DNA from: Candidatus Bathyarchaeota archaeon
GTDB taxonomy: Archaea > Thermoproteota > Bathyarchaeia > TCS64 > PIYN01
Reading direction: 5' to 3'
Assembly (NCBI GenBank): GCA_003601775.1
Contig: PIYN01000009.1
Coordinates: 1-59,607, forward strand
DNA: 59,607 nucleotides
Shown: one piece after another, positions 1 through 59,607 of the stretch
Layout of the letters: each line of letters starts with the position of its first letter
How positions within the stretch are numbered: position 1 is the stretch's first letter
Translations under genes and position numbers: made by a program
The notes under the pieces: model-generated
Told to the model about the DNA's origin: nothing
Seen by the model: only the letters and a program-made list of their open reading frames with translations
Database searches by the model: none

Positions 1-2
1 TG

Positions 3-632
3 AGGGAGGGCAGGGAGTCCTATGGCTGGAGGTTCTCCGTTCATGCACCCTTCTCCGAGGTGAACATCGCCGCCCACGACGACTCCCTGCGGGGAGCGGC
101 CCTCAGACGCCTCGAGACGTCGATCAAATACGCCTCGGAGATAGGGGCGGAGGTCTGGGTCTTCCACCCCGGGGCTTCCACGGCCCTGGAGAGGTTCTAC
201 CCGGGGAGCTCCTGGGAGAGGAATCTGGAATCCGTCAGACATCTGTGGAGGATCGCGGAGGATTTTGGGGTGAAGGCGGCGATAGAGAACGTCCCCGAGC
301 CCTTCCCCTTCCTCCTCAAATCGGTGGAAGACTTTGAGCGCTTCTACTCGGAGCTCGACGGGGAGCTGGGGATGACCCTCGACGTCGCCCACGCCCATAT
401 CAGGGGGGAGACCAAGGAGTTCCTGGAGAGGATGGGGGAGAGGATCGTCCACGTCCACGTCAGCGACAACAGGGGGGACCGGGACTCCCACCTCCAGGTC
501 GGCCTCGGGACGGTGAGATGGCCCGAGGTCATGGAGGGTCTGAGGAGGATCGGGTTCAGCGGCGCCATCATCATAGAGTCCTACAACGGCATCAAGGAGA
601 GCCTGAGCCTACTCAGGCGGCTCATAGGTTAG
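3..632 (+). CDS. Sugar phosphate isomerase/epimerase-like TIM barrel (AP endonuclease family 2), 5'-partial
   Basis: The reading frame is open to the left edge of the window, so the N-terminus is missing; a GTG at 60 is internal. The visible part contains HAPFSEVNIAA, a region reading EIGAEVWVFHPG, then AIENVPEP, TLDVAHAH, HVHVSDN and IIIESYNG. This spacing of His, Glu and Asp residues on successive strands is typical of the metal-binding xylose-isomerase-like TIM barrel (sugar phosphate isomerases and endonuclease IV relatives). The exact substrate cannot be told, and endonuclease IV is an alternative. Its stop overlaps the convergent RNase Z gene by four bases. Confidence 0.75.
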   Translation, partial: REGRESYGWRFSVHAPFSEVNIAAHDDSLRGAALRRLETSIKYASEIGAEVWVFHPGASTALERFYPGSSWERNLESVRHLWRIAEDFGVKAAIENVPEPFPFLLKSVEDFERFYSELDGELGMTLDVAHAHIRGETKEFLERMGERIVHVHVSDNRGDRDSHLQVGLGTVRWPEVMEGLRRIGFSGAIIIESYNGIKESLSLLRRLIG

Positions 633-1540
633 TCCCTGAGGGGGACCTCAACCTCCATCAGGTCCTCAGCGATCCTCGTCCTCCCAAAGACCCTCCTCGC
701 CTGCTCGAGGAGCTCCGATGGGTCCGAGTACCTGGGGCTGATATGAGTCAGGATCAGCTCCCCAACCCCCGCCCTCCTCGCCACCTCCGCAGCCTGACTC
801 GGCGTGGAGTGGCCGTCGAGGAGGGCCTTCTCGGCGAGGTCGTCCCCGAAGGTCGACTCGTGGATGAGGAGATCCGCCCCCCTGGCGAGCTCCACGAGCC
901 CCTCGTTCGGCCTCGTATCCCCGCTGTAGACGATCTTCCTCCCAGGCCGGGGCGGGTCGACGACCTCCTCAGGGCGCACGACACGACCGTCAGGGAGCCT
1001 CACCCTCTCCCCCCTCTGAAGCCTCTTCCAGAGGGGGCCCTCAGGGACCCCGAGCTCCAGAGCCCTCTCGGGGTGGAACCTCCCAGGGCGCGGGTCCTCC
1101 ACGAGGGCATAGGACCAGGCCTCCACGTTGTGATCTGCTGGGACCGCGAGGACCTTGTAGCCCCTGCCATCGCAGACCCTCCCCGGCTCCACGACCTCCC
1201 CCACCTCCAGGGGGAAGAGGGGCTCCCCGAGGATGGAGGTGAAGGCCTCCAGGAACTCCCTGATGCCCCTCGGCCCGTAGACCCTGAGGGGGCGCTCCCT
1301 CCCGAGGAGGGACATCGTCTGGAGGAGGCCCGGGAGACCGAGGACGTGGTCGCCGTGGAGGTGGGTGATGAAGACACTCATGGGGCGGCTGAAGCCGAGG
1401 CGCGCCGCGAACATCCTCTGCTGGGTCCCCTCCCCACAGTCGAAGAGGAGGATCTCCCCCTCCCTCACCACGGCTACCGCCGGCGCCCCACGCCTCGGCG
1501 TGGGGATACTGCCACTCGTGCCGAGGAATATCACCCTCAA
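629..1540 (-). CDS. rnz: Ribonuclease Z (tRNA 3'-end processing endonuclease)
   Basis: A 303-residue metallo-beta-lactamase protein of normal short-form RNase Z length. It begins MRVIFLGTSGSIPTP, carries the zinc motif THLHGDH (HxHxDH) near residue 60, and later SGDTRPN, LLIHESTF and LILTHISPRY, the usual ligands and catalytic residues of RNase Z. The enzyme removes 3' trailers from pre-tRNA in the cytoplasm. The start is TTG with an AGGAGGGG Shine-Dalgarno on the minus strand. It follows the tRNA methylase stop by one base, so the two tRNA-maturation genes form an operon. Confidence 0.92.
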   Translation of the reverse strand: MRVIFLGTSGSIPTPRRGAPAVAVVREGEILLFDCGEGTQQRMFAARLGFSRPMSVFITHLHGDHVLGLPGLLQTMSLLGRERPLRVYGPRGIREFLEAFTSILGEPLFPLEVGEVVEPGRVCDGRGYKVLAVPADHNVEAWSYALVEDPRPGRFHPERALELGVPEGPLWKRLQRGERVRLPDGRVVRPEEVVDPPRPGRKIVYSGDTRPNEGLVELARGADLLIHESTFGDDLAEKALLDGHSTPSQAAEVARRAGVGELILTHISPRYSDPSELLEQARRVFGRTRIAEDLMEVEVPLRD

Positions 1541-1541
1541 C

Positions 1542-2585
1542 TCAGCCCCTCCTGAAGACGACTAACTCCCGCGTCAGGCTCCCATGGACGAGGATAATAT
1601 GAGACTCCACCACCTTTAAGCCTGCCCCCCTCCCGAGGTCGGCGAGGCCGAGCTCCGTGGGAGAGGCCGTGCAGAGGTAGCCCCCGCGCTCCAGGACCTC
1701 GGCCGCCGAGTGGAGGAAGTCCTCCAAGAGGTTCTTCGTCGGGACGCCCATCGTCGTGGCGGACCTCCCATAGGGTGGGTCCGTCGCTATGGCATCGACC
1801 TCGGCGAAGGGGAGCTTCCTCGCATCAGCCAGGAGCAGGTGGAAGTCCCTCACCCCATAGTGGAGGAGGTTCACCCTCGACCCCCTCACCATGAGGGGCT
1901 GGATATCGGAGCCGAGGACCTTGCAGCCGAGGAGGCCCGCCTCGATGGGGATGGACCCCGAGCCACAGAAGGGGTCGAGGAGGAGGTCCCCCGGCGAGGC
2001 CCTCGTGAGGTTGACCATACACCCGGCGAGCTTGGGGTGGAGGGCGGTGGGATGGAAGAAGGGGCGTCTGCTGGGCCTCCGCTCTGAGAGCCTCTTAGAG
2101 GAGATCTCCGTTAAGACCCGCCCGAAGAGAAAGAGGTCCCCGGAGAAGAGGCCGATGAAACGGGTCCCGGGGTGCTCCAAGTCCACCTCGGCCCCGGTCC
2201 TCGAGGAGATGAGGTTCACCAAACGTTGCCTCAAGACCTTCAAGTCTATATCCTGGGCGCTACGCCTCACCCTGCGGAGCGAGACGGAGAAGGAGCCCTG
2301 CACCTCTACCCGACCGGAGGCGAAGGCCTCCTCCAAGCCTCTCAAGATCTCCGTCGGCTCATCCTCAGCGACGAGGATCTCCTCGGCGCATAGCCTGGTC
2401 ATGTAGGCCCTCTTAGAGATCGCCGGGACACAGGATCTAATGACCTTGCACCTCAAGACTTGGGGGAGCCCCTCCTTAACTCTGTAGGAGAAGCCCTCGG
2501 CTTCCAGGATCGCTCGGACCTCCCCCGCTGGAAGAGTGGGATGATCCCCATGGAGGAGGAAGAAGAGATCCACCCCGCGTCTCAT
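1542..2585 (-). CDS. trmG10: tRNA (guanine(10)-N2)-dimethyltransferase, THUMP-Rossmann type
   Basis: A 347-residue protein with an N-terminal THUMP-like RNA-binding half and a C-terminal SAM-dependent methyltransferase half. The methyltransferase shows LLDPFCGSGSIPIEA (SAM motif) and ATDPPYGRS (the DPPY catalytic motif of exocyclic amino-group methylases). Archaeal Trm-G10 modifies G10 of tRNA to m2G/m22G. It lies directly upstream of RNase Z on the minus strand. A TATA-like element (TTTATAT on the minus strand, near 2640) precedes it by about 55 bp, so a short leader is likely. Confidence 0.87.
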   Translation of the reverse strand: MRRGVDLFFLLHGDHPTLPAGEVRAILEAEGFSYRVKEGLPQVLRCKVIRSCVPAISKRAYMTRLCAEEILVAEDEPTEILRGLEEAFASGRVEVQGSFSVSLRRVRRSAQDIDLKVLRQRLVNLISSRTGAEVDLEHPGTRFIGLFSGDLFLFGRVLTEISSKRLSERRPSRRPFFHPTALHPKLAGCMVNLTRASPGDLLLDPFCGSGSIPIEAGLLGCKVLGSDIQPLMVRGSRVNLLHYGVRDFHLLLADARKLPFAEVDAIATDPPYGRSATTMGVPTKNLLEDFLHSAAEVLERGGYLCTASPTELGLADLGRGAGLKVVESHIILVHGSLTRELVVFRRG

Positions 2586-3029
2586 CTCATTACCCTCTTT
2601 CTCCCATAGGACCCCGTCCCCCGACTCCCTGAGGAGACATATAAATCTTGATTAATTAGATTTTCAAACCGATATTTACCCTTTGAAAACCTCGGATACC
2701 TCGGCTCTATGAAACCCCCTGAAGGTTTCGGAGGCTTGAGGTCCTTCTCCTAACTCAACTTTATCCTAAAAAAAACCGGGGAAGCCAGAGGGGCTTTTTC
2801 ATTCCTTCGATCTTTTAGGGGGGAGCCATTTGACAGGTGAAAGATCTGGGTGGGTGTCCACGGGGTCGTCCATCTCTGGCTTCCCATTAACGGTAGAGGA
2901 GGATCTTGAATTAAGAGTTATGTGACCGAGGGAAGGTCTCCCCCAGTGACATGATCCGCTGCATAAAGACAGGGTGATGTCTCAGCAAAGTTATACGTCG
3001 AGAAAAATTGGGGAGAACCGCTTCAGGTC
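2586..3029. other. Intergenic region without a recognised gene
   Basis: About 440 bp between two minus-strand genes. The right end holds an A/T run (AATTTTT on the minus strand near 3003) suitable as an archaeal T-run terminator for the upstream cyclodeaminase gene; a second, longer T run lies near 2770. The left end contains the TATA element for the tRNA methylase. Nothing in it has convincing coding character. Confidence 0.5.
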
Positions 3030-4007
3030 TCAGAGTTCTCTCCCGATCCCCCTCTCCTTCGCCAGCTGGTATACCTTGAAGGCCGTCCCCACGTCTTGGA
3101 TTGCCAGCCCCGTCGCCTTGAAGAGGGTGATCTCCTCGTCGCTCTCCCTTCCCTTCTTCTTCCCCGCCACGATCTCACCGAGTTCCGCGTAGATGTCCTC
3201 CCGCCCTATCACCCCCTCGGAGATGGGTACGGCGAGATCGCCCACGACGAGGGCCTGGTCGATGAAGTCGACGACGAGCTTATCCACCTTCCTGATCACG
3301 CTGGAGTCGAGCTCCCTCTTCGCCGCAGTGTCGGCCCCGATGGCAGAGATGTGCATCCCCTCCTCGATCCACTCCCCCTTGAGGAAGGGCTCCTGGGAGG
3401 GCGTACAGGTCACGACGATATCCACCCCCCTCACCGCCGCCTCGTAGGAGTCCACCGCCTCGATGTCGATGCCGAGCTTCCTGCTCATCTCCTCGGCGTA
3501 CCTCCTCCTCGCTGCTGGGGCAATGTCGAAGACCTTCGCCTTCTCTATATCCCGGACCTCGCAGAGCCCCATGAGCTGGGACCGCCCCTGGACCCCGAGC
3601 CCTATGATGCCCGCGACCCTGGAGTCCTTCCTGGAGAGGTACTTCGCCCCACAGGCCCCCGCCCCCCCGGTCCTGAGGGCCGTGATGTAGGTTCCATCCA
3701 TGATGGCCAGGGGCTTCCCGTTCCTTGGGTCATTCAGTATGATCGTCGCGATGACGGCTGGTAGTCCATACTTCTCCGGGTTCCCAGGGTGGACCGTGAC
3801 CACCTTCAGCCCGGCGGCGTCCAGGCCCAGGATGTACGCGGGCATCGCTATGAGGACCCCGTCGTACTTCTCGAAGTGGAGGTACACCCTCGCCGGCATC
3901 TCTATGCGTCCCAGCCCCATCTCACGGAAACCGTCCTCCACAGCCTCGACGGCTCCCTTCATATCCAGGACGGACTCTACATCCTTCTGAGTCAGATATA
4001 GGGTCAA
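3030..4007 (-). CDS. Ornithine cyclodeaminase / alanine dehydrogenase family (mu-crystallin family) protein
   Basis: A 325-residue Rossmann protein of the OCD/mu-crystallin family. It has the conserved substrate-binding block near residues 40-75 (KVVTVHPGNP), DGTYITALRTGGAGACGAKYL, and the NAD-binding loop IIGLGVQGRSQ near residue 135, followed by DIVVTCTPS and GADTAAKRELD. Family members act as ornithine cyclodeaminase, archaeal alanine dehydrogenase or Delta1-pyrroline-2-carboxylate reductase; sequence alone does not decide which. It starts with ATG and is separated from the GPN GTPase gene by 47 bp on the same strand. Confidence 0.85.
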   Translation of the reverse strand: MTLYLTQKDVESVLDMKGAVEAVEDGFREMGLGRIEMPARVYLHFEKYDGVLIAMPAYILGLDAAGLKVVTVHPGNPEKYGLPAVIATIILNDPRNGKPLAIMDGTYITALRTGGAGACGAKYLSRKDSRVAGIIGLGVQGRSQLMGLCEVRDIEKAKVFDIAPAARRRYAEEMSRKLGIDIEAVDSYEAAVRGVDIVVTCTPSQEPFLKGEWIEEGMHISAIGADTAAKRELDSSVIRKVDKLVVDFIDQALVVGDLAVPISEGVIGREDIYAELGEIVAGKKKGRESDEEITLFKATGLAIQDVGTAFKVYQLAKERGIGREL

Positions 4008-4054
4008 ATTCCCGCCTCCAAGGGGAAATCTGTGGTATCTCCTTAATATCCTTT

Positions 4055-4822
4055 CTACACGGCGAACTTCTCACCCCCGGTGAAGATCCGGGTCAGCTCC
4101 GCGTAGAGGTCGAGGAAGCCCCTGTTCGTCTTGGAGGAGACGGGTATCAAGGAGAGCTCGACGCCTATATCCACGATCGCCTGCATCATCCCCCTGCTCA
4201 TGAGCCTCCTCATCCCGACGAGCTGCCCCTCTATATCCTCCTCAAGCCTCGTCGGGTCAGAAGCCCACTCCAGCTCCCTCTCCACCTCCCTCTCTTCGAG
4301 GAGGTCCACCTTCGTCAGTAGGTGGACCTGGGGGAGGAGGAACCGGTTGTAGACGGCGGCTGAGAGGAACATGTTCACGACGTAGTTCAGGGGTTCCCGG
4401 GAGAAGAGGGAGTCGAAGAGGTAGAGGACCGCCTTCCCCTCCCCGGGCATCCTCTCTGCGATCTCCCTCCCGGCACGTCGGAAGGCGAAGAGCTCCATCT
4501 GCCCGGGCGTATCGATGATGACGAGGTCCGGGTTGATCAGCTCCAGATCCTCCTTCACCTCGTCGATCCTCTCCGCGATCATATCACAGGCCAGGACCAG
4601 CGCCCCATTCGGCCCTATCGTATATCTCTCCATGAGGTCCTCTACACGGATGTAGTCCCGCACATCGACGTCCGGGGTGTAGGGGAGGGCTATGGCCCCG
4701 GGGTCGAGGTTGAGGGTCGCGACGTCCTCCTCCTGCATGGAGAGCCATGTGGAGAAGGCCGAGGTGAGATGGGACTTACCGGAGCCGGCCGTCCCCAGGA
4801 CGAATACCAGATTCACCTCCAC
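4055..4822 (-). CDS. GPN-loop GTPase (XAB1/Npa3 family)
   Basis: A 255-residue P-loop GTPase. GTAGSGKSHL is the G1 motif, IGPNGALV carries the diagnostic GPN insertion loop, VIIDTPGQME is G3, and LTKVDLL is G4. GPN GTPases form homodimers in archaea; eukaryotic members assist RNA polymerase II assembly, but the archaeal role is not settled. The start is GTG behind a GGGGGAGGG Shine-Dalgarno. It lies 37 bp downstream of the inositol-phosphate synthase gene and is probably cotranscribed with it. Confidence 0.9.
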   Translation of the reverse strand: MEVNLVFVLGTAGSGKSHLTSAFSTWLSMQEEDVATLNLDPGAIALPYTPDVDVRDYIRVEDLMERYTIGPNGALVLACDMIAERIDEVKEDLELINPDLVIIDTPGQMELFAFRRAGREIAERMPGEGKAVLYLFDSLFSREPLNYVVNMFLSAAVYNRFLLPQVHLLTKVDLLEEREVERELEWASDPTRLEEDIEGQLVGMRRLMSRGMMQAIVDIGVELSLIPVSSKTNRGFLDLYAELTRIFTGGEKFAV

Positions 4823-4859
4823 GCCCTCCCCCAGGAATCCCTCTAAACGTCCTTGAGGC

Positions 4860-5912
4860 CTACCCCTCGGCTATGAACTCCTCGAAGCCCCTCCGAGCCT
4901 CCTCCAGGCTCAGCCTCTTGGGGGGCCTCTTGAAGGCGTAGGCCGAGACGGGTATCAGGGGACCGGAGAGGCCCCTGTCCATGGCCAGCTTTATGGCTCG
5001 GATGACGTCGAGGAGGACGGCGCCCGCGTTCGGGCCGTCCATCGTCTCCAGCCGGATATCTATGGTGACAGGGGCACCGCAGAAGTATCTACCCTTGATC
5101 CAGAAGAGGCTATCACGTTGGTTGCCGAGGAAATCCACGTAGTCCGTCGAGCCGGCGACGAGGGGGAACCTATAGGGGACTGCTGACCCCACAGCCTCCG
5201 TCTTGATCCTCCTCTTGACGTCCCTCCCCCTCTCCAGGGTACTGAGGGACTCGGTCCCACCCCCTACATCCAGCTGGTAACTCTCATCGATACGGACCCC
5301 CCTCTCGTCCAAGAACCTCAGCAGCCCCATATGGAGAATGGTCGCCCCGATCTGGTCCATCAGATCGTCCCCCGCGGCTGGGAGGGAGGCCGTCCTGAAG
5401 AGGTCGCCGAACTTTCTGTCGCTGACGATGGGCGTTGGTGTCGCGTTCACGAAGGCGCACCCTGCCTCGAGAGCCTGCTCGGCGTACCACCTGGAGGCCT
5501 CATCGGCCCCGCTGGGGAGCAGGTTCACGACGACCTCCACCCCATATCTCCTGAGCTCCCTGGAGACGTCCACCGGCTCCCCCTCATCCAACTTGATCAG
5601 GTCCTTCGCGTACTCCCCCACGCCGTCGAGGGTCGGACCCCTCAGGACAGGTGCTCCAAGCCTCGGAACCTCGACGAGATGGGGGACGGTGTTGGGCTCC
5701 GCGAAGATGGCCTCTGAGAGGTCCTTCCCCACCTTCCTCCCATCCACGTCGAAGGCGACCACGATCCTCAGGTCCGAGGGGAGGTACCCCCCAACATCCC
5801 AGTGCATCAGGCCCAGCGACTCATTCCTGTTCTCCTTGTAGAACTCTATGCCCTGCACCAGGGCCGAACAGCAGTTCCCGACCCCGATGACCGCGACTCT
5901 GATCTCAGGCAT
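4860..5912 (-). CDS. ino1: myo-Inositol-1-phosphate synthase
   Basis: A 350-residue archaeal-size enzyme converting glucose 6-phosphate to L-myo-inositol 1-phosphate. It has the NAD-binding start VIGVGNCCSALVQG, the LPSGADEA and NATPTPI blocks, DVGGGTESL, and the catalytic stretch FLGNQRDSLFWIKG. The frame is open 33 codons further upstream, but ATG at 5912 begins immediately before the NAD-binding strand. A longer start would overlap the upstream glycosyltransferase stop at 5953. Inositol phosphate feeds archaeal inositol phospholipids or the solute di-myo-inositol phosphate; a GT2 gene directly upstream makes a lipid or glycoconjugate role plausible. Confidence 0.9.
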   Translation of the reverse strand: MPEIRVAVIGVGNCCSALVQGIEFYKENRNESLGLMHWDVGGYLPSDLRIVVAFDVDGRKVGKDLSEAIFAEPNTVPHLVEVPRLGAPVLRGPTLDGVGEYAKDLIKLDEGEPVDVSRELRRYGVEVVVNLLPSGADEASRWYAEQALEAGCAFVNATPTPIVSDRKFGDLFRTASLPAAGDDLMDQIGATILHMGLLRFLDERGVRIDESYQLDVGGGTESLSTLERGRDVKRRIKTEAVGSAVPYRFPLVAGSTDYVDFLGNQRDSLFWIKGRYFCGAPVTIDIRLETMDGPNAGAVLLDVIRAIKLAMDRGLSGPLIPVSAYAFKRPPKRLSLEEARRGFEEFIAEG

Positions 5913-5952
5913 CCAGACACCCCATGAGTCTATATCGATGAGGCTTAAGTAT

Positions 5953-6972
5953 CTATCTCCCCTTGAAGGCCGAGATGAGGAATTGGTAGAGGGCGCCGGC
6001 CGTGAAGGCAAGTCCTCGGAGGATATCTATTATAGGATAGATCAGAACTTTGCTCATCCTTCTATTCTTGAGGCGTCTTGCATACAATCCCACTAGGATC
6101 GGCCAGGGAGAGACTAACAGCCCGAGTGCGATACCCATAAGGAGGTGGAGACCTGTGATGAGTGCGGCGACGAATAGAAGAAAGATGAATCCAAGTCCTG
6201 ATAAAACTCCGATCAAGTATTTGAGGATCCACTGAGATAGACGACCTTTACTCCTCTTCGCCAAGAGATGTAGGGCACCTCCCCGTCCATATCTGAAGTT
6301 CAGACTAAGGAACTCGGCGAGTTTCGTTCTGTGTCTATGGAAGACCCTGACCTCTGGATTCAGTAAGACCTTGAATCCAGCGTTTAGGACCCGCTCAACG
6401 GACTCTAGGTCGTCGAAGCCGTAGGTGATCCTATCATCGAAGAGGTTTATCTTCTCTAGAACATCCCTCCTGAAGGACATGTTACAACCAGCCGGGAGGT
6501 TAAGAAGATCCAGCTTCTTCGTTATCATAGCCTTCTCCTCAAATCTCGGCATCATGGGGATGATTGTTTCCTCTATGTAATCTGAGAGAAGACGGCCTTT
6601 GTAGTATCCTATGACCCTCCCCCCCACAAAGCCGATAGAGGGATCAGAGAAGCTCTCTGCTATCTTCAAAGCCCAGTCTCGGGGAACAATGCAGTCGTCG
6701 TCAGTGAAGGCGACGATCTCATGAGTGGCCCTCTTCACACCGATGTTCCTCGCCTTATTTAGGCCAGTTCCCTCATCCTTTACGATTATGAAGGGATACT
6801 CTGAGGCGATCTCCTCCACCCTCCCTTCCCTATCTCCATCGACGATGATCACCTCCATCTTGCTCCAGTCATAGTCTAACTGTGTGAGGGAATCAAGCAG
6901 ATCTCTCAGGGTTCCCCGTCTGTTCTTCGTGGGGACTATGATGGAGATCGAGGGGAGGTTAGATCTACCCAA
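5953..6972 (-). CDS. Membrane-anchored family 2 glycosyltransferase
   Basis: A 339-residue GT2 protein with a GT-A fold N-terminus: ISIIVPTKNRR at the start, VIIVDGDREG, and the metal/nucleotide-sugar motif FTDDDCIVP near residue 90, then DDLESVERVL. Residues about 235-335 contain two or three hydrophobic segments, so the catalytic domain is cytoplasmic and anchored at the C-terminus. The start is TTG with no strong Shine-Dalgarno; a TATA element (minus strand, 7013-7024) lies 45 bp upstream. Its base composition is visibly less GC-rich than the flanking genes, which may indicate acquisition. It lies 40 bp upstream of ino1. Confidence 0.82.
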   Translation of the reverse strand: MGRSNLPSISIIVPTKNRRGTLRDLLDSLTQLDYDWSKMEVIIVDGDREGRVEEIASEYPFIIVKDEGTGLNKARNIGVKRATHEIVAFTDDDCIVPRDWALKIAESFSDPSIGFVGGRVIGYYKGRLLSDYIEETIIPMMPRFEEKAMITKKLDLLNLPAGCNMSFRRDVLEKINLFDDRITYGFDDLESVERVLNAGFKVLLNPEVRVFHRHRTKLAEFLSLNFRYGRGGALHLLAKRSKGRLSQWILKYLIGVLSGLGFIFLLFVAALITGLHLLMGIALGLLVSPWPILVGLYARRLKNRRMSKVLIYPIIDILRGLAFTAGALYQFLISAFKGR

Positions 6973-7081
6973 AGCACAGAGCTCCTGAGATATCTCTTAA
7001 CTAAGTATGCGGATTTATTTATACTAAAAAATTTGCACCTTATGGTTTAAATTCTCTCGAAGATTAAGAAGGGAGTAGGTC

Positions 7082-8332
7082 TTATACTTCTCTCTTCTTG
7101 GGCTCCTTAACGAAGATGGCGAAGATCGTGGCTCCTATGATGCCGAGGGCGAAAGCAACGAGGAAGGCCACCTGGGGGGAGTAGTCGTCGTAGAGGTATC
7201 CTCCTAAGATCGGGGAGGGGAGGCTGGAGAGGCCCGTGATCGTCCCCATCAGACCCATGATCCTCGCCCTCATCCTCGATGGCACGAGGTCCGCGACGAG
7301 GGCTTGCCAAGCCGGTCCGCCCATCCCCCCATAGACTCCTCCCCCAAAGCCAGTCCCTATGGCGGAGATCATCTGGACGAGGAAGATCTGCATGAAGTTC
7401 CTGCTGAGGCTCAGGCCCAGGAAGGAGATGGGGGAGAGCGTCCTCCCGATGAGGATGACGGCCTTCCTCCCGATCCTGTCGCTGACGACGCCCCCGGGGA
7501 TGGCGAGGAGGGTTGAGATCAGGCCCGTGGTCATGGAGATCAGGCCCCACTGGGTCTTCGTGAGCCCGACCTCCCTCACGGCGTAGATGACTATGTAGGG
7601 CATTATGAGGCGCATGCCGAAGCTCGATATGGAGGCGGTGAGGAGCATGAGGTAGATCGCCTTGGGTGCCCGCTTGAAGACCGAGAGGGCGCCACCTTCC
7701 TCACGTCCCAATTGAGGAAGCTCCATGTCTTCCTTCTTCTTCCGCGGTCTCAGGGTCTCTTGGAGGAAGAGGGCCCTGATGAGGGTTATGACGACTGTGG
7801 CGACGATCGTCAGCTTCAGAAAGAGCCTGACCCCGTAGGTCACACCCAGCCTATCCATCACAACCCCTCCGAGGAAGGCGCTGAAGGTCCAGGGGATGGA
7901 GGTGATCATCCTATAGGCCCCGAAGCCCGCCCCCCTCCTCTCGTAGGGTATCGACTCAGAGATCATGGCGTTGAAGGCGGGCATGTACACGGAGGACAGG
8001 GCGCCGAGGAGGATGCCGGGGATGATCTGCTCCCAGGTCCTCGCCCAGAGGAAGCAGATGGGGGAGAGGATGTTTGTGAGGGTGAAGTAGACGATGACCT
8101 TCTTCCTCCCCACGCGGTCGGCTAAGAAGCCCCCTGGGAGCTGGAATATGAGCCATGAGGAGGCCTGTATCATGTTGAGGAGGCCCACGGCCTCCAGCGA
8201 GGCCCCGAGTTCTTGGAGGTAGAGGGACCAGTAGGGCATGTATAGCATGTTTATGATGGACCAGAAGGAGGTGGTCAGAGAGATGACGAGGATGTTCCTC
8301 TGGCTCAACACCTCCCTCAGAATCGAACCCAA
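7082..8332 (-). CDS. Major facilitator superfamily transporter
   Basis: A 416-residue protein with about 12 hydrophobic segments in two halves. MFS motif A appears in each half: GGFLADRVGRKKV near residue 70 and GGVVSDRIGRKAV near residue 280. A charged central loop (RPRKKKEDMELP) separates the halves. The substrate cannot be predicted; drug/sugar efflux-type MFS proteins look like this. The start is TTG behind a GGAGGT-like Shine-Dalgarno. Confidence 0.88.
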   Translation of the reverse strand: MGSILREVLSQRNILVISLTTSFWSIINMLYMPYWSLYLQELGASLEAVGLLNMIQASSWLIFQLPGGFLADRVGRKKVIVYFTLTNILSPICFLWARTWEQIIPGILLGALSSVYMPAFNAMISESIPYERRGAGFGAYRMITSIPWTFSAFLGGVVMDRLGVTYGVRLFLKLTIVATVVITLIRALFLQETLRPRKKKEDMELPQLGREEGGALSVFKRAPKAIYLMLLTASISSFGMRLIMPYIVIYAVREVGLTKTQWGLISMTTGLISTLLAIPGGVVSDRIGRKAVILIGRTLSPISFLGLSLSRNFMQIFLVQMISAIGTGFGGGVYGGMGGPAWQALVADLVPSRMRARIMGLMGTITGLSSLPSPILGGYLYDDYSPQVAFLVAFALGIIGATIFAIFVKEPKKREV

Positions 8333-8435
8333 AGCCCTACCTCCGACGCTGTTCTTCTCTCTACCCCTTCCTCCCTTAAATCCATTTCTGAGAGACTACC
8401 CATAGGCTTGGGTGAACCACCTTTTTCTGGAGAAG

Positions 8436-8443
8436 TTTTATAT
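8436..8443 (+). promoter_or_regulatory. TATA box for the Gfo/Idh gene
   Basis: TTTTATAT centred about 28 bp before the ATG at 8468. This spacing places transcription initiation at or next to the start codon, so the mRNA is probably leaderless. Confidence 0.55.
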
Positions 8444-8467
8444 CACCTACTGAAGGTTTCTCTTGGG

Positions 8468-9466
8468 ATGCTGAGACTGGGCCTCATCGGCTGCGGCAAA
8501 GTCGCCACGATGTTCCATCTCAAGGCGATCAGGGAGGTGGAGGAGATCTCGTTGGTGGCCGTCTCGGATATAGACGCTGAGAGGATGGAGGAGGTGAGGA
8601 GGGCGTCAGGCGCCAAGAGGGGTTACCTGAACTACCTGGAGATGCTGGAGGACCCTGAGGTCCAGGGGGTGGTGGTCTGCACCCCTCCGAGGCTCCATAG
8701 GGAGATGGTCCTCAACACCGTGGAGGGGGGGAAGCACGTCCTATGTGAGAAGCCCCTCGCGAGGACCAGGGAGGGGTGCTTCGAGATCAAGAGGGCCTCG
8801 GAGGAGAGAGGGGTGGTCGTCCTCCCGGTGCATAACTACCTCTTCACCCCAGCCCTCTCCTCAGCCCGCTCCCTCATCAGACAGGGCTCGATAGGCCGGA
8901 TCAACCTCCTGAGAATGAGGTTCGAGAACAGCCTGGGGACCTATAGGCCGAGGACCGACTTCAGGCTGAGGGAGCCCTTCGGGATCATCGAGGACCTCCT
9001 CCCCCACGTCCTATCCATCTCCCAGTGGATCGTGGGAGGGGTCGAAGAGATCGCCGACCTTAGGGTCTGGAGGAAGAAGTACCCCGTCCCCGATAACGCC
9101 TCTCTCAAGTTCACCCTCAAGGACGACATCCCCCTCGAGGCGACCCTCAGCTGGACGAAGCTGATACCGACCTTCAGGGTAGAGGTGTGGGGCGAGGGGG
9201 GGAGGATGGAGCTCGACCTCATGAGGTCTCCCCACAGCTTCAAGCTCGTCTCAGAGGAGAGGGAGACGAAGATAAGGCTGGGCGGAGGCCTCAGGGAGTA
9301 CCTGGACCTGGTGAGGCTCAGGCACCCCTCCTTCAGAAACCAGTACCTCCACTTCCTCAAGGTCATCAAGGGTGAGGCCGAGCCGGTGATCTCCCTAGAG
9401 GAGGAGGCGGAAATCGTGAGGACTATAGGGGAGGTCGTCTCGATCCTCCCAGATAAATACTCTTAA
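8468..9466 (+). CDS. Gfo/Idh/MocA family oxidoreductase
   Basis: A 332-residue NAD(P)-dependent dehydrogenase. The N-terminus MLRLGLIGCGKVA is the Rossmann dinucleotide loop, followed by AVSDIDAERM, GVVVCTPPRLH and the family signature CEKPLARTREG near residue 95; the C-terminal half is the alpha/beta substrate domain. Substrates in this family are sugars, inositols or related polyols, and cannot be assigned here. The frame is open 20 codons upstream, but ATG at 8468 starts exactly at the Rossmann strand and lies 28 bp after a TATA box, arguing for a leaderless start there. Confidence 0.85.
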   Translation: MLRLGLIGCGKVATMFHLKAIREVEEISLVAVSDIDAERMEEVRRASGAKRGYLNYLEMLEDPEVQGVVVCTPPRLHREMVLNTVEGGKHVLCEKPLARTREGCFEIKRASEERGVVVLPVHNYLFTPALSSARSLIRQGSIGRINLLRMRFENSLGTYRPRTDFRLREPFGIIEDLLPHVLSISQWIVGGVEEIADLRVWRKKYPVPDNASLKFTLKDDIPLEATLSWTKLIPTFRVEVWGEGGRMELDLMRSPHSFKLVSEERETKIRLGGGLREYLDLVRLRHPSFRNQYLHFLKVIKGEAEPVISLEEEAEIVRTIGEVVSILPDKYS

Positions 9467-9520
9467 GGAACGAGGTGGATTAATAAGGTGAAGCCCAGAT
9501 GTTCTTGCGGGGGGTGACCC

Positions 9521-10390
9521 TTGGGTAGTGTGGCTATTGTAAGGGTCGAGGGCGACGTGGGAGAGGCTGTGGAGAGGGGTATCGAACTCCTCGGGGGGGC
9601 GGGGATAGAGAAGGGTTCTCACGTGGTCATCAAGCCCAATATCTGTAACTCCAAGAACCCCTATGGGATGGTGATAACGGACTTCCGGGTTATAGAGAGC
9701 GCCGTCGTGGTGGCGAGGAGGTACACCGATAGGATCACCATCGTCGAGTCAGATAACATCTCGGGAAGCGCTGAGAAGAGGGCGGTCGAGTCCGGCCTCC
9801 TTGAGAAAGTCGAGGAGTGGGGCGTCGAGTTCAAGAACCTGAGCAGGGACGAGTTCGAGGAGCACGAGGTGGCCGGCGCCAAGATCCGCATACCGAGGAC
9901 GGTCCTCGAGGCCGACTACCTCATGAACCTCCCGAAGATGAAGACCTGCGGCCCGACCCTCGTGACCCTCTCCATGAAGAACCTCTTCGGGGTCCTCGTC
10001 AGGGGGAAGAAGAAGAGACTGCACAAGCACTTGGACGAACTCCTCCCCTACCTCAGCAAGGTCGTGAGGCAGGACCTCATCATCGTGGACGGAATCGTCT
10101 GCATGGAGGGGAACGGCCCGGTCATAGGGACCCCGAGGAGGATGGACCTCGTCGTGGTGGGGAGGAACCCCGTGGAGGTGGACTCCGTCTGCGCCAGGAT
10201 CATGGGCTTTGACCCCGGAGAAGTGAGGCATATCGTGAACGCCGCGAGGATGGGGATCGGCGAGATGGACCTCAGGAAGATCAGGGTCCTGGGGGAGAGG
10301 CTGGAGGACGTCTCCGCCCGCTTCGAGAGACCCTACTCCCTCCGAGCGACCCTGAGGTCCATAAAGTCGATTAGGAAGATCTACCTTTAA
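9521..10390 (+). CDS. DUF362 domain protein
   Basis: A 289-residue protein matching the DUF362 fold. It shows the conserved KPNICN motif near residue 37, VVESDN-like and NLPKMKTC segments, SMKNLFGV near residue 160, DGIVCMEGNGP near residue 195, and NPVEVDSVCARIMGF. DUF362 proteins are poorly characterised; many occur beside Fe-S or redox genes and some carry a C-terminal ferredoxin domain, which this one lacks. The start is TTG preceded by a GGGGGGTGA Shine-Dalgarno six bases upstream. Function is unknown. Confidence 0.8.
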   Translation: MGSVAIVRVEGDVGEAVERGIELLGGAGIEKGSHVVIKPNICNSKNPYGMVITDFRVIESAVVVARRYTDRITIVESDNISGSAEKRAVESGLLEKVEEWGVEFKNLSRDEFEEHEVAGAKIRIPRTVLEADYLMNLPKMKTCGPTLVTLSMKNLFGVLVRGKKKRLHKHLDELLPYLSKVVRQDLIIVDGIVCMEGNGPVIGTPRRMDLVVVGRNPVEVDSVCARIMGFDPGEVRHIVNAARMGIGEMDLRKIRVLGERLEDVSARFERPYSLRATLRSIKSIRKIYL

Positions 10391-10419
10391 ATTGCCGGAG
10401 CCATCAAAGGCGACTTAAA

Positions 10420-10467
10420 TCGACGATTGTCGTTCTCTCTCTTTATGATCGTCGAAAGACTTTAATA
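10420..10467 (+). promoter_or_regulatory. Promoter of the HMGCS operon with an 8-bp inverted repeat
   Basis: TCGACGAT at 10420-10427 and ATCGTCGA at 10448-10455 form a perfect inverted repeat with a 20-bp spacer. Immediately after it lies TTTAATAA (about 10460-10467), a plausible TATA box about 47 bp before the TTG start. The repeat position suits an operator or activator site just upstream of the TATA element. The binding protein is unknown. Confidence 0.4.
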
Positions 10468-10510
10468 AGAAAAGGGAAAGTAAGGATTAGTCTCCCGGGG
10501 TGGGTGGATA

Positions 10511-11551
10511 TTGAAGACGGCTAAGACCGTGGGGATAGTGGGGTATGGGGCCTACATCCCGAGGAACCGGTTGAAGGTCTCCGAGATCTCCCACGTCTGG
10601 GGTGGCGGGGGGGCGCCGATCCAGGAGAAGGCCGTCGCGGATATCGATGAGGACGCCGTCACGATAGCGGTGGAGGCCGCGAGGTACGCGGTCAAGAGGG
10701 CGGGGATCGACCCCAGGGAGATAGGGGCCATCTACGTTGGGACGGAGTCGAAGCCCTACGCCGTGAAGCCCTGCGGGACAATCGTCGCCGAGGCGATAGG
10801 GGCGACGCCCTGCGTCACCGCCGCGGACTATGAATTCGCCTGCAAGGCGGGGACGGAGGCCTTCCAGACCTGTATGGGCCTCGTCTCCAGCGGTATGGTG
10901 AAATATGCCATGGCGATAGGGGCGGACACCGCCCAGGGGAGGCCCGCAGACGCCCTCGAGTACACGGCCGCCTGCGGCGGCGCGGCCTTCATCTTCGGTT
11001 TGAAGAATCATCGGACCCTGGCCTATATCGAGGGGTCCTACTCCTATACGACGGATACCCCGGATTTCTGGAGGAGGAGTAGGGAGCCCTACCCGAGGCA
11101 TGGGAGCCGCTTCACGGGGACGCCAGCCTACTTCCACCACATCGTTGGGGCGGTGAAGGGGCTGATGGGGGAGCTGGGTTACGGTCCAGAGGACTTCGAC
11201 TATGCGGTCTTCCATCAGCCCAATACGAAGTTCCCCATCAAGGTGGCGAAGATGCTCGGCTTCCCCATGGACGCCATCAAGCCCGGGCTGATCGTCCCCT
11301 TCGTGGGGAACACCTACGCGGGTTCAACGCTCCTCGGACTCGCCTCCGTCCTCGACGTCGCCAACCCTGGGGATAGGATCCTCGTCGCCTCCTATGGCTC
11401 CGGCGCTGGGAGCGATGCCTTCAGTCTGGTGGTGCAGGACGCCATCAGCAACGACCGGAGGTTGGATCCGGCAGTCTCCATCTTTATAAATAGGAAGAGG
11501 TACATAGACTACTCCTTGTACGCCAGGCTGAGGGGAAAGATCCTGACATGA
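10511..11551 (+). CDS. Hydroxymethylglutaryl-CoA synthase (archaeal)
   Basis: A 346-residue archaeal HMG-CoA synthase, the enzyme condensing acetoacetyl-CoA with acetyl-CoA in the mevalonate pathway to isoprenoid lipids. The catalytic Cys is in [12 protein letters not shown], the His in [10 protein letters not shown], and the C-terminal [11 protein letters not shown] loop is present, so the active site looks intact. The start is TTG behind GGGTGGGTGG. The stop overlaps the thiolase-like gene as ATGA. In archaea HMGCS forms a complex with thiolase and a DUF35 protein, and the three genes are together here. Confidence 0.95.
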
Positions 11552-12708
11552 GGAAGGTCGCCGTCTTAGGGGTCGGATGCACGAAGGTGGGGGAGCACTG
11601 GAAGCGCTCCCTCAGGGACCTCTTCGTCGAGGCGTCACTAAGGGCCATCGAGGACTCGGGCGTGGAGGAGATCGACGGTCTCTACGTCTCCAACATGGCC
11701 TCAGGCCCCCTCCAACATCAGGAGCACCTGGGGGCGGTGATGGCCGACGCCCTCGCGGTGAACCCGATCCCGGCCGTGAGGGTTGAGGCGGCCTCCGCGA
11801 GCGGGGGGGTCGCCTTCCACGAGGGTGTGAAGGCCGTCGCCTCGGGGATGAGCGACTTCGTCCTCGTCGGCGGCGTGGAGAAGATGACGGACCGCCTCCC
11901 ACCAGAGGTCGCCTCGACGCTCATCATGTCGGAGGACCAGGAGTACACGGCCTACACCGGCGTCACCAACATCGGCCTCTCCGCGATCCTGAAGCGCCTA
12001 TACATGGACCGATTCGACGTGAAGCCAGAGGAGATCGCCATGCTCCCAGTGATAGACCATGAGAACGCGGCCTCCAACCCCTACGCCCAGTACCCCTTCA
12101 AGACGAGCATCGAGAGGGTCCTGAACTCCCCCATGGAGGCCGACCCCGTCCACCTCCTGGAGTGCTCGGGCATCGGAGACGGCGCCGCAGCCGTCGTCCT
12201 CGGCCCGGCGAATGAGAGCGAGACCTCCGACCACCCCTTGGTGACGGTCTCCGCCTCCGCTGTGGCCACGGATACCCTGAACCTGACGAACCGAGAGGAT
12301 CCGCTTACGCTCAGGGCCGTGAGGGGGGCTGCCGAGGAGGCCTACGCCAGGGCCAAGTTGACGCCGAGGGACGTCGACGTCCTCGAGATCCACGATGAGG
12401 TCTCCATCCTCGGCGTCCTCTCCCTCGAGGACCTCGGCTTCGCGGAGAAGGGGAAGGGGGCGAGCCTCGCCGCGAGCGGGGCCATCTCCCTCAGTGGGGA
12501 GACGCCGACGAATACCTTCGGGGGCCTCAAGGCGAGGGGAAACCCCCTGGGAGCGACCGGACTGTATCAGATCGTGGAGCTCACCTGGCAGCTGAGGGGG
12601 GAGGCGGGGAAGAACCAGGTTGATGGGGCTGAGGTGGGGCTGGCCCAGAACATGGGGGGCGTGGGCTCCACCTGCGCCGTGAATATCCTGAGGAGGGAGG
12701 ATCTATGA
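11548..12708 (+). CDS. Thiolase-family protein of the HMGCS complex, catalytic Cys and His replaced
   Basis: A 386-residue protein that matches archaeal acetoacetyl-CoA thiolase throughout ([18 protein letters not shown] at the start, [19 protein letters not shown] and QNMGGVGS). The position expected for the nucleophilic Cys reads EAASASGG, with Ser83 (codon TCC at 11794-11796). The GHPxGATG motif reads GNPLGATG, with Asn332 in place of His (codon at 12541). His282 in EIHDEV is kept, but the usual HDCFT context is changed. It overlaps its neighbours on both sides by four bases. Inference: it may be a structural or altered-activity subunit; a sequence error would need two independent changes. 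Confidence 0.85.
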
Positions 12709-13100
12709 GCGTCCCCAGGTATTGGCGGGAGATCAAGTACAGGTACCGGTTGCTGGGCTGCATGTGTAAAGAGTGTGGCTCGGTCTTCTTCCCGAGGAGG
12801 CATATCTGCCTCAAGTGTGGCTCGAGGGACCTTGAGGAGGTGAAGCTGAGCGAGAGGGGGAGGGTCGTCTCCTACACCGTTGTGAGGAACCCGCCCAAGG
12901 AGTACGAGAAGTACGCCCCCTACATCGTCGCCCTCATAGAGCTGGGGGACGGAGCCCGGATCCTCTCCCAGGTCGTCGACTGTGAGCCCGAGGAGGTCCA
13001 CCTGGGGATGGAGGTGGAGGCGACCTTCAGGAGGGTCCGGGAGGACGGCCCCTCAGGGATCATAGAGTACGGTTATAAGTTCAGACCGGTGATCAGTTGA
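12705..13100 (+). CDS. DUF35 OB-fold protein with zinc ribbon (HMGCS/thiolase partner)
   Basis: A 131-residue protein: an N-terminal rubredoxin-like zinc ribbon (CKECGSVFFPRRHICLKCGS, residues about 20-40) followed by an OB fold (GRVVSYTVV onward). In archaea the DUF35 protein bridges thiolase and HMG-CoA synthase so that acetoacetyl-CoA is channelled through a shared CoA site. All four zinc-ligand cysteines are present. The start ATG overlaps the stop of the thiolase-like gene, consistent with stoichiometric production of a three-part complex. Confidence 0.9.
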   Translation: MSVPRYWREIKYRYRLLGCMCKECGSVFFPRRHICLKCGSRDLEEVKLSERGRVVSYTVVRNPPKEYEKYAPYIVALIELGDGARILSQVVDCEPEEVHLGMEVEATFRRVREDGPSGIIEYGYKFRPVIS

Positions 13101-13110
13101 GTGAGGGGAT

Positions 13111-14634
13111 ATGCCCGAAAGGGACCTCTACGAGAGGATCATCGAGATCGCGAAGCGGAGGGGCTTCTTCTGGCCCTCCTTCGAGATCTACGGCGGGATG
13201 AGCGGCTTCGTCACCTTCGGGGACCTGGGGACGAGGCTGAGGAGGAACATCGAGGAGAGGTGGAGGGACCTCTTCATCAGGAGGCAGGGCTTCCTTGAGC
13301 TCTCGACGCCCATCATAAACCCCAGCCGTGTCTTCGAGGCCTCGGGGCACCTCGCCCACTTCAAGGAGTACCTCGTCGAGTGCTCCCGCTGCGGCAGGAG
13401 GTTCAGGGCGGATCAGATCATCGAGGAGGAGACGGGGCTGGAGTACGTGGAGGGGATGACGGTGGAGGAGATGGTGAGGATCATGGAGGAGAAGGGGGTG
13501 AGGTGCCCGGAGTGCGGCGGCGACTTCAAGGAGCCCATAGAGTTCATGACGATGTTCAGGACCTCCATAGGGGCGACGGGGAAGGAGACGGGGTACGGAC
13601 GGCCGGAGGCGGCGCAGGGGATGTTCATCAACTTCAGGAGGGGCTTCGAGCTCGCCAGGGAGAAGCTCCCCTTCGCCCTCGCCCAGACCGGCCGGGTCCT
13701 GAGGAACGAGATCTCCCCGAGGAAGGGTGTGATACGCCTCAGGGAGTTCACCATCATGGAGCTGGAGCTCTTCTTCGACCCCGAGGAGCCAGGGTGTGCC
13801 CGCTTCGAGGAGGTGGCTGAGGAGCCTGTGAGGATACTCTCGGAGGAGATGCAGCTCAAGGGCGTCAGGGAGCCAGTGGAGCTGAGGCTGAGGGAGGCGC
13901 TGGAGGAGGACCTCATAAAGACTGTCTGGCAGGCCTACTTCATGGGTCTCTCCAAGCGCTTCGTCGCCCACCTGGGGGTGCCGCCTGAGAGGCAGCGCTT
14001 CAGGGCCCAGCTCCCCGAGGAGAGGGCCCACTACTCCGCTCAGACCTACGACCACGAGGTCCTCCTGGACCGTTGGGGGTGGGTGGAGGTCGCGGGGCAC
14101 GCCTACAGGACGGACTACGACCTCAGGGCCCATGCAGAGGCGAGCGGCCTCGACATGACGGTCCTCACGGGGAGAGGAGAGCGGGTCCTCCCCCACGTCG
14201 TCGAGCCCAGCTTCGGCCTGGAGCGCCTCACCTACGTCTCCATGGAGTACGCCTATAGGAGGGTGAAGAAGAGGACAGTCCTCTCCTTCCCCAGGGACAT
14301 CGCCCCCACGAACGTCACGGTCCTCCCCCTCGTGACCCGGGACGGGCTCCCCGAGAAGGCCCGTGAGGTCTACAGGCTCCTCCTGGACGAGGGCTTCCTC
14401 GTCGACTATGACGAGAAGGGGTCCATAGGGAGGCGCTACGCGAAGGCCGACGAGATCGGAACACCCATAGCCGTCACCGTGGACTATCAGACCCTCGAGG
14501 ACGAGACAGTCACCCTCAGGGACAGAGACACCTGGAGGCAGGTGAGACAGAAAATAGAGATGCTCCCTGGGTTGCTGAGGAGATACCTCCGCTACCAACT
14601 CGACTTCCAAGATCTCGGAGAAGAACTCAAATAA
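13111..14634 (+). CDS. glyS: Glycyl-tRNA synthetase (archaeal/eukaryotic alpha2 type)
   Basis: A 507-residue class II synthetase, somewhat shorter than many archaeal GlyRS. It has motif 1 around GFLELSTPIINPS, the ASGHLAHFKEYLVEC segment typical of GlyRS, a zinc-like insertion with paired CxxC motifs (CSRCG and CPECG), motif 2 near RNEISPRKGVIRLREF, motif 3 as FGLERLTY, and a C-terminal anticodon-binding domain beginning around residue 400. It starts 10 bp after the DUF35 stop and looks cotranscribed with the mevalonate genes. Confidence 0.93.
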   Translation: MPERDLYERIIEIAKRRGFFWPSFEIYGGMSGFVTFGDLGTRLRRNIEERWRDLFIRRQGFLELSTPIINPSRVFEASGHLAHFKEYLVECSRCGRRFRADQIIEEETGLEYVEGMTVEEMVRIMEEKGVRCPECGGDFKEPIEFMTMFRTSIGATGKETGYGRPEAAQGMFINFRRGFELAREKLPFALAQTGRVLRNEISPRKGVIRLREFTIMELELFFDPEEPGCARFEEVAEEPVRILSEEMQLKGVREPVELRLREALEEDLIKTVWQAYFMGLSKRFVAHLGVPPERQRFRAQLPEERAHYSAQTYDHEVLLDRWGWVEVAGHAYRTDYDLRAHAEASGLDMTVLTGRGERVLPHVVEPSFGLERLTYVSMEYAYRRVKKRTVLSFPRDIAPTNVTVLPLVTRDGLPEKAREVYRLLLDEGFLVDYDEKGSIGRRYAKADEIGTPIAVTVDYQTLEDETVTLRDRDTWRQVRQKIEMLPGLLRRYLRYQLDFQDLGEELK

Positions 14635-14738
14635 GAGGGTCTTCTCCTTAATCTCGAATATTATCTTTGTAGTTCAACAAAAATTGTAAAGGTTTTTGGA
14701 ACGAAGTCCCTCTAAAGTGGAGAGTTTACGATAGATCA

Positions 14739-15767
14739 TTATTGTAGTTTTAATATATCTCCCCTATAACCAAACCTTTCAAGGAGACGCCTGGCATAAC
14801 TAATAATGCCCGCTGTACTATAATGTACTTCTATATATAGCCCGTTAGATAGTCTTTTTGGTGCCCTGAAATTATTACCGTAACGATGCTTCGGCTCCGT
14901 ATTCACTAAATACCTCTTAGGTCCAGCAGGTATGGGACAATCGATTTTTCTTAATTTCCCATTTTTAATGAGCCACTCCGCAGTTTGGGTTAAAATTTCA
15001 TAAGAATTTCTAATATTATAAACATTATTGCCAATTATCATTTTTCTTGGTCGAGTTCCTCCCCACGTTGAAGTTCCGGAAGGAATGATCTCCGTTTCTT
15101 CTGTGGGTACAATCAATTCTGTAATTTTCTCTTTTAAGAAATCTTCAATCTCCGAAGGCTCAAATTCATAATCTGGATAACCTTCTCCAAGAAGCCCTTT
15201 AAAAACTGGTATTAGTCCTCTAATTAATTCCTCCGGATCATCCACCAAAGAATTCCAAATCTCATCTAATATCTGAAGCTTTCTGATGAGATTCTCAATG
15301 TTTTCAATGTTCTCCTTAGAGATTGTTTTAAGTTTTCTCAGAGTTGCCATCGTATCATCTCTTTCAATATCCGTCTTCCAGAGTATCCGTTCCCCCATCT
15401 TAGTGCCTTCTTGAAAAGCTTTAAATAATATCCACACTCCTCCGTTAGTTAAGAGACCATATTTGGTCCCCTCTCCAAAACAGTACTTCGCTAATTGACT
15501 AACAATCTCCTTTCGTTCTATATCTGCAGACAATTTCTTTGTTTCAATAAAGAGAATCTCCTTTCCATTCTTTAGAAGACAATAGTCTGGAGTACCTTCT
15601 TCTGTAGAGAGGTTAGGCATGACTTCTTCTGGATTCTCAGGATTCCACCCCAAACTCTTTAAAATGGGATTTACTATCTGATATCTCACTGCCATCTCAT
15701 TTCGCTCATAAATAGAGCGATATTTCTTAATTCTCTCAATAACATCCCTTAATACTGTTTCAAGCAT
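14739..15767 (-). CDS. Type I restriction HsdR N-terminal-like PD-(D/E)xK nuclease, AT-rich
   Basis: A 342-residue protein resembling stand-alone proteins annotated as HsdR N-terminal domain or predicted type IV restriction endonuclease. The nuclease core is at residues about 60-85: GTPDYCLLKNG followed by LFIETKKL, giving Asp, Glu and Lys of PD-(D/E)xK. Residues about 95-125 (YGLLTNGGVWILF) complete the fold. The C-terminal part (VNTEPKHRYGNNF, GLYIEVHYSTAGII) is a separate small domain seen in such proteins. Its codons and flanks are strikingly AT-rich against the GC-rich surroundings, so horizontal acquisition is likely. No partner methylase is adjacent. Confidence 0.75.
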   Translation of the reverse strand: MLETVLRDVIERIKKYRSIYERNEMAVRYQIVNPILKSLGWNPENPEEVMPNLSTEEGTPDYCLLKNGKEILFIETKKLSADIERKEIVSQLAKYCFGEGTKYGLLTNGGVWILFKAFQEGTKMGERILWKTDIERDDTMATLRKLKTISKENIENIENLIRKLQILDEIWNSLVDDPEELIRGLIPVFKGLLGEGYPDYEFEPSEIEDFLKEKITELIVPTEETEIIPSGTSTWGGTRPRKMIIGNNVYNIRNSYEILTQTAEWLIKNGKLRKIDCPIPAGPKRYLVNTEPKHRYGNNFRAPKRLSNGLYIEVHYSTAGIISYARRLLERFGYRGDILKLQ

Positions 15768-15950
15768 TCTTTACTACTCTCCTATCCCTTTATCAATTAA
15801 GCTCGATTCTTAACTTCCTCAAACTTTAAACTTAAGAAGATGTATATATTTATAATGATTAATGATTTTTAGAGATTAATACGATTAAAGTTAATTTACC
15901 TTAAAGTTTATTTTTCAAAATCCCTGGCTGTAAATTGAAAAGTTGAGAGT

Positions 15951-16376
15951 TTAGATGTCGAATACTACCCTTAAGGACCAAAGGTTCCCCTCTTTCTTGA
16001 TCTCCATCAGGTGGTAGGTGATAGCCTTGATCTCCGTCCTTGCCTCATGCCTCTCCAGGTCGAAGGGCTCGCCCCGGCACCTCGCCCTCAACTTGGTCCT
16101 GTCCTCGTTGAACTTGACCTCGACCTTGGAGAAGAGGAGGTTCTCCACGTCCTTCATGAAGAGGAACTCCTCGAGGAAGTTGTAGAGGAGCTCCCCCAGG
16201 TCCCTCCCGCTCACCTCGAACTCCCTCTCCACCCTCGGCTTTATCTTCTCCAGGGGGGTCATCGCGTTGAACATGGCGAGGGCCATATTCTCGAAGGCCT
16301 CCTCGAGGCTGGTGCCGTAGCTCCTCACGGCCAAGTCGGCGATGGCTTCGTCCTCAAGGTACTCGAACTTCTTCAT
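15951..16376 (-). CDS. Archease (tRNA ligase RtcB activator)
   Basis: A 141-residue protein of the normal archease length. It shows the DEAIADLAVRSYG start with the conserved acidic residue, LEEAFENMALAMF, LLYNFLEEFLFM, EPFDLERH, the EIKAITYHLMEI motif, and a C-terminal VVFDI. Archease accelerates guanylylation and metal use of the RNA ligase RtcB in tRNA splicing. The ATG start is chosen from family alignment. It lies downstream of the asparagine synthetase gene on the same strand with about 95 bp between. Confidence 0.93.
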   Translation of the reverse strand: MKKFEYLEDEAIADLAVRSYGTSLEEAFENMALAMFNAMTPLEKIKPRVEREFEVSGRDLGELLYNFLEEFLFMKDVENLLFSKVEVKFNEDRTKLRARCRGEPFDLERHEARTEIKAITYHLMEIKKEGNLWSLRVVFDI

Positions 16377-16472
16377 CTCTCAGACTTAGGAGTCCCCGGG
16401 GATTTAAACATACCCAATTTGGGGGTTTCTGGATTGAGAAACGGGAGGCTCCTTGAGAGGGCCCTGACCCTC

Positions 16473-17462
16473 TCAGGGGGAGGGGATGCCGGGGACCTTG
16501 GGGAAGGGGACGGCCTCCCAGATCTTGGGGACGCCGCAGAGGTACCTCGTGAGCCTCTCGATGCCTATCCCGAAGCCGGCTGAGGGGACGATCCCCTCCT
16601 TGAGCATCTCGAGGTACCAGCCGTAGGCCCTGGGGTCCTCTCCGGTCCTCCTCATCCTCTCGAGGACCCTCTCATACTCGTACTCCCGCTCCCCGCCGGA
16701 GATGGCCTCGCCGAAGCCCTCCGGGTAGAGGAGGTCGAAGTCCCTCAGGATTCCCTTCCTCTCAGGGTCCTCCCGGTCATAGAAGCCCCTCGCCGTCTTG
16801 GGGTAGTCGTAGACGAAGAAGGGATCATCGAACATCGCGGAGAGGTGCTCCTCCGCATCCCAGGGGATCTCGACGCCATAGTCGATGTCGAAGCCCTCAC
16901 CCCTGAGCAGGTCCACGGCCTCCCGGTAGCTGAGCCTCTTGAAGGGGACCGCTGGAACCCTCAGGTCCCTGCCCAGGAACTCCAGCTCCTCCCCGCACCG
17001 ATCCCTGACCCTCGCGCAGACGTACCTCAGCATCCGCTCGGCGAGATCCATCACCTCATGGTAGGTCGCCTCCGCGACCTCCAGGTCCAGCTGCCTGAAC
17101 TCGGCGAGGTGGCGTCCCGTCTTCAGGGCCTCGGGCGGCTCTAAGCGGACGTTGGGTGAGAGGGCGAAGACCTTCCTGAGGGAGCAGACGGCCATCTGCT
17201 TATAGAGGATCATGCTGCTCATGACCTTGAAGGGGTGTCCATAGTAGTCGATGGTGACCTGCTTCGCCCCCCTGATCCCAGGGTCGGTGACGGGCCCTAT
17301 GATCGGAGCGAGTATCTCGACGAAGCCCTCCCCCCTCAGGAAGTCGCGGAGGGCGGAGAGAGCCTCGTCCTGGACCCTCAGTATCGCCCTCATCCTGGGG
17401 CTCCTGATCTCGAGGTACCTCCTATAGAGCTCCTCCTCAAGCCCACGTTCATCGATCCTCAT
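16473..17462 (-). CDS. Archaeal asparagine synthetase A (AsnRS-like catalytic core)
   Basis: A 329-residue class II aminoacyl-tRNA synthetase core without the N-terminal anticodon-binding domain, matching the archaeal AS-AR type that makes asparagine from aspartate, ammonia and ATP. It has motif 1 around FVEILAPIIGPVTD, the aspartyl-group segment VMSSMILYKQMAV, motif 2 near LRKVFALSPNVRLE and HLAEFRQLDLE, and motif 3 as GFGIGIERL. GTG at 17465 precedes the ATG used here. An AsnC/Lrp-type regulator is divergently transcribed next door, echoing the asnC-asnA pairing of enterobacteria. Confidence 0.88.
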   Translation of the reverse strand: MRIDERGLEEELYRRYLEIRSPRMRAILRVQDEALSALRDFLRGEGFVEILAPIIGPVTDPGIRGAKQVTIDYYGHPFKVMSSMILYKQMAVCSLRKVFALSPNVRLEPPEALKTGRHLAEFRQLDLEVAEATYHEVMDLAERMLRYVCARVRDRCGEELEFLGRDLRVPAVPFKRLSYREAVDLLRGEGFDIDYGVEIPWDAEEHLSAMFDDPFFVYDYPKTARGFYDREDPERKGILRDFDLLYPEGFGEAISGGEREYEYERVLERMRRTGEDPRAYGWYLEMLKEGIVPSAGFGIGIERLTRYLCGVPKIWEAVPFPKVPGIPSP

Positions 17463-17501
17463 CACGCCATCACTTACCTAATCCTCCCTCACCCGCCCTC
17501 A

Positions 17502-17560
17502 TATAAAATTATTCCAAATTTCTTTGGAATTTTTATGATTATAGTTAGTCTTTTATATTT
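17502..17560. promoter_or_regulatory. Divergent promoter region with ATTCCAAA/TTTGGAAT palindrome
   Basis: Between the asparagine synthetase and the AsnC-like regulator. A minus-strand TATA (TTTTATAT, 17502-17509) lies about 43 bp before the synthetase ATG. A plus-strand TATA (TTTTATATTT, 17551-17560) lies about 25 bp before the regulator ATG at 17580, which fits a leaderless mRNA. Between them is a perfect 8-bp inverted repeat, ATTCCAAA at 17511-17518 and TTTGGAAT at 17523-17530, placed as an operator for an Lrp-type dimer would be. Confidence 0.55.
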
Positions 17561-17579
17561 TAACTGGTAATATTTACAT

Positions 17580-18062
17580 ATGAGTGCCGTGAACCTCGAT
17601 GAGAAGGATATCCAGATATTGAGGCTGCTCCAGGAGGACTGTAAGAGGCCTGTGAGGGAGATCAGTAGAAGGATCGGTAGCCCCATCACGACGGTCTATG
17701 CGAGGATCAAGAGACTCGAGGAGCACGGTGTCATAAAAGCGTATAAGGCGATCTTGGACGCGGAGAAGTTGGGAAGGGGGACGACGGCCTTCATCCTCGC
17801 CTCCTTCAGGTACCGGATGCCCGGCATCGAGAAGACGCTCTCTCAGAGGGATATAGCGAGGGAGGTCGCGAAGTTCCCGGAGGTCCAGGAGGTTCATATC
17901 ATCACGGGGGACTGGGACATCCTCATAAAGGTCAAGGAGAGGGATGTGAACGCCATAGGGAGGTTCGTCGTCGATAAGCTGAGGACCATCAGGGGGATCG
18001 AGAGGACCCTGACCTGCATGGTCTTCGACTCGGCCAAGGAGACGCCAGATATCGCCCTGTAG
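17580..18062 (+). CDS. Lrp/AsnC family transcriptional regulator
   Basis: A 160-residue Lrp/AsnC protein. The N-terminal helix-turn-helix is LDEKDIQILRLLQEDCKR through ARIKRLEEHGVIKAY; the C-terminal RAM domain (residues about 65-150) has the GDWDILIKVK core. Such proteins bind palindromic AT-rich sites and respond to amino acids. It faces the asparagine synthetase across a palindromic promoter, so local control of asparagine synthesis and of itself is a reasonable inference. Confidence 0.92.
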   Translation: MSAVNLDEKDIQILRLLQEDCKRPVREISRRIGSPITTVYARIKRLEEHGVIKAYKAILDAEKLGRGTTAFILASFRYRMPGIEKTLSQRDIAREVAKFPEVQEVHIITGDWDILIKVKERDVNAIGRFVVDKLRTIRGIERTLTCMVFDSAKETPDIAL

Positions 18063-18153
18063 CGAAACAGAGCCGGAAGACCATCTCGGGGCTCATCGAC
18101 GTTGGAAAACGTTAATAGCCAACCCGGTCCCATGCTATAAGTGGTTGATTGTG

Positions 18154-18579
18154 ATGAGCGGGCTCCTTCTCGTCAGGGATATCATGTCCAGGAATGTCAA
18201 GACCGTGAGGGTCGATGACACGGTCTTGGATGCCGTGAAGAAGATGAACAAGTTCAGGATCGGCTCCATCATCGTCGTCAGTGGGGGGCGACCCGTGGGG
18301 ATCATCACTGAGAGGAACATCCTCCACCGCATCGTCGAGCCCTGCGCCGATCCCAGTGTGATCAAGGCGAAGGACATCATGTCGAGCCCCCTCATAACCA
18401 TCGAGTCCAACGCAACCCTCGAGGAGGCCGCGAGGATGATGGTGAGGCATGGCATCAAGAAGCTCCCCGTCATCGACGATGGGAAGCTCGTCGGGATCAT
18501 CACGACGACGGACCTCGTCAGGGCCAGCCCCGTCCAGCTCGGCATCATCGAGGAGCTGCTCAAAGCAGGGCCGAAATAG
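18154..18579 (+). CDS. Tandem CBS-domain protein
   Basis: A 141-residue protein consisting of two CBS motifs: RDIMSRNVKTVRVDD with GIITERNIL in the first half, and KDIMSSPLITIESN with KLPVIDDGKLVGIITTTDL in the second. Such paired CBS modules bind adenosine nucleotides and act as energy or nucleotide sensors, usually on a partner protein. The frame is open to a TTG at 18145; ATG at 18154 is used here. It converges on the PEPCK gene, leaving about 93 bp with nothing recognisable. Confidence 0.88.
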   Translation: MSGLLLVRDIMSRNVKTVRVDDTVLDAVKKMNKFRIGSIIVVSGGRPVGIITERNILHRIVEPCADPSVIKAKDIMSSPLITIESNATLEEAARMMVRHGIKKLPVIDDGKLVGIITTTDLVRASPVQLGIIEELLKAGPK

Positions 18580-18672
18580 GGCGACCTCCCTCTTAGGGTG
18601 GCCTGGTCAGGGATCAATGGGCCCCGCACGGCAAGTGGATCGATGGGGTGGAGGGGGTCTCTGAGACGATCT

Positions 18673-20547
18673 TCACTGGCGGTCAAGGAAGAAGGAGGGC
18701 GGGAGCAGGGACCTCCCCGTCTCTTCCTTGAGGGCCTTGAGGGCGGCCTTCTGCTGGTTATGGACCTCCCAGAACTCCTTTGGCATCCCGGGCTCGTCCC
18801 TGTAGAGCTCCTCCATGCGGGCGATCTTCTCCAGTAGCTTGTCCAGGCGTAGGGAGAACTGGAGGGTGTAGTCCTCCTCCCTGTACTCGCGGTTGAAGAT
18901 CTGCTTGAAGAGGTCCCTCAGGTCCTCGTATCTGGGTAGGTAGCCTATAGGGGTCTTGATGGCGTCGTACTCGTCGTGGACGCGGCCCTCGGCCCACATC
19001 AGCCAGACCTTCTTATCCACCTTCTCGTTCAGGTACCTACCCTTGTGCTTCAGGAAGTAGTTCACGGCGAAGACCTTGGGGCAGTTCTTCAGCCTCTTCC
19101 CGAACTTGATGTGGTTCGTGAGGTAGGTCCCGAGGGGGACGACCATGAAGTCCATGATGGCCATGGGGTTGGACTTCCTCACCCCAACCTTCCCGATCGT
19201 CGCCGTCGTCGTCTCGGACTCGATGGTGGCGCCGATGTAGACGCCGTGCTCCCAGCTCAGGGCCTCGTAGATGGGGACGTTGGTGTCTGAGTCTCGTCCG
19301 CCGTAGAGGATCCCACGGATGATGACGCCCTCCGGGTTATTGACATTCGGGTCCGCGTTCTCCAACTCGCTGATCCTCATCGTGTACCGGGCGTTGGGGT
19401 GGGCGAAGGGGATCAGGTTCCCCTCGGCATCCCTCTTCCCCTCCCACCACTCCCCTGAGTGATTTATCCCCCTCTTGGGGATGTCGTCGCGGCCCATCCC
19501 CAGCCAGTAGGGGACCCCATCGGCGACGAGGACGTTTGAGAAGATGAGCTCCCTCGGCGTCGTCAGGGCCTTGTAGATCAGCGGATCGTCGACCGGGTTT
19601 ACGTCCTTGATGATCCCGAAGATCCCTGACTCTATGTTCACCGCCCGGGCGTTCCCCTCCTCATCCATCCTGATGTAGGCGATATCGTCGCCGACGATGG
19701 TCTGACCCGGGATCATCGCCGTCGAGGTCTTCCCACAGGCACTGGGGAAGGCCCCTGTGAAGTAGGTGACCCGGTTCTTCCCCTCGGGGTGAACCCCCAT
19801 GATGAGCATGTGCTCAGCCAGCCAGTCCTCATGGTGCGCCTTGTAGATCGCGAGGCGGAGGGCGAGCTTCTTCAGGCCGAGGCTGTTCCCCGCGTACTGG
19901 CAGTTGACCGAGTAGACCTTCCCGTCGATGATGTCGATGTAGATCCTCCGCTTATCGATGTTCTTCGAGCAGTTCCTCTCATCGAGCTCGCCGGCGGAGT
20001 GCAGGAAGGTGAAGAAGTCGTCGGAGCCCTTCAGCTTCTTGAACTGCTCGTAGCCAGTCCTGTAGAGGAGGTCCTCGCTGTGGGCGACGTAGCTGGAGTC
20101 CGTGAACTGGAGCGCGGAGATGGAGAACCTGGAGTTCGTCGGGCCCAGGCAGAAGAAGCGTATGAAGAGCTCCTTCCCCCTCATGGCCCCGTCGAGGAGG
20201 CCCATGATCTCCTTGAGACCCGCCTCCCTATCCACAGTGACAATCCCTCGGCTCAACCTCCAGCCCTTCGGGAGGAGGACCGCGGTATGCTCCTTATCCC
20301 GTGCCTGATCGTAGTAACCGTCGTAGTGAACGGTGTGTCCCTCCATCTTCAACTTCATCTCCTCCCCCGTCTCTATCGCCCTCCGGCGGACGTAGGCGAT
20401 CTCCTCGGGGTCGTCCGTGATCACGGAGACCTTCGCAGGCTTACAGAGCTTCACATATCTCTCCGTGAGCTCCATGACATGGGGATTGTTGAGAGCCTCC
20501 AGTTTCGCGAAGTTCTCCTTCCCGATGAGCTCCTCCAAGCTCGGCAT
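18673..20547 (-). CDS. pckG: Phosphoenolpyruvate carboxykinase (GTP)
   Basis: A 624-residue GTP-dependent PEPCK of full length. FPSACGKTSTAM near residue 270 is the kinase P-loop with the hyper-reactive Cys; FCLGPTNSRFS, YVAHSEDLL, IGDD-like TIVGDDIAYI and NVNNPEGVIIRGI match the catalytic lid and metal sites. It interconverts oxaloacetate and PEP for gluconeogenesis or, with CO2 fixation, anaplerosis. The ATG has a GAGGT Shine-Dalgarno on the minus strand. The gene stands alone, divergent from an M20 peptidase gene. Confidence 0.96.
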   Translation of the reverse strand: MPSLEELIGKENFAKLEALNNPHVMELTERYVKLCKPAKVSVITDDPEEIAYVRRRAIETGEEMKLKMEGHTVHYDGYYDQARDKEHTAVLLPKGWRLSRGIVTVDREAGLKEIMGLLDGAMRGKELFIRFFCLGPTNSRFSISALQFTDSSYVAHSEDLLYRTGYEQFKKLKGSDDFFTFLHSAGELDERNCSKNIDKRRIYIDIIDGKVYSVNCQYAGNSLGLKKLALRLAIYKAHHEDWLAEHMLIMGVHPEGKNRVTYFTGAFPSACGKTSTAMIPGQTIVGDDIAYIRMDEEGNARAVNIESGIFGIIKDVNPVDDPLIYKALTTPRELIFSNVLVADGVPYWLGMGRDDIPKRGINHSGEWWEGKRDAEGNLIPFAHPNARYTMRISELENADPNVNNPEGVIIRGILYGGRDSDTNVPIYEALSWEHGVYIGATIESETTTATIGKVGVRKSNPMAIMDFMVVPLGTYLTNHIKFGKRLKNCPKVFAVNYFLKHKGRYLNEKVDKKVWLMWAEGRVHDEYDAIKTPIGYLPRYEDLRDLFKQIFNREYREEDYTLQFSLRLDKLLEKIARMEELYRDEPGMPKEFWEVHNQQKAALKALKEETGRSLLPPSFFLDRQ

Positions 20548-20739
20548 GAGATTTACCTCTCAGTGTAGATATGGAACTGTCCTAAATAGTCTTCTGGTCT
20601 ACTCAAAGGCTTAAACCGCCCCTCGAGAGGCCGGAGGAGGGAGAAGGGCGTCGGTTTTGAGGAGAAACCGGAGCGGAGATGGCTGGTAAAGGTTAAATCT
20701 TCTCGATCTCCCACCTTTAAGAGGAGTTGGAGAGGTGGC

Positions 20740-21885
20740 ATGGGCGAAGAACTGCTTCGATTCGTAGATGAGGGGTACGGAGTCCATCTCCTGAGGGAGA
20801 TGGTGAGGATCCCCTCCGTCGTCGGGGAGGAGAGGGAGCTGGCGGAGTTCCTCGAGGGGGAACTCCAAGGACTTGGCTTCAAGACGAGGCTTCAGTGGGT
20901 GGAGGAGGGGAGGCCGAACGTCATAGCCCTCCACCGCTTCAGCGAGGGGAGGACGCTCATGTTCAACGGCCACCTCGACACCGTCCCCGTCTGCGAGGGG
21001 TGGGAGACCGATCCCTTTGAGCCTGTGGAGCGGGAGGGGAGGCTCTACGGCCTCGGGTCCTGCGACATGAAGGGGGGCATCGCCTCCATTCTCATGGCCC
21101 TCAAGGCCATCATGGACTCAGGCATGGAACTCCGGGGGACGCTCGCCTTCACAGGCGTCGTGGGGGAGGAGGCCTACTCCAAGGGGGCCAGGGCTATACT
21201 GGAGACAGAGCTGGCCAAGGCCGACGCCGCCATCATAGGGGAGCCCTACACCGAGGTGATACCCCTTGGGATCTCGGGCAAGATCCTCTACGAGCTGATC
21301 GTCAAGGGGAGGTCCGCCCACGGCTTCAGGCCCGAGATGGGGATCAACGCCATAGAGGAGGCCGCGAAGATCCTCACCTCCCTCGACAGGCTGAGGCTTG
21401 GGACTCATCCCAGGTTCGGTAGGGGGAATGTCTGCACCCTGAAGATCGAGGGGGGATACAAGAGGTACTCGGTGGTGGTGCCGGACCGGTGTAGGGTTGA
21501 GATCAACAGGCTCATCGTCCCCGGCGAGTCGGTGGAGACGGCTGTGGAGGATATGAGACGCCTCATCGGGGAGCTGGGCCTTCGAGCGGAGGTCGAGGTC
21601 AGGACGAAGCCGCCCTACTACGAGCCCTTCGAGATGAGCCCCGAGGAGCCCATAGTAAAGGTCTTCACCGAGGCCTATGAGGAGGTGAGGGGTGTAAAGC
21701 CCAGGTTTCACTACAGCCTCAGCATCACGGACGCCAACGTCTTCGCCGGGGAGGGGGGCATCCCGACGCTACACCTCGGGCCTGGAGGGGGAGGGGCCCA
21801 CCAGCCAAACGAGTTCGTCCACCTCGAGGACCTGAAGCCGACCTCCATGATCCACGCCCTCACCGCGGAGAAGTTCCTGAAGTAG
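20740..21885 (+). CDS. M20 family metallopeptidase (ArgE/DapE-type deacylase)
   Basis: A 381-residue two-zinc amidohydrolase. Metal ligands are visible in FNGHLDTVP (His, residue about 80), GSCDMKGG (bridging Asp), GEEAYSKGA (catalytic Glu and ligand Glu), and a C-terminal GGAHQPNE (ligand His). The insertion dimerisation domain spans about residues 180-290 (GRSAHGFRPEMGINA). Family members deacylate N-acetylornithine, N-succinyl-diaminopimelate, or LysW-linked lysine/ornithine; sequence alone is not decisive. A TTTAAG element about 26 bp before the ATG suggests a leaderless start, though GAGAGGTGG could serve as a ribosome site. Confidence 0.82.
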   Translation: MGEELLRFVDEGYGVHLLREMVRIPSVVGEERELAEFLEGELQGLGFKTRLQWVEEGRPNVIALHRFSEGRTLMFNGHLDTVPVCEGWETDPFEPVEREGRLYGLGSCDMKGGIASILMALKAIMDSGMELRGTLAFTGVVGEEAYSKGARAILETELAKADAAIIGEPYTEVIPLGISGKILYELIVKGRSAHGFRPEMGINAIEEAAKILTSLDRLRLGTHPRFGRGNVCTLKIEGGYKRYSVVVPDRCRVEINRLIVPGESVETAVEDMRRLIGELGLRAEVEVRTKPPYYEPFEMSPEEPIVKVFTEAYEEVRGVKPRFHYSLSITDANVFAGEGGIPTLHLGPGGGGAHQPNEFVHLEDLKPTSMIHALTAEKFLK

Positions 21886-21967
21886 CCCCCCACAACATCC
21901 ATAGGAGGGTTTCCGACGATTATAAGATTTTAAAGCCTTAAAGGGGATTAGGGTTCAGGGAGGAGTA

Positions 21968-22972
21968 ATGTCGAAGGTCATGGAACTGAGGGAGGCGCTC
22001 CGGAGGTTCTTGAAGGATGGCTCCGTCCTCTGCCTCGGAGGCATCTCGATCTGCAGGAGGCCCATGGCCGCTACCTACGAGATCATCAGGATGGGGTTCC
22101 GAGACCTCCACCTCATCGATATCGCCCCGGGGATGCCTCAGATACTCCTCGCCCTCGCTGGGTCCGCGAGCATCACGGAGGCCTGCTGGCATGGCTACGA
22201 GCTCTTCGGCCACCCCTACATGTGGAGGAACCTGGTGGAGAGGGGCCCCGGCGAGACGGGGTATAGGTTCGACGACCTCTCACACTACGAGCTCTCCCTG
22301 AGGTTCGTCGCGGGGTGGCTGGGGGTCCCCTTCATACCGACCTACACCGCCCGAGGCTCTGACCTCTACAACCCCGAGTACGATAACCTCAGGGACCTGA
22401 GGGGGGTGAGGAGGAAGGTCCCGAGGAAGAAGTTCGCCGTCATGGAGGACCCCTTCTACGGGAGGGGGAGCGTGAGGCTGCTCCCGGCCGCGAACCCCGA
22501 TGTCACCATCATCCACGCCCAGATGGCGGCCCCCGACGGGACGACGAGGATCTACGGGGCCCACTTCGACGACTTCGTCCACGCCGCCGCGGCGGACCAC
22601 GTCATCGTGACCTGTGAGCAGGTCGTCTCCAGGGAGTCCATCGCGAAGGACCCCGAGATGAACCTCATCCCGAGCGTCTACGTCGACGCCGTCTGCGAGG
22701 TCCCCTACGGCGCCCACCCAGGGCCCTGCCTCGGCCACTACGACTACGACCCCTGGTTCCTCTGCGACCTCGTCGAGAGGACGAGGGAGGGGGAGAAGGA
22801 CCCAGGGAGGTTCAGGGAGTGGCTCGAGGAGTGGGTCCTCGGCGTCAGGGATCACGAGGAGTACCTGGAGAAGCTCGGCGTGAGGAGGCTCCTCGCCATC
22901 AGGGCCGACCCGACCCTCGGCTACGCGCCGAACCTCCCCAGGAGGCTGGATAGGTTGCCTCCACCGCCTTAG
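21968..22972 (+). CDS. CoA-transferase family I, subunit alpha (GctA-like)
   Basis: A 334-residue protein resembling glutaconate CoA-transferase subunit A. It has an LCLGGISICRRPMAA glycine-rich start, DLHLIDIAPGM, the TARGSDLYNPE and PAANPDVTIIHAQMAAPDG segments shared by acyl-CoA transferase alpha subunits, and DHVIVTCEQVV. It is followed 12 bp later by the beta subunit. The pair moves CoA between carboxylic acids during fermentation; the acyl substrate cannot be named with confidence. Confidence 0.85.
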   Translation: MSKVMELREALRRFLKDGSVLCLGGISICRRPMAATYEIIRMGFRDLHLIDIAPGMPQILLALAGSASITEACWHGYELFGHPYMWRNLVERGPGETGYRFDDLSHYELSLRFVAGWLGVPFIPTYTARGSDLYNPEYDNLRDLRGVRRKVPRKKFAVMEDPFYGRGSVRLLPAANPDVTIIHAQMAAPDGTTRIYGAHFDDFVHAAAADHVIVTCEQVVSRESIAKDPEMNLIPSVYVDAVCEVPYGAHPGPCLGHYDYDPWFLCDLVERTREGEKDPGRFREWLEEWVLGVRDHEEYLEKLGVRRLLAIRADPTLGYAPNLPRRLDRLPPPP

Positions 22973-22984
22973 GAGGGAGAGGAG

Positions 22985-23818
22985 ATGAGAGAGAAGGAGT
23001 ATGCGGGGGACTACACCCCCATGGAGATGATGGTCGTCCAGGCCTCGAGGCTGATCAGGAACGGCGATGTGGTCTTCGTGGGGACCGGGCTCCCCATGAT
23101 CGCCTCGATGCTCGCCATAAACCTCCACGCCCCCAGGGCGATCCTCTGCTGCGAGGCGGGGTTCTGGGACTCCAGGTTCATCCACCTCCCCATGACCGTC
23201 GGCGACTCCAGGTGGTACATAGGCTCCACCTGGCTCGTCGGGCAGTCGGCGATGTTCTCCCTCCTCCAGAGGAGGAGGATCGACGTCGGCTTCCTCGGGG
23301 GCTCCCAGGTTGACAAGTACGGGAACTTGAACTCGACGGGGATCGGGACGAGGGTCGAGGGTGGGTACTACGTCTTCCAGAAGAGGTTCGAGGGGAGCGG
23401 GGGTGCCGCCGATATAGCCTCTATGGCGAACAGGACGATCATCATGATGAAGCATGAGAGGAGGAGGTTCGTGGAGAGGGTGGACTACCTAACGAGCCCT
23501 GGATGGTACGTCTGGCTCCACGACTTCGATGAGGGCAGGGGACGGACGAGGCTCGTCCCAAGGTGGGAGCTGGGGATGTGGGGAGGCCCCGAGGCCGTCG
23601 TCTCGACGATGGGCGTCATGGGCTTCGATGAGAAGACGAAGGAGATGTACGTCAAGTCCTACTACGCGGACCTGGGCATCACCCTCGAGGAGATCCGCAG
23701 GAACACGGGCTTCGAGATCAAGACGGAGGGCGCCGAGCCGGCGGAGCCGCCAACCCAGGAGGAGCTGAGACTGCTGAGGGAGAAGATCGACCCCGAGGGG
23801 ATCTTCCTACAATACTGA
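22985..23818 (+). CDS. CoA-transferase family I, subunit beta (GctB-like)
   Basis: A 277-residue partner of the preceding gene. ILCCEAGFWDS places Glu57 at the position of the catalytic glutamate that forms the CoA thioester in GctB-type enzymes. GFLGGSQVDKYGNLN is the conserved beta-subunit signature, and VVSTMGVMGFDEKTKEM matches the C-terminal block. The start is ATG behind GGAGGGAGAGG. A hairpin followed by a T run lies just past the stop. Confidence 0.87.
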   Translation: MREKEYAGDYTPMEMMVVQASRLIRNGDVVFVGTGLPMIASMLAINLHAPRAILCCEAGFWDSRFIHLPMTVGDSRWYIGSTWLVGQSAMFSLLQRRRIDVGFLGGSQVDKYGNLNSTGIGTRVEGGYYVFQKRFEGSGGAADIASMANRTIIMMKHERRRFVERVDYLTSPGWYVWLHDFDEGRGRTRLVPRWELGMWGGPEAVVSTMGVMGFDEKTKEMYVKSYYADLGITLEEIRRNTGFEIKTEGAEPAEPPTQEELRLLREKIDPEGIFLQY

Positions 23819-23833
23819 TTGAAAGGGATCTTA

Positions 23834-23860
23834 GAAGGAACCTGGTTCCCTTCATTTTGT
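23834..23860 (+). terminator. Hairpin and T-rich run after the CoA-transferase operon
   Basis: GAAGGAA and TTCCCTTC pair around a five-base loop with one bulge, and are followed by ATTTTGT. The element starts 16 bp past the gctB-like stop. Archaeal termination relies mainly on T runs, so the hairpin may not be required. Confidence 0.3.
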
Positions 23861-23878
23861 ATCGAATCGAAGAAGACC

Positions 23879-23897
23879 TCCTATAACTTATATAGGA
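23879..23897. promoter_or_regulatory. TCCTATA-ACTTA-TATAGGA palindrome upstream of the acyl-CoA synthetase gene
   Basis: A perfect 7-bp inverted repeat with a 5-bp spacer, 70-85 bp before the TTG start. A separate TATA box (GATATAAATC, about 23916-23925) lies downstream of it, so the palindrome sits in the position of an upstream operator or activator site. Confidence 0.35.
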
Positions 23898-23965
23898 CCT
23901 TCTTTATCACCATCAGATATAAATCGGCTTAGGGATAGCTCTAATAAGAACCGAGGTGTGATGGG

Positions 23966-24676
23966 TTGAGGATTGAACGAGTCTCTGAGATCCTCCAAAG
24001 GGCCTACGCCGAGGGGAGGGACTTCCTCTTCGAGCACGAGGCGAAGGAGCTCTGCAGGTTATACGATCTCCCAGTGACGAAGGGGAGGGTGGTGCGCTCC
24101 GAGGAGGAGGCGGTCAAGGCGGCGGAGGAGGTGGGATTCCCCGTCGTCCTGAAGATCGTCTCCCCCCAGATCCTCCACAAGTCGGACGTGGGCGGCGTGG
24201 TCCTGAACGTGAAGGACGCCCAGGGAGTGAGGGAGGCCTACGAGGGGATCCTGAACAACGTCAAGAAACGGCGTCCTGACGCCGAGATCGAGGGGATCTA
24301 TGTCCAAGAGATGGCGCCGAGCTCCACCGAGGTCATCGTGGGGGCGACGAAGGACCCCACCTTCGGGCCCACCATCATGTTCGGACTGGGCGGGATCTTC
24401 GTCGAGATCCTCAAGGACGTCTCCTTCAGGCTCATCCCCATAACGAGGGACGACGCCGTGGAGATGATCCACGAGATACGGTCGTACAAGATCCTCGAAG
24501 GAGCGAGGGGGATGCCCAAGGCCGACGAGGGTGCCCTGGTCGATATACTCCTCAATACCTCGAGGATGGTCTCCGAGTGTCCGGAGATCAAGGAGCTCGA
24601 TATGAACCCGATCTTGGTCTACGAGAAGGGCGCGAAGATCGTGGACGCCAGGGTGATCCTCGAGGAGAAGAAGTAA
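23966..24676 (+). CDS. Acetate-CoA ligase (ADP-forming) beta subunit, ATP-grasp
   Basis: A 236-residue stand-alone beta subunit of ADP-forming acyl-CoA synthetase. ELCRLYDLPVTKG opens the ATP-grasp domain, QILHKSDVGGVVLNV and VGFPVVLKIVSP are signature blocks, GATKDPTFGPTIMFGLGG follows, and IKELDMNPILV holds the metal-binding Asn. The enzyme conserves the thioester energy of acyl-CoA as ATP at the end of peptide or sugar fermentation. The alpha subunit is not in the window. The start is TTG behind a GAGGTGTGATGG region. The preceding CoA-transferase pair makes an acyl-CoA pathway plausible. Confidence 0.88.
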   Translation: MRIERVSEILQRAYAEGRDFLFEHEAKELCRLYDLPVTKGRVVRSEEEAVKAAEEVGFPVVLKIVSPQILHKSDVGGVVLNVKDAQGVREAYEGILNNVKKRRPDAEIEGIYVQEMAPSSTEVIVGATKDPTFGPTIMFGLGGIFVEILKDVSFRLIPITRDDAVEMIHEIRSYKILEGARGMPKADEGALVDILLNTSRMVSECPEIKELDMNPILVYEKGAKIVDARVILEEKK

Positions 24677-24799
24677 GGAAAGGACTGAAGAGGTAGATCC
24701 TCAGACCGCCCTCCCTGGGAGGCCATCCCCGCCTATTTTTAGGAATCGACGATCTCTGAGATCTCCAGCAGGAAGTTGTTCTGAGGCTTCAACATCCCT

Positions 24800-27211
24800 T
24801 TAACCCGGCGGTGGAGGGTGGAGCCATCTCTTGAAGTTTCTGTACTCCAGGAAGGATATCACGAGGACGACCGCCGCGATCGCCGAGGAGAGGACGAGGG
24901 AGGAAATGTCGCCCAGCGCCTCCGAGGCCAGGCTCCACCCGACCGCGAGGGTCTGTCCCAGGGCCCCCACGGCAGAGGGGCTCCTCACCACCGCCGTTGC
25001 GGTGGATGAGGTGGCTGAGAAGGTTGCGTTGAGATAACTGTAACCGACCTCGGCTGGCATGAGGGTGTATACGCCGCTCGACTCGAGCCTGACGGTGTAG
25101 GTGATGTTCCTCGTCTCCCCCGGCTCGATGCGATCCCAGTGGGCCGTCTGGTTTCCGCCGGTGACCGTCGCGCTCGACGTATAGTAGGCGATGGAGGCGC
25201 TGTCGTTGAGGAAGACGTCCTCTATGGGATACTCATCGTTGTTCGTCACGGATACGGTCACCTCGACCTCCCCTCCAGGGGAGACCCCCCTCGGTGAGAC
25301 CTCCTTGGTCACCTGGATATTCAAGGGGAGGAGGGCTGAGAAGGTCACGACGTAGTTCCCGGACTCCACGACCGCCCCGGGCTCGACCTGGGAGATGGAG
25401 AGGCTCGTGGAATTCTCCAAGCCCTCCACCAGCGGGGCGAACTCTGGGTCGGAGAGGTTCACCGTCGTCACGAGGTTCAAGATGGGAGCCCCTTCCTCTA
25501 CCCCCTCTCCGGTGATCGTCGTGTTGGGTGTGACGACGAGGAGGGTCGAGAGGTCCGAGTCTGAGGAGAACTGTATTGGTTCTGTGAGCCCAAGCAAGGC
25601 AAGGAGGTCGAAGAGGTGGCTCTCGGGAGGGGAGTGGACGCCGTTCAGCCAGTAGGAGCCGAGACCGATGAAACCGACCTTCATGGGGGTGCTGGGAATC
25701 AGTAGTGGCAGGAGGTCCGACCACTCGGAGTCCTGGGGGAGCATATCCATCAGCATCCCCGTGTCCAGGAATCCGGCGAAGAGGACGGTTCCGTTCGCCG
25801 ATGCTGGTCCCGCGCCTGGGATGAGGGCGCCGGAGTCGAGGGCATCGTGGATCAGGGCAGCGAGTCCCCCATGCTCGACGGGGAGGACCTCCATGAACTC
25901 ATCGACCAAATCCCCTAAGGGGGCCGCGGATCCGTAGGCGACGAGGGTGGCGTTGGGAAGAGTCTCATCCCCCTCCACCTCCCACCCCGTATAGGTCACA
26001 GGGAGGGTCTCTCCAACTCCCCCCTCCATCATCGCTGGGGAGAAGGTGAGGATATAGGTCAGGGGGGCATTAAAGGTCGTGGAGAACTCCGCTGCGACCT
26101 CCTCGGCACGCTGCTCAGCGACCCCCGCGTCCACATCGATATAGAGGGCGAGGAGGATGGACCTTGGGACGAGGTTATAATAGGACTGCAGATTCCCCAT
26201 CATCCCGCCGGGGACCTCGAAGGGGAGGTCGGGCAGGGGGGGAAGGGCCTCCCACCTCGTCTCCTGTGAGATGAAGAGCACCATGAGGGCGTCGTGGAAC
26301 CCGCTCGACCCTGGATCGACCTCTCCGACGGAGAGCTGGTCGTCCGCGAAGGCCGCGCCGATGTAGGCGACGCCGTTTGGGTCTACGAAGCCCACCAAGG
26401 ACTCGGAGTAATAGCCTCCATCGGTCTCCACGATGGGTGGGTGGGATATCTTGGAGAGAACAGGGGAGAGGAGGAGGGCGGCGAAGAGAAGGACGGGGAG
26501 AGACTTCCTCAGGCACGCTGAGACTGCCCCTACGGATACGTAGACCTCCCCCCCGAGCCTCTCTCTCAGGGACTCAGACCAAGGTGCGAAGAAACCCTCC
26601 ACCCTCCTCCCCAGCTCCACCCCCAGGAGGGCTGCCACGATGATGATCACGAGGTTCTTACCGGCGTTGAGGAGTATGGGAAGGAGGAGGGTGGAGATGA
26701 ACATCTCAGGCGTGGGGGCTGTCCCACTCTGGGCGGCCTCCAGCACCCGCTGGATGAGCCTCCCCACGACCGGGGCGTTGAACAGATCGACCAAGCTCAG
26801 CCCCTGGGGTATCGGGGGCAGGGTTGCCAAGAGGTTCTCAGGTGACCCCATCAGGCCGATCTCCTCAGCCCTCTGTAGGATGCCGAGGGCTGAGAGGGCC
26901 ATGAGGGGGAGGAAGAGGGAGAAGACGGTCATCATGGCGAGGGGGGCGCCGACCCTTCTCCTGATGATGATGCCCCCTAAGAGGGCTACCCCAAACCAGA
27001 CGATGGCGGTGAGGGGATAGACGAAAGGGTCTGAGAAGAGGAGGTAGAGAGTCGAGAGGAGGGTCAGGAGCTGCGGGCCGAAGAGGGGCCCGAGCCAGTC
27101 GGCTATGGCCCTGAGAACTGGGTTGAGAAATGCATAGCCCAGGGTGAAGGAGATAAACAGTCCGAGCAGGATGGCGACTAACTTCCTCAAAATCCAGGCA
27201 CCCGGCAACAC
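24800..27211 (-). CDS. Large membrane protein with extracytoplasmic region and DUF11/CARDB-like domain
   Basis: An 803-residue protein not assignable to a known function. Residues 1-125 carry three or four membrane segments (LLGLFISFTLGYAF onward); about 150-260 carry two or three more. Residues about 265-625 are a hydrophilic, presumably extracytoplasmic domain rich in Asn-x-Ser/Thr sites. Residues about 630-730 are a beta-sandwich (VSPGGEVEVTVSVTNND, IEPGETRNITYTVRL) of the DUF11/CARDB adhesion type. A final membrane helix (SSAIAAVVLVISFLEY) and a basic tail end it. The GTG-TTG start is 100 bp from the divergent mch gene. A surface-structure role is a guess. Confidence 0.7.
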   Translation of the reverse strand: MLPGAWILRKLVAILLGLFISFTLGYAFLNPVLRAIADWLGPLFGPQLLTLLSTLYLLFSDPFVYPLTAIVWFGVALLGGIIIRRRVGAPLAMMTVFSLFLPLMALSALGILQRAEEIGLMGSPENLLATLPPIPQGLSLVDLFNAPVVGRLIQRVLEAAQSGTAPTPEMFISTLLLPILLNAGKNLVIIIVAALLGVELGRRVEGFFAPWSESLRERLGGEVYVSVGAVSACLRKSLPVLLFAALLLSPVLSKISHPPIVETDGGYYSESLVGFVDPNGVAYIGAAFADDQLSVGEVDPGSSGFHDALMVLFISQETRWEALPPLPDLPFEVPGGMMGNLQSYYNLVPRSILLALYIDVDAGVAEQRAEEVAAEFSTTFNAPLTYILTFSPAMMEGGVGETLPVTYTGWEVEGDETLPNATLVAYGSAAPLGDLVDEFMEVLPVEHGGLAALIHDALDSGALIPGAGPASANGTVLFAGFLDTGMLMDMLPQDSEWSDLLPLLIPSTPMKVGFIGLGSYWLNGVHSPPESHLFDLLALLGLTEPIQFSSDSDLSTLLVVTPNTTITGEGVEEGAPILNLVTTVNLSDPEFAPLVEGLENSTSLSISQVEPGAVVESGNYVVTFSALLPLNIQVTKEVSPRGVSPGGEVEVTVSVTNNDEYPIEDVFLNDSASIAYYTSSATVTGGNQTAHWDRIEPGETRNITYTVRLESSGVYTLMPAEVGYSYLNATFSATSSTATAVVRSPSAVGALGQTLAVGWSLASEALGDISSLVLSSAIAAVVLVISFLEYRNFKRWLHPPPPG

Positions 27212-27356
27212 TATCTCTGGTCTCTCTAAAATAGTTAACTGTCTTGAAATCCATTACTTCTTGGTTACAGTTCTTAAAAAACAATAAATCCGCTTCACAT
27301 CCCAAAGGGTAATGATTTTAATCAGGGATGGGAAGATATGGGAAGGAGGGGATGGG

Positions 27357-28313
27357 ATGTTAAGCATCAATAGGGAGGCCCTCAAGATCGTCAAGGAGCT
27401 CCTCGAGAACCCGGAACTCTACGGCGTGAAGGTTGAGCGCCTGCCCTCCGGGACCACCCTCATAGATGCGGGGCTGGAGGCGAGGGGGGGCTTCCTCACG
27501 GGGCTCAAGGTGACGGAGATCGCCATGGGCGCCTCGGGGACGGTCCGCCTGACCTTCATGGACTACGGGGGCCTCAGTCTCCCGTCCATCGTGGTCGAGA
27601 CAGCGCACCCCAGCATAGCCCTCTTCGCCTCGCAGCTCGCGGGGTGGAGGATCAAGGAGGGGGGGTACAGCGCGGACGCCTCGGGTCCGGCGAGGGCCCT
27701 CGCCTGTAAACCCGGGAAACTCTTCCGCAGGATTGGGTACCGAGACGAGGCGGATGTGGGTGTCCTCCTTCTAGAGACAAACGCTAAGCCCCCCGACGAG
27801 GCGGCGGTCAAGGTGGCTGAGCGCTGCGGCATCGACCCCGAGGACCTATACCTTGTCCTGACCTCGACGACCTCCCTCGTCGGCTCCGTCCAGATCTCCG
27901 GCAGGGTGGTGGAGACAGGCCTCTTCCGCCTCGACTACCTCGGCCTCGACCCCAATAGGGTCCACCACGCCGTGGGGTACGCCCCGATAATGCCCCCGCA
28001 CCCCGACTGGGGGAGGGCGATGGGGAGGTATGAGGATGCCCTGACCTACGGGGGCGTCACGAGCTTCCTGGTGGACCTCGAGAGCGATGAGGAGTTGAAG
28101 AAGTACGTCGAACAGGCTCCCTCCTCGACCTCGAAGGACTATGGGAGGCCCTCCTATGAGATCTACCGCTCCGTGGACTTCGACTTCACGAAGATCGACC
28201 CAGCCCTCTTCGCACCGGCCTCCATCACCCTGACGAACCTGAGGACGGGGACGACCTACACCCGGGGAGAGGTAAACGTGGAGCTTCTCAGGAGGTCCCT
28301 CGAGCAGCCTTAG
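27357..28313 (+). CDS. mch: Methenyltetrahydromethanopterin cyclohydrolase
   Basis: A 318-residue Mch, normal length for the family, converting methenyl-H4MPT to/from 5-formyl-H4MPT. Signature segments are LSINREALKIVKELLE at the start, DAGLEARGGFLTGLKVTEIAMG, FASQLAGWRIK, SADASGPARALA, and AVGYAPIMPPHPDWG. The frame is open 15 codons upstream, but ATG at 27357 begins the conserved N-terminus and follows GGAAGGAGGGG. It converges with ftr, only 23 bp apart, placing it in the C1 cluster. Confidence 0.96.
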   Translation: MLSINREALKIVKELLENPELYGVKVERLPSGTTLIDAGLEARGGFLTGLKVTEIAMGASGTVRLTFMDYGGLSLPSIVVETAHPSIALFASQLAGWRIKEGGYSADASGPARALACKPGKLFRRIGYRDEADVGVLLLETNAKPPDEAAVKVAERCGIDPEDLYLVLTSTTSLVGSVQISGRVVETGLFRLDYLGLDPNRVHHAVGYAPIMPPHPDWGRAMGRYEDALTYGGVTSFLVDLESDEELKKYVEQAPSSTSKDYGRPSYEIYRSVDFDFTKIDPALFAPASITLTNLRTGTTYTRGEVNVELLRRSLEQP

Positions 28314-28336
28314 CGCCTCAATTTTCTCCTTTTCCC

Positions 28337-29239
28337 CTAAAGGCTCAGAATCTCCTTCAGATAGGCCTTATAGGGGCCGAGCCTCCCCCCGTAGTTCGCG
28401 GCGGAGATCCTAATGACGCCTGGGGCCTCGACCGCGGCCTTTATCCCCTCGGCCATCCCCCTCTTCACGGCGTCCTCATCCAAGCCGTTTACGACGATCT
28501 CGTAGATGGAGTTGACCCCCTCAGGGACCTTGGAATCCGGTATCGTCCTCCTCAACGTCGGGCAGAAGGGATGGTTCGTGGAGGCCCCGAGCTTGTACTT
28601 CATCGACCCCGCCTTCGACCCGGAGCGGCAGATCCCGCCTGGGAAGGGGAGGACCACGTACTTCGCCCTCTGGGAGATCGCCTCGACGGCGGCCTCTGCT
28701 GCCCTGAGCCCCGCCTCCCTGCTCTCAGCCATGATGAGGAAGTTCCCGCCCGCGACGGCCTTCATCACCCCGAACCTATCCTCGACTATGAACTCCCCCT
28801 CCATCACGGGTATCCGCCAGACCCTTCGACCGCCGACGACGTCCTCCCTCTGGAACCCGTCCCCGAAGAGGCTGAGGGCCCTCCCCACCTTCATCCTCCT
28901 CCTCGCCTTCGGGAGCCCGTCGAAGGCCGCGGCGGTGGGGCAGGTCATCACGCACTGACCTATCCGGTAGATCATCTGCATCCTCAGGCTCCTCCTATCC
29001 CTCTGATACACCTGGATGAGGACCCCTGTCCGGCCGTCTGGTGTCTCCTCCTTGGGGACATAGGCCTCGATCCCGGCCTCGGCGGGCGACATGATGATGG
29101 AGGAGGCGAAGCCAGTCGCGGTCCGTGCAGCGATGAGGGCCCACTTCTCGTTCTCAGCCGTTATGAGGGCCCGCCCCGCCCACAGGGGGAACATCTCGGC
29201 GAAGGTGTCCTCAATCTCCACACCCTTGTAGCTGAACAT
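28337..29239 (-). CDS. ftr: Formylmethanofuran:tetrahydromethanopterin N-formyltransferase
   Basis: A 300-residue Ftr, full length, transferring the formyl group from formylmethanofuran to H4MPT. Conserved blocks include EIEDTFAEMFPLWAGR at the N-terminus, ATGFASSIIMSPAEAG, RIGQCVMTCPTAAAFDG, and LPFPGGICRSGSKAGS. The ATG follows a GAGGTG site. It lies 57 bp downstream of fwdC on the same strand and is probably cotranscribed from the divergent fwd promoter. Confidence 0.96.
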   Translation of the reverse strand: MFSYKGVEIEDTFAEMFPLWAGRALITAENEKWALIAARTATGFASSIIMSPAEAGIEAYVPKEETPDGRTGVLIQVYQRDRRSLRMQMIYRIGQCVMTCPTAAAFDGLPKARRRMKVGRALSLFGDGFQREDVVGGRRVWRIPVMEGEFIVEDRFGVMKAVAGGNFLIMAESREAGLRAAEAAVEAISQRAKYVVLPFPGGICRSGSKAGSMKYKLGASTNHPFCPTLRRTIPDSKVPEGVNSIYEIVVNGLDEDAVKRGMAEGIKAAVEAPGVIRISAANYGGRLGPYKAYLKEILSL

Positions 29240-29296
29240 TGGAGCACCTCTGACTAATACCCTCCTATCGCTATTTAAAGTATCGATGTCGAGAGG

Positions 29297-30124
29297 CTAC
29301 TCTAAAAGCCTCTCGTAGAACTTGAGGTGGGGGTTCCTCTCCACTGAGACGTAGAGCCGTCCGGACCCCTCCTCCGTTATGTCTCCCCTGAAGAAGTAGA
29401 ACCGCTCCTTGATCCTCTCCCCGCCTATTCTGGCGCTCTTCCTAATCTCCTCGAAGCTGAAGCCCGGCAGGATGCCTGGGACCCTCCCCAAGAGGACGAT
29501 CTTGCCACCCGTCATGGAGGCCCCGAGCCGTCCCTCCGAGTCACCCTCGACGAGGATCTCCCCTCCCCCCATGTGGACCCCCGCGAACTGGCCCACGTTC
29601 CCCTTTATGTGGATGAAGCCGCCCTGCATCCAGGAACCGACCTCGTACCCAGCACTGCCATGGATCAAGATCCTCCCCCCTGTCATCCCTTGGCCCTTCC
29701 CCCTGTAGGAGGCACCTACTTGATTTTCCACATCCCCCAGGACCTCGATGAGCCCACCCCTCATGGAGGAGCCCACCCAGGACCCGGCGTCACCGTCCAC
29801 GATGATAGTGCCTCCTTCCATTCCCTCACCGAGGTTAAATCCACCATCACCCTCGATTCTTATCAACCCACCGGACATCCCCTTGCCGATCTCCCTGAAG
29901 TTCCTTACACAACCCACAACCCTAATGGCTTGATTCGATGGATCCTCTGCGGTCTCCCCTGAGACCTCGAAGATATCTCCAAGTCTCTTCTCCCTATTCC
30001 CTACAAGGAGGGAAAGATCCTCGATCTCCCCCAGGGACCCTCCGGCAAAGAGGTCTGGAGATATGGAGCTGCCGTCGATCGGGAACCTCACATCGACCTT
30101 CCTTCTCAATAGTACCTCCTTCAA
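29297..30124 (-). CDS. fwdC: Formylmethanofuran dehydrogenase subunit C
   Basis: A 275-residue protein dominated from about residue 70 to 225 by repeated GxxGxxMxGG units (for example GEGMEGGTIIVDGDAG and GSSMRGGLIEVLGD), which form the parallel beta-helix of FwdC/GltS C-terminal proteins. FwdC scaffolds FwdA and FwdB in the CO2-reducing complex. The start is TTG. Unlike most clusters, it is split from the other fwd genes and transcribed divergently, ahead of ftr. Confidence 0.93.
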   Translation of the reverse strand: MKEVLLRRKVDVRFPIDGSSISPDLFAGGSLGEIEDLSLLVGNREKRLGDIFEVSGETAEDPSNQAIRVVGCVRNFREIGKGMSGGLIRIEGDGGFNLGEGMEGGTIIVDGDAGSWVGSSMRGGLIEVLGDVENQVGASYRGKGQGMTGGRILIHGSAGYEVGSWMQGGFIHIKGNVGQFAGVHMGGGEILVEGDSEGRLGASMTGGKIVLLGRVPGILPGFSFEEIRKSARIGGERIKERFYFFRGDITEEGSGRLYVSVERNPHLKFYERLLE

Positions 30125-30165
30125 CCCAAGACCCCCAATACCATTTTCAATTCGCTTCTTAATTC

Positions 30166-30203
30166 TTAAATATCCCTCCCCTCTTAGAGGTTAGGATATT
30201 TAA
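30166..30203. promoter_or_regulatory. Nested palindromic divergent promoter between fwdC-ftr and fwdD-hdrB
   Basis: TTAAATATCC (30166-30175) and GGATATTTAA (30194-30203) are a perfect 10-bp inverted repeat. Each half is a credible TATA box for one direction: about 45 bp before the fwdC TTG and about 22 bp before the fwdD ATG. A second palindrome, CCTCT-T-AGAGG (30180-30190), sits inside the spacer with almost the same centre. The nested symmetry suggests coordinated control of both transcripts by one dimeric regulator. Confidence 0.55.
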
Positions 30204-30221
30204 ACCTGGGGGGTTGGGGAG

Positions 30222-30608
30222 ATGGAGGCCGTTCTCCTCACTGGGAGAACCCTTAGTCAGGGTATGGGCGTAGAACTCGGGAAGTCTTCGAGCGTCTATT
30301 ATCGCAGCGTCGTAACCTGCGAGATGAATGCTGAGGATATGAGGCGACTTGGAGTAGCTCCGGGAGACCCCGTCCGCATCATAACGGAACATGGTAGCGT
30401 CGTCGTGAGGGTCGTAGAGGCGCTGGAGGAGGTCCCCCAGGGAGTCATCTTCATACCCTACGGCCCTATGATCAACGCGATCATCGGACCTGAGACCCAT
30501 GGCACGGGGATGCCCTCCTTCAAGGGGATCAGCGTGAAACTCAAGGTTGGAGGAACGGCGATACCCCGAGGGCCAGGGACCCAGCCAAGAGGAAATGAGG
30601 AGGAGTAA
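30222..30608 (+). CDS. fwdD: Formylmethanofuran dehydrogenase subunit D
   Basis: A 128-residue molybdopterin-dinucleotide-binding beta-barrel protein of FwdD type: GRTLSQGMGVELGK at the start, CEMNAEDMRRLGVAPGDPV, VPQGVIFIPYGPMINAII, and GTGMPSFKGISVKL. It packs against FwdB and binds the tungsten/molybdenum pterin. It is the first gene of the seven-gene plus-strand run. Its stop TAA lies inside the Shine-Dalgarno region of fwdB. Confidence 0.93.
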   Translation: MEAVLLTGRTLSQGMGVELGKSSSVYYRSVVTCEMNAEDMRRLGVAPGDPVRIITEHGSVVVRVVEALEEVPQGVIFIPYGPMINAIIGPETHGTGMPSFKGISVKLKVGGTAIPRGPGTQPRGNEEE

Positions 30609-30609
30609 T

Positions 30610-31908
30610 TTGGAGATCGTGACAGGGGTCACGTGCCCCTTCTGTGGATGCCTCTGTGACGACCTGGAGGTCGTCATCGAAGGTGGTAGGATCACCAACG
30701 TCAAGAATGGATGCGCTTACAGCTTGGCGAAGTATCTGAACTACCAGAGGGAGCGCCTCTTAAAGCCCATGGTTCGAGAGGGAGAGGAACTTGTGGCTGT
30801 GAGCCTTGAGGAGGCCGTGGAGAGGGCCGCCCAGATCCTCGTGGACTCTATATACCCTGTCCTCTATGGGTGGAGCTCCACCAGCTCTGAGGCCCAGCGT
30901 CTAGGGATCGAGTTGGCAGAGGAGGTCCGAGGGGCGATTGATAACACCTCCTCGGTCTGTCATGGACCCACCGTCGAGGCCCTCCAGGAGCTGGGTCATC
31001 CGGGGTGTACTCTGGGGCAGGTGAGGAACAGGGCTGATCTCATCATCTATTGGGGGTCTAATCCCCTCCAATCCCACCTCCGTCATATGTCGAGATATAC
31101 TATCGGGGCTGTGGGTAGGTGGCGTAGGGGGAGGGAGGACAGAACCCTCATCGTCGTCGACGTGAGGAAGACTTACACCGCGAGGGTAGCGGACTACTTC
31201 ATCCAAGTGGAGCCAAACAAAGACTTCGAACTCTTGACCGCTCTGAGGATGGCGCTCATGTATGAGGAGATAGAACAAGAGAGGGTCGCCGGGGTCCCCG
31301 TAGAGGCCATAGAGGAGGTGGCAGAGATCCTAAGGGGGTGCGAGTTCGGGGCGCTCTTCTACGGGCTGGGCCTTACCATGAGTTCTGGGAAGAACCGGAA
31401 CATCGACGCAGCCATCTCTCTCGTCAGGGATTTGAACCGTTGGACGAAGTTCGTGATGATCCCCATGAGGGGTCACTTCAATGTCGCCGGCGCAAATATA
31501 GTCTTCCTATGGCAGACAGGTTATCCCTTCGCCGTGGACTTCTCCCACGGCTATCCAAGGTATAACCCAGGCGTCACCTCAGTGATAGACATCCTCTCCA
31601 GGAGAGAGAGCGATGCATCCCTGATAGTGGCCTCCGATCCCGTCGCGAATTTCCCCAGGAGGGCAGTGGAGAGCCTCTTGGAGAACCCCCTCATCGTGAT
31701 AGACCCCCATAGGACGGCGACGGCGGAGAGGGCTGACGTCGTCATCCCCTCAGCCCTCGTCGGTATCGAGTGCAAGGGGACCGCCTACCGGATGGATGGG
31801 GTCCCCTTAAAGATGAAGAAGGTGGTTGACCCTCCTCCGGGATGCCTCTCAGATGAGGAGATCCTTCATAGGATCTTGGAGGAGGTAAGGAGGCTTAGGG
31901 GGGAGTGA
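30610..31908 (+). CDS. fwdB: Formylmethanofuran dehydrogenase subunit B (catalytic, W/Mo)
   Basis: A 432-residue formate-dehydrogenase-like catalytic subunit that reduces CO2 to formate. An N-terminal [4Fe-4S] site is CPFCGCLCDDLEV plus a later Cys in VKNGCAYS. The metal-ligand Cys is in SSVCHGPTVEAL near residue 118 and is Cys, not selenocysteine. TTG at 30610 is preferred because GAGGAGGAG lies just before it and the family starts at this point; an ATG at 30595 overlapping fwdD is the alternative. Confidence 0.94.
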   Translation: MEIVTGVTCPFCGCLCDDLEVVIEGGRITNVKNGCAYSLAKYLNYQRERLLKPMVREGEELVAVSLEEAVERAAQILVDSIYPVLYGWSSTSSEAQRLGIELAEEVRGAIDNTSSVCHGPTVEALQELGHPGCTLGQVRNRADLIIYWGSNPLQSHLRHMSRYTIGAVGRWRRGREDRTLIVVDVRKTYTARVADYFIQVEPNKDFELLTALRMALMYEEIEQERVAGVPVEAIEEVAEILRGCEFGALFYGLGLTMSSGKNRNIDAAISLVRDLNRWTKFVMIPMRGHFNVAGANIVFLWQTGYPFAVDFSHGYPRYNPGVTSVIDILSRRESDASLIVASDPVANFPRRAVESLLENPLIVIDPHRTATAERADVVIPSALVGIECKGTAYRMDGVPLKMKKVVDPPPGCLSDEEILHRILEEVRRLRGE

Positions 31909-31909
31909 G

Positions 31910-33616
31910 GTGGAGCTGCTCATAAGGAACGCCGTCGTTTACGATCCCATTAATGGGATCGATGGGGAGAGAATGGACATACTCGTCAGGGACGGAAAGA
32001 TCGTCGATTCGATTAACGAGATGCAGGCGAAGGTCATAGACGCCTCAGGGATGATCGCGATGCCCGGGGGCGTTGACATACACTCCCACATAGCCGGTCC
32101 CAAGGTAAACAAGGGTAGGGAACTCAGGCCTGAGGACCACCTGAGATACGCCGAGAGGGGGGGACGAGTAAGGAGATCTGGGGTCGGGTACTCTATCCCC
32201 ACAACCTTCATGACGGGCTACTGGTACGCGAGGATGGGCTACACCACGGTGATGGAGCCCGCGACCGCCCCCCTCGAGACGAGGCATACCCACGAGGAGC
32301 TCAACGACACACCCATCCTGGATAAGGCGTGCTTTCCCCTCGTGGGGAGCAACTGGTTTATCATGGAGTATCTGAGGAGAGGTGACTTGGAGAAATGTGC
32401 CACCTACGTCGCCTGGCTCCTCAGGGCGGTGAAGGGCTACGCCATGAAGCTCGTCGCCCCAGGTAGTGTCGAGACCTGGGGCTGGGGGAGGGGGCTGATG
32501 GGGATCGATGAGGTCATCCCCCACTTCGAGATCACGCCCAGGGATATCATCCGCGGTCTATGCCGTGCGAATAACCTGCTGAACCTCCCCTCCCCGATCC
32601 ACATCCACTGCAATGCCCTGGGCGCCCCTGGGAACTTCAGGGTCACCCTGGAGACGATGAGGTGTGTCGAGGATCTGAGTAGGGGAGACCGGCCCTCTAT
32701 CCATATCGTCCATATCCAGTTCAACGCCTACGCGGGCTCGGACTGGGCGAGCCTCTCCTCAGGCGCGACGAGGCTGGCGAGGTATGTGAATAGGCATAGC
32801 CACGTGACCGCTGACTTAGGACAGGTGATCTTCACAGATACCACGACGATGACCGCCGACGGACCCTGGCAGTACCGCCTCCACAACCTCTCGGGAAATA
32901 AGTGGATTAACCACGACGTCGAGGCGGAGACGGGAGGAGGGATCGTCCCCTACCACTATAGGAGGAGGAACTACGTGAACGCCATCCAGTGGACGATCGG
33001 CCTGGAGTTCGCCCTCCAGGTGAAGGACCCCTGGAAGATCTGTCTAACGACAGACCATCCCAATGGGGGCCCCTTCATCGAGTACCCGAGGGTCATGGCC
33101 TGGCTCCTCAGCAGGAGAGCTCGGCTGGCCTCCATGAGGAGACTGAATAAGACCGCCCGGCGTCGGAGCATCCTTGAGTCCCTGGAGAGGGAGTACTCCC
33201 TCTACGAGTTGGCCATCGTGACGCGGGCCTCCCCAGCGAGGATCCTGGGCCTTAGGGAGAAGGGGCACCTCGGCATCGGAGCGGATGCGGATATCTCCCT
33301 CTACAGGATCGACCCCTCGGAGGTGGACCCCTCGAGGGATTTCAGGGCCGTGAGGAGGTCCCTGAGGCGGGCTGCCTACACCATTAAGGAGGGCGAGATA
33401 GTGGTCAAGGAGGGGGAGGTCGTTGGGGTCACGGAGGGGAGGACCTTCTGGGTCGAGGCGGAGGTGCCGGAGGGGGTTAGTAAGGAGGTACTATCGGATC
33501 TGAAGGAGCGCTTCGAGGATTACTACACGATCCGCCTGGAGAACTACCCCATAGAGGAGGGGTACCTGAGGAGGCCGAGCGTAAGGAGGACTCGACCTGA
33601 GGCTTGGGTGGTGTAG
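31910..33616 (+). CDS. fwdA: Formylmethanofuran dehydrogenase subunit A (amidohydrolase)
   Basis: A 568-residue dinuclear zinc amidohydrolase that condenses formate with methanofuran. Metal ligands appear in DIHSHIAGPKVN, the carboxylated Lys in YAMKLVAPG, then HIHCNALG, HIVHIQFNAY and LTTDHPNGGPF. The length and order match FwdA. The start is GTG, one base after the fwdB TGA. With FwdB it forms the internal formate tunnel enzyme. Confidence 0.95.
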   Translation: MELLIRNAVVYDPINGIDGERMDILVRDGKIVDSINEMQAKVIDASGMIAMPGGVDIHSHIAGPKVNKGRELRPEDHLRYAERGGRVRRSGVGYSIPTTFMTGYWYARMGYTTVMEPATAPLETRHTHEELNDTPILDKACFPLVGSNWFIMEYLRRGDLEKCATYVAWLLRAVKGYAMKLVAPGSVETWGWGRGLMGIDEVIPHFEITPRDIIRGLCRANNLLNLPSPIHIHCNALGAPGNFRVTLETMRCVEDLSRGDRPSIHIVHIQFNAYAGSDWASLSSGATRLARYVNRHSHVTADLGQVIFTDTTTMTADGPWQYRLHNLSGNKWINHDVEAETGGGIVPYHYRRRNYVNAIQWTIGLEFALQVKDPWKICLTTDHPNGGPFIEYPRVMAWLLSRRARLASMRRLNKTARRRSILESLEREYSLYELAIVTRASPARILGLREKGHLGIGADADISLYRIDPSEVDPSRDFRAVRRSLRRAAYTIKEGEIVVKEGEVVGVTEGRTFWVEAEVPEGVSKEVLSDLKERFEDYYTIRLENYPIEEGYLRRPSVRRTRPEAWVV

Positions 33617-33618
33617 AT

Positions 33619-33984
33619 ATGACTTGGTCCTTGAGGAGAAGGGGGAGGATCATTAAGAGGGAGGAGGAGAACCGGACGATCATGGAGAGGAGGCTCCTCG
33701 TCAAGCAGTATGAACTCCTATTGGATAGGGATATATGCATAGGCTGCGGCATCTGCGCAGATAACTGTCCCAAGGAGGCGATAATCTACTCCCCCGCCGA
33801 GTTCAGGGGGATAAGGGCCGTGACGCGGCCCTCCATAGACTTCGACCCAGAGAGATGTGTCCTCTGCGGCGAGTGCGTATCCCTCTGTCCCATGCATGCC
33901 CTGCAGATGAGGATAGAGCGTGAGGAGAGGGTCCCCGTGATCGAGATGAATGTCTTCCCCCTGGCCACGAGGAAGAGGTGGTGA
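33619..33984 (+). CDS. Two-cluster ferredoxin, truncated FwdF-like subunit
   Basis: A 121-residue protein with two [4Fe-4S] motifs: CIGCGICADNCP near residue 38 and CVLCGECVSLCP near residue 79, after a basic N-terminus ending in LLVKQYELLLDRD. The segments resemble the first module of the polyferredoxin FwdF, which in methanogens carries about eight clusters and wires Fwd to Hdr. Here only two clusters remain. The start ATG lies two bases after the fwdA stop. It probably carries electrons between HdrA and FwdB. Confidence 0.8.
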   Translation: MTWSLRRRGRIIKREEENRTIMERRLLVKQYELLLDRDICIGCGICADNCPKEAIIYSPAEFRGIRAVTRPSIDFDPERCVLCGECVSLCPMHALQMRIEREERVPVIEMNVFPLATRKRW

Positions 33985-33987
33985 GGG

Positions 33988-36414
33988 TTGGGCGAGGAAG
34001 AGCCGAGGATAGGGGTCTACGTCTGTCACTGCGGCCTCAACATAGCAGGAGTTGTCGACGTTGAGAAGGTGGCGAGGGAGGCGGCCAAGCTCCCGAACGT
34101 CGTGGTCTCGAAGGATTATAGGTACATGTGCGCTGACCCTGGACAGGAGATGATAAAGGAGGATATCAAAAAGTATAACTTGACGAGGGTTGTCGTCGCC
34201 TCCTGCTCTCCAAGGATGCATGAACCCACCTTCAGGAGATGCGTGGAGTCCGCCGGGCTGAATCCCTTCCTCTTTGAGATGGCGAACATAAGGGAGCACT
34301 GCAGTTGGTGCCACCCCCATTACCCAGAGGACGCGACGGAGAAGGCCATAGACCTGGTGAAGATGGCTGTGGCGAAGGCGAGATACCTGAGCCCCTTGGA
34401 GGTGATAAAGGTCCCCGTCACTCGAGCTGCCCTCGTGATAGGGGGAGGGGTCGCTGGAATCCACGCCGCCCTCGACCTCGCTGACATGGGCTTCAAGGTC
34501 TACCTTGTCGAGCGGAGCCCCAGCATCGGGGGGAGGATGGCCCAACTCGATAAGACCTTCCCGACCCTCGACTGCTCCATCTGCATACTAGGTCCCAAGA
34601 TGGTGGATGTCGCCAACCACCCTAATATTGAGCTCATCACCTATGCTGAGGTTAAGAGGGTTGAGGGGTACATCGGGAACTTCAGGGTCACCGTTGTGAA
34701 GAAGCCGAGGTATGTCCTAGAGAGCGAGTGCAATGGCTGCGGGGAGTGCGTCAAGGTCTGCCCTGTGGAGGTCCCCAACGAGTTTGATGAGAACCTCGGT
34801 CCCAGGAAGGCCATCTATGTGCCCTTCCCCCAGGCGATACCCATGGTATATACCATCGACATGGACGCCTGCATTGAGTGCTATAATTGCGTCGAGGCCT
34901 GTAAGGAGCAGGGTCGTGAGGCCATAGACTTCGATATGAAGGAGGAGGAGATCCACCTCGAGGTCGGGACGATCATCGTAGCTACTGGCTACGACCTCTA
35001 CGACCCCAGCCGGGTGAGGGCCTACGGCTACGGCCTCTACGATAACGTCTTCACGGCCATCGAGCTCGAGAGGATGATAAATGCCGCGGGGCCCACCCAG
35101 GGTCATGTGATCAGGTTCTCCGATAGGAGGACGCCGAGAAGCCTCGCCTTCATCACTTGCGTAGGTTCGAGGGACGTGAAGACGAATATCTACTGCTCAG
35201 GCTTCTGCTGCATGTATACCCTCAAGAACGCGATACTCCTCAAGGAGCACTACCCAGAGATGCAGATCTATGTCCTCTTCATGGACCTCAGGGCCCCCTT
35301 CAAGGGGTACGAGGAGTTCTACCGGAGGGCGAGGGAGGAGGGGATCATCTTCCTCCGTGGACGTCCAACGGAGCTCTATGAGGATCCAAAAACGAAGAAC
35401 CTCATCATATCTATGGAGAACCTCTCCACGGGAGAGCCCATGGACCTGGAGGTCGAGATGGTAGTCCTCTCCAACGCGGCGGTACCAGCGGCGGGGACCG
35501 AGGAGCTCTCCAGGATACTGACGGTCTCCAGGGACGCCAGCGGCTTCTTCATGGAGGCCCACCCGAAGCTCAGGCCGATCGACTCCCCCACCGACGGGGT
35601 CTTCTTCTGCGGCGCAGCCCAAGGACCGAAGGACATTCCCTACAGCGTAGCCCAAGGGAGCGCGGCCGCCTCCAGGGCGGCCAGGATCATGGCGAGGGGA
35701 GAGTGGGAGATCGAGCCCATCGTGGCCTATGTAGACCCTGAACGGTGTCGTAACACCAAGACGAAGTGTGGGATCTGCGCGACGAAGTGCCCCTATGGGG
35801 CGATCACCGTAGAGGAGGGAAAGGCGGCAGTCGTGAATACGGCGAAGTGCCATGGATGCGGAACTTGCGCGGCCGACTGTCCAGCTAACGCCATCACCCA
35901 GATGCACTTCACAGATGCCCAGATCATAGCCCAGATCCACGCCGCCTTGGAGGAGAAGCCTGAGGAGAAGATCATCGGGTTCCTCTGTAATTGGTGCAGC
36001 TATGGGGCGGCCGATCTCGCCGGCACGAGCCGCATGGAGTACCCACCTAACATCAGGATCATCAGGGTGATGTGCTCCGGGAGGTTGGATAGAGACTTCA
36101 TACTAGAGGCCTTCAGGAAGGGCGCGGGTATGGTCTTGGCCTCAGGCTGCCGCTTTGGGGATTGTCACTACATCTCAGGCAATTACAACGCCGAGAGGAG
36201 GCTAAAACCCCTCTTTAAGATGCTCCCTAGGTTCGGTATCAGCCCTGAGAGGTTCAGGCTGGAGTGGTTCTCCGCCGCCGAGGCGGGCTTCTTCACGAAC
36301 CTCGTCAAGGAGATGGTCGAGACGCTGAAAAGGCTGGGCCCCGAGCGGATCAGGGAGGAGAACGAGAAGGCGAGGCCCTTCCTCGATAGGATGCTGAAAC
36401 ATATAGGGGGTTAG
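33988..36414 (+). CDS. hdrA: Heterodisulfide reductase subunit A fused to MvhD
   Basis: An 808-residue flavin-based bifurcation subunit. Residues 1-140 hold the Cys-containing N-terminal domain (VCHCGLNIAG, VVASCSPRMHEPTF). GGGVAGIHAALDLADMGF near 150 is the FAD loop, with DCSICILGPK after it. Ferredoxin motifs lie near 248 (CNGCGECVKVCP) and 294 (CIECYNCVEAC), with a second pair near 586 and 620. From about 660, FLCNWCSYGAADLAG through CRFGDCHYISGN is a complete MvhD [2Fe-2S] domain. The start is TTG after the upstream TGA. The partner feeding MvhD is not in the window. Confidence 0.93.
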   Translation: MGEEEPRIGVYVCHCGLNIAGVVDVEKVAREAAKLPNVVVSKDYRYMCADPGQEMIKEDIKKYNLTRVVVASCSPRMHEPTFRRCVESAGLNPFLFEMANIREHCSWCHPHYPEDATEKAIDLVKMAVAKARYLSPLEVIKVPVTRAALVIGGGVAGIHAALDLADMGFKVYLVERSPSIGGRMAQLDKTFPTLDCSICILGPKMVDVANHPNIELITYAEVKRVEGYIGNFRVTVVKKPRYVLESECNGCGECVKVCPVEVPNEFDENLGPRKAIYVPFPQAIPMVYTIDMDACIECYNCVEACKEQGREAIDFDMKEEEIHLEVGTIIVATGYDLYDPSRVRAYGYGLYDNVFTAIELERMINAAGPTQGHVIRFSDRRTPRSLAFITCVGSRDVKTNIYCSGFCCMYTLKNAILLKEHYPEMQIYVLFMDLRAPFKGYEEFYRRAREEGIIFLRGRPTELYEDPKTKNLIISMENLSTGEPMDLEVEMVVLSNAAVPAAGTEELSRILTVSRDASGFFMEAHPKLRPIDSPTDGVFFCGAAQGPKDIPYSVAQGSAAASRAARIMARGEWEIEPIVAYVDPERCRNTKTKCGICATKCPYGAITVEEGKAAVVNTAKCHGCGTCAADCPANAITQMHFTDAQIIAQIHAALEEKPEEKIIGFLCNWCSYGAADLAGTSRMEYPPNIRIIRVMCSGRLDRDFILEAFRKGAGMVLASGCRFGDCHYISGNYNAERRLKPLFKMLPRFGISPERFRLEWFSAAEAGFFTNLVKEMVETLKRLGPERIREENEKARPFLDRMLKHIGG

Positions 36415-36417
36415 GGA

Positions 36418-36897
36418 ATGGAGGAGATGCCCGAGGAGCTGAGGGTGCTCATCAAGGAGAAGGTCTACTTCTGCTACCAGTGCGGGGCCTGCGTCGGGAG
36501 CTGCCCCACGGCGAGGGCGATCCCAGAGTATAACCCCAGAAAGATGATGGAGGGCCTGATCCTCGGCGAGTGGAGGGAGATCCTCTCCGGGGATCTCATC
36601 TGGCTCTGCACCCTCTGCCATACCTGCTACGAGGTCTGCCCACAGGGCGTGGGAATCTCCCATATTATCATAGAGCTGAGGAACCTCGCGACTAAAGAGG
36701 GGATGGCCCCGGAGGGGTTTCTGGACAGCGCTAAGCAGATGGCCGCCACCGGCTATGTAGCACCCATCACGGGGGCGGTCGAGAGAACGAGGAAGCAACT
36801 TGGGTTGCCAGAGATCAAGGTGATCGATACAGGGGAGATTAAGAAGATCATGGAGTTAATGAGGTTCAGATCTGTCTTGGAGGATGAGAGCGGATGA
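36418..36897 (+). CDS. hdrC: Heterodisulfide reductase subunit C
   Basis: A 159-residue two-[4Fe-4S] protein: CYQCGACVGSCP near residue 19 and CTLCHTCYEVCP near residue 63, with the surrounding helical FSGISHIIIELRN-like region of HdrC. It relays electrons from HdrA to HdrB. ATG lies four bases after the hdrA stop, and its own stop overlaps the hdrB start as ATGA. Confidence 0.93.
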   Translation: MEEMPEELRVLIKEKVYFCYQCGACVGSCPTARAIPEYNPRKMMEGLILGEWREILSGDLIWLCTLCHTCYEVCPQGVGISHIIIELRNLATKEGMAPEGFLDSAKQMAATGYVAPITGAVERTRKQLGLPEIKVIDTGEIKKIMELMRFRSVLEDESG

Positions 36898-37790
36898 GCT
36901 ACGCCCTTTTCCTAGGGTGCATGATTCCGCTGAGGCTTCCCTACATGGAGACCGCCGCGAGGAAGGTCCTCGACCTCCTGGGGGTGGAACTCTTGGATAT
37001 GCCCAACGCTTCCTGCTGCGGGGACCCCATCTCCTTCCAGTCCCTGGACAGGGAGACCTGGTTGGCTATCGCCGCGAGGAACCTGTGTATCGCAGAGGAG
37101 ATGGGGAAGGATATACTGACCCTCTGCAGTGGATGCTATGAGACCTTGAAGACGGCAAATGTCACCCTGAAGAGGGAGAGGCCTTTGAGGGAAGAGGTAA
37201 ACAGGATCTTGTCAGAGGTTGGGAGAGAGTTCAAGGGGACCATAGAGGTCAAGAACCTACTTGAGGTCCTGCAGGAGATAGGGGCTGAGAAGGTGAGGTC
37301 CTTCGTCACCCGGCCTCTGAAGGGCCTCAGGGTGGCAACCCATTATGGCTGCCACTTAGTGAGACCCAGCGACGTACTTAACTTTGATGATCCGATGAGA
37401 CCGGTCATCTTCGATAGGTTCATAGAGCTGACCGGGGCCGAGAGCGTCTCGTACCAGAAGAAGATGCTCTGCTGTGGGGCGGGCCTCAGGATGGTTGATA
37501 CGAAGAAGGCCCTTAGGCTTGTGGAGATGAAGCTAGGTTATGTCGAGGAGGCTGGTGCCGACTGCATGGCCGTCCTCTGCCCTTACTGTATGCTCCAATA
37601 CGATGTCATGCAGAGGATGGTGAGACATAGAGATGGTGGGAAATACAATATACCAGTCTTTTACTATCCGGAGCTCCTCTGCCTATCCATGGGGGTTCCA
37701 CCCGAAGAGCTGGGGTTGAGGTTTCACAGAACAAGCCCCGAATCTGTCCTGAAGAAGATCGGACTTAACTCTCCCCCCTCTATTTCTTAA
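36894..37790 (+). CDS. hdrB: Heterodisulfide reductase subunit B
   Basis: A 298-residue protein with two complete CCG domains: Cys in LFLGCMIPL, SCCGDP and CSGCYETL for the first; THYGCHLV, MLCCGAGLRM and LCPYCMLQYD for the second. These bind the two noncubane [4Fe-4S] clusters that cleave a heterodisulfide in methanogens. With no mcr genes here, the disulfide substrate is open. It ends the seven-gene run; its 3' end overlaps the convergent RimK-like gene by 11 bp. Confidence 0.93.
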   Translation: MSYALFLGCMIPLRLPYMETAARKVLDLLGVELLDMPNASCCGDPISFQSLDRETWLAIAARNLCIAEEMGKDILTLCSGCYETLKTANVTLKRERPLREEVNRILSEVGREFKGTIEVKNLLEVLQEIGAEKVRSFVTRPLKGLRVATHYGCHLVRPSDVLNFDDPMRPVIFDRFIELTGAESVSYQKKMLCCGAGLRMVDTKKALRLVEMKLGYVEEAGADCMAVLCPYCMLQYDVMQRMVRHRDGGKYNIPVFYYPELLCLSMGVPPEELGLRFHRTSPESVLKKIGLNSPPSIS

Positions 37791-38667
37791 CCACCGAGAT
37801 CAGGTACCTTATGATCTCGTCTGCTATGTTTACCCTGGTCACCGTTTGGAGGCCCCTCCATCCAGGCTGGCTGTTCACCTCTATGACCTTGGGGCCCTCC
37901 TCGCTCTCCAAGATGTCGACCCCGGCGACCATGCATCCGATGACCTCCGATGCCTTGACGGCGAGTTCCTCCATCTCCTCCCCCAGCCTCACCGGGACGG
38001 GCCTCGCCCCCTGACTCACGTTCGTCTTCCACCCCTCGGCGACCCTCCTCATAGAGGCCAGGACCCTCCCTCCGAGGACGAAGGCCCTGATATCCGAGGA
38101 ACCATGGCTGATGAACTCCTGGAGGTAGAGGACGCCGTGGTGGAGGGAGATCGAATGGAAGATCCTCTCGGCCACATCCGGGTCCGAGACCCTCGTCGAC
38201 CCGACCCCCCTCGAGCCGAAGAGGGGCTTCACGACGACATCACCCCCGAGCTCATGGAAGGCCCTTAAGGCCTCCCTTGGGCTCTCCGTGACCGCCGTCC
38301 GCGGAACAGGGAGGCCGTGCTCCTCCAAGAGGGAGAGGGCATAGTACTTATCGATGGCCCGCTCGATGGACTTAGGCGGATTCACGACGAGCATCCCGAG
38401 GCGCTCAAGCCTGTAGAGGAGGTCCATCCTGAAGATGATCTCCTCCAGGGAACCCCGGCCGATGGGGCGGATGATCAGGGCGCTCAGCTTCTCGAGGAGA
38501 TCAGTATCATCACTGGAGGCCGCTGGGGGGTAGGCAACCCTGGCGACGAGACGTGGGAGCCTGAGGCAGAGAGACTCGATGCCGGCCCTCCTCATCGCCT
38601 CCAAGAGCTGTGTAGAGGACCAGCTTCTCTCATTCCTCGTCACGAGGCCGAACCTCAACGCCGCCAT
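37780..38667 (-). CDS. RimK-family ATP-grasp glutamate ligase, MptN-like candidate
   Basis: A 295-residue ATP-grasp ligase. RPIGRGSLEEIIFRMD, VVNPPKSIERAIDKY, VVVKPLFGSRGVGSTRV and KVIEVNSQPGWRG follow the RimK/LysX/MptN/CofF pattern. The GSLEEIIFRMD-NPPKSIE segment and adjacency to the C1 genes favour MptN, which adds glutamate to tetrahydromethanopterin; LysX is an alternative. The frame is open to 38721, but ATG at 38667 lies 29 bp after a minus-strand TATA (CTTAAAATAG, 38691-38700), suggesting a leaderless start. Confidence 0.75.
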   Translation of the reverse strand: MAALRFGLVTRNERSWSSTQLLEAMRRAGIESLCLRLPRLVARVAYPPAASSDDTDLLEKLSALIIRPIGRGSLEEIIFRMDLLYRLERLGMLVVNPPKSIERAIDKYYALSLLEEHGLPVPRTAVTESPREALRAFHELGGDVVVKPLFGSRGVGSTRVSDPDVAERIFHSISLHHGVLYLQEFISHGSSDIRAFVLGGRVLASMRRVAEGWKTNVSQGARPVPVRLGEEMEELAVKASEVIGCMVAGVDILESEEGPKVIEVNSQPGWRGLQTVTRVNIADEIIRYLISVVKK

Positions 38668-38690
38668 CAAGTCAAGATTCGGGGAACCCT

Positions 38691-38700
38691 CTATTTTAAG
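38691..38700 (-). promoter_or_regulatory. TATA box for the RimK/MptN-like gene
   Basis: CTTAAAATAG on the minus strand, centred 29 bp before the ATG at 38667. The spacing fits a leaderless transcript. Confidence 0.45.
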
Positions 38701-38789
38701 ATGCTGAAGCCGAAGTTTCATTCCATACTCGGGGTATCCAAGATGGGCTTCGAGGTATCGACCTCTCCAAGCTCTCCTATGAAGCCTCC

Positions 38790-39956
38790 TCAGGCATGTA
38801 GCTCGACGATATCCCCATCCTTGAGAGGTCTGTTGAGTCCGACACGCTCCCCGGGGAACTTCGCGCTGGGCCCCCAGAGCCGGGCGTACTTAAAGTTCTT
38901 CAGGAAGTCGCTGTGGATCATCTTGGCCAAGTCCTCCACGGTCGCCCCCTCCCTCAGGACCAGGGGGACCTTAGATGGGGCCTCCCCCACCTCCTTCGTA
39001 TAGACCCTGATGATCCCCAGGAGCCTGAAGAGGGCCTCCCCGAGGAGGCCCTCGAGACCCTTGGGCTCCTTACAGGAGATGGGTATGACCTCGAGGTCTT
39101 GGACCGTCTCCCTCAGCCTCCTCAGCCCCTCCTCCGCCCCTGGGAGGTCCATCTTGTTCCCCAGGACCAGTGTGGGCCTGTAGAGGGGGCTCCCGTAGAG
39201 GGCGTCCTCGACCATCTCCAAGGTCACCTCGCCGCGTACCCTCACCAGGGCTGAGGTGATCCGGTACTCCCTCAGCAGGTCCACGACCTGCCTCGCCGTG
39301 CAGTCCCTCAGGGTGCCCTCCCAGATGAACTGGATGCCGGAGCCTGTCCTCCGCCTGAGGACCTCCACCTCCCCCCTCGGCCTCCTTATGAGGATCCGGG
39401 CCTTCTCAAGCTCCGATGAGACGAGGCGGTATTGCTCCACGGGGTCCCTCGACAGATCGACCATGATGATCAGGCCGTCGGCGTTCCGGGCCAAAGTGAG
39501 GACCTGGTACCCATCGCCCTTCCCTTCCGCCGCCCCCGGGACGAGGGCGGGCGCCTCGACGAGCTGGAACTGTATATCCTGATAGGGGAGCATCCCTGGG
39601 ATCGGTCTCCGCGTCGTATGAGGGTGCTCCCCAACTGTGGGCTTTGCGTTTGTGACGACCCTGAGGAGGCTGCTCCTCCCGACGTTAGTCGGCCCCAGGA
39701 GGATGACCTGGGCTGCGCCCGACTTCTCCAGGAAGAAGCCCCTCCTTGACCCCCTCCTCCTCTTCTTAGCCCTCTCGACTTCTTCCCTGAGCTGGGAGAT
39801 CCGCCTCTTCACCTGGGCCCTGAGCTTCTCAGTCCCCTTATGCTTCGGGCAGAGGGCGAGGAACTCCTGCATCAACCTGATCTTCTCCCTCGGGTCCCTC
39901 GCCGCCACAACCTCGGCCCACTTCAGCTTCGCCCTCATGGGGAGGTTCGTGACCAT
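38790..39956 (-). CDS. TGS-domain OBG/DRG-like GTPase with altered P-loop
   Basis: A 388-residue protein: a basic coiled N-terminus (ALCPKHKGTEKLRAQVKRR), a G domain, and a C-terminal TGS domain (from about residue 310, ending KDGDIVELHA). Typical motifs are G4 LGNKMDLPG and the TTRRPIPGM switch I. However, the P-loop reads GPTNVGRSSLL, with Arg where GxxNxGKS proteins have Lys, and the switch II DTPP/DLPG position reads VEAPALVPG. Ribosome or RNA association is typical of the family. GTP hydrolysis may be weakened here. It lies 21 bp downstream of thiI. Confidence 0.82.
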   Translation of the reverse strand: MVTNLPMRAKLKWAEVVAARDPREKIRLMQEFLALCPKHKGTEKLRAQVKRRISQLREEVERAKKRRRGSRRGFFLEKSGAAQVILLGPTNVGRSSLLRVVTNAKPTVGEHPHTTRRPIPGMLPYQDIQFQLVEAPALVPGAAEGKGDGYQVLTLARNADGLIIMVDLSRDPVEQYRLVSSELEKARILIRRPRGEVEVLRRRTGSGIQFIWEGTLRDCTARQVVDLLREYRITSALVRVRGEVTLEMVEDALYGSPLYRPTLVLGNKMDLPGAEEGLRRLRETVQDLEVIPISCKEPKGLEGLLGEALFRLLGIIRVYTKEVGEAPSKVPLVLREGATVEDLAKMIHSDFLKNFKYARLWGPSAKFPGERVGLNRPLKDGDIVELHA

Positions 39957-39977
39957 CTACCTGAGCACCTCCATACC

Positions 39978-41135
39978 TCAGGTCTCACTTGCCTCAAGGC
40001 GTATCTTCCTCATCTGCCTCACAGCCTCCCCTTCGAGCTCCCTTATCCCCAGCTTCTCCTCCATCTCCCTCACCTTGCCCAGATCCGCCTTCGTCGTCGG
40101 CCTCCTCGGGACGACGCTGCATCCCTCGACGCCCTTCGCGGTGACCTCATAGGTCCCGATCCTCCTCGCGACCCTCTCGATCTCGACCTTATCCAGGCCG
40201 ATGAGGGGGCGGTAAATGGGTAGTGCCGTAGCCTCGGAGAGGACGGCGAGGTTGTGGAGGGTCTGGGAGGCCACCTGCCCGAGACTCTCCCCCGTGACCA
40301 GTCCCTGGGCCCTGAGCCTCTGGGCGACGAGGGAGGCGACGCGGTACATGGACCTCTTGCAGAGGACGCAGCGTAGGTTCGGCCTCTCGCACCCCAGTAT
40401 CCTCTCCATCACCTCCCCGAAACCGACGATATGGAGATTGAAGTCGCGGAGGGGGACGTATCCCCTAAGGACCTTGGCCGCCTCCAGCGCCCGGGTGTAG
40501 TAGTCCTCCCCCACGTAGGGGCGCTGGTCGAGGAAGAGGAGGAGGACGTGGGCCCCCCTCTTCATCATCATCCAGGCCGCCACGGGGCTGTCTATTCCCC
40601 CGCTGAAGAGGGAGACGAGCCTCCCCTGGGACCCATAGGGAAGGCCTCCGGGGCCGGGGATCACCTCCGTATAGATGAACGCGGAGTCCCCCCTCACCTC
40701 CACATATACTACCCTCTCCGGCTCATCAAGGTCCACGTGGATGCCCCTGTCCCTCAACGCCTCCAAGATCTCCGACCCTACCCGCACCTCCAAGTCCCTA
40801 CTCGAGTAGGGGTGATCCCCGACGACCTTCGCCCTCACGGCAAAGGATCCCCTATTCTCGAGGACTCGCCCCGCGGCGTCCATGGCGCATCTCACGATAT
40901 CGTCGAGGTCGGCGGTGGTGCGGAGGGCCGGCATGACGGAGACGACCCCGAAGAGTTTGGATAAGACCCCAGCAGCTCTCTCAGCCTCAATCCCCTCGAC
41001 GCAGATACGTCCCTGCATCCTATAGACGTTGAAGTCCCTGAAACCCTCCTTGTAGAGGGAGAACTTGATATGGTCTATGAGCCTCCTCTCCAGTAGCCTC
41101 CTCACGGACTTGCTCTTGAGTACGACCTCAGCCAT
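39978..41135 (-). CDS. thiI: tRNA 4-thiouridine synthase / thiamine thiazole sulfurtransferase ThiI
   Basis: A 385-residue ThiI without a rhodanese tail. The N-terminal ferredoxin-like and THUMP domains span about residues 1-165; the PP-loop SGGIDSPVAAWMM near residue 185 adenylates tRNA U8; LRCVLCKRSMYRVA and VTGESLGQVASQTLHN are conserved. GTG at 41156 is in frame, but a TATA-like TAATAAAA (minus strand, 41173-41180) would place transcription start near 41150, so ATG at 41135 is preferred. It is cotranscribed with the TGS GTPase downstream. Confidence 0.93.
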   Translation of the reverse strand: MAEVVLKSKSVRRLLERRLIDHIKFSLYKEGFRDFNVYRMQGRICVEGIEAERAAGVLSKLFGVVSVMPALRTTADLDDIVRCAMDAAGRVLENRGSFAVRAKVVGDHPYSSRDLEVRVGSEILEALRDRGIHVDLDEPERVVYVEVRGDSAFIYTEVIPGPGGLPYGSQGRLVSLFSGGIDSPVAAWMMMKRGAHVLLLFLDQRPYVGEDYYTRALEAAKVLRGYVPLRDFNLHIVGFGEVMERILGCERPNLRCVLCKRSMYRVASLVAQRLRAQGLVTGESLGQVASQTLHNLAVLSEATALPIYRPLIGLDKVEIERVARRIGTYEVTAKGVEGCSVVPRRPTTKADLGKVREMEEKLGIRELEGEAVRQMRKIRLEASET

Positions 41136-41248
41136 CGATAGTAGTACTGTATCCACTTGCTCTACCCTGCCATTTTATTAGGATCGAAGTTCCATCAGAA
41201 AAAGGTAGGGTTTAAATCGGGGTTCTTCAACTTTCAAATTGATCGACG

Positions 41249-41848
41249 ATGTCCGACTATTGGGATGACTGGTTTAGGCGATGGAGGAGGTGGTGGAGGA
41301 GCCCCTTCTTCTTCCCAGACATCGAGAGGATGTTCAGCGAGATGGAGAAGGAGATAGAGGAGGCCTTCAAGGAGATTCAGAGCAGGGTCCCAGAGGGCTT
41401 CATCAGGGAGAGGAGGCTCCCCGATGGGAGCAAGGTCAGGGAGTTCGGACCCTTCGTCTATGGCTATTCCATCACCTTCGGACCCGATGGGAAGCCTGTC
41501 GTGAGGGAGTTCGGGAACATCAAGCCGAGCCTCCGGAGGGGCATGAGGCCCACGATAGACCTGAGAGAGAGGAGGGAGCCCCTCGTGGACGTCTTCGAGG
41601 ACAACAACGAGATCAAGGTCATAGCGGAGCTGCCGGGGGTCGAGAAGAAGGACATCAAGCTCTACGCGACCGAGAACAGGCTGACGATCTCCGTCGACAC
41701 CCCAGAGAGGAAGTACTACAAGGAGCTGGAGCTGCCCGCTGAGGTCGATTATAATACCGCGAAGACAAGCTATAGGAACGGCATCTTAGAGGTAGTCCTG
41801 AAGAAGAAGGAGAGAAAGGGGAAAGGGGTCCAATTAAAGGTTGAGTGA
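41249..41848 (+). CDS. Hsp20/alpha-crystallin family small heat shock protein
   Basis: A 199-residue protein with an aromatic and Arg-rich N-terminus (WDDWFRRWRRWW) and an extended acidic/basic middle. The alpha-crystallin domain covers residues about 105-190: PLVDVFEDNNEIKVIAELPG, LTISVDTPERKYYKELELP, and YRNGILEVVLKKKE with the GxLxVxL-type end. It should form cytoplasmic oligomers that hold unfolded proteins. A TTTAAAT element lies about 35 bp before the ATG. Confidence 0.92.
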   Translation: MSDYWDDWFRRWRRWWRSPFFFPDIERMFSEMEKEIEEAFKEIQSRVPEGFIRERRLPDGSKVREFGPFVYGYSITFGPDGKPVVREFGNIKPSLRRGMRPTIDLRERREPLVDVFEDNNEIKVIAELPGVEKKDIKLYATENRLTISVDTPERKYYKELELPAEVDYNTAKTSYRNGILEVVLKKKERKGKGVQLKVE

Positions 41849-41871
41849 GCTCAAAACCTCGATGAGGGCGC

Positions 41872-42891
41872 TCACCCTACACGAGTTAGCCCGACGACTA
41901 TGGGCATCTTAGACTCCTTTCCCACCTTAATTATATGTTCCAAGCGATGACTTAGGTCCGGATGGGATCTGAAGTTCTCAAAGACATGGAAGCCGTACTC
42001 CTCAGAGGTCCTGCCACGGGGGAATCCGAGGAACGCTGTGAGCCTCTCCACGTCGATACCCCATCTGCTTGAGAGGAGGTCCTCCACCTCCTCCACCTCG
42101 CTTATCGCGGTGGTGGGATCTATAAACATGAGGCACCTCAGAGGGGACCCCTCCACCCTGGATTTATCCATGGGCCTGAGAGCACATCCCCTTGATACCT
42201 TGATGAGGCTGCTGATCAGATGGGAGGGGTCTCTGGTCTGTCTGACGGAGAACTCGTCAGCGTACTCCTCCCTGACCCTACTCAGTAACCCCGTCTGGGG
42301 GTAGGTGAGCAGGAAGAAGATGTAGGCGAAGGCCGCCAACACAAGCTGATGTATAGGAGATCTCCTTCTCTCCAACCGCGACCTTATGTAGCTCTCGGCG
42401 ATCTTGTAGTAGACTGTAAGGAGGGCGACGAGGGGGGTAATTATCGTCATATCGCCGTGCTTTATGTGTCCAAGTTCATGGGCGATGACCGTCCTCATCT
42501 CCGACGCGTTCAAAGAGAGGATGAGCCCCCGGCTGAACACCATCTTCGATAGCCAAGCCATATGTCCATAGGTGAGGGCGTTGGGGGACTCGAAGTCCAC
42601 TATGCCCACCTTCCTCACCCGCACCTCAGCCTTCTTGGACTCCTCCTCCACCAGGTTCCAGAGGAGGGGGTCGCTCTCCTTATCGATCCACCTCACCTCG
42701 AAGCAGGACTCTATGACCATCGGCGAGATGAGCCACCAGACGAAGGACAGACACAGTAAGAGGATTATGCCGAATAGGATCGAAGAGTAGACCTCCGCAA
42801 GGATAAGCCAGAGGAGAAACGTAAGGAGGAAGAAGCCCACCAGGAAGGTCGTGAAGGGGGCTAAGAACTCACAAACCCTCAGCTTCCACAT
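41872..42891 (-). CDS. M48 family membrane metalloprotease (HtpX-like)
   Basis: A 339-residue membrane protease. Two N-terminal hydrophobic segments (FTTFLVGFFLLTFLLWLI, SILFGIILLLCLSFVWWLI) are followed by the zinc motif VIAHELGHIKHGD near residue 135 and another membrane pair around residues 150-200; the EEYADEFSVRQ region supplies the third ligand. HtpX-like proteases degrade misfolded membrane proteins. A minus-strand TATA (around 42921-42930) is 25 bp from a TTG at 42900 and 34 bp from this ATG; the ATG is preferred. Confidence 0.88.
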   Translation of the reverse strand: MWKLRVCEFLAPFTTFLVGFFLLTFLLWLILAEVYSSILFGIILLLCLSFVWWLISPMVIESCFEVRWIDKESDPLLWNLVEEESKKAEVRVRKVGIVDFESPNALTYGHMAWLSKMVFSRGLILSLNASEMRTVIAHELGHIKHGDMTIITPLVALLTVYYKIAESYIRSRLERRRSPIHQLVLAAFAYIFFLLTYPQTGLLSRVREEYADEFSVRQTRDPSHLISSLIKVSRGCALRPMDKSRVEGSPLRCLMFIDPTTAISEVEEVEDLLSSRWGIDVERLTAFLGFPRGRTSEEYGFHVFENFRSHPDLSHRLEHIIKVGKESKMPIVVGLTRVG

Positions 42892-43156
42892 AGATATCAA
42901 GAGGTCTTTGTAACGCTCACTAAATATCTTTTACGACTCCAAAAGATGACCTTAAACGAGATATAAGGCTCCGAACCCCCGTTGAGATAGCATATCGCAC
43001 CCCTCCGACGAGGCAGAACGAGAGGGCAGATCCACTTATTGATAAATACCTCGTAGAATCCTCCGTGAATTTTAAACAATTAGATAAAATTTTCTTCATA
43101 GTCCTCTACGTAAGGACAACGGAAGGCATATTAACTCCTCCGCAGAAGGAGTTTAT

Positions 43157-43216
43157 AGGCCGATGATGTTAAGGCATTAGGGCGATTGATGAGCGATCAG
43201 AGTTAAACTGAGGCCT
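43157..43216 (+). ncRNA. Candidate C/D box small RNA
   Basis: AGGCC (43157-43161) pairs perfectly with GGCCT (43212-43216), closing a 60-nt element. Just inside are ATGATGT (43163-43169, six of seven C-box bases, with the essential UGAU) and CTGA (43208-43211, exact D box). An internal TTGATGA (43186-43192) fits C'. No good D' box is present and the guide to the D box is slightly long (15 nt). A weak TATA (CATATTAA) lies about 26 bp before. It could instead be chance sequence in the leader of the GH172-like gene. Confidence 0.35.
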
Positions 43217-43299
43217 CTCGTAAACCCAACTCATTTCTTGTGGCGCATGTAAAGGCTAAAATCGTTTGGGGAGAGAATCGTTGTTGGAGGTTACATGAG

Positions 43300-44388
43300 T
43301 TGATCGGATATTCGAGTCTTGCTTCCCTTCCACGGCTGAGGGAGTACACAAGCCACAGGGTCTCCAGCTACGACCCGACAGGTGGCAACAGGGACGCATG
43401 GCGTATCCGGGGAGGAGAGAGGAGGGTCTTGGCGGAGATCGAGGGGCCTGGCTGCGTAAAGCACATCTGGATGACCCTCGGCATTCCCAAGGAGGATTAC
43501 CTGCGCCGGATCGTCCTGAGGTTCTTTTGGGACGACTGTCCAGAGCCGAGCGTCGAGTGCCCCATCGGGGACTTCTTCGGGATGGGACATGGGATACGCA
43601 AGGACTTCGTCTCCCTCCCCCTCCAGATGAGCCCCCAGGACGGAAAGGGGTTCAACTCCTGGTGGCCGATGCCCTTCAAGAGTAGAGCCCTTATAGAGGT
43701 TGAGAATCAGGGCGGGGAGGCCTACTGGCACTACTTCTACATCGACTATGAACGCTACAAGTCCGTTGAGGTCGTCGAGGACCTCGCCTACTTCCACGTC
43801 CAGTGGCGACGGGAGGCGGAGACGGATGGATGGGCCTACAGGGATCGGTTGAGTCGGGAGTCGATGAGGGAGGACCCACGTAACTTCAACAGGGATGGGA
43901 GGGAGAACTATGTCATACTGGAGGCCGAGGGAAACGGCATATACTGCGGCGCCCACCTCGATATCGACTGCTTCCACCGCAATCCGAACGACTGGTACGG
44001 CGAAGGCGACGACATGGTCTTCATCGATGGGGACAAGTGGCCGCCCTCGATACATGGGACGGGGACGGAGGATTGGTTCAACTGCGCCTACTGCCCAAGA
44101 GAGGAGTACAATGCACCATACCACGGCGTGATCCTCTACAGCGGCACGAAGGACTGGCCTTGGAGGGGGAAGCAGACGGTCTACCGCTACTACATCGAGG
44201 ACCCCATCCGCTTCTACAAGAGCATAAGGGTGACCATCGAGCACGGACACGCCAACAGGCTCAGCAACGACTACTCAAGCACAGCCTACTACTACCTCAC
44301 AGAACCAAAGAGAGGAGGACCACCCCTACCACCCGTCAACGAGAGGCTGCCAAGACCCAACGAGGAGATATACCAGCCAAAGACATAA
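43300..44388 (+). CDS. DUF2961 protein (glycoside hydrolase family GH172-like)
   Basis: A 362-residue jelly-roll protein. The family hallmarks are LASLPRLREYTSHRVSSYD at the N-terminus, TGGNRDAWRI, IEGPGCVKHIWMTLG, and in the C-terminal half GTGTEDWFNCAYCP and YRYYIEDPIRF with acidic residues expected in the active site. Characterised DUF2961/GH172 enzymes act on alpha-D-fructofuranosides or arabinofuranosides. The frame is open back to a GTG at 43240, but TTG at 43300 begins the conserved domain and has GGAGG 12 bases upstream. The gene is isolated, with no other sugar genes beside it. Confidence 0.82.
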   Translation: MIGYSSLASLPRLREYTSHRVSSYDPTGGNRDAWRIRGGERRVLAEIEGPGCVKHIWMTLGIPKEDYLRRIVLRFFWDDCPEPSVECPIGDFFGMGHGIRKDFVSLPLQMSPQDGKGFNSWWPMPFKSRALIEVENQGGEAYWHYFYIDYERYKSVEVVEDLAYFHVQWRREAETDGWAYRDRLSRESMREDPRNFNRDGRENYVILEAEGNGIYCGAHLDIDCFHRNPNDWYGEGDDMVFIDGDKWPPSIHGTGTEDWFNCAYCPREEYNAPYHGVILYSGTKDWPWRGKQTVYRYYIEDPIRFYKSIRVTIEHGHANRLSNDYSSTAYYYLTEPKRGGPPLPPVNERLPRPNEEIYQPKT

Positions 44389-44478
44389 CCCCTCCACCCT
44401 TTTTACAGCAGTTCAGAGCCCCACGAAAATCTTAATACACGGAGATCATAAAGGAGAAATGGAGAAAGACAGCTCCGG

Positions 44479-44566
44479 GCCGGGGTTTCCTAGCCAGGTA
44501 AGGAGCAGGCCTGCTAAGTCTGTGGCCCTCTGGGCCTCGTGGGTTCAAATCCCACCCCCGGCGCCA
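44479..44566 (+). tRNA. tRNA-Ser(GCT)
   Basis: An 88-nt type II tRNA with encoded CCA. The acceptor GCCGGGG pairs with CCCCGGC (44556-44562); D stem TCCT/AGGA; anticodon stem CAGGC/GTCTG around loop CTGCTAA gives anticodon GCT; long variable arm GGCCC-TCT-GGGCC; T arm GTGGG-TTCAAAT-CCCAC. All arms close, with one G-T in the anticodon stem. Confidence 0.95.
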
Positions 44567-44646
44567 ATTATAATTCACTAAATCCTCGGGCCTATCTCAT
44601 CTATATTTCCTGAACCTTCCCCCCCTTCATTTTCTCAACTTGTTGA

Positions 44647-44922
44647 TTAGGATTGGGAGTATAATTCTATGTAACCGCAATTTGTGCATCTAAGCCCTGA
44701 TACCTTGAGAACCTGTTCCTCCTCCCTCTTTATTATCCATCCTTTAGTTCTTCCTGTACGTTCACGCCAGAAGGGCCCCTCGATTACTATCCCCCGTACC
44801 ATCGGTGCCCCGAGGGAGGGGTCTACTGGAAGATGAGGGGTGTAGGGGCTGTATGCCTTGATAAAGAGTTCGCCCTTACGCATCTCTCCTCCACACTTTG
44901 GGCATCTCATATTGAGACTCAT
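44647..44922 (-). CDS. Small zinc-ribbon protein
   Basis: A 91-residue protein with a split zinc ribbon: MRCPKCGGEM at the N-terminus and LRCTNCGYIELY at the C-terminus, flanking a beta-rich middle. It resembles small PF20097-type zinc-ribbon proteins of unknown function. ATG at 44922 is used; a second ATG lies four codons in. Upstream is a tandem duplication of a TATA-containing 15-mer. Confidence 0.75.
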   Translation of the reverse strand: MSLNMRCPKCGGEMRKGELFIKAYSPYTPHLPVDPSLGAPMVRGIVIEGPFWRERTGRTKGWIIKREEEQVLKVSGLRCTNCGYIELYSQS

Positions 44923-44951
44923 GCGTCATCACTCTGAACTACCCATCGTAT

Positions 44952-44981
44952 CTTAAATAATCACTCCTTAAATAATCACTC
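44952..44981 (-). repeat. Tandem 15-bp duplication of a TATA-containing promoter unit
   Basis: CTTAAATAATCACTC occurs twice head-to-tail with no spacer (44952-44966, 44967-44981). On the minus strand each unit carries ATTATTTAAG, a plausible TATA box, 30-60 bp before the zinc-ribbon ATG. The duplication may give two alternative initiation sites. Confidence 0.6.
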
Positions 44982-45185
44982 CCTTCAAAGGGGCTCCCTC
45001 GCCCCTTAGATGCTGATCGAGGGGTGAGAAAAATAGACGATGAGGACCCTCTGTGTCATGAGAGCCGTCGTTGGGGGTGAGTGGGATGCACTGCTCTGCG
45101 ATCCCAGTTGCGGTTTATTTTTCCTTGATTGTAGCTTGGAGGTTAGAAAGAACGACGTGTCTTATGTTTTGAGACGGAAAAAGGG

Positions 45186-45839
45186 TTACGGAGGGGTTGC
45201 GAAGTAGTTCTCTACGAAGCTTGTGAAGCTCCGGTTGGTGGATAGGGCTGCGAGGATCACTCCCTCTGTGAGCATCTCGATGGACGCCTTTGTGAGGATC
45301 GTGAGGACGATGGGGTAGAAGATATGATACCAAGTGCTGAAGGGCATCTCTGGGGTGGCGAAGACCATGGGCAGGACGCTGAGGAAGATCCAGACCGTGA
45401 AGAGGGCCTCCGGGATGTAGGAGAGGAGCGTCGACGCTACGATGAGGGCCCTGTGACGCCCCTCGCTCTGGAGGCCGAGAGCCCGCATGAGGAGGCCGGC
45501 CGTTACTCCCGTCAGCGCCTTCCCTATGGGGAGGGCGAACCCGGTCACCAGGTTTCCCTTCGAGAACCCAAATACGTTGGCGGCGACCAGTCCCCCCACG
45601 AGCCCCGTCAGGCCTCCGATGGCCGGCCCCCCGTAGAGGGCGGCGATGAAGGTCGTCAGGTGTGATAGGTCGAGGGCGATGGAGACCGAGAGGGGGCCGA
45701 GGGGGATCTCCGGGAGGAGGGGTGCCAGCGAGATGGATAGCCAGGATAGGATGTTGCCGAGGGCCCCCATGATCCCCACGAAGGCGACGGCCTTCGCGGA
45801 TCCCCTCGTGACCTTCGTCCCAGATATCTCAGACCTCAT
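45186..45839 (-). CDS. ECF transporter S-component-like membrane protein
   Basis: A 217-residue protein with about six hydrophobic segments: KAVAFVGIMGALGNILSWL, then LDLSHLTTFIAALYGGPAIG and PIGKALTGVTAGLLMRAL. The AxxGxxxA-type first helix and glycine-rich central loops are typical of vitamin-binding S components of energy-coupling-factor transporters. The vitamin cannot be named, and no T or A component is adjacent. A minus-strand TATATA region lies about 40 bp upstream of the ATG, with AAGGTGG as ribosome site. About 260 bp downstream of it holds only a possible hairpin (CTCGCCCC/GGGGTGAG) and the zinc-ribbon promoter. Confidence 0.72.
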   Translation of the reverse strand: MRSEISGTKVTRGSAKAVAFVGIMGALGNILSWLSISLAPLLPEIPLGPLSVSIALDLSHLTTFIAALYGGPAIGGLTGLVGGLVAANVFGFSKGNLVTGFALPIGKALTGVTAGLLMRALGLQSEGRHRALIVASTLLSYIPEALFTVWIFLSVLPMVFATPEMPFSTWYHIFYPIVLTILTKASIEMLTEGVILAALSTNRSFTSFVENYFATPP

Positions 45840-45979
45840 CAGTTATCCACCTTTCTTGGAGCAGAGGTGATATAACCTATATATGAGTTACTACTTAAAA
45901 AAGAGTAATCATTTGATTAAACCCATTTTAGTTGAAAAATATTTAAAAATAATTATATTTAATTAACAAGGGGGAGATC

Positions 45980-46738
45980 GTGGCGTTCGAGGTGGAGATC
46001 GACGGCGTCCACGTCAAGATAACCCCCCTCGCGGAAGTGGAGCTCCGAAAGGGGGTGGGGGGGCTCTGCAAGTTCAGGTGCCGATGCGGGCTGGGAGAGG
46101 TCAGGATCACCCGTAGGGACCTGGAGGAGATTGGAGGTTCGAGCCCTCTCTCCGCCGTGAAGTACGACGTGGAGTTGACGAGGGAGTGGAACGAGCTACA
46201 GAGGAGGGCGTCGAGGGGGGAGATGGACTTCTTCGATTACGAGAAGGAGATGGGCCTCTGGATGGAGCGTAGGCGGATCAGAGGCGGCCTCGAGGCCCTC
46301 TCGGAGTATGAGACAACCCTGAGGGTGCGATGCCCCTTCTGCGGTAGGACCTACCGCTTCCTCGTGAAGATGGAGAATCCCCTGAGGGCGCTGGAGGCGA
46401 TGGACCCCATCGAGGCCTTCAAGAAGCTGAGCGTGGACCTCCGGAGACACGCAAGGCCCCTCGCCCGGGTCGGCTTCAAAAGGGGCTTCGGATCCCCTGA
46501 GGTTTACCTCCAGCACCTCAAGAGGCTCGCAGAGGAGGAGGATCTCCTGGAGAAGCTGTCCGAGAGGCTCAGAGATGAGGTGGAGGCACTGTTCGAGGAG
46601 CCGAGGACGGAGTTCACCCTCTCCCAACTGAGGAGGCTGAAGAGGAGTATAGAGCGCTTCGCGGCAGAGTATAAGAGGGGGAATGAGACTCTCCTCGGGG
46701 GCGAGCTCAAGGCCCTGATCTCCGATTTCAGGGGTTAG
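45980..46738 (+). CDS. Uncharacterised protein with paired Cys motifs
   Basis: A 252-residue protein not recognised. Cysteines at CKFRCRCG (residues about 30-37) and CPFCGRTY (about 118-125) could form one zinc site across the chain. Residues about 160-250 are strongly charged and helical, probably coiled coil (LEKLSERLRDEVEALFE). The start is GTG behind GGGGGAGA, after an AT-rich promoter. It precedes the trm56-tfe run by about 95 bp, so a role in RNA or transcription is possible but unproven. Confidence 0.65.
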   Translation: MAFEVEIDGVHVKITPLAEVELRKGVGGLCKFRCRCGLGEVRITRRDLEEIGGSSPLSAVKYDVELTREWNELQRRASRGEMDFFDYEKEMGLWMERRRIRGGLEALSEYETTLRVRCPFCGRTYRFLVKMENPLRALEAMDPIEAFKKLSVDLRRHARPLARVGFKRGFGSPEVYLQHLKRLAEEEDLLEKLSERLRDEVEALFEEPRTEFTLSQLRRLKRSIERFAAEYKRGNETLLGGELKALISDFRG

Positions 46739-46833
46739 AGATGTAGGGTGGGCCCATAAACCCCTTATGGCCCGAGTAAGAAGAGGATTGTGAGAGAGGC
46801 CCGGAAGAGGAGGCCTCGAGCCGGTGAGGTCAG

Positions 46834-47403
46834 ATGAGCATCATCGTCCTGAGGCTGGGGCATAGGCCCATGCGCGATAAGAGGGTGACCACCCACCTCT
46901 TCTTAGCGGCGAGGGCCCTGGGCGCCGAGGGGGCGATCTACTCTGGGGTGAGGGATAGGAGCGTGGAGGAGTCCATCTCTGAGGTCTGCAGGGACTGGGG
47001 AGGGAACTTTAAGGTTGAGTATACGGAGAACTGGAAGAGGACCATAAGGGAGTGGAAGAAGGGGAGGGGGAAGGTCGTCCACCTCACGATGTACGGGCTA
47101 CCCATCCAGGACGTGATCTCGGAGATCAGGGCCAACCCCTCAGAGAAGCTCGTGGTCGTCGGCGGGGCGAAGGTCCCGCCGGAGGTCTACCACCTCGCTG
47201 ACTGGAACGTCGCCGTCACCTCCCAGCCCCACTCCGAGGTCTCAGCCCTGAGCATCTTCCTCCACGAACTCTTCCAGGGGAGGGAACTCTATAGGGAGTT
47301 TGAGGGCGCGAGGATAAGGATCGTCCCCCAGGAGAGAGGGAAGAAGGTGATCAGAGTTGGCGAGGGGGAAACAGAAGACCTCTCCCCCTTTGAAAGTATT
47401 TAA
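46834..47403 (+). CDS. trm56: tRNA (cytidine(56)-2'-O)-methyltransferase
   Basis: A 189-residue SPOUT methyltransferase found only in archaea. The opening VLRLGHRPMRDKRVTTHL is diagnostic; ARALGAEGAIYSG and the knot region VVHLTMYGLP, LVVVGGAKVPPEVY and NVAVTSQPHSEVSAL follow in order. It methylates C56 in the T-loop of tRNA. ATG is preceded by GGTGAGG. The TFE gene begins 50 bp later on the same strand. Confidence 0.95.
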   Translation: MSIIVLRLGHRPMRDKRVTTHLFLAARALGAEGAIYSGVRDRSVEESISEVCRDWGGNFKVEYTENWKRTIREWKKGRGKVVHLTMYGLPIQDVISEIRANPSEKLVVVGGAKVPPEVYHLADWNVAVTSQPHSEVSALSIFLHELFQGRELYREFEGARIRIVPQERGKKVIRVGEGETEDLSPFESI

Positions 47404-47453
47404 TACTTCCCAAGCACATTATTTAATGGGCATGGAGGAGGTCGCCAATCCCC

Positions 47454-47966
47454 TTGTACGCCAACATCAATGACGAAGTCCTCTACACCATCGCCAAGAT
47501 CATCGGGGGAGATGAGGCAGTGGCTATTGTAAAGGAGATGAAGAACGGCGAGGAGTTCACCGTCGAGGACCTCGCCCTGAGGACCGGGATAAGGGTTAAC
47601 GACGTCCGGAAGGTCATCTACAAGCTCTACAACCACTCCCTCGTCGCCTCCAGGAGGTTCAGGAACCCGGAGACAGGGTGGTTCGTCTTCCAATGGAAGC
47701 TCCAGCCGGAGCTCGTCGAGGGCTTCGTGCAGAGCATGAAGCAGAAGATCCTGAAGAAGCTGAGGATCCGCCTCGAGTATGAACGCGGCCACGAGTTCTA
47801 TCACTGTGGAAATCCGAACTGCCCGAAGGTCTCCTTCGAGGAGGCGATGGAGCTGGTCTTCCGCTGTCCCAAGTGCGGGGGCTTCCTCAGACCCTATGAT
47901 AACCGGCCTGTGATAGAGGCCCTTGAGAAGAAGGTAAGGGAGTTGGAGGAGGAGTTGGACCAATGA
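47454..47966 (+). CDS. tfe: Transcription factor E (TFE, TFIIE alpha homologue)
   Basis: A 170-residue TFE. An N-terminal extended winged helix covers residues about 1-90 (GEEFTVEDLALRTGIRVNDV, WFVFQWKL); a zinc ribbon (CGNPNCP and FRCPKCGG) covers about 118-145, and a short coiled tail follows. TFE helps open promoter DNA with RNA polymerase and TBP/TFB. The start is TTG, with GGAGGAGG 15 bases upstream. The stop overlaps the HD-domain gene as ATGA. Confidence 0.93.
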   Translation: MYANINDEVLYTIAKIIGGDEAVAIVKEMKNGEEFTVEDLALRTGIRVNDVRKVIYKLYNHSLVASRRFRNPETGWFVFQWKLQPELVEGFVQSMKQKILKKLRIRLEYERGHEFYHCGNPNCPKVSFEEAMELVFRCPKCGGFLRPYDNRPVIEALEKKVRELEEELDQ

Positions 47967-48520
47967 GGCTGCCTGATAGGGCTGAGGCGATAGAGATGCT
48001 GTGGGAGGCCGGGTGTCCCCGGAACGTCGTGGAGCACTGCATCAAGGTTGCGTCCCTCGCGGTGGAGATCGCCGAGGCCGTTAGGGAGAGGGGCGTCAAG
48101 GTGGATCTGAGGCTCGTGGAGGTGGGGGCGATACTCCACGACATCGGAAGGTCGAGGACCCATGGCGTCGAGCACGGGGTAGTTGGCGGACGTATAGTGA
48201 GGAAGATGGGGCTATCTGAGGAGGTGGCACGGATCGTGGAGAGACATGTGGGGGCGGGGATCACCCTGGAGGAGGCCGTGAAATTGGGCCTCCCCCCCGA
48301 GGACTATACCCCCAAGACCTTGGAGGAGAAGATCGTCTGCTACGCCGATAAACTCATCGAGGGGGAGAAGAGGGTGGACTTGGAGGAGACCATCCACAAG
48401 TTCTCACAGGAACTGGGGGAGGACCATCCCTCCCTGGAACGACTCAGGGCCCTCCAAGAGGAGATCATAAAGTTAGCCGGGGGCAAGGCCTTCATAGAAA
48501 CATCAATAAAGGCCTCTTGA
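47963..48520 (+). CDS. HD-domain hydrolase (TIGR00295 type)
   Basis: A 185-residue HD phosphohydrolase. His in VEHCIKVASLA, the HD pair in GAILHDIGRSRTHGVEH, and Asp in CYADKLIEGEKR complete the metal site. The archaeal TIGR00295 group is linked with nucleotide or phosphate-ester hydrolysis, but the substrate is unknown. It overlaps tfe by four bases, and tRNA-Val begins 12 bp after its stop. Confidence 0.88.
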   Translation: MRLPDRAEAIEMLWEAGCPRNVVEHCIKVASLAVEIAEAVRERGVKVDLRLVEVGAILHDIGRSRTHGVEHGVVGGRIVRKMGLSEEVARIVERHVGAGITLEEAVKLGLPPEDYTPKTLEEKIVCYADKLIEGEKRVDLEETIHKFSQELGEDHPSLERLRALQEEIIKLAGGKAFIETSIKAS

Positions 48521-48532
48521 CGCTGAGAGGTT

Positions 48533-48610
48533 GGGCCGGTCGTCCAGCATGGTCAGGACGCTGCCCTTACGAGGCAGAGGTCGCCGGTTCAAGTCCGGCC
48601 CGGCCCACCA
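48533..48610 (+). tRNA. tRNA-Val(TAC)
   Basis: A 78-nt tRNA with encoded CCA. Acceptor GGGCCGG pairs with CCGGCCC; D stem GTCC/GGAC; anticodon stem CTGCC/GGCAG around CTTACGA gives anticodon TAC; T arm GCCGG-TTCAAGT-CCGGC. No intron is needed. It lies so close to the HD gene that it may be cotranscribed with it. Confidence 0.95.
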
Positions 48611-48682
48611 TTAAAGCCGCCTTTGCGCGGTGGTTCTCCAACTGATCGACTAGTGACCTCATCGCCTCCTTGGGTTAAGCCA

Positions 48683-48688
48683 TTTATA
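48683..48688 (+). promoter_or_regulatory. TATA box for the metallo-beta-lactamase-fold gene
   Basis: TTTATA centred 27 bp before GTG at 48713, fitting a leaderless transcript and supporting that start. Confidence 0.5.
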
Positions 48689-48712
48689 GGGTTTTAAGGG
48701 AGCATTTACTGG

Positions 48713-49378
48713 GTGATTGCAGGGTTGGTATTGGTTAGGTGGCATGGTCACTCCTGCTTTGAGGTATGCAACTCAGTGACTATTGTAACGGATCCGCATG
48801 ATGGTGTTTCCCTCGGGCTCCCGCCTCCGAGGGTCAAGGCCGACGTCATCCTCATCTCCCATGGCCACGATGACCATGCCAGCGGGAGGTCGCTCGTCGG
48901 CAAGCCCGATGCTGTCGTCATAGACGAGCCCGGGGCTTACATGGTGAAGGGTGCGAGGATCAAAGGGGTCAAGGCCTTCCACGATGATGTCCAGGGGCGG
49001 CGACTCGGGTTCAACACCATCTTCGTCTTCGAGGTCGAGGGGGTGCGTTTCTCCCACCTGGGCGACCTCGGGCATGTCTTGACCCCGGAGCAGGTCGAGG
49101 AGATGGGTCAGGTCGATGTCCTCATGGTCAGCGTCGGCGGGGACTACACCTTGGCCGAGGAGAACATCGAGAGGATAGGGCCGAGGGTCGTCATCCCGAT
49201 GCACTACTGGGTTGAGGGTATCATCTTCCCCTACTTCCCCCTCGCCGATGTCGAGGAGTTCCTGAGGGATCGACCTAATGTCAGACGCCTCGGCAGACCC
49301 GAGACCACCTATAGTAGGGAGACCCTGCCAACGGAGAGGGAGATCCACGTATTCAGCCTTGAGGCCTCGCCCCATTAA
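48713..49378 (+). CDS. UlaG-like metallo-beta-lactamase fold hydrolase
   Basis: A 221-residue MBL-fold protein. VRWHGHSCFEV opens the fold, ISHGHDDHASG is the HxHxDH metal motif, SHLGDLGHVLTPEQ and MVSVGGDYTL follow, and VIPMHYW supplies the last His. UlaG-like proteins hydrolyse lactones or phosphodiesters; archaeal members are mostly uncharacterised. GTG at 48713 is chosen from its TATA distance; TTG codons at 48725 and 48731 are alternatives. Confidence 0.85.
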   Translation: MIAGLVLVRWHGHSCFEVCNSVTIVTDPHDGVSLGLPPPRVKADVILISHGHDDHASGRSLVGKPDAVVIDEPGAYMVKGARIKGVKAFHDDVQGRRLGFNTIFVFEVEGVRFSHLGDLGHVLTPEQVEEMGQVDVLMVSVGGDYTLAEENIERIGPRVVIPMHYWVEGIIFPYFPLADVEEFLRDRPNVRRLGRPETTYSRETLPTEREIHVFSLEASPH

Positions 49379-49431
49379 GGCAGGGATGTGATCAAGGCCT
49401 CGGTCAGGGGGTAGAGAAACCTTCCCGGCGG

Positions 49432-50688
49432 TTATCTGAGGAAGGACTGTAGTTTTACACGCCAGGGCTCCGCCATCATGAGTCCCCTCTCGATCGACTT
49501 CCTCGCCTCCTCGAGGTCGATGTGTTTGAGCATGGAGAGGACCACGGCGTCGAGGGTCCTCCAAGACCTGCCGATGAACTGCACCCCGACGACCCTCCCC
49601 CCATCAACTAAGAGCCTCCAGTAATCACCCCCACCTTCATGCTCGACTATATCGAGCTTGGATGGGCGGGGATATGTCGCCGTTGTCCACCCGATGGAGG
49701 CCATGAAGGTCTCGTGGAGGTCGAGGGTGACCATGTTGAGGGAGCCCTCGTAGACTCGTGGCCTGCCAGCGCAGTTGTAGCCGGCGATCTTCCCCTGGGT
49801 GACGGCGCTTGACCACTGTAGGCTAAGGATCTTCCGGTCCGTCAGGAGGTCTGGGGTCTCGACGCAGTCCCCGCAGGCATAGATTTCCTCCTCGCTGGTC
49901 TGCATCCGCTCGTCGACGACGATGCCCCCCGTTGAGCCTATCTCTATCCCCGCCCTCTTGGCGAGGTCCACGTTGGGGCGCATGCCCGTAGCCAGGATCA
50001 CCATGTCGCAGTCGATCTCCCCCTCCTCCAGCGCTATCCCCGTGACCCTCTCCCCCCCAAGTATCTGGGAGACCCCCTCCCCCGTCACCAAGTCGATGCC
50101 GTAGCGCCTCAGGATGCCCTCCATGAGGGCCGCAGGCTCCCTGTCTAAGATCCTCGGGAGGACCCAGTCAAGGGCCTCGATGAGGGTCACCTCGCACCCC
50201 CTCTTCCTCAGGGAGAGGCAGGTCTCGACGCCTATGGGTCCGGAACCCACGACGACGATCCTCCCCCCATGGAACTGGGCGATGCCGTCGGCGTCCCTCA
50301 ACGTCTTGAAGGCGAAGACCCCCCGCTTATCCAGACCCCCTATGCGGGGGACGAAGGGCACGCTACCGGTCGCGATGATGAGCCTGCTGTAGGGTATCTC
50401 ACCTCCCCCAGTGACCACCACCTTCTCCTTGGGATCAACCTCCAGGACGGTCGTCCCGAAGAGGGCCCTTACACCCATCCGGGCGTAATCCTCCCAGTCC
50501 TTGAGGAAGACCTCGCTCCGGTTCATGGCGCCGGATACGTAGTGGTAGAGGACGCAGGCCGAGTACTCGGGCTCCCCCTCCTCCGAGATCATCGTGATGC
50601 CCGTCTCTCTATCGATCGACCTGAAGGCCTCCGCGGCGCTGTTACCCGCGGCGCCGTTCCCTATGATCACCACGTCTTCCTTGACCAT
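49432..50688 (-). CDS. FAD-dependent NAD(P)H oxidoreductase, candidate AOR flavin subunit
   Basis: A 418-residue two-dinucleotide-binding flavoprotein. VIIGNGAAGNSAAEAFR binds FAD, IVVVGSGPIGVETCLSL near residue 150 binds NAD(P)H, and YACGDCVETPDL near residue 280 is the second FAD motif. No redox-active CxxxxC disulfide is seen, so it resembles NADH oxidase/rubredoxin reductase types. It is divergent from a 4Fe-4S protein and an AOR, paralleling AorC with AorA and AorB of Aromatoleum. The ATG is 28 bp from the shared TATA element. Confidence 0.85.
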   Translation of the reverse strand: MVKEDVVIIGNGAAGNSAAEAFRSIDRETGITMISEEGEPEYSACVLYHYVSGAMNRSEVFLKDWEDYARMGVRALFGTTVLEVDPKEKVVVTGGGEIPYSRLIIATGSVPFVPRIGGLDKRGVFAFKTLRDADGIAQFHGGRIVVVGSGPIGVETCLSLRKRGCEVTLIEALDWVLPRILDREPAALMEGILRRYGIDLVTGEGVSQILGGERVTGIALEEGEIDCDMVILATGMRPNVDLAKRAGIEIGSTGGIVVDERMQTSEEEIYACGDCVETPDLLTDRKILSLQWSSAVTQGKIAGYNCAGRPRVYEGSLNMVTLDLHETFMASIGWTTATYPRPSKLDIVEHEGGGDYWRLLVDGGRVVGVQFIGRSWRTLDAVVLSMLKHIDLEEARKSIERGLMMAEPWRVKLQSFLR

Positions 50689-50711
50689 CGCGTGGAAGAG
50701 GGAGAATAAGT

Positions 50712-50720
50712 GATATATAA
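50712..50720. promoter_or_regulatory. Shared bidirectional TATA element of the AOR locus
   Basis: GATATATAA lies 28 bp from the minus-strand flavoprotein ATG (50688), fitting a leaderless start there. It also suits plus-strand initiation near 50743, before the ferredoxin start at 50760. One near-palindromic TATATA appears to serve both directions. Confidence 0.5.
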
Positions 50721-50759
50721 GGGTCTTAGGTGGAAATTTATAATCTGAGGAGAGTTAGG

Positions 50760-51272
50760 TTGGGTTATCGTTATGTTCTCATAGTGGACCCGGAACTCTG
50801 CGACGGGTGTAGGCGCTGTGAGATGATCTGCTCCCTGAAGAAATCCGGGGATGTCATCAGCCCCGCCAAGGCGAGGATAAGGGTCCTGAAGAGGGAGACC
50901 CTCGGCATAGATATACCTATGGTCTGCCTCCACTGCGAGGACCCCATCTGCAGGGACGTCTGCCCCGTGAACGCGATAAGGGTCGATGACGAGACGGGGG
51001 CCGTGCTGATAGATGAGGACCGCTGCATCGGCTGCAGGCAGTGCATGATAGCCTGCCCCTTCGGCGCCATATCCTTCGACCCCGAGCGGCACATCTGCGT
51101 GAAGTGCGACCTCTGCGGAGGGGAACCGGCCTGCGTTGAGACCTGCCTCTGGGGGGCCATCAAATATGTGAGGGCGGACCTCGCCGGCCTCCCCAGGATG
51201 CAGAGGGCACTGGAGAAGCTGGAGGCCGCCACCATTAAGGCGAGGAAGTCGCTCCAGGGGAGGGGTGTGTAG
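50760..51272 (+). CDS. Multi-cluster 4Fe-4S protein, candidate AOR electron-transfer subunit
   Basis: A 170-residue ferredoxin-like protein with four Cys-rich motifs: CDGCRRCEMIC, CLHCEDPICRDVCP, CIGCRQCMIACP, and CVKCDLCGGEPACVETC. This is the four-cluster pattern of DMSO-reductase-B/AorA-type subunits. TTG at 50760 has GAGGAGAG just before it; a GTG at 50730 is in frame but lies only about 15 bp from the TATA element. The AOR gene starts two bases after its stop, so the two are translationally coupled. Confidence 0.85.
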   Translation: MGYRYVLIVDPELCDGCRRCEMICSLKKSGDVISPAKARIRVLKRETLGIDIPMVCLHCEDPICRDVCPVNAIRVDDETGAVLIDEDRCIGCRQCMIACPFGAISFDPERHICVKCDLCGGEPACVETCLWGAIKYVRADLAGLPRMQRALEKLEAATIKARKSLQGRGV

Positions 51273-51274
51273 CG

Positions 51275-53197
51275 ATGGAGTACTACGGCTGGGCCGGGAC
51301 GATCCTCAGGGTCGACCTGACGAAGGGGAAGATTCGGAGACAGCCCCTGCCCAAGGACTTGGCCCTGAACTTCATCGGGGGGAGGGGCTTCAACTCCAAG
51401 ATCCTCTACGACGAGGTCGACCCCAACGTCGACGCCTTCAGCCCAGAGAATAAGCTCATCTTCGGGACGGGGCCCTGCACGGGGACCCTGGTGCCCTGCT
51501 CAGGGCGGTGGACCGTGACGGCGAAGTCCCCCTCTACGGAGGCCTTCGGAGACGCCAACGCAGGGGGCCACTGGGGGGCGGAGATGAAGTGGGCGGGGTA
51601 CGACTGCATCGTCTTCGAGGGCGCCGCCAAGGAGCCCGTCTATCTGTGGATCGACGACGACCACGTGGAGCTCCGCGACGCGTCGCACCTCTGGGGGTTG
51701 GATACGTGGGAGACGACGGACGCCATACGGAAGGAGCACGGGGACCTGGAGATCAAGGTCGCCTGCATAGGCCCCGCAGGAGAGAACCTGATCATCCCCG
51801 CCTGCGTGATAAGCGACTACACGAGGGGCGCGGGGAAATGCGGCATGGGGGCCGTTATGGGCTCCAAGAGGCTGAAGGCCATCGCCATCCGGGGAACTAA
51901 GGGGGTAAGGGTGGCCCACCCTGAGGAGTTCGTCGACGCCGTGGAGGAGGGGATCGAGATCCTGAGAACCGGGGATCAGTGGTGGTTCGAGAACTTCTCC
52001 AAGTACGGGACGCCCATCTTCGTCATGATGTTCCAGACCCTGGGCTGTCTGCCCACATACAACTGGCGTGAGGGCGTCTTCGAGGGGGCGAAGGAGCTCA
52101 GCGGGGAGACGCTGCTGGATAAGTACGTAAAGAAGAAGAGGGCATGCCATGCCTGCGTCTTCCACTGCAGCGGATATTACGTCGTCGAGGAGGGGCCCTA
52201 CGCGGGTGCGATGGGGGAGGGGATCGAGTACGAGGCCACCGGGGGCTTCGGCTCCAAGCTCGGGAACGCCGACCTCGCCTCGACCTGTGCTGCGAAGACG
52301 CTCTGCGACAAGATGGGGATAGACCTCATAAACTGCACCGATACGGTGGGCTGGGCGATGGAGTGCTACGAGAAGGGCATCCTCACCTCGAAGGAGACGG
52401 ACGGCCTTGACATGAGCTGGGGCAACGCCGAGGCGATCCTCGAGGCGATAAGGCGGATGGCCTACAGGGAGGGGAGGTTCGGGGAGCTCCTCGCCATGGG
52501 GAGCTACAAAGCCTCGAAGGTCGTGGGGAAGGGGGCTGAGCGGTATTCCATAACCATCAAGGGGCAGCAGATGGGGCTCGTCGACCCTCGGGTGATGTGG
52601 GCCTGGGGCCTCGGCTTCGGTACATCAACGCGGGGGGGCGACCACCTGAGGACCCAGCCCGCTGGCGAGTATATGTTCACCCCCGAGGAGATGGAGAAGT
52701 ACATAGGGACGGCGAAGGCCTCGGACCGGTATGGCTGGGAGGGGAAGGGGATGCTCGTCGCCTGGTACCAGAACATAAGGGCCGTCCACGACTCCCTGGA
52801 GATGTGCAAGTACTTCTTCAGGGGGGAGCCGAGGCTCTACGTGGAGTTCCCGCCCAAGGTGCTCACAGCCCTCACGGGCTTCAAGTGGACCTACGACCAC
52901 ATCCTCAGGTGCGGGGAGAGGATATACAACGTCGAGAAGGCCTTCAACGTGAAGGTCGGGTTAGGTCGGAAGGACGACTACCTGCCCGAGCGCTTCTACA
53001 AGGAGCCCTACACCAAGGGACCCTACAAGGGGGCTGTCATGCCCAAGGAGAACTACGACAAAGCCCTGGACGAGTACTACAGGGCCAGGGGCTGGGATCT
53101 GAAGACGAGCAACCCGACGAGGGCGAGGCTCGAGGAGCTGGGGCTGAAGTACATCGCCGACGAGCTTGAGAAGATGGGCAGATTGGGAAAGGAGTGA
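51275..53197 (+). CDS. aor: Aldehyde ferredoxin oxidoreductase (tungsten-pterin)
   Basis: A 640-residue AOR-family enzyme oxidising aldehydes to acids. MEYYGWAGTILRVDLTKG, FIGGRGFNSKILYDEV, and GTGPCTGTLVPCSGRW open the pterin-binding domain; GSKRLKAIAIRGTKGV follows. The [4Fe-4S] ligands are CHACVFHC near residue 290 and Cys in LEMCKYFF near 510; GERIYNVEKAFNVKVG is the conserved C-terminal block. It is the presumed catalytic subunit of a three-part complex with the 4Fe-4S protein and the divergent flavoprotein. Confidence 0.93.
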   Translation: MEYYGWAGTILRVDLTKGKIRRQPLPKDLALNFIGGRGFNSKILYDEVDPNVDAFSPENKLIFGTGPCTGTLVPCSGRWTVTAKSPSTEAFGDANAGGHWGAEMKWAGYDCIVFEGAAKEPVYLWIDDDHVELRDASHLWGLDTWETTDAIRKEHGDLEIKVACIGPAGENLIIPACVISDYTRGAGKCGMGAVMGSKRLKAIAIRGTKGVRVAHPEEFVDAVEEGIEILRTGDQWWFENFSKYGTPIFVMMFQTLGCLPTYNWREGVFEGAKELSGETLLDKYVKKKRACHACVFHCSGYYVVEEGPYAGAMGEGIEYEATGGFGSKLGNADLASTCAAKTLCDKMGIDLINCTDTVGWAMECYEKGILTSKETDGLDMSWGNAEAILEAIRRMAYREGRFGELLAMGSYKASKVVGKGAERYSITIKGQQMGLVDPRVMWAWGLGFGTSTRGGDHLRTQPAGEYMFTPEEMEKYIGTAKASDRYGWEGKGMLVAWYQNIRAVHDSLEMCKYFFRGEPRLYVEFPPKVLTALTGFKWTYDHILRCGERIYNVEKAFNVKVGLGRKDDYLPERFYKEPYTKGPYKGAVMPKENYDKALDEYYRARGWDLKTSNPTRARLEELGLKYIADELEKMGRLGKE

Positions 53198-53209
53198 AGG
53201 GAGGGGTTC

Positions 53210-53557
53210 GTGATGGATGTGGGTCAGCAGGTCGAGGATTTGGAGAGTTTGATCAAGTCCGAGGGGCTTGAGGGCCTCATCGGGGAGACCCATAGGCTGA
53301 TACTCTCCTCCCTCGAGAAGGGGAATAAGACGGCGACGGAGGTCCTCAGGGAGATCGAGGGGAAGCACTACATCACCTCCTACTGGCAGGTCGTCAGAGC
53401 CCTCCTACAGCTGAAGCGCATAAGATGCGTGAGGGAGGTGGGGCGGAGGAGGACCGAGACGACGACAGCCGGCATAGAGCCCATCTACGCCATCACGGCC
53501 AACGGCAGACATCTCTTGAAGACGCTTGAGAAGAGGAGAAGTAGGAGCAGGAGTTAG
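53210..53557 (+). CDS. Winged-helix DNA-binding protein
   Basis: A 115-residue protein with a predicted winged helix at residues about 25-100: LILSSLEKGNKTATEVLREI, YWQVVRALLQLKRIRCV and PIYAITANGRHLLKTL. It resembles small archaeal wHTH regulators without an effector domain. The GTG start is 13 bp after the aor stop, so it is probably cotranscribed and may regulate the AOR promoter. The basic tail (KRRSRSRS) is compatible with DNA binding. Confidence 0.72.
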   Translation: MMDVGQQVEDLESLIKSEGLEGLIGETHRLILSSLEKGNKTATEVLREIEGKHYITSYWQVVRALLQLKRIRCVREVGRRRTETTTAGIEPIYAITANGRHLLKTLEKRRSRSRS

Positions 53558-53738
53558 GAGGCAGGGCACTACCCCTCGGCAGGGCAGAGCTCGGCGAAGT
53601 AATAGTTGTCTCTCTCAATAAGATTAGGACTTATAAGTGCTTAAAAAGGGAGGGTCAGGGATGATCCCCTCTGGTAATCGTGGCGAGGGCACCTTCTCCC
53701 TCACCATGGAGTTAGCTGACTCTTGGCTTTAAGTTCCT

Positions 53739-55052
53739 CTATGGGGTGACAACCCTAAAGGAGTCGTCGAGGATCTCCAGCGCCCTCTCGACCTGCTCCT
53801 CCGTTATCAGCAGCGGAGGCTGGAACCTCAGGACGCAGCCGAAGACCCCTCCGGTGTTGATTAGGAGGCCTCTCTTCATGGCCTCAAGCCTTATCCTCTC
53901 AGCCTCTTCGGCGGCCGGCTTCTTGCTCTCCCTGTCCTTAACCAGCTCCACCCCTATCATCAGCCCCTTGCCGCGGACCTCCCCCACCAGGGGGTACTTC
54001 TCGGCGAGGTCCTCCAGCCCCCTCATGATCTTCTCCCCCATCCTAAGGGCCTTCTCCGTCAGCCTCTCCTCGAGGAGGACGTCTATGTTGGCGACGGCGG
54101 CGGCGCAGGCGAGGGCGTTCCCCCCGTAGGTGGAGCAGTGGTCTATCGGGGTGAGGACCTCCGCGATCTCCTCCGTCACCGTGACGGCGGCTAACGGGAC
54201 GCCGCTGGCTATCCCCTTGGCCAGGGTCATGATCTCAGGCTCGACGCCGTACCATTCGACGCCGAAGATCTTCCCCGTCCTCCCGAAGCCCGTCTGGATC
54301 TCGTCGGCGATATAGAGGGCCTCGTGCTCCCTGACGATCTCGACGGCCTCTTTGAGGTAGCCCTCCGGGGGGACGATGATGCCCCCCTCCCCCATTATTG
54401 GCTCGGATATGAAGGCGGCTACATCCCCCCCAGCCGTCTTGAACTTGAAGACCTGCTCGAGGTACTTGGCGCAGTAGAGGTCACAGTCGGGGTAGGTGAG
54501 CTTGAAGAAGCACCTGTAGCAGTAGGGCGGCGGGACGTGGACGACCCCCGGGTGGACGTAGGTGCTCAGTCCAACCTTGTACTTCTCCTGACCCGTGAGC
54601 GCCATGGCGTAGGCCGTCCTCCCGTGGAAGGACCCCATCAGGGAGATGACCTGGCTCCCGCCCCTCCCCTGCCTCGTGTAGACGTACTTCTTGGCGAACT
54701 TCACGGCGTTCTCCACCGCCTCAGCCCCACTGCTGGCGAAGAAGACCCTCCTGAGCCCGCCAGGGCAGATCTCCGCCAGCCTCTCAGCGAGCTGGGTCGT
54801 CGGGAGGAGGTAGAAGTCCCAGGAGACATGCCATACCTTCGCCGCCTGCTCCTGAAGGGCCTTCACGACCCTTGGATGGCAGTGGCCGACGTTCACCGCA
54901 GCGTACCCCCCATGACAATCTATATACTCCTTTCCCTCAACATCCTTGATGACGGCCCCCTTCGCCTCTACGATAGCCACAGGGTACCTCCCCTTGACAG
55001 TCCCAGGGACAATATACTTGGTCTGCCTCTTAACGATCTCCTCGGTCTTCAT
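53739..55052 (-). CDS. Class III pyridoxal-phosphate aminotransferase
   Basis: A 437-residue aminotransferase of the acetylornithine/4-aminobutyrate group. [66 protein letters not shown], and the PLP Lys in [14 protein letters not shown] are all present. A Cys cluster ([19 protein letters not shown]) inserted near residue 180 is seen in some archaeal homologues. Substrate is uncertain: 4-aminobutyrate, ornithine or a broad-specificity D/L amino acid are possible. The ATG is about 36 bp after a minus-strand TTATAAG element. Confidence 0.87.
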
Positions 55053-55294
55053 AACCGATCATCAGGTTGAAGATCATCTGATTTCACTTATAATCTCTTA
55101 GACTCCCTCCTCTTTTTGAGCCGTGTAGAGAGAGGAACCGTGTTCCCCTCCCCGGCCTTGGGTGGCTATGAAGACGATATGTTTCTTGTCATGAGATGAG
55201 GTAACGAAGCTAGGGAGGCCGGCTGGGTATCGGCCAAGTGATATGTAAAATCTTATATAAACTGAGGGAGGAAGAATTCTAAGGTTATGGGGTT

Positions 55295-56563
55295 ATGAAT
55301 GAGGTAAAGCAGCGAGTTTTAGAGGAGATCGAGAGGAGAAGGGGGGAGATTATAGGGTTCTTGAAGAGGCTGATCAGGTTCCCGAGCGTGACGGGGGAAG
55401 AGCTGGGGATCCAGAGGTTCATCGCCAAGACCTTTGATGATATGGACCTGCAGGTCGATGTGTGGGAACTCGATATAGATGAGTTGAAGAAACACCCGGC
55501 CTATGAGCCGGCGAAGATCGGGTACGAGGGCAGGCCGAACGTGGTGGGGGTGTACAAGGGGAGGGGGGGCGGGAGGTCCCTCCTCTTCAACGGCCACGTG
55601 GACGTCTGCTCTCCCGGCCCCAGGGAGGCTTGGAGGCATGACCCCTTCGGGGCGGAGGTCGAGGGGGGGAGGCTCTATGGACGGGGGGCCTCGGATATGA
55701 AGAGCGGGTTGGCCTCCATGATAATGGCCCTGAGATGTGTCCTCGAGGCGGGGGTGGAGGTCAGGGGCGACGTCGTCCTCGAGTGCGTCGTGGATGAGGA
55801 GTACACAAGCAACGGGACGCTCGGCTGCGTCCTCAGGGGCTATAGGGCCGATGCTGCGATCAACTGCGAGGCGAGCGATATGGAGGTCCAGCCAGCCCAG
55901 TCGGGGAGCATGTGGTTCGAGGTCCTCGTCCGGGGGCGGTCGGCCTCCATGTCCCGGATATGGGAGCATGTCAGCCCCATCGAGCAGGGCTACAAGGTCT
56001 TCAGGGCGATCCAGGACCTCTACCGAATCAGGGTCTCGGAGAAGAGGCACCCCCTCTACCCAGACCCGAGGGGCGCCTTGGGCCTCTTCGTCGGAGTCTT
56101 CACTTCAGGAGACTTCCCGAGCAACCCGCCGGAGCTCTGCGTCATAAAGGGGAGGATGGGGATCCTCCCGAATGAGAAGGTTGAGGAGGCGCAGAGGGAG
56201 TTCATAGAGTTCCTTGAGAGCAGGGCTCGGCTGGACCCCTGGCTGAGGTTCCACCCGCCGGAGGTCTCCTTCAAGGGATACCTCGGAACCCCCTCGGAGA
56301 TAAGCCCCGATCACCCCATCTGCACGACGGTGAAGGAGGCCTTCAGGGAGGCCCTGGGCAAGGAGGCCCTGGTCAAGGGGCATGAGGGTGCCTCAGATAT
56401 GAGAGTCCTCGTCCAGGCGGGGATACCGACCCTCATCTTCGGACCTGGGACGATCACCCAGATGCACGCCATGAACGAGTGGGTTCGGGTCGAGGACGTT
56501 GTCGATGCGACGAAGGTGATGGCGCTGACCATCCTCAAGTGGTGTGGCTATGAGGAGGGATAA
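55295..56563 (+). CDS. M20 family metallopeptidase (ArgE/DapE-like)
   Basis: A 422-residue zinc amidohydrolase, the second of this family in the window. Metal residues lie in FNGHVDVCSPG, GASDMKSGLASM, CVVDEEYTSNG and the late HEGASDMRVL/FGPGTITQMHAMNEW region. The insertion domain begins near residue 200. It is longer than the copy at 20.7 kb and groups with general deacylase/carboxypeptidase-type M20 proteins. TATATAA lies about 39 bp before the ATG. It heads a three-gene run with an alcohol dehydrogenase and a DUF362 protein. Confidence 0.82.
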   Translation: MNEVKQRVLEEIERRRGEIIGFLKRLIRFPSVTGEELGIQRFIAKTFDDMDLQVDVWELDIDELKKHPAYEPAKIGYEGRPNVVGVYKGRGGGRSLLFNGHVDVCSPGPREAWRHDPFGAEVEGGRLYGRGASDMKSGLASMIMALRCVLEAGVEVRGDVVLECVVDEEYTSNGTLGCVLRGYRADAAINCEASDMEVQPAQSGSMWFEVLVRGRSASMSRIWEHVSPIEQGYKVFRAIQDLYRIRVSEKRHPLYPDPRGALGLFVGVFTSGDFPSNPPELCVIKGRMGILPNEKVEEAQREFIEFLESRARLDPWLRFHPPEVSFKGYLGTPSEISPDHPICTTVKEAFREALGKEALVKGHEGASDMRVLVQAGIPTLIFGPGTITQMHAMNEWVRVEDVVDATKVMALTILKWCGYEEG

Positions 56564-56569
56564 GGCCGA

Positions 56570-57613
56570 TTGAAGGCCGCAGTCCTCCACGGCCCCAGGG
56601 ACCTGAGGCTTGAGACGGTGCCCACGCCGAGGCTCCCCTCCGTCGGGGAGGTCATCCTGAGGGTTGAGTACGCCGCCGTCTGTGGGACGGACGTCCACGC
56701 CTACAGGGGCTCAATACCGACCAAGACCCCCGTCATCCTCGGCCACGAGTACGCCGGGAGGGTCCTCCAGGTGGGAAAGGGGGTGAGGGGCTTCAAGGCC
56801 GGCGACAGAGTCGTTGGCTCCTACGTCGCCACCTGTGGGACCTGCAGATACTGCGTCCTGGGGAAGCCCCAGCTCTGTGAGCGACGCATCCTCTTCGGGC
56901 TGAACTACGACGGGGCCTTCGCACAGTACATGAAGGTCCCAAGGGCAGATAGGACCCTCGTGAAGGTCCCGGATGACATGGACCTCCGAACCGCCGTGCT
57001 TATCCCCGATATGTTCCTCACAGCCCTCTACGCCGTCGAGAGGGGCGGGGTCGGTCCAGGATCCTCCGTCCTCGTCATCGGACTCGGGTCCGTCGGGCTA
57101 TCCATCGTCGCAGCGGCACGCCTGGCCGGGGCGAGGAAGATCATCGGGGTGGTCCGCCGAGCCCGGCCGCGGCCCATAGAGTTTGCCAAGAGGATGGGGG
57201 TGACCCACCTGATAAACACGGGGGAAGAGAAGGATCCCATCGGCGGGATCAGGGCGTTGACGGGTGGCCTCGGCGTGGACGTAGCCTTCGAGGCGAGTGG
57301 AGCCCCCTCAGCGGTCAGGTTGGCCCTCGACTCCCTGAGGCCCTGTGGGGTGCACGTGCAGGTCGGGATAGTGGGGGAGCCCTCCCCCCTGGACCTGAGG
57401 TACCTCACCTCCCTGGAGAAGACCCTTATAGGGGTCCTGAACCCCGGCTCCACGATATATATAGAGAGGGCGATCGACGTCGTCAGGGCCCATGGGTTAG
57501 ACTTGGAGGGGCTTGTGACCCATGAGTTCCCGCTGAGCGATATCGGGGAGGCCCTCGAGGCCGTTGAGAGAAAGGTGGGGGACCCTGTGAAGGTCGTGGT
57601 CAAGACGACCTGA
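56570..57613 (+). CDS. Zinc-dependent medium-chain alcohol/polyol dehydrogenase
   Basis: A 347-residue MDR protein. Catalytic zinc ligands appear in VCGTDVHAY and GHEYAGRVL; the structural zinc loop is CGTCRYCVLGKPQLC near residue 90; the NAD(P) loop is VIGLGSVGLSIVAAARLAG near residue 170. It matches sorbitol/threonine-dehydrogenase-like enzymes, but the substrate is not decided. The start is TTG, six bases after the M20 stop, with GAGGAGGG within the upstream gene as ribosome site. Confidence 0.88.
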   Translation: MKAAVLHGPRDLRLETVPTPRLPSVGEVILRVEYAAVCGTDVHAYRGSIPTKTPVILGHEYAGRVLQVGKGVRGFKAGDRVVGSYVATCGTCRYCVLGKPQLCERRILFGLNYDGAFAQYMKVPRADRTLVKVPDDMDLRTAVLIPDMFLTALYAVERGGVGPGSSVLVIGLGSVGLSIVAAARLAGARKIIGVVRRARPRPIEFAKRMGVTHLINTGEEKDPIGGIRALTGGLGVDVAFEASGAPSAVRLALDSLRPCGVHVQVGIVGEPSPLDLRYLTSLEKTLIGVLNPGSTIYIERAIDVVRAHGLDLEGLVTHEFPLSDIGEALEAVERKVGDPVKVVVKTT

Positions 57614-57661
57614 TACCTATGGAAAGGGTTATAACAACTATGGCTGGAACCATCTAATGAA

Positions 57662-58975
57662 ATGGCCCGAGTAGCGATCTCAAGGGTGGCCACACCCGTC
57701 GACGAGGAGCGGATATACGACGCCGTGAAGAAGGCCATCGATGACCTCGGAGGGATGGAGGAGTTCGTCGAGCCAGGGGAGAAGGTGCTGCTGAAGCCCA
57801 ACTTCGTGAGCCCACGGCCACCCCCCGTCACGACGGATGTAAGGGTGGTCAGGGCGGTCGCCCTCCAAGTGAAGGAGGCCGGGGCAAAGCCCATAATCGG
57901 CGAGAGCTCCTCCGCCATGACCCACTGGTGGCGTGAGGGGATGGAGACGAGGGACGTCATGGAGATGCTGGGGGCAGTGGATATGGCCAGGGAGATCGGC
58001 GTCGAGATCGAGCCCTTCGAGGAGGACGGGGTCTTCAAGAGCGTGAGGGTGAAGATCCCCGGCGCCGTGGTCCTGAAGGAGGCTGAGATCGCCGAGCTGC
58101 CGCTGAGGGTCGATAAGATCGTCCCGATCCCCGTCCTCAAGACGAGCATGGAGGGCGGCGGCATCACCTGCTGCATAAAGGACCTCCACGCCCTCCCCAA
58201 CACCTTCACCGACAGGCTGAGGTGGCACCGCTCAGAGCTCTGGCAGAAGCTCGTCGACATCCTGAGGCTGGTGAGGGAGAAGATCTCCCTCTGCGTCGTG
58301 GACGCCATCCGCGCCATGGAGGGAGACGGGCCGATCCATGGCAACCCCGTGGACCTCAACCTGATCATCGCCGGCGACGACCCCGTCTCGACGGATGCCA
58401 TAGCTGCGAAGGTGGTGGGCTTCGAGTACCCCCACTACGAGGTGGGGCCCATAGCCCTCGCTCACTCCCAGGGTCTTGGGGTGGGCGACCCCAGCATGAT
58501 CGAGGTCTTGGGGGAGGATGTCGAGAAGGTCAAGCGGAGGTTCCTGATGGCCTCCTGCGAGATAGTGACACCCCACTTCGAGAACGTCCTGGTCTGCGAG
58601 GGCGCTGCCTGCAGGACCTGCAAGGCCTGGATCAAGTTCACCCTCTACATGCTCAAGGACACTGGATTCTTCGAGCAACTGAAGGAGCTGGGGAAGACCC
58701 TCCACTTCTACGTGGGCCTCGACCCACCCTTCCCCTCCGACCTGGACGAGGTCAGGGAGATGACCGAGGAGGCCCTCCCCATCATCTTCGGGGACTGCGC
58801 CATCTCCGCCGTGAAGAACTCCTACTGGGTCCTCTCCCAGGGAGAACTGAGGGGGAAGGTCCTCCTCATGCCCGGATGCCCACCCTTCGCCTGCGCCCAG
58901 CAGGCCTCCCAGATCATAGAGGCCCTGGGCCTCGAGATAACGGAGAGGGAAGCCTTCAAGTACGTCCCCACCTAA
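57662..58975 (+). CDS. DUF362 protein with Cys-rich C-terminal extension
   Basis: A 437-residue protein. Residues 1-290 are DUF362: KVLLKPNFVSP near 47, VPIPVLKTSM, ITCCIKDLH, VVDAIRAMEGDGPIHGNP and DPVSTDAIAAKVVGF. Residues about 300-437 form an extension absent from the copy at 9.5 kb and containing CEGAACRTCKAW, FGDCAISAV and MPGCPPFACAQQ, eight or so Cys that could bind Fe-S clusters. It follows the alcohol dehydrogenase by 48 bp. A redox role is inferred only. Confidence 0.78.
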   Translation: MARVAISRVATPVDEERIYDAVKKAIDDLGGMEEFVEPGEKVLLKPNFVSPRPPPVTTDVRVVRAVALQVKEAGAKPIIGESSSAMTHWWREGMETRDVMEMLGAVDMAREIGVEIEPFEEDGVFKSVRVKIPGAVVLKEAEIAELPLRVDKIVPIPVLKTSMEGGGITCCIKDLHALPNTFTDRLRWHRSELWQKLVDILRLVREKISLCVVDAIRAMEGDGPIHGNPVDLNLIIAGDDPVSTDAIAAKVVGFEYPHYEVGPIALAHSQGLGVGDPSMIEVLGEDVEKVKRRFLMASCEIVTPHFENVLVCEGAACRTCKAWIKFTLYMLKDTGFFEQLKELGKTLHFYVGLDPPFPSDLDEVREMTEEALPIIFGDCAISAVKNSYWVLSQGELRGKVLLMPGCPPFACAQQASQIIEALGLEITEREAFKYVPT

Positions 58976-59110
58976 ACCTTAAAGGACCTACGACCCAAAG
59001 TGGCCAGATTGTTACGGTTCAATTAGTTTTTTATATACTATAGTAGCTACAACCATTCCCTCCCTGAGGGTTATGAACTGTAAAGGGATCGGAGGATGCC
59101 GTTGCATCTC
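58976..59110. other. Intergenic region with T-run and TATA-like sequence
   Basis: Contains AGTTTTTTATATACTATAG near 59026-59044, which could terminate the DUF362 transcript or act as a plus-strand TATA box. The only downstream plus-strand frame is a 43-codon one from ATG 59073, which I do not accept as a gene. Confidence 0.4.
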
Positions 59111-59414
59111 TCACCTCTTGGAGAAAGGCGGGGTCGAAGTCGCAGAACAGTATATGAAGTCGGCTGCCTTTATGGCCTCAAGCAGACGATCCTCGAAAGC
59201 TTGACAGCCCGCCCGAGAGACCATAGCCTCCCTCGGCGTATTGACGACCAAGACATGGGGCAACGCACCGATCGCCCTACAGTGGGTCACAAGGGCGCTA
59301 TACCTCGCCGGCTCCCGTATCTGGACTCACACAGATCAGCACCTCATGACCAGCCCCGACCCCCTTATACTCCAACGTCCACCTCGCAAGTTTGCTGAAC
59401 AGGGTCTCCTTCAA
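59111..59414 (-). pseudogene. Small frameshifted reading frame, about 100 codons
   Basis: TTG at 59414 follows GCAGGGAGG and an AT-rich TATA region, and reads LKETLFSKLARWTLEYKG, then HEVLICVSPDTGAGEV before a stop near 59300. Shifting by one base there continues as YSALVTHCRAIGALPHVLV, VNTPREAMVSRAGCQ and AIKAADFIYC to a TGA at 59111. Codon choice (AGG for Arg, G/C-ending) matches neighbours. It looks like a real small alpha/beta, perhaps flavodoxin-like, protein broken by one base: a pseudogene, a sequencing error or programmed frameshifting. Function not recognised. Confidence 0.5.
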
Positions 59415-59514
59415 CCTCCCTGCCCACCAATTAATTTTTATCATAAATAAAAATTTATACTCTCGACGGCACATAACAACTCAAACTTCTAAAATCTCAC
59501 CCCAACCTAATTGA

Positions 59515-59607
59515 TGGCGCCGGGGGTGGGATTCGAACCCACGCGACCCTTACGGGTCACAAGCTCTCCAGGCCTGAGCCCTCCGGATAGGGGGTTTGCT
59601 CCATACC
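59515..59607 (-). tRNA. tRNA-Ser(GGA), 5' acceptor strand not contiguous (interrupted or partial)
   Basis: Read on the minus strand: encoded CCA at 59515-59517, acceptor 3' strand CCCCGGC, T arm GTGGG-TTCGAAT-CCCAC, long variable arm, anticodon stem CAGGC/GCTTG with loop CTGGAGA (anticodon GGA), and a D-arm-like CCCTATCCGGAGGGC. The expected GCCGGGG acceptor strand should precede the D stem, but the sequence there is GGTATGGAGCAAA up to the window edge. The 5' end therefore lies beyond the window, after an intron, or is encoded elsewhere. Confidence 0.75.

What the first reader, a model, noticed from the sequence alone, without database searches (positions are those of the whole stretch)
59515..59607. 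tRNA-Ser(GGA) without an adjacent 5' acceptor strand
All of the tRNA from the D arm to CCA is present, but the seven-base GCCGGGG acceptor strand expected just before the D arm is absent in the remaining sequence, which reads GGTATGGAGCAAAC. The other serine tRNA in the window has a continuous acceptor of the same sequence. Options are an intron near position 9-11 or in the D arm, a trans-spliced split tRNA, or a tRNA fragment left by an integrating element.
Basis: partly seen in the sequence, partly recalled or inferred. Interest (0 to 1): 0.5.

Follow-up and report, generated by a model that had tools for sequence, protein, structure and literature searches.

The report
Serine tRNA cut by contig end
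This is an ordinary archaeal serine tRNA gene with one small intron; its first bases are missing because the assembled DNA piece stops inside the gene.

Summary
The 5' acceptor strand is absent because the sequence ends. The window is all of contig C10, and base 59607 is its last base. The gene is on the minus strand and runs off that end. Relatives in the same order (Bathyarchaeota) carry the whole gene: GCCGGGG TC TCCTAG(T/C)GGTATGGAG, then the anticodon arm. Removing it at 29/30 gives perfect Watson-Crick stems in 16 of 16 distinct intron-bearing copies (80 of 80 pairs). No other boundary does so. A central 4-bp helix with two 3-nt bulges fits in 15 of 15 copies compared. Endonuclease and RtcB ligase genes are present. 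No separate 5' half or intact second copy was found. A 2014 review lists 29/30 as a known non-canonical archaeal intron position. Verdict: contig-end truncation of a known kind of intron-containing tRNA gene; not split and not an att fragment.

The parts
59596..59607 (-). Remnant of the 5' exon of tRNA-Ser(GGA): GGTATGGAGCAA, positions 18-29 (end of D loop, 3' D-stem strand, G26, first three bases of the anticodon stem)
   Evidence: Relatives G001, G028, G007, G003 and G015 have GGTATGGAGCAA with GCCGGGGTCTCCTAG(T/C) directly before it
59574..59595 (-). 22-nt intron ACCCCCTATCCGGAGGGCTCAG at position 29/30
   Evidence: Boundary by stem pairing in 16 distinct copies, bulge-helix-bulge, coordinates, and intron-free relatives
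59515..59573 (-). 3' exon of tRNA-Ser(GGA): position 30 to CCA, anticodon GGA at 59567-59569, long variable arm, T arm, acceptor CCCCGGC, discriminator G, encoded CCA
   Evidence: Sequence and comparison with relatives
59607..59607 (.). End of contig C10, which cuts the gene at position 18
   Evidence: Contig length 59607

Best explanation
The feature is a normal, probably functional tRNA-Ser(GGA) gene of an archaeon of the Bathyarchaeota, with one 22-nt intron at position 29/30. The gene is incomplete only because the contig stops at tRNA position 18. In the cell (inferred), the precursor folds so that GAGC (positions 24-27) pairs with GCUC of the intron, leaving the 3-nt bulges AA^A and AG^G. 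The EndA splicing endonuclease cuts both bulges and RtcB joins the exons. This restores the anticodon stem CAAGC/GCUUG. The gene, the intron and the conserved fold are shown by sequence comparison; cutting and joining are inferred from established archaeal tRNA splicing.
For: The window is the whole contig and ends at 59607. In relatives of the same order, the letters GGTATGGAGCAA are preceded directly by GCCGGGGTCTCCTAG(T/C). Of 32 genomes of the order searched with an exact pattern, 16 matched: 11 with the intron and 5 without, the latter with stem CCAGC/GCTGG. Two more (G004, G006) carry it with small D-arm changes. Splicing at 29/30 gives 80 of 80 Watson-Crick stem pairs over 16 distinct intron-bearing copies; the other five boundaries give 56-64 of 80. 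The central helix H is 4 of 4 in 15 of 15 copies, with 3-nt bulges at both sites. The minimum-energy fold of the window stretch is exactly this motif. Two tRNA_int_endo matches and one RtcB match are in the genome. Position 29/30 is listed as a known non-canonical site in PMC4090602 (passage seen).
Against: The missing 16 nt were not seen in this genome, so their continuity is inferred from relatives. The motif's fold is no more stable than shuffles (z +1.48, 187 of 200 shuffles at least as stable), so the structure rests on comparison, not on energy. The window's inner helix has a C-A mismatch, giving 2 consecutive pairs; copies L108 and L119 have only 1. Thirteen of the 32 genomes of the order gave no pattern match, and no Ser(GGA) copy of theirs was examined here.
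Confidence: 0.97

Rival explanations
1. Trans-spliced split tRNA: the 5' half is encoded elsewhere and joined in trans.
For: The acceptor strand is not in the contig, and split tRNAs are known in some archaea (PMC3218864, search listing and start of abstract only).
Against: The exon is contiguous back to position 18, and relatives have positions 1-17 adjacent. GCCGGGGTNTCCTA with up to 1 mismatch occurs once in the genome, in the intact tRNA-Ser(GCT) at 44479. TAGNGGTATGGAG with up to 1 mismatch gave 7 sites, all with 1 mismatch, against 23 for the reversed control pattern. GCCGGGGNNGCC gave 17 sites against 12 for its control; these were not each examined as 5' halves, since relatives have T rather than G at position 10.
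Confidence: 0.01
2. tRNA fragment left as an attachment site by an integrated element.
For: Integrases often use tRNA genes (established knowledge). The genome has two Phage_integrase matches.
Against: The fragment is the only Ser(GGA) copy found. The integrases are on contigs C2 and C8, not C10. No direct or inverted repeat of 16 bases or more was found in 58000-59607. Of eight nearby reading frames tested, seven match metabolic families or DUF362 and one matches nothing. The break falls exactly on the contig end.
Confidence: 0.01
3. A pseudogene that truly lost its 5' end, with the contig end there by coincidence.
For: None beyond the missing bases.
Against: The visible 5' exon bases match relatives, the spliced anticodon stem is perfect, and it is the only GGA serine tRNA found in a genome estimated 92.7% complete.
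Confidence: 0.01

Closest known systems
[quoted passage not shown]
   Same: Short intron, position 29/30 (listed in PMC4090602), 4-bp central helix with two 3-nt bulges, endonuclease and ligase genes present
   Different: Nothing of substance; this copy is cut by a contig end
Split tRNA genes (as in Nanoarchaeum equitans and Staphylothermus; PMC4090602 passage)
   Same: A tRNA gene lacking its 5' part in one stretch of DNA
   Different: No separate 5' half was found; relatives have one continuous gene; the gap is the contig end

Membership tests
Intron-containing archaeal tRNA gene (BHB) | Removing the insert restores a normal tRNA arm | tested here: met
   Stem CAAGC/GCTTG perfect; 80 of 80 pairs over 16 copies at 29/30; intron-free relatives have the same arm
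Intron-containing archaeal tRNA gene (BHB) | 4-bp helix flanked by two 3-nt bulges at the splice sites | tested here: met
   15 of 15 copies with H 4/4; the window's fold shows it, though its energy is not unusual
Intron-containing archaeal tRNA gene (BHB) | Splicing endonuclease and RtcB in the genome | tested here: met
   PF01974 two matches, PF01139 one match
Intron-containing archaeal tRNA gene (BHB) | Intron shown to be removed in RNA | not testable with these tools
   No RNA data held
Split tRNA | 5' and 3' halves at separate loci | tested here: not met
   No 5' half found; contiguous in relatives; the assembly is incomplete
Integration (att) fragment of a tRNA | Intact gene copy elsewhere with an integrase near the fragment | tested here: not met
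   No second copy; integrases on other contigs

The most novel reading that the evidence does not exclude
In this species alone the 5' half (positions 1-17) is encoded apart, in the unassembled part of the genome, and joined in trans near position 17/18, although relatives have one continuous gene.
Probability: 0.01. Interest if true: 0.5.

Novelty: new member of a known kind. Interest (0 to 1): 0.05.

Why it matters
It matters little beyond annotation: the gene should be recorded as a partial tRNA-Ser(GGA) with a 22-nt intron at 29/30, and not as a split or disrupted tRNA. It is a reminder that a non-canonical intron near a contig end can look like a broken tRNA, and that ARAGORN and the Rfam tRNA model miss it.

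Tried and rejected
Extending the contig to the right: impossible, since it ends at 59607. Reading CCCCCTATCCGGAGGG as a D arm: rejected, because relatives show the real D arm upstream and this stretch varies in length (12-24 nt intron) and sequence. Splice boundaries 26/27 to 31/32 other than 29/30: rejected, 56-64 of 80 Watson-Crick pairs against 80 of 80. Folding energy as evidence: not significant. An apparent intact tRNA-Ser(GGA) with a 43-nt intron that ARAGORN reports at L064:1672-1800 was read by eye. It has a GCGGGGG/CCCCCGC acceptor, loop CTTAAGA and stem CGAGA/TCTCG, and is best read as tRNA-Leu(TAA) with two introns, so it is not a second Ser(GGA). Rfam does not call it.

Full report
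What is there. The last 93 bases of the window, read on the minus strand, hold a serine tRNA with anticodon GGA, ending in an encoded CCA. ARAGORN and Rfam report only two tRNAs in the window, at 44479 (Ser, GCT) and 48533 (Val, TAC). The window is the whole of contig C10 of a 47-contig, 1.53-Mb assembly estimated 92.7% complete. Asking for sequence beyond 59607 returned only up to 59607, the contig length.

Why the acceptor is missing. A search of 41 genomes (the own genome and 40 relatives) found relatives of this end. The same holds in G015 and G007. The window thus starts at G18 of the tRNA. Only positions 1-17 (16 nt in those relatives) lie past the contig end. The window's other serine tRNA has the same kind of D arm.

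The intron. Between GGAGCAA and GC-CTGGAGA lie 22 bases, at 59574-59595. An exact pattern found the gene in 16 of 32 genomes of the order, 11 with an insert and 5 without. G004 and G006, which differ by a D-arm base, also have an insert. In the named collection 22 stretches matched, 11 with an insert and 11 without. Fourteen of the 22 titles say Candidatus Bathyarchaeota, 3 Marsarchaeota, 1 Methanomethyliaceae and 4 only 'archaeon'. Among 16 distinct copies with an insert (12-24 nt), splicing at 29/30 gives a fully Watson-Crick anticodon stem in every copy, 80 of 80 pairs. Boundaries 26/27, 27/28, 28/29, 30/31 and 31/32 give 56, 58, 64, 64 and 62 of 80. The stem covaries: CAAGC/GCTTG, CTAGC/GCTAG, CAGGC/GCCTG, and CCAGC/GCTGG or CGGGC/GCCCG in intron-free copies.

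The splice signal. In 15 of 15 copies compared, exon GAGC pairs with GCTC (GCTT in two) near the intron's 3' end, leaving 3-nt bulges cut as NN^N on both sides. Beyond it an inner helix has 3-5 consecutive pairs in 12 of 15. It changes on both sides between copies (for example CCTC/GAGG against CACC/GGTG). The window has 2 consecutive pairs, or 4 with one C-A mismatch; L108 and L119 have 1. The window's own minimum-energy fold is this motif, but its energy is not better than shuffles (z +1.48), so the case rests on comparison. The genome has two tRNA splicing endonuclease matches and one RtcB match. Two subunit genes agree with the (alpha-beta)2 type that PMC7714728 describes as found mainly in the TACK group (passages), though I did not test their assembly.

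Rivals. No other place in the genome matches this tRNA in full; the other seven matches are partial, at 78-96% identity. None of the 41 Rfam tRNA matches lies at this gene. Of those 41, the 30 given loci were read with ARAGORN and none of the 30 is itself a GGA serine tRNA; the other 11 were not read in that call, one of them being the window's Ser(GCT). GCCGGGGTNTCCTA with up to 1 mismatch occurs once, in tRNA-Ser(GCT). The D-arm pattern gave 7 one-mismatch sites against 23 for the reversed control. Integrase matches are on C2 and C8, and no repeat was found in the last 1.6 kb. Of eight reading frames tested near the end, seven match metabolic families or DUF362 and one matches nothing.

Known or new. 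The passages of PMC4090602 shown list 29/30 among known non-canonical archaeal tRNA intron positions. A search for 'Bathyarchaeota' with 'tRNA intron' gave two papers, neither on this gene by title or start of abstract (passages of one seen). The individual gene may be undescribed, but the kind is well known.

Noticed in passing
L064:1672-1800 (G000 contig C2, about 16628-16756): A tRNA that ARAGORN names Ser(GGA) with a 43-nt intron reads better as tRNA-Leu(TAA) with two introns, one at about 30/31 with bulge-helix-bulge GGCG/CGCC and one in the anticodon loop (read by eye). Rfam's tRNA model misses it.
   Followed up: partly
L138 and L139 near 1600 (G001 and G028): Two relatives of one genus are about 95% alike upstream of and through tRNA-Ser(GGA), but the alignment stops within a few bases of the tRNA 3' end, as if something had been inserted or rearranged there.
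   Followed up: partly
L136 (G000:C2:3341-3802) and G000:C2:3952-4034: A phage-type integrase gene lies about 150 bases from a tRNA gene, a possible integration site.
   Followed up: no
L119:177-222: In a Methanomethyliaceae genome the same tRNA seems to have an intron of only 12 nt at 29/30.
   Followed up: no
L069 (G000:C19:10-84): Another contig of this assembly begins 9 bases from a tRNA gene, Ala(TGC).
   Followed up: no
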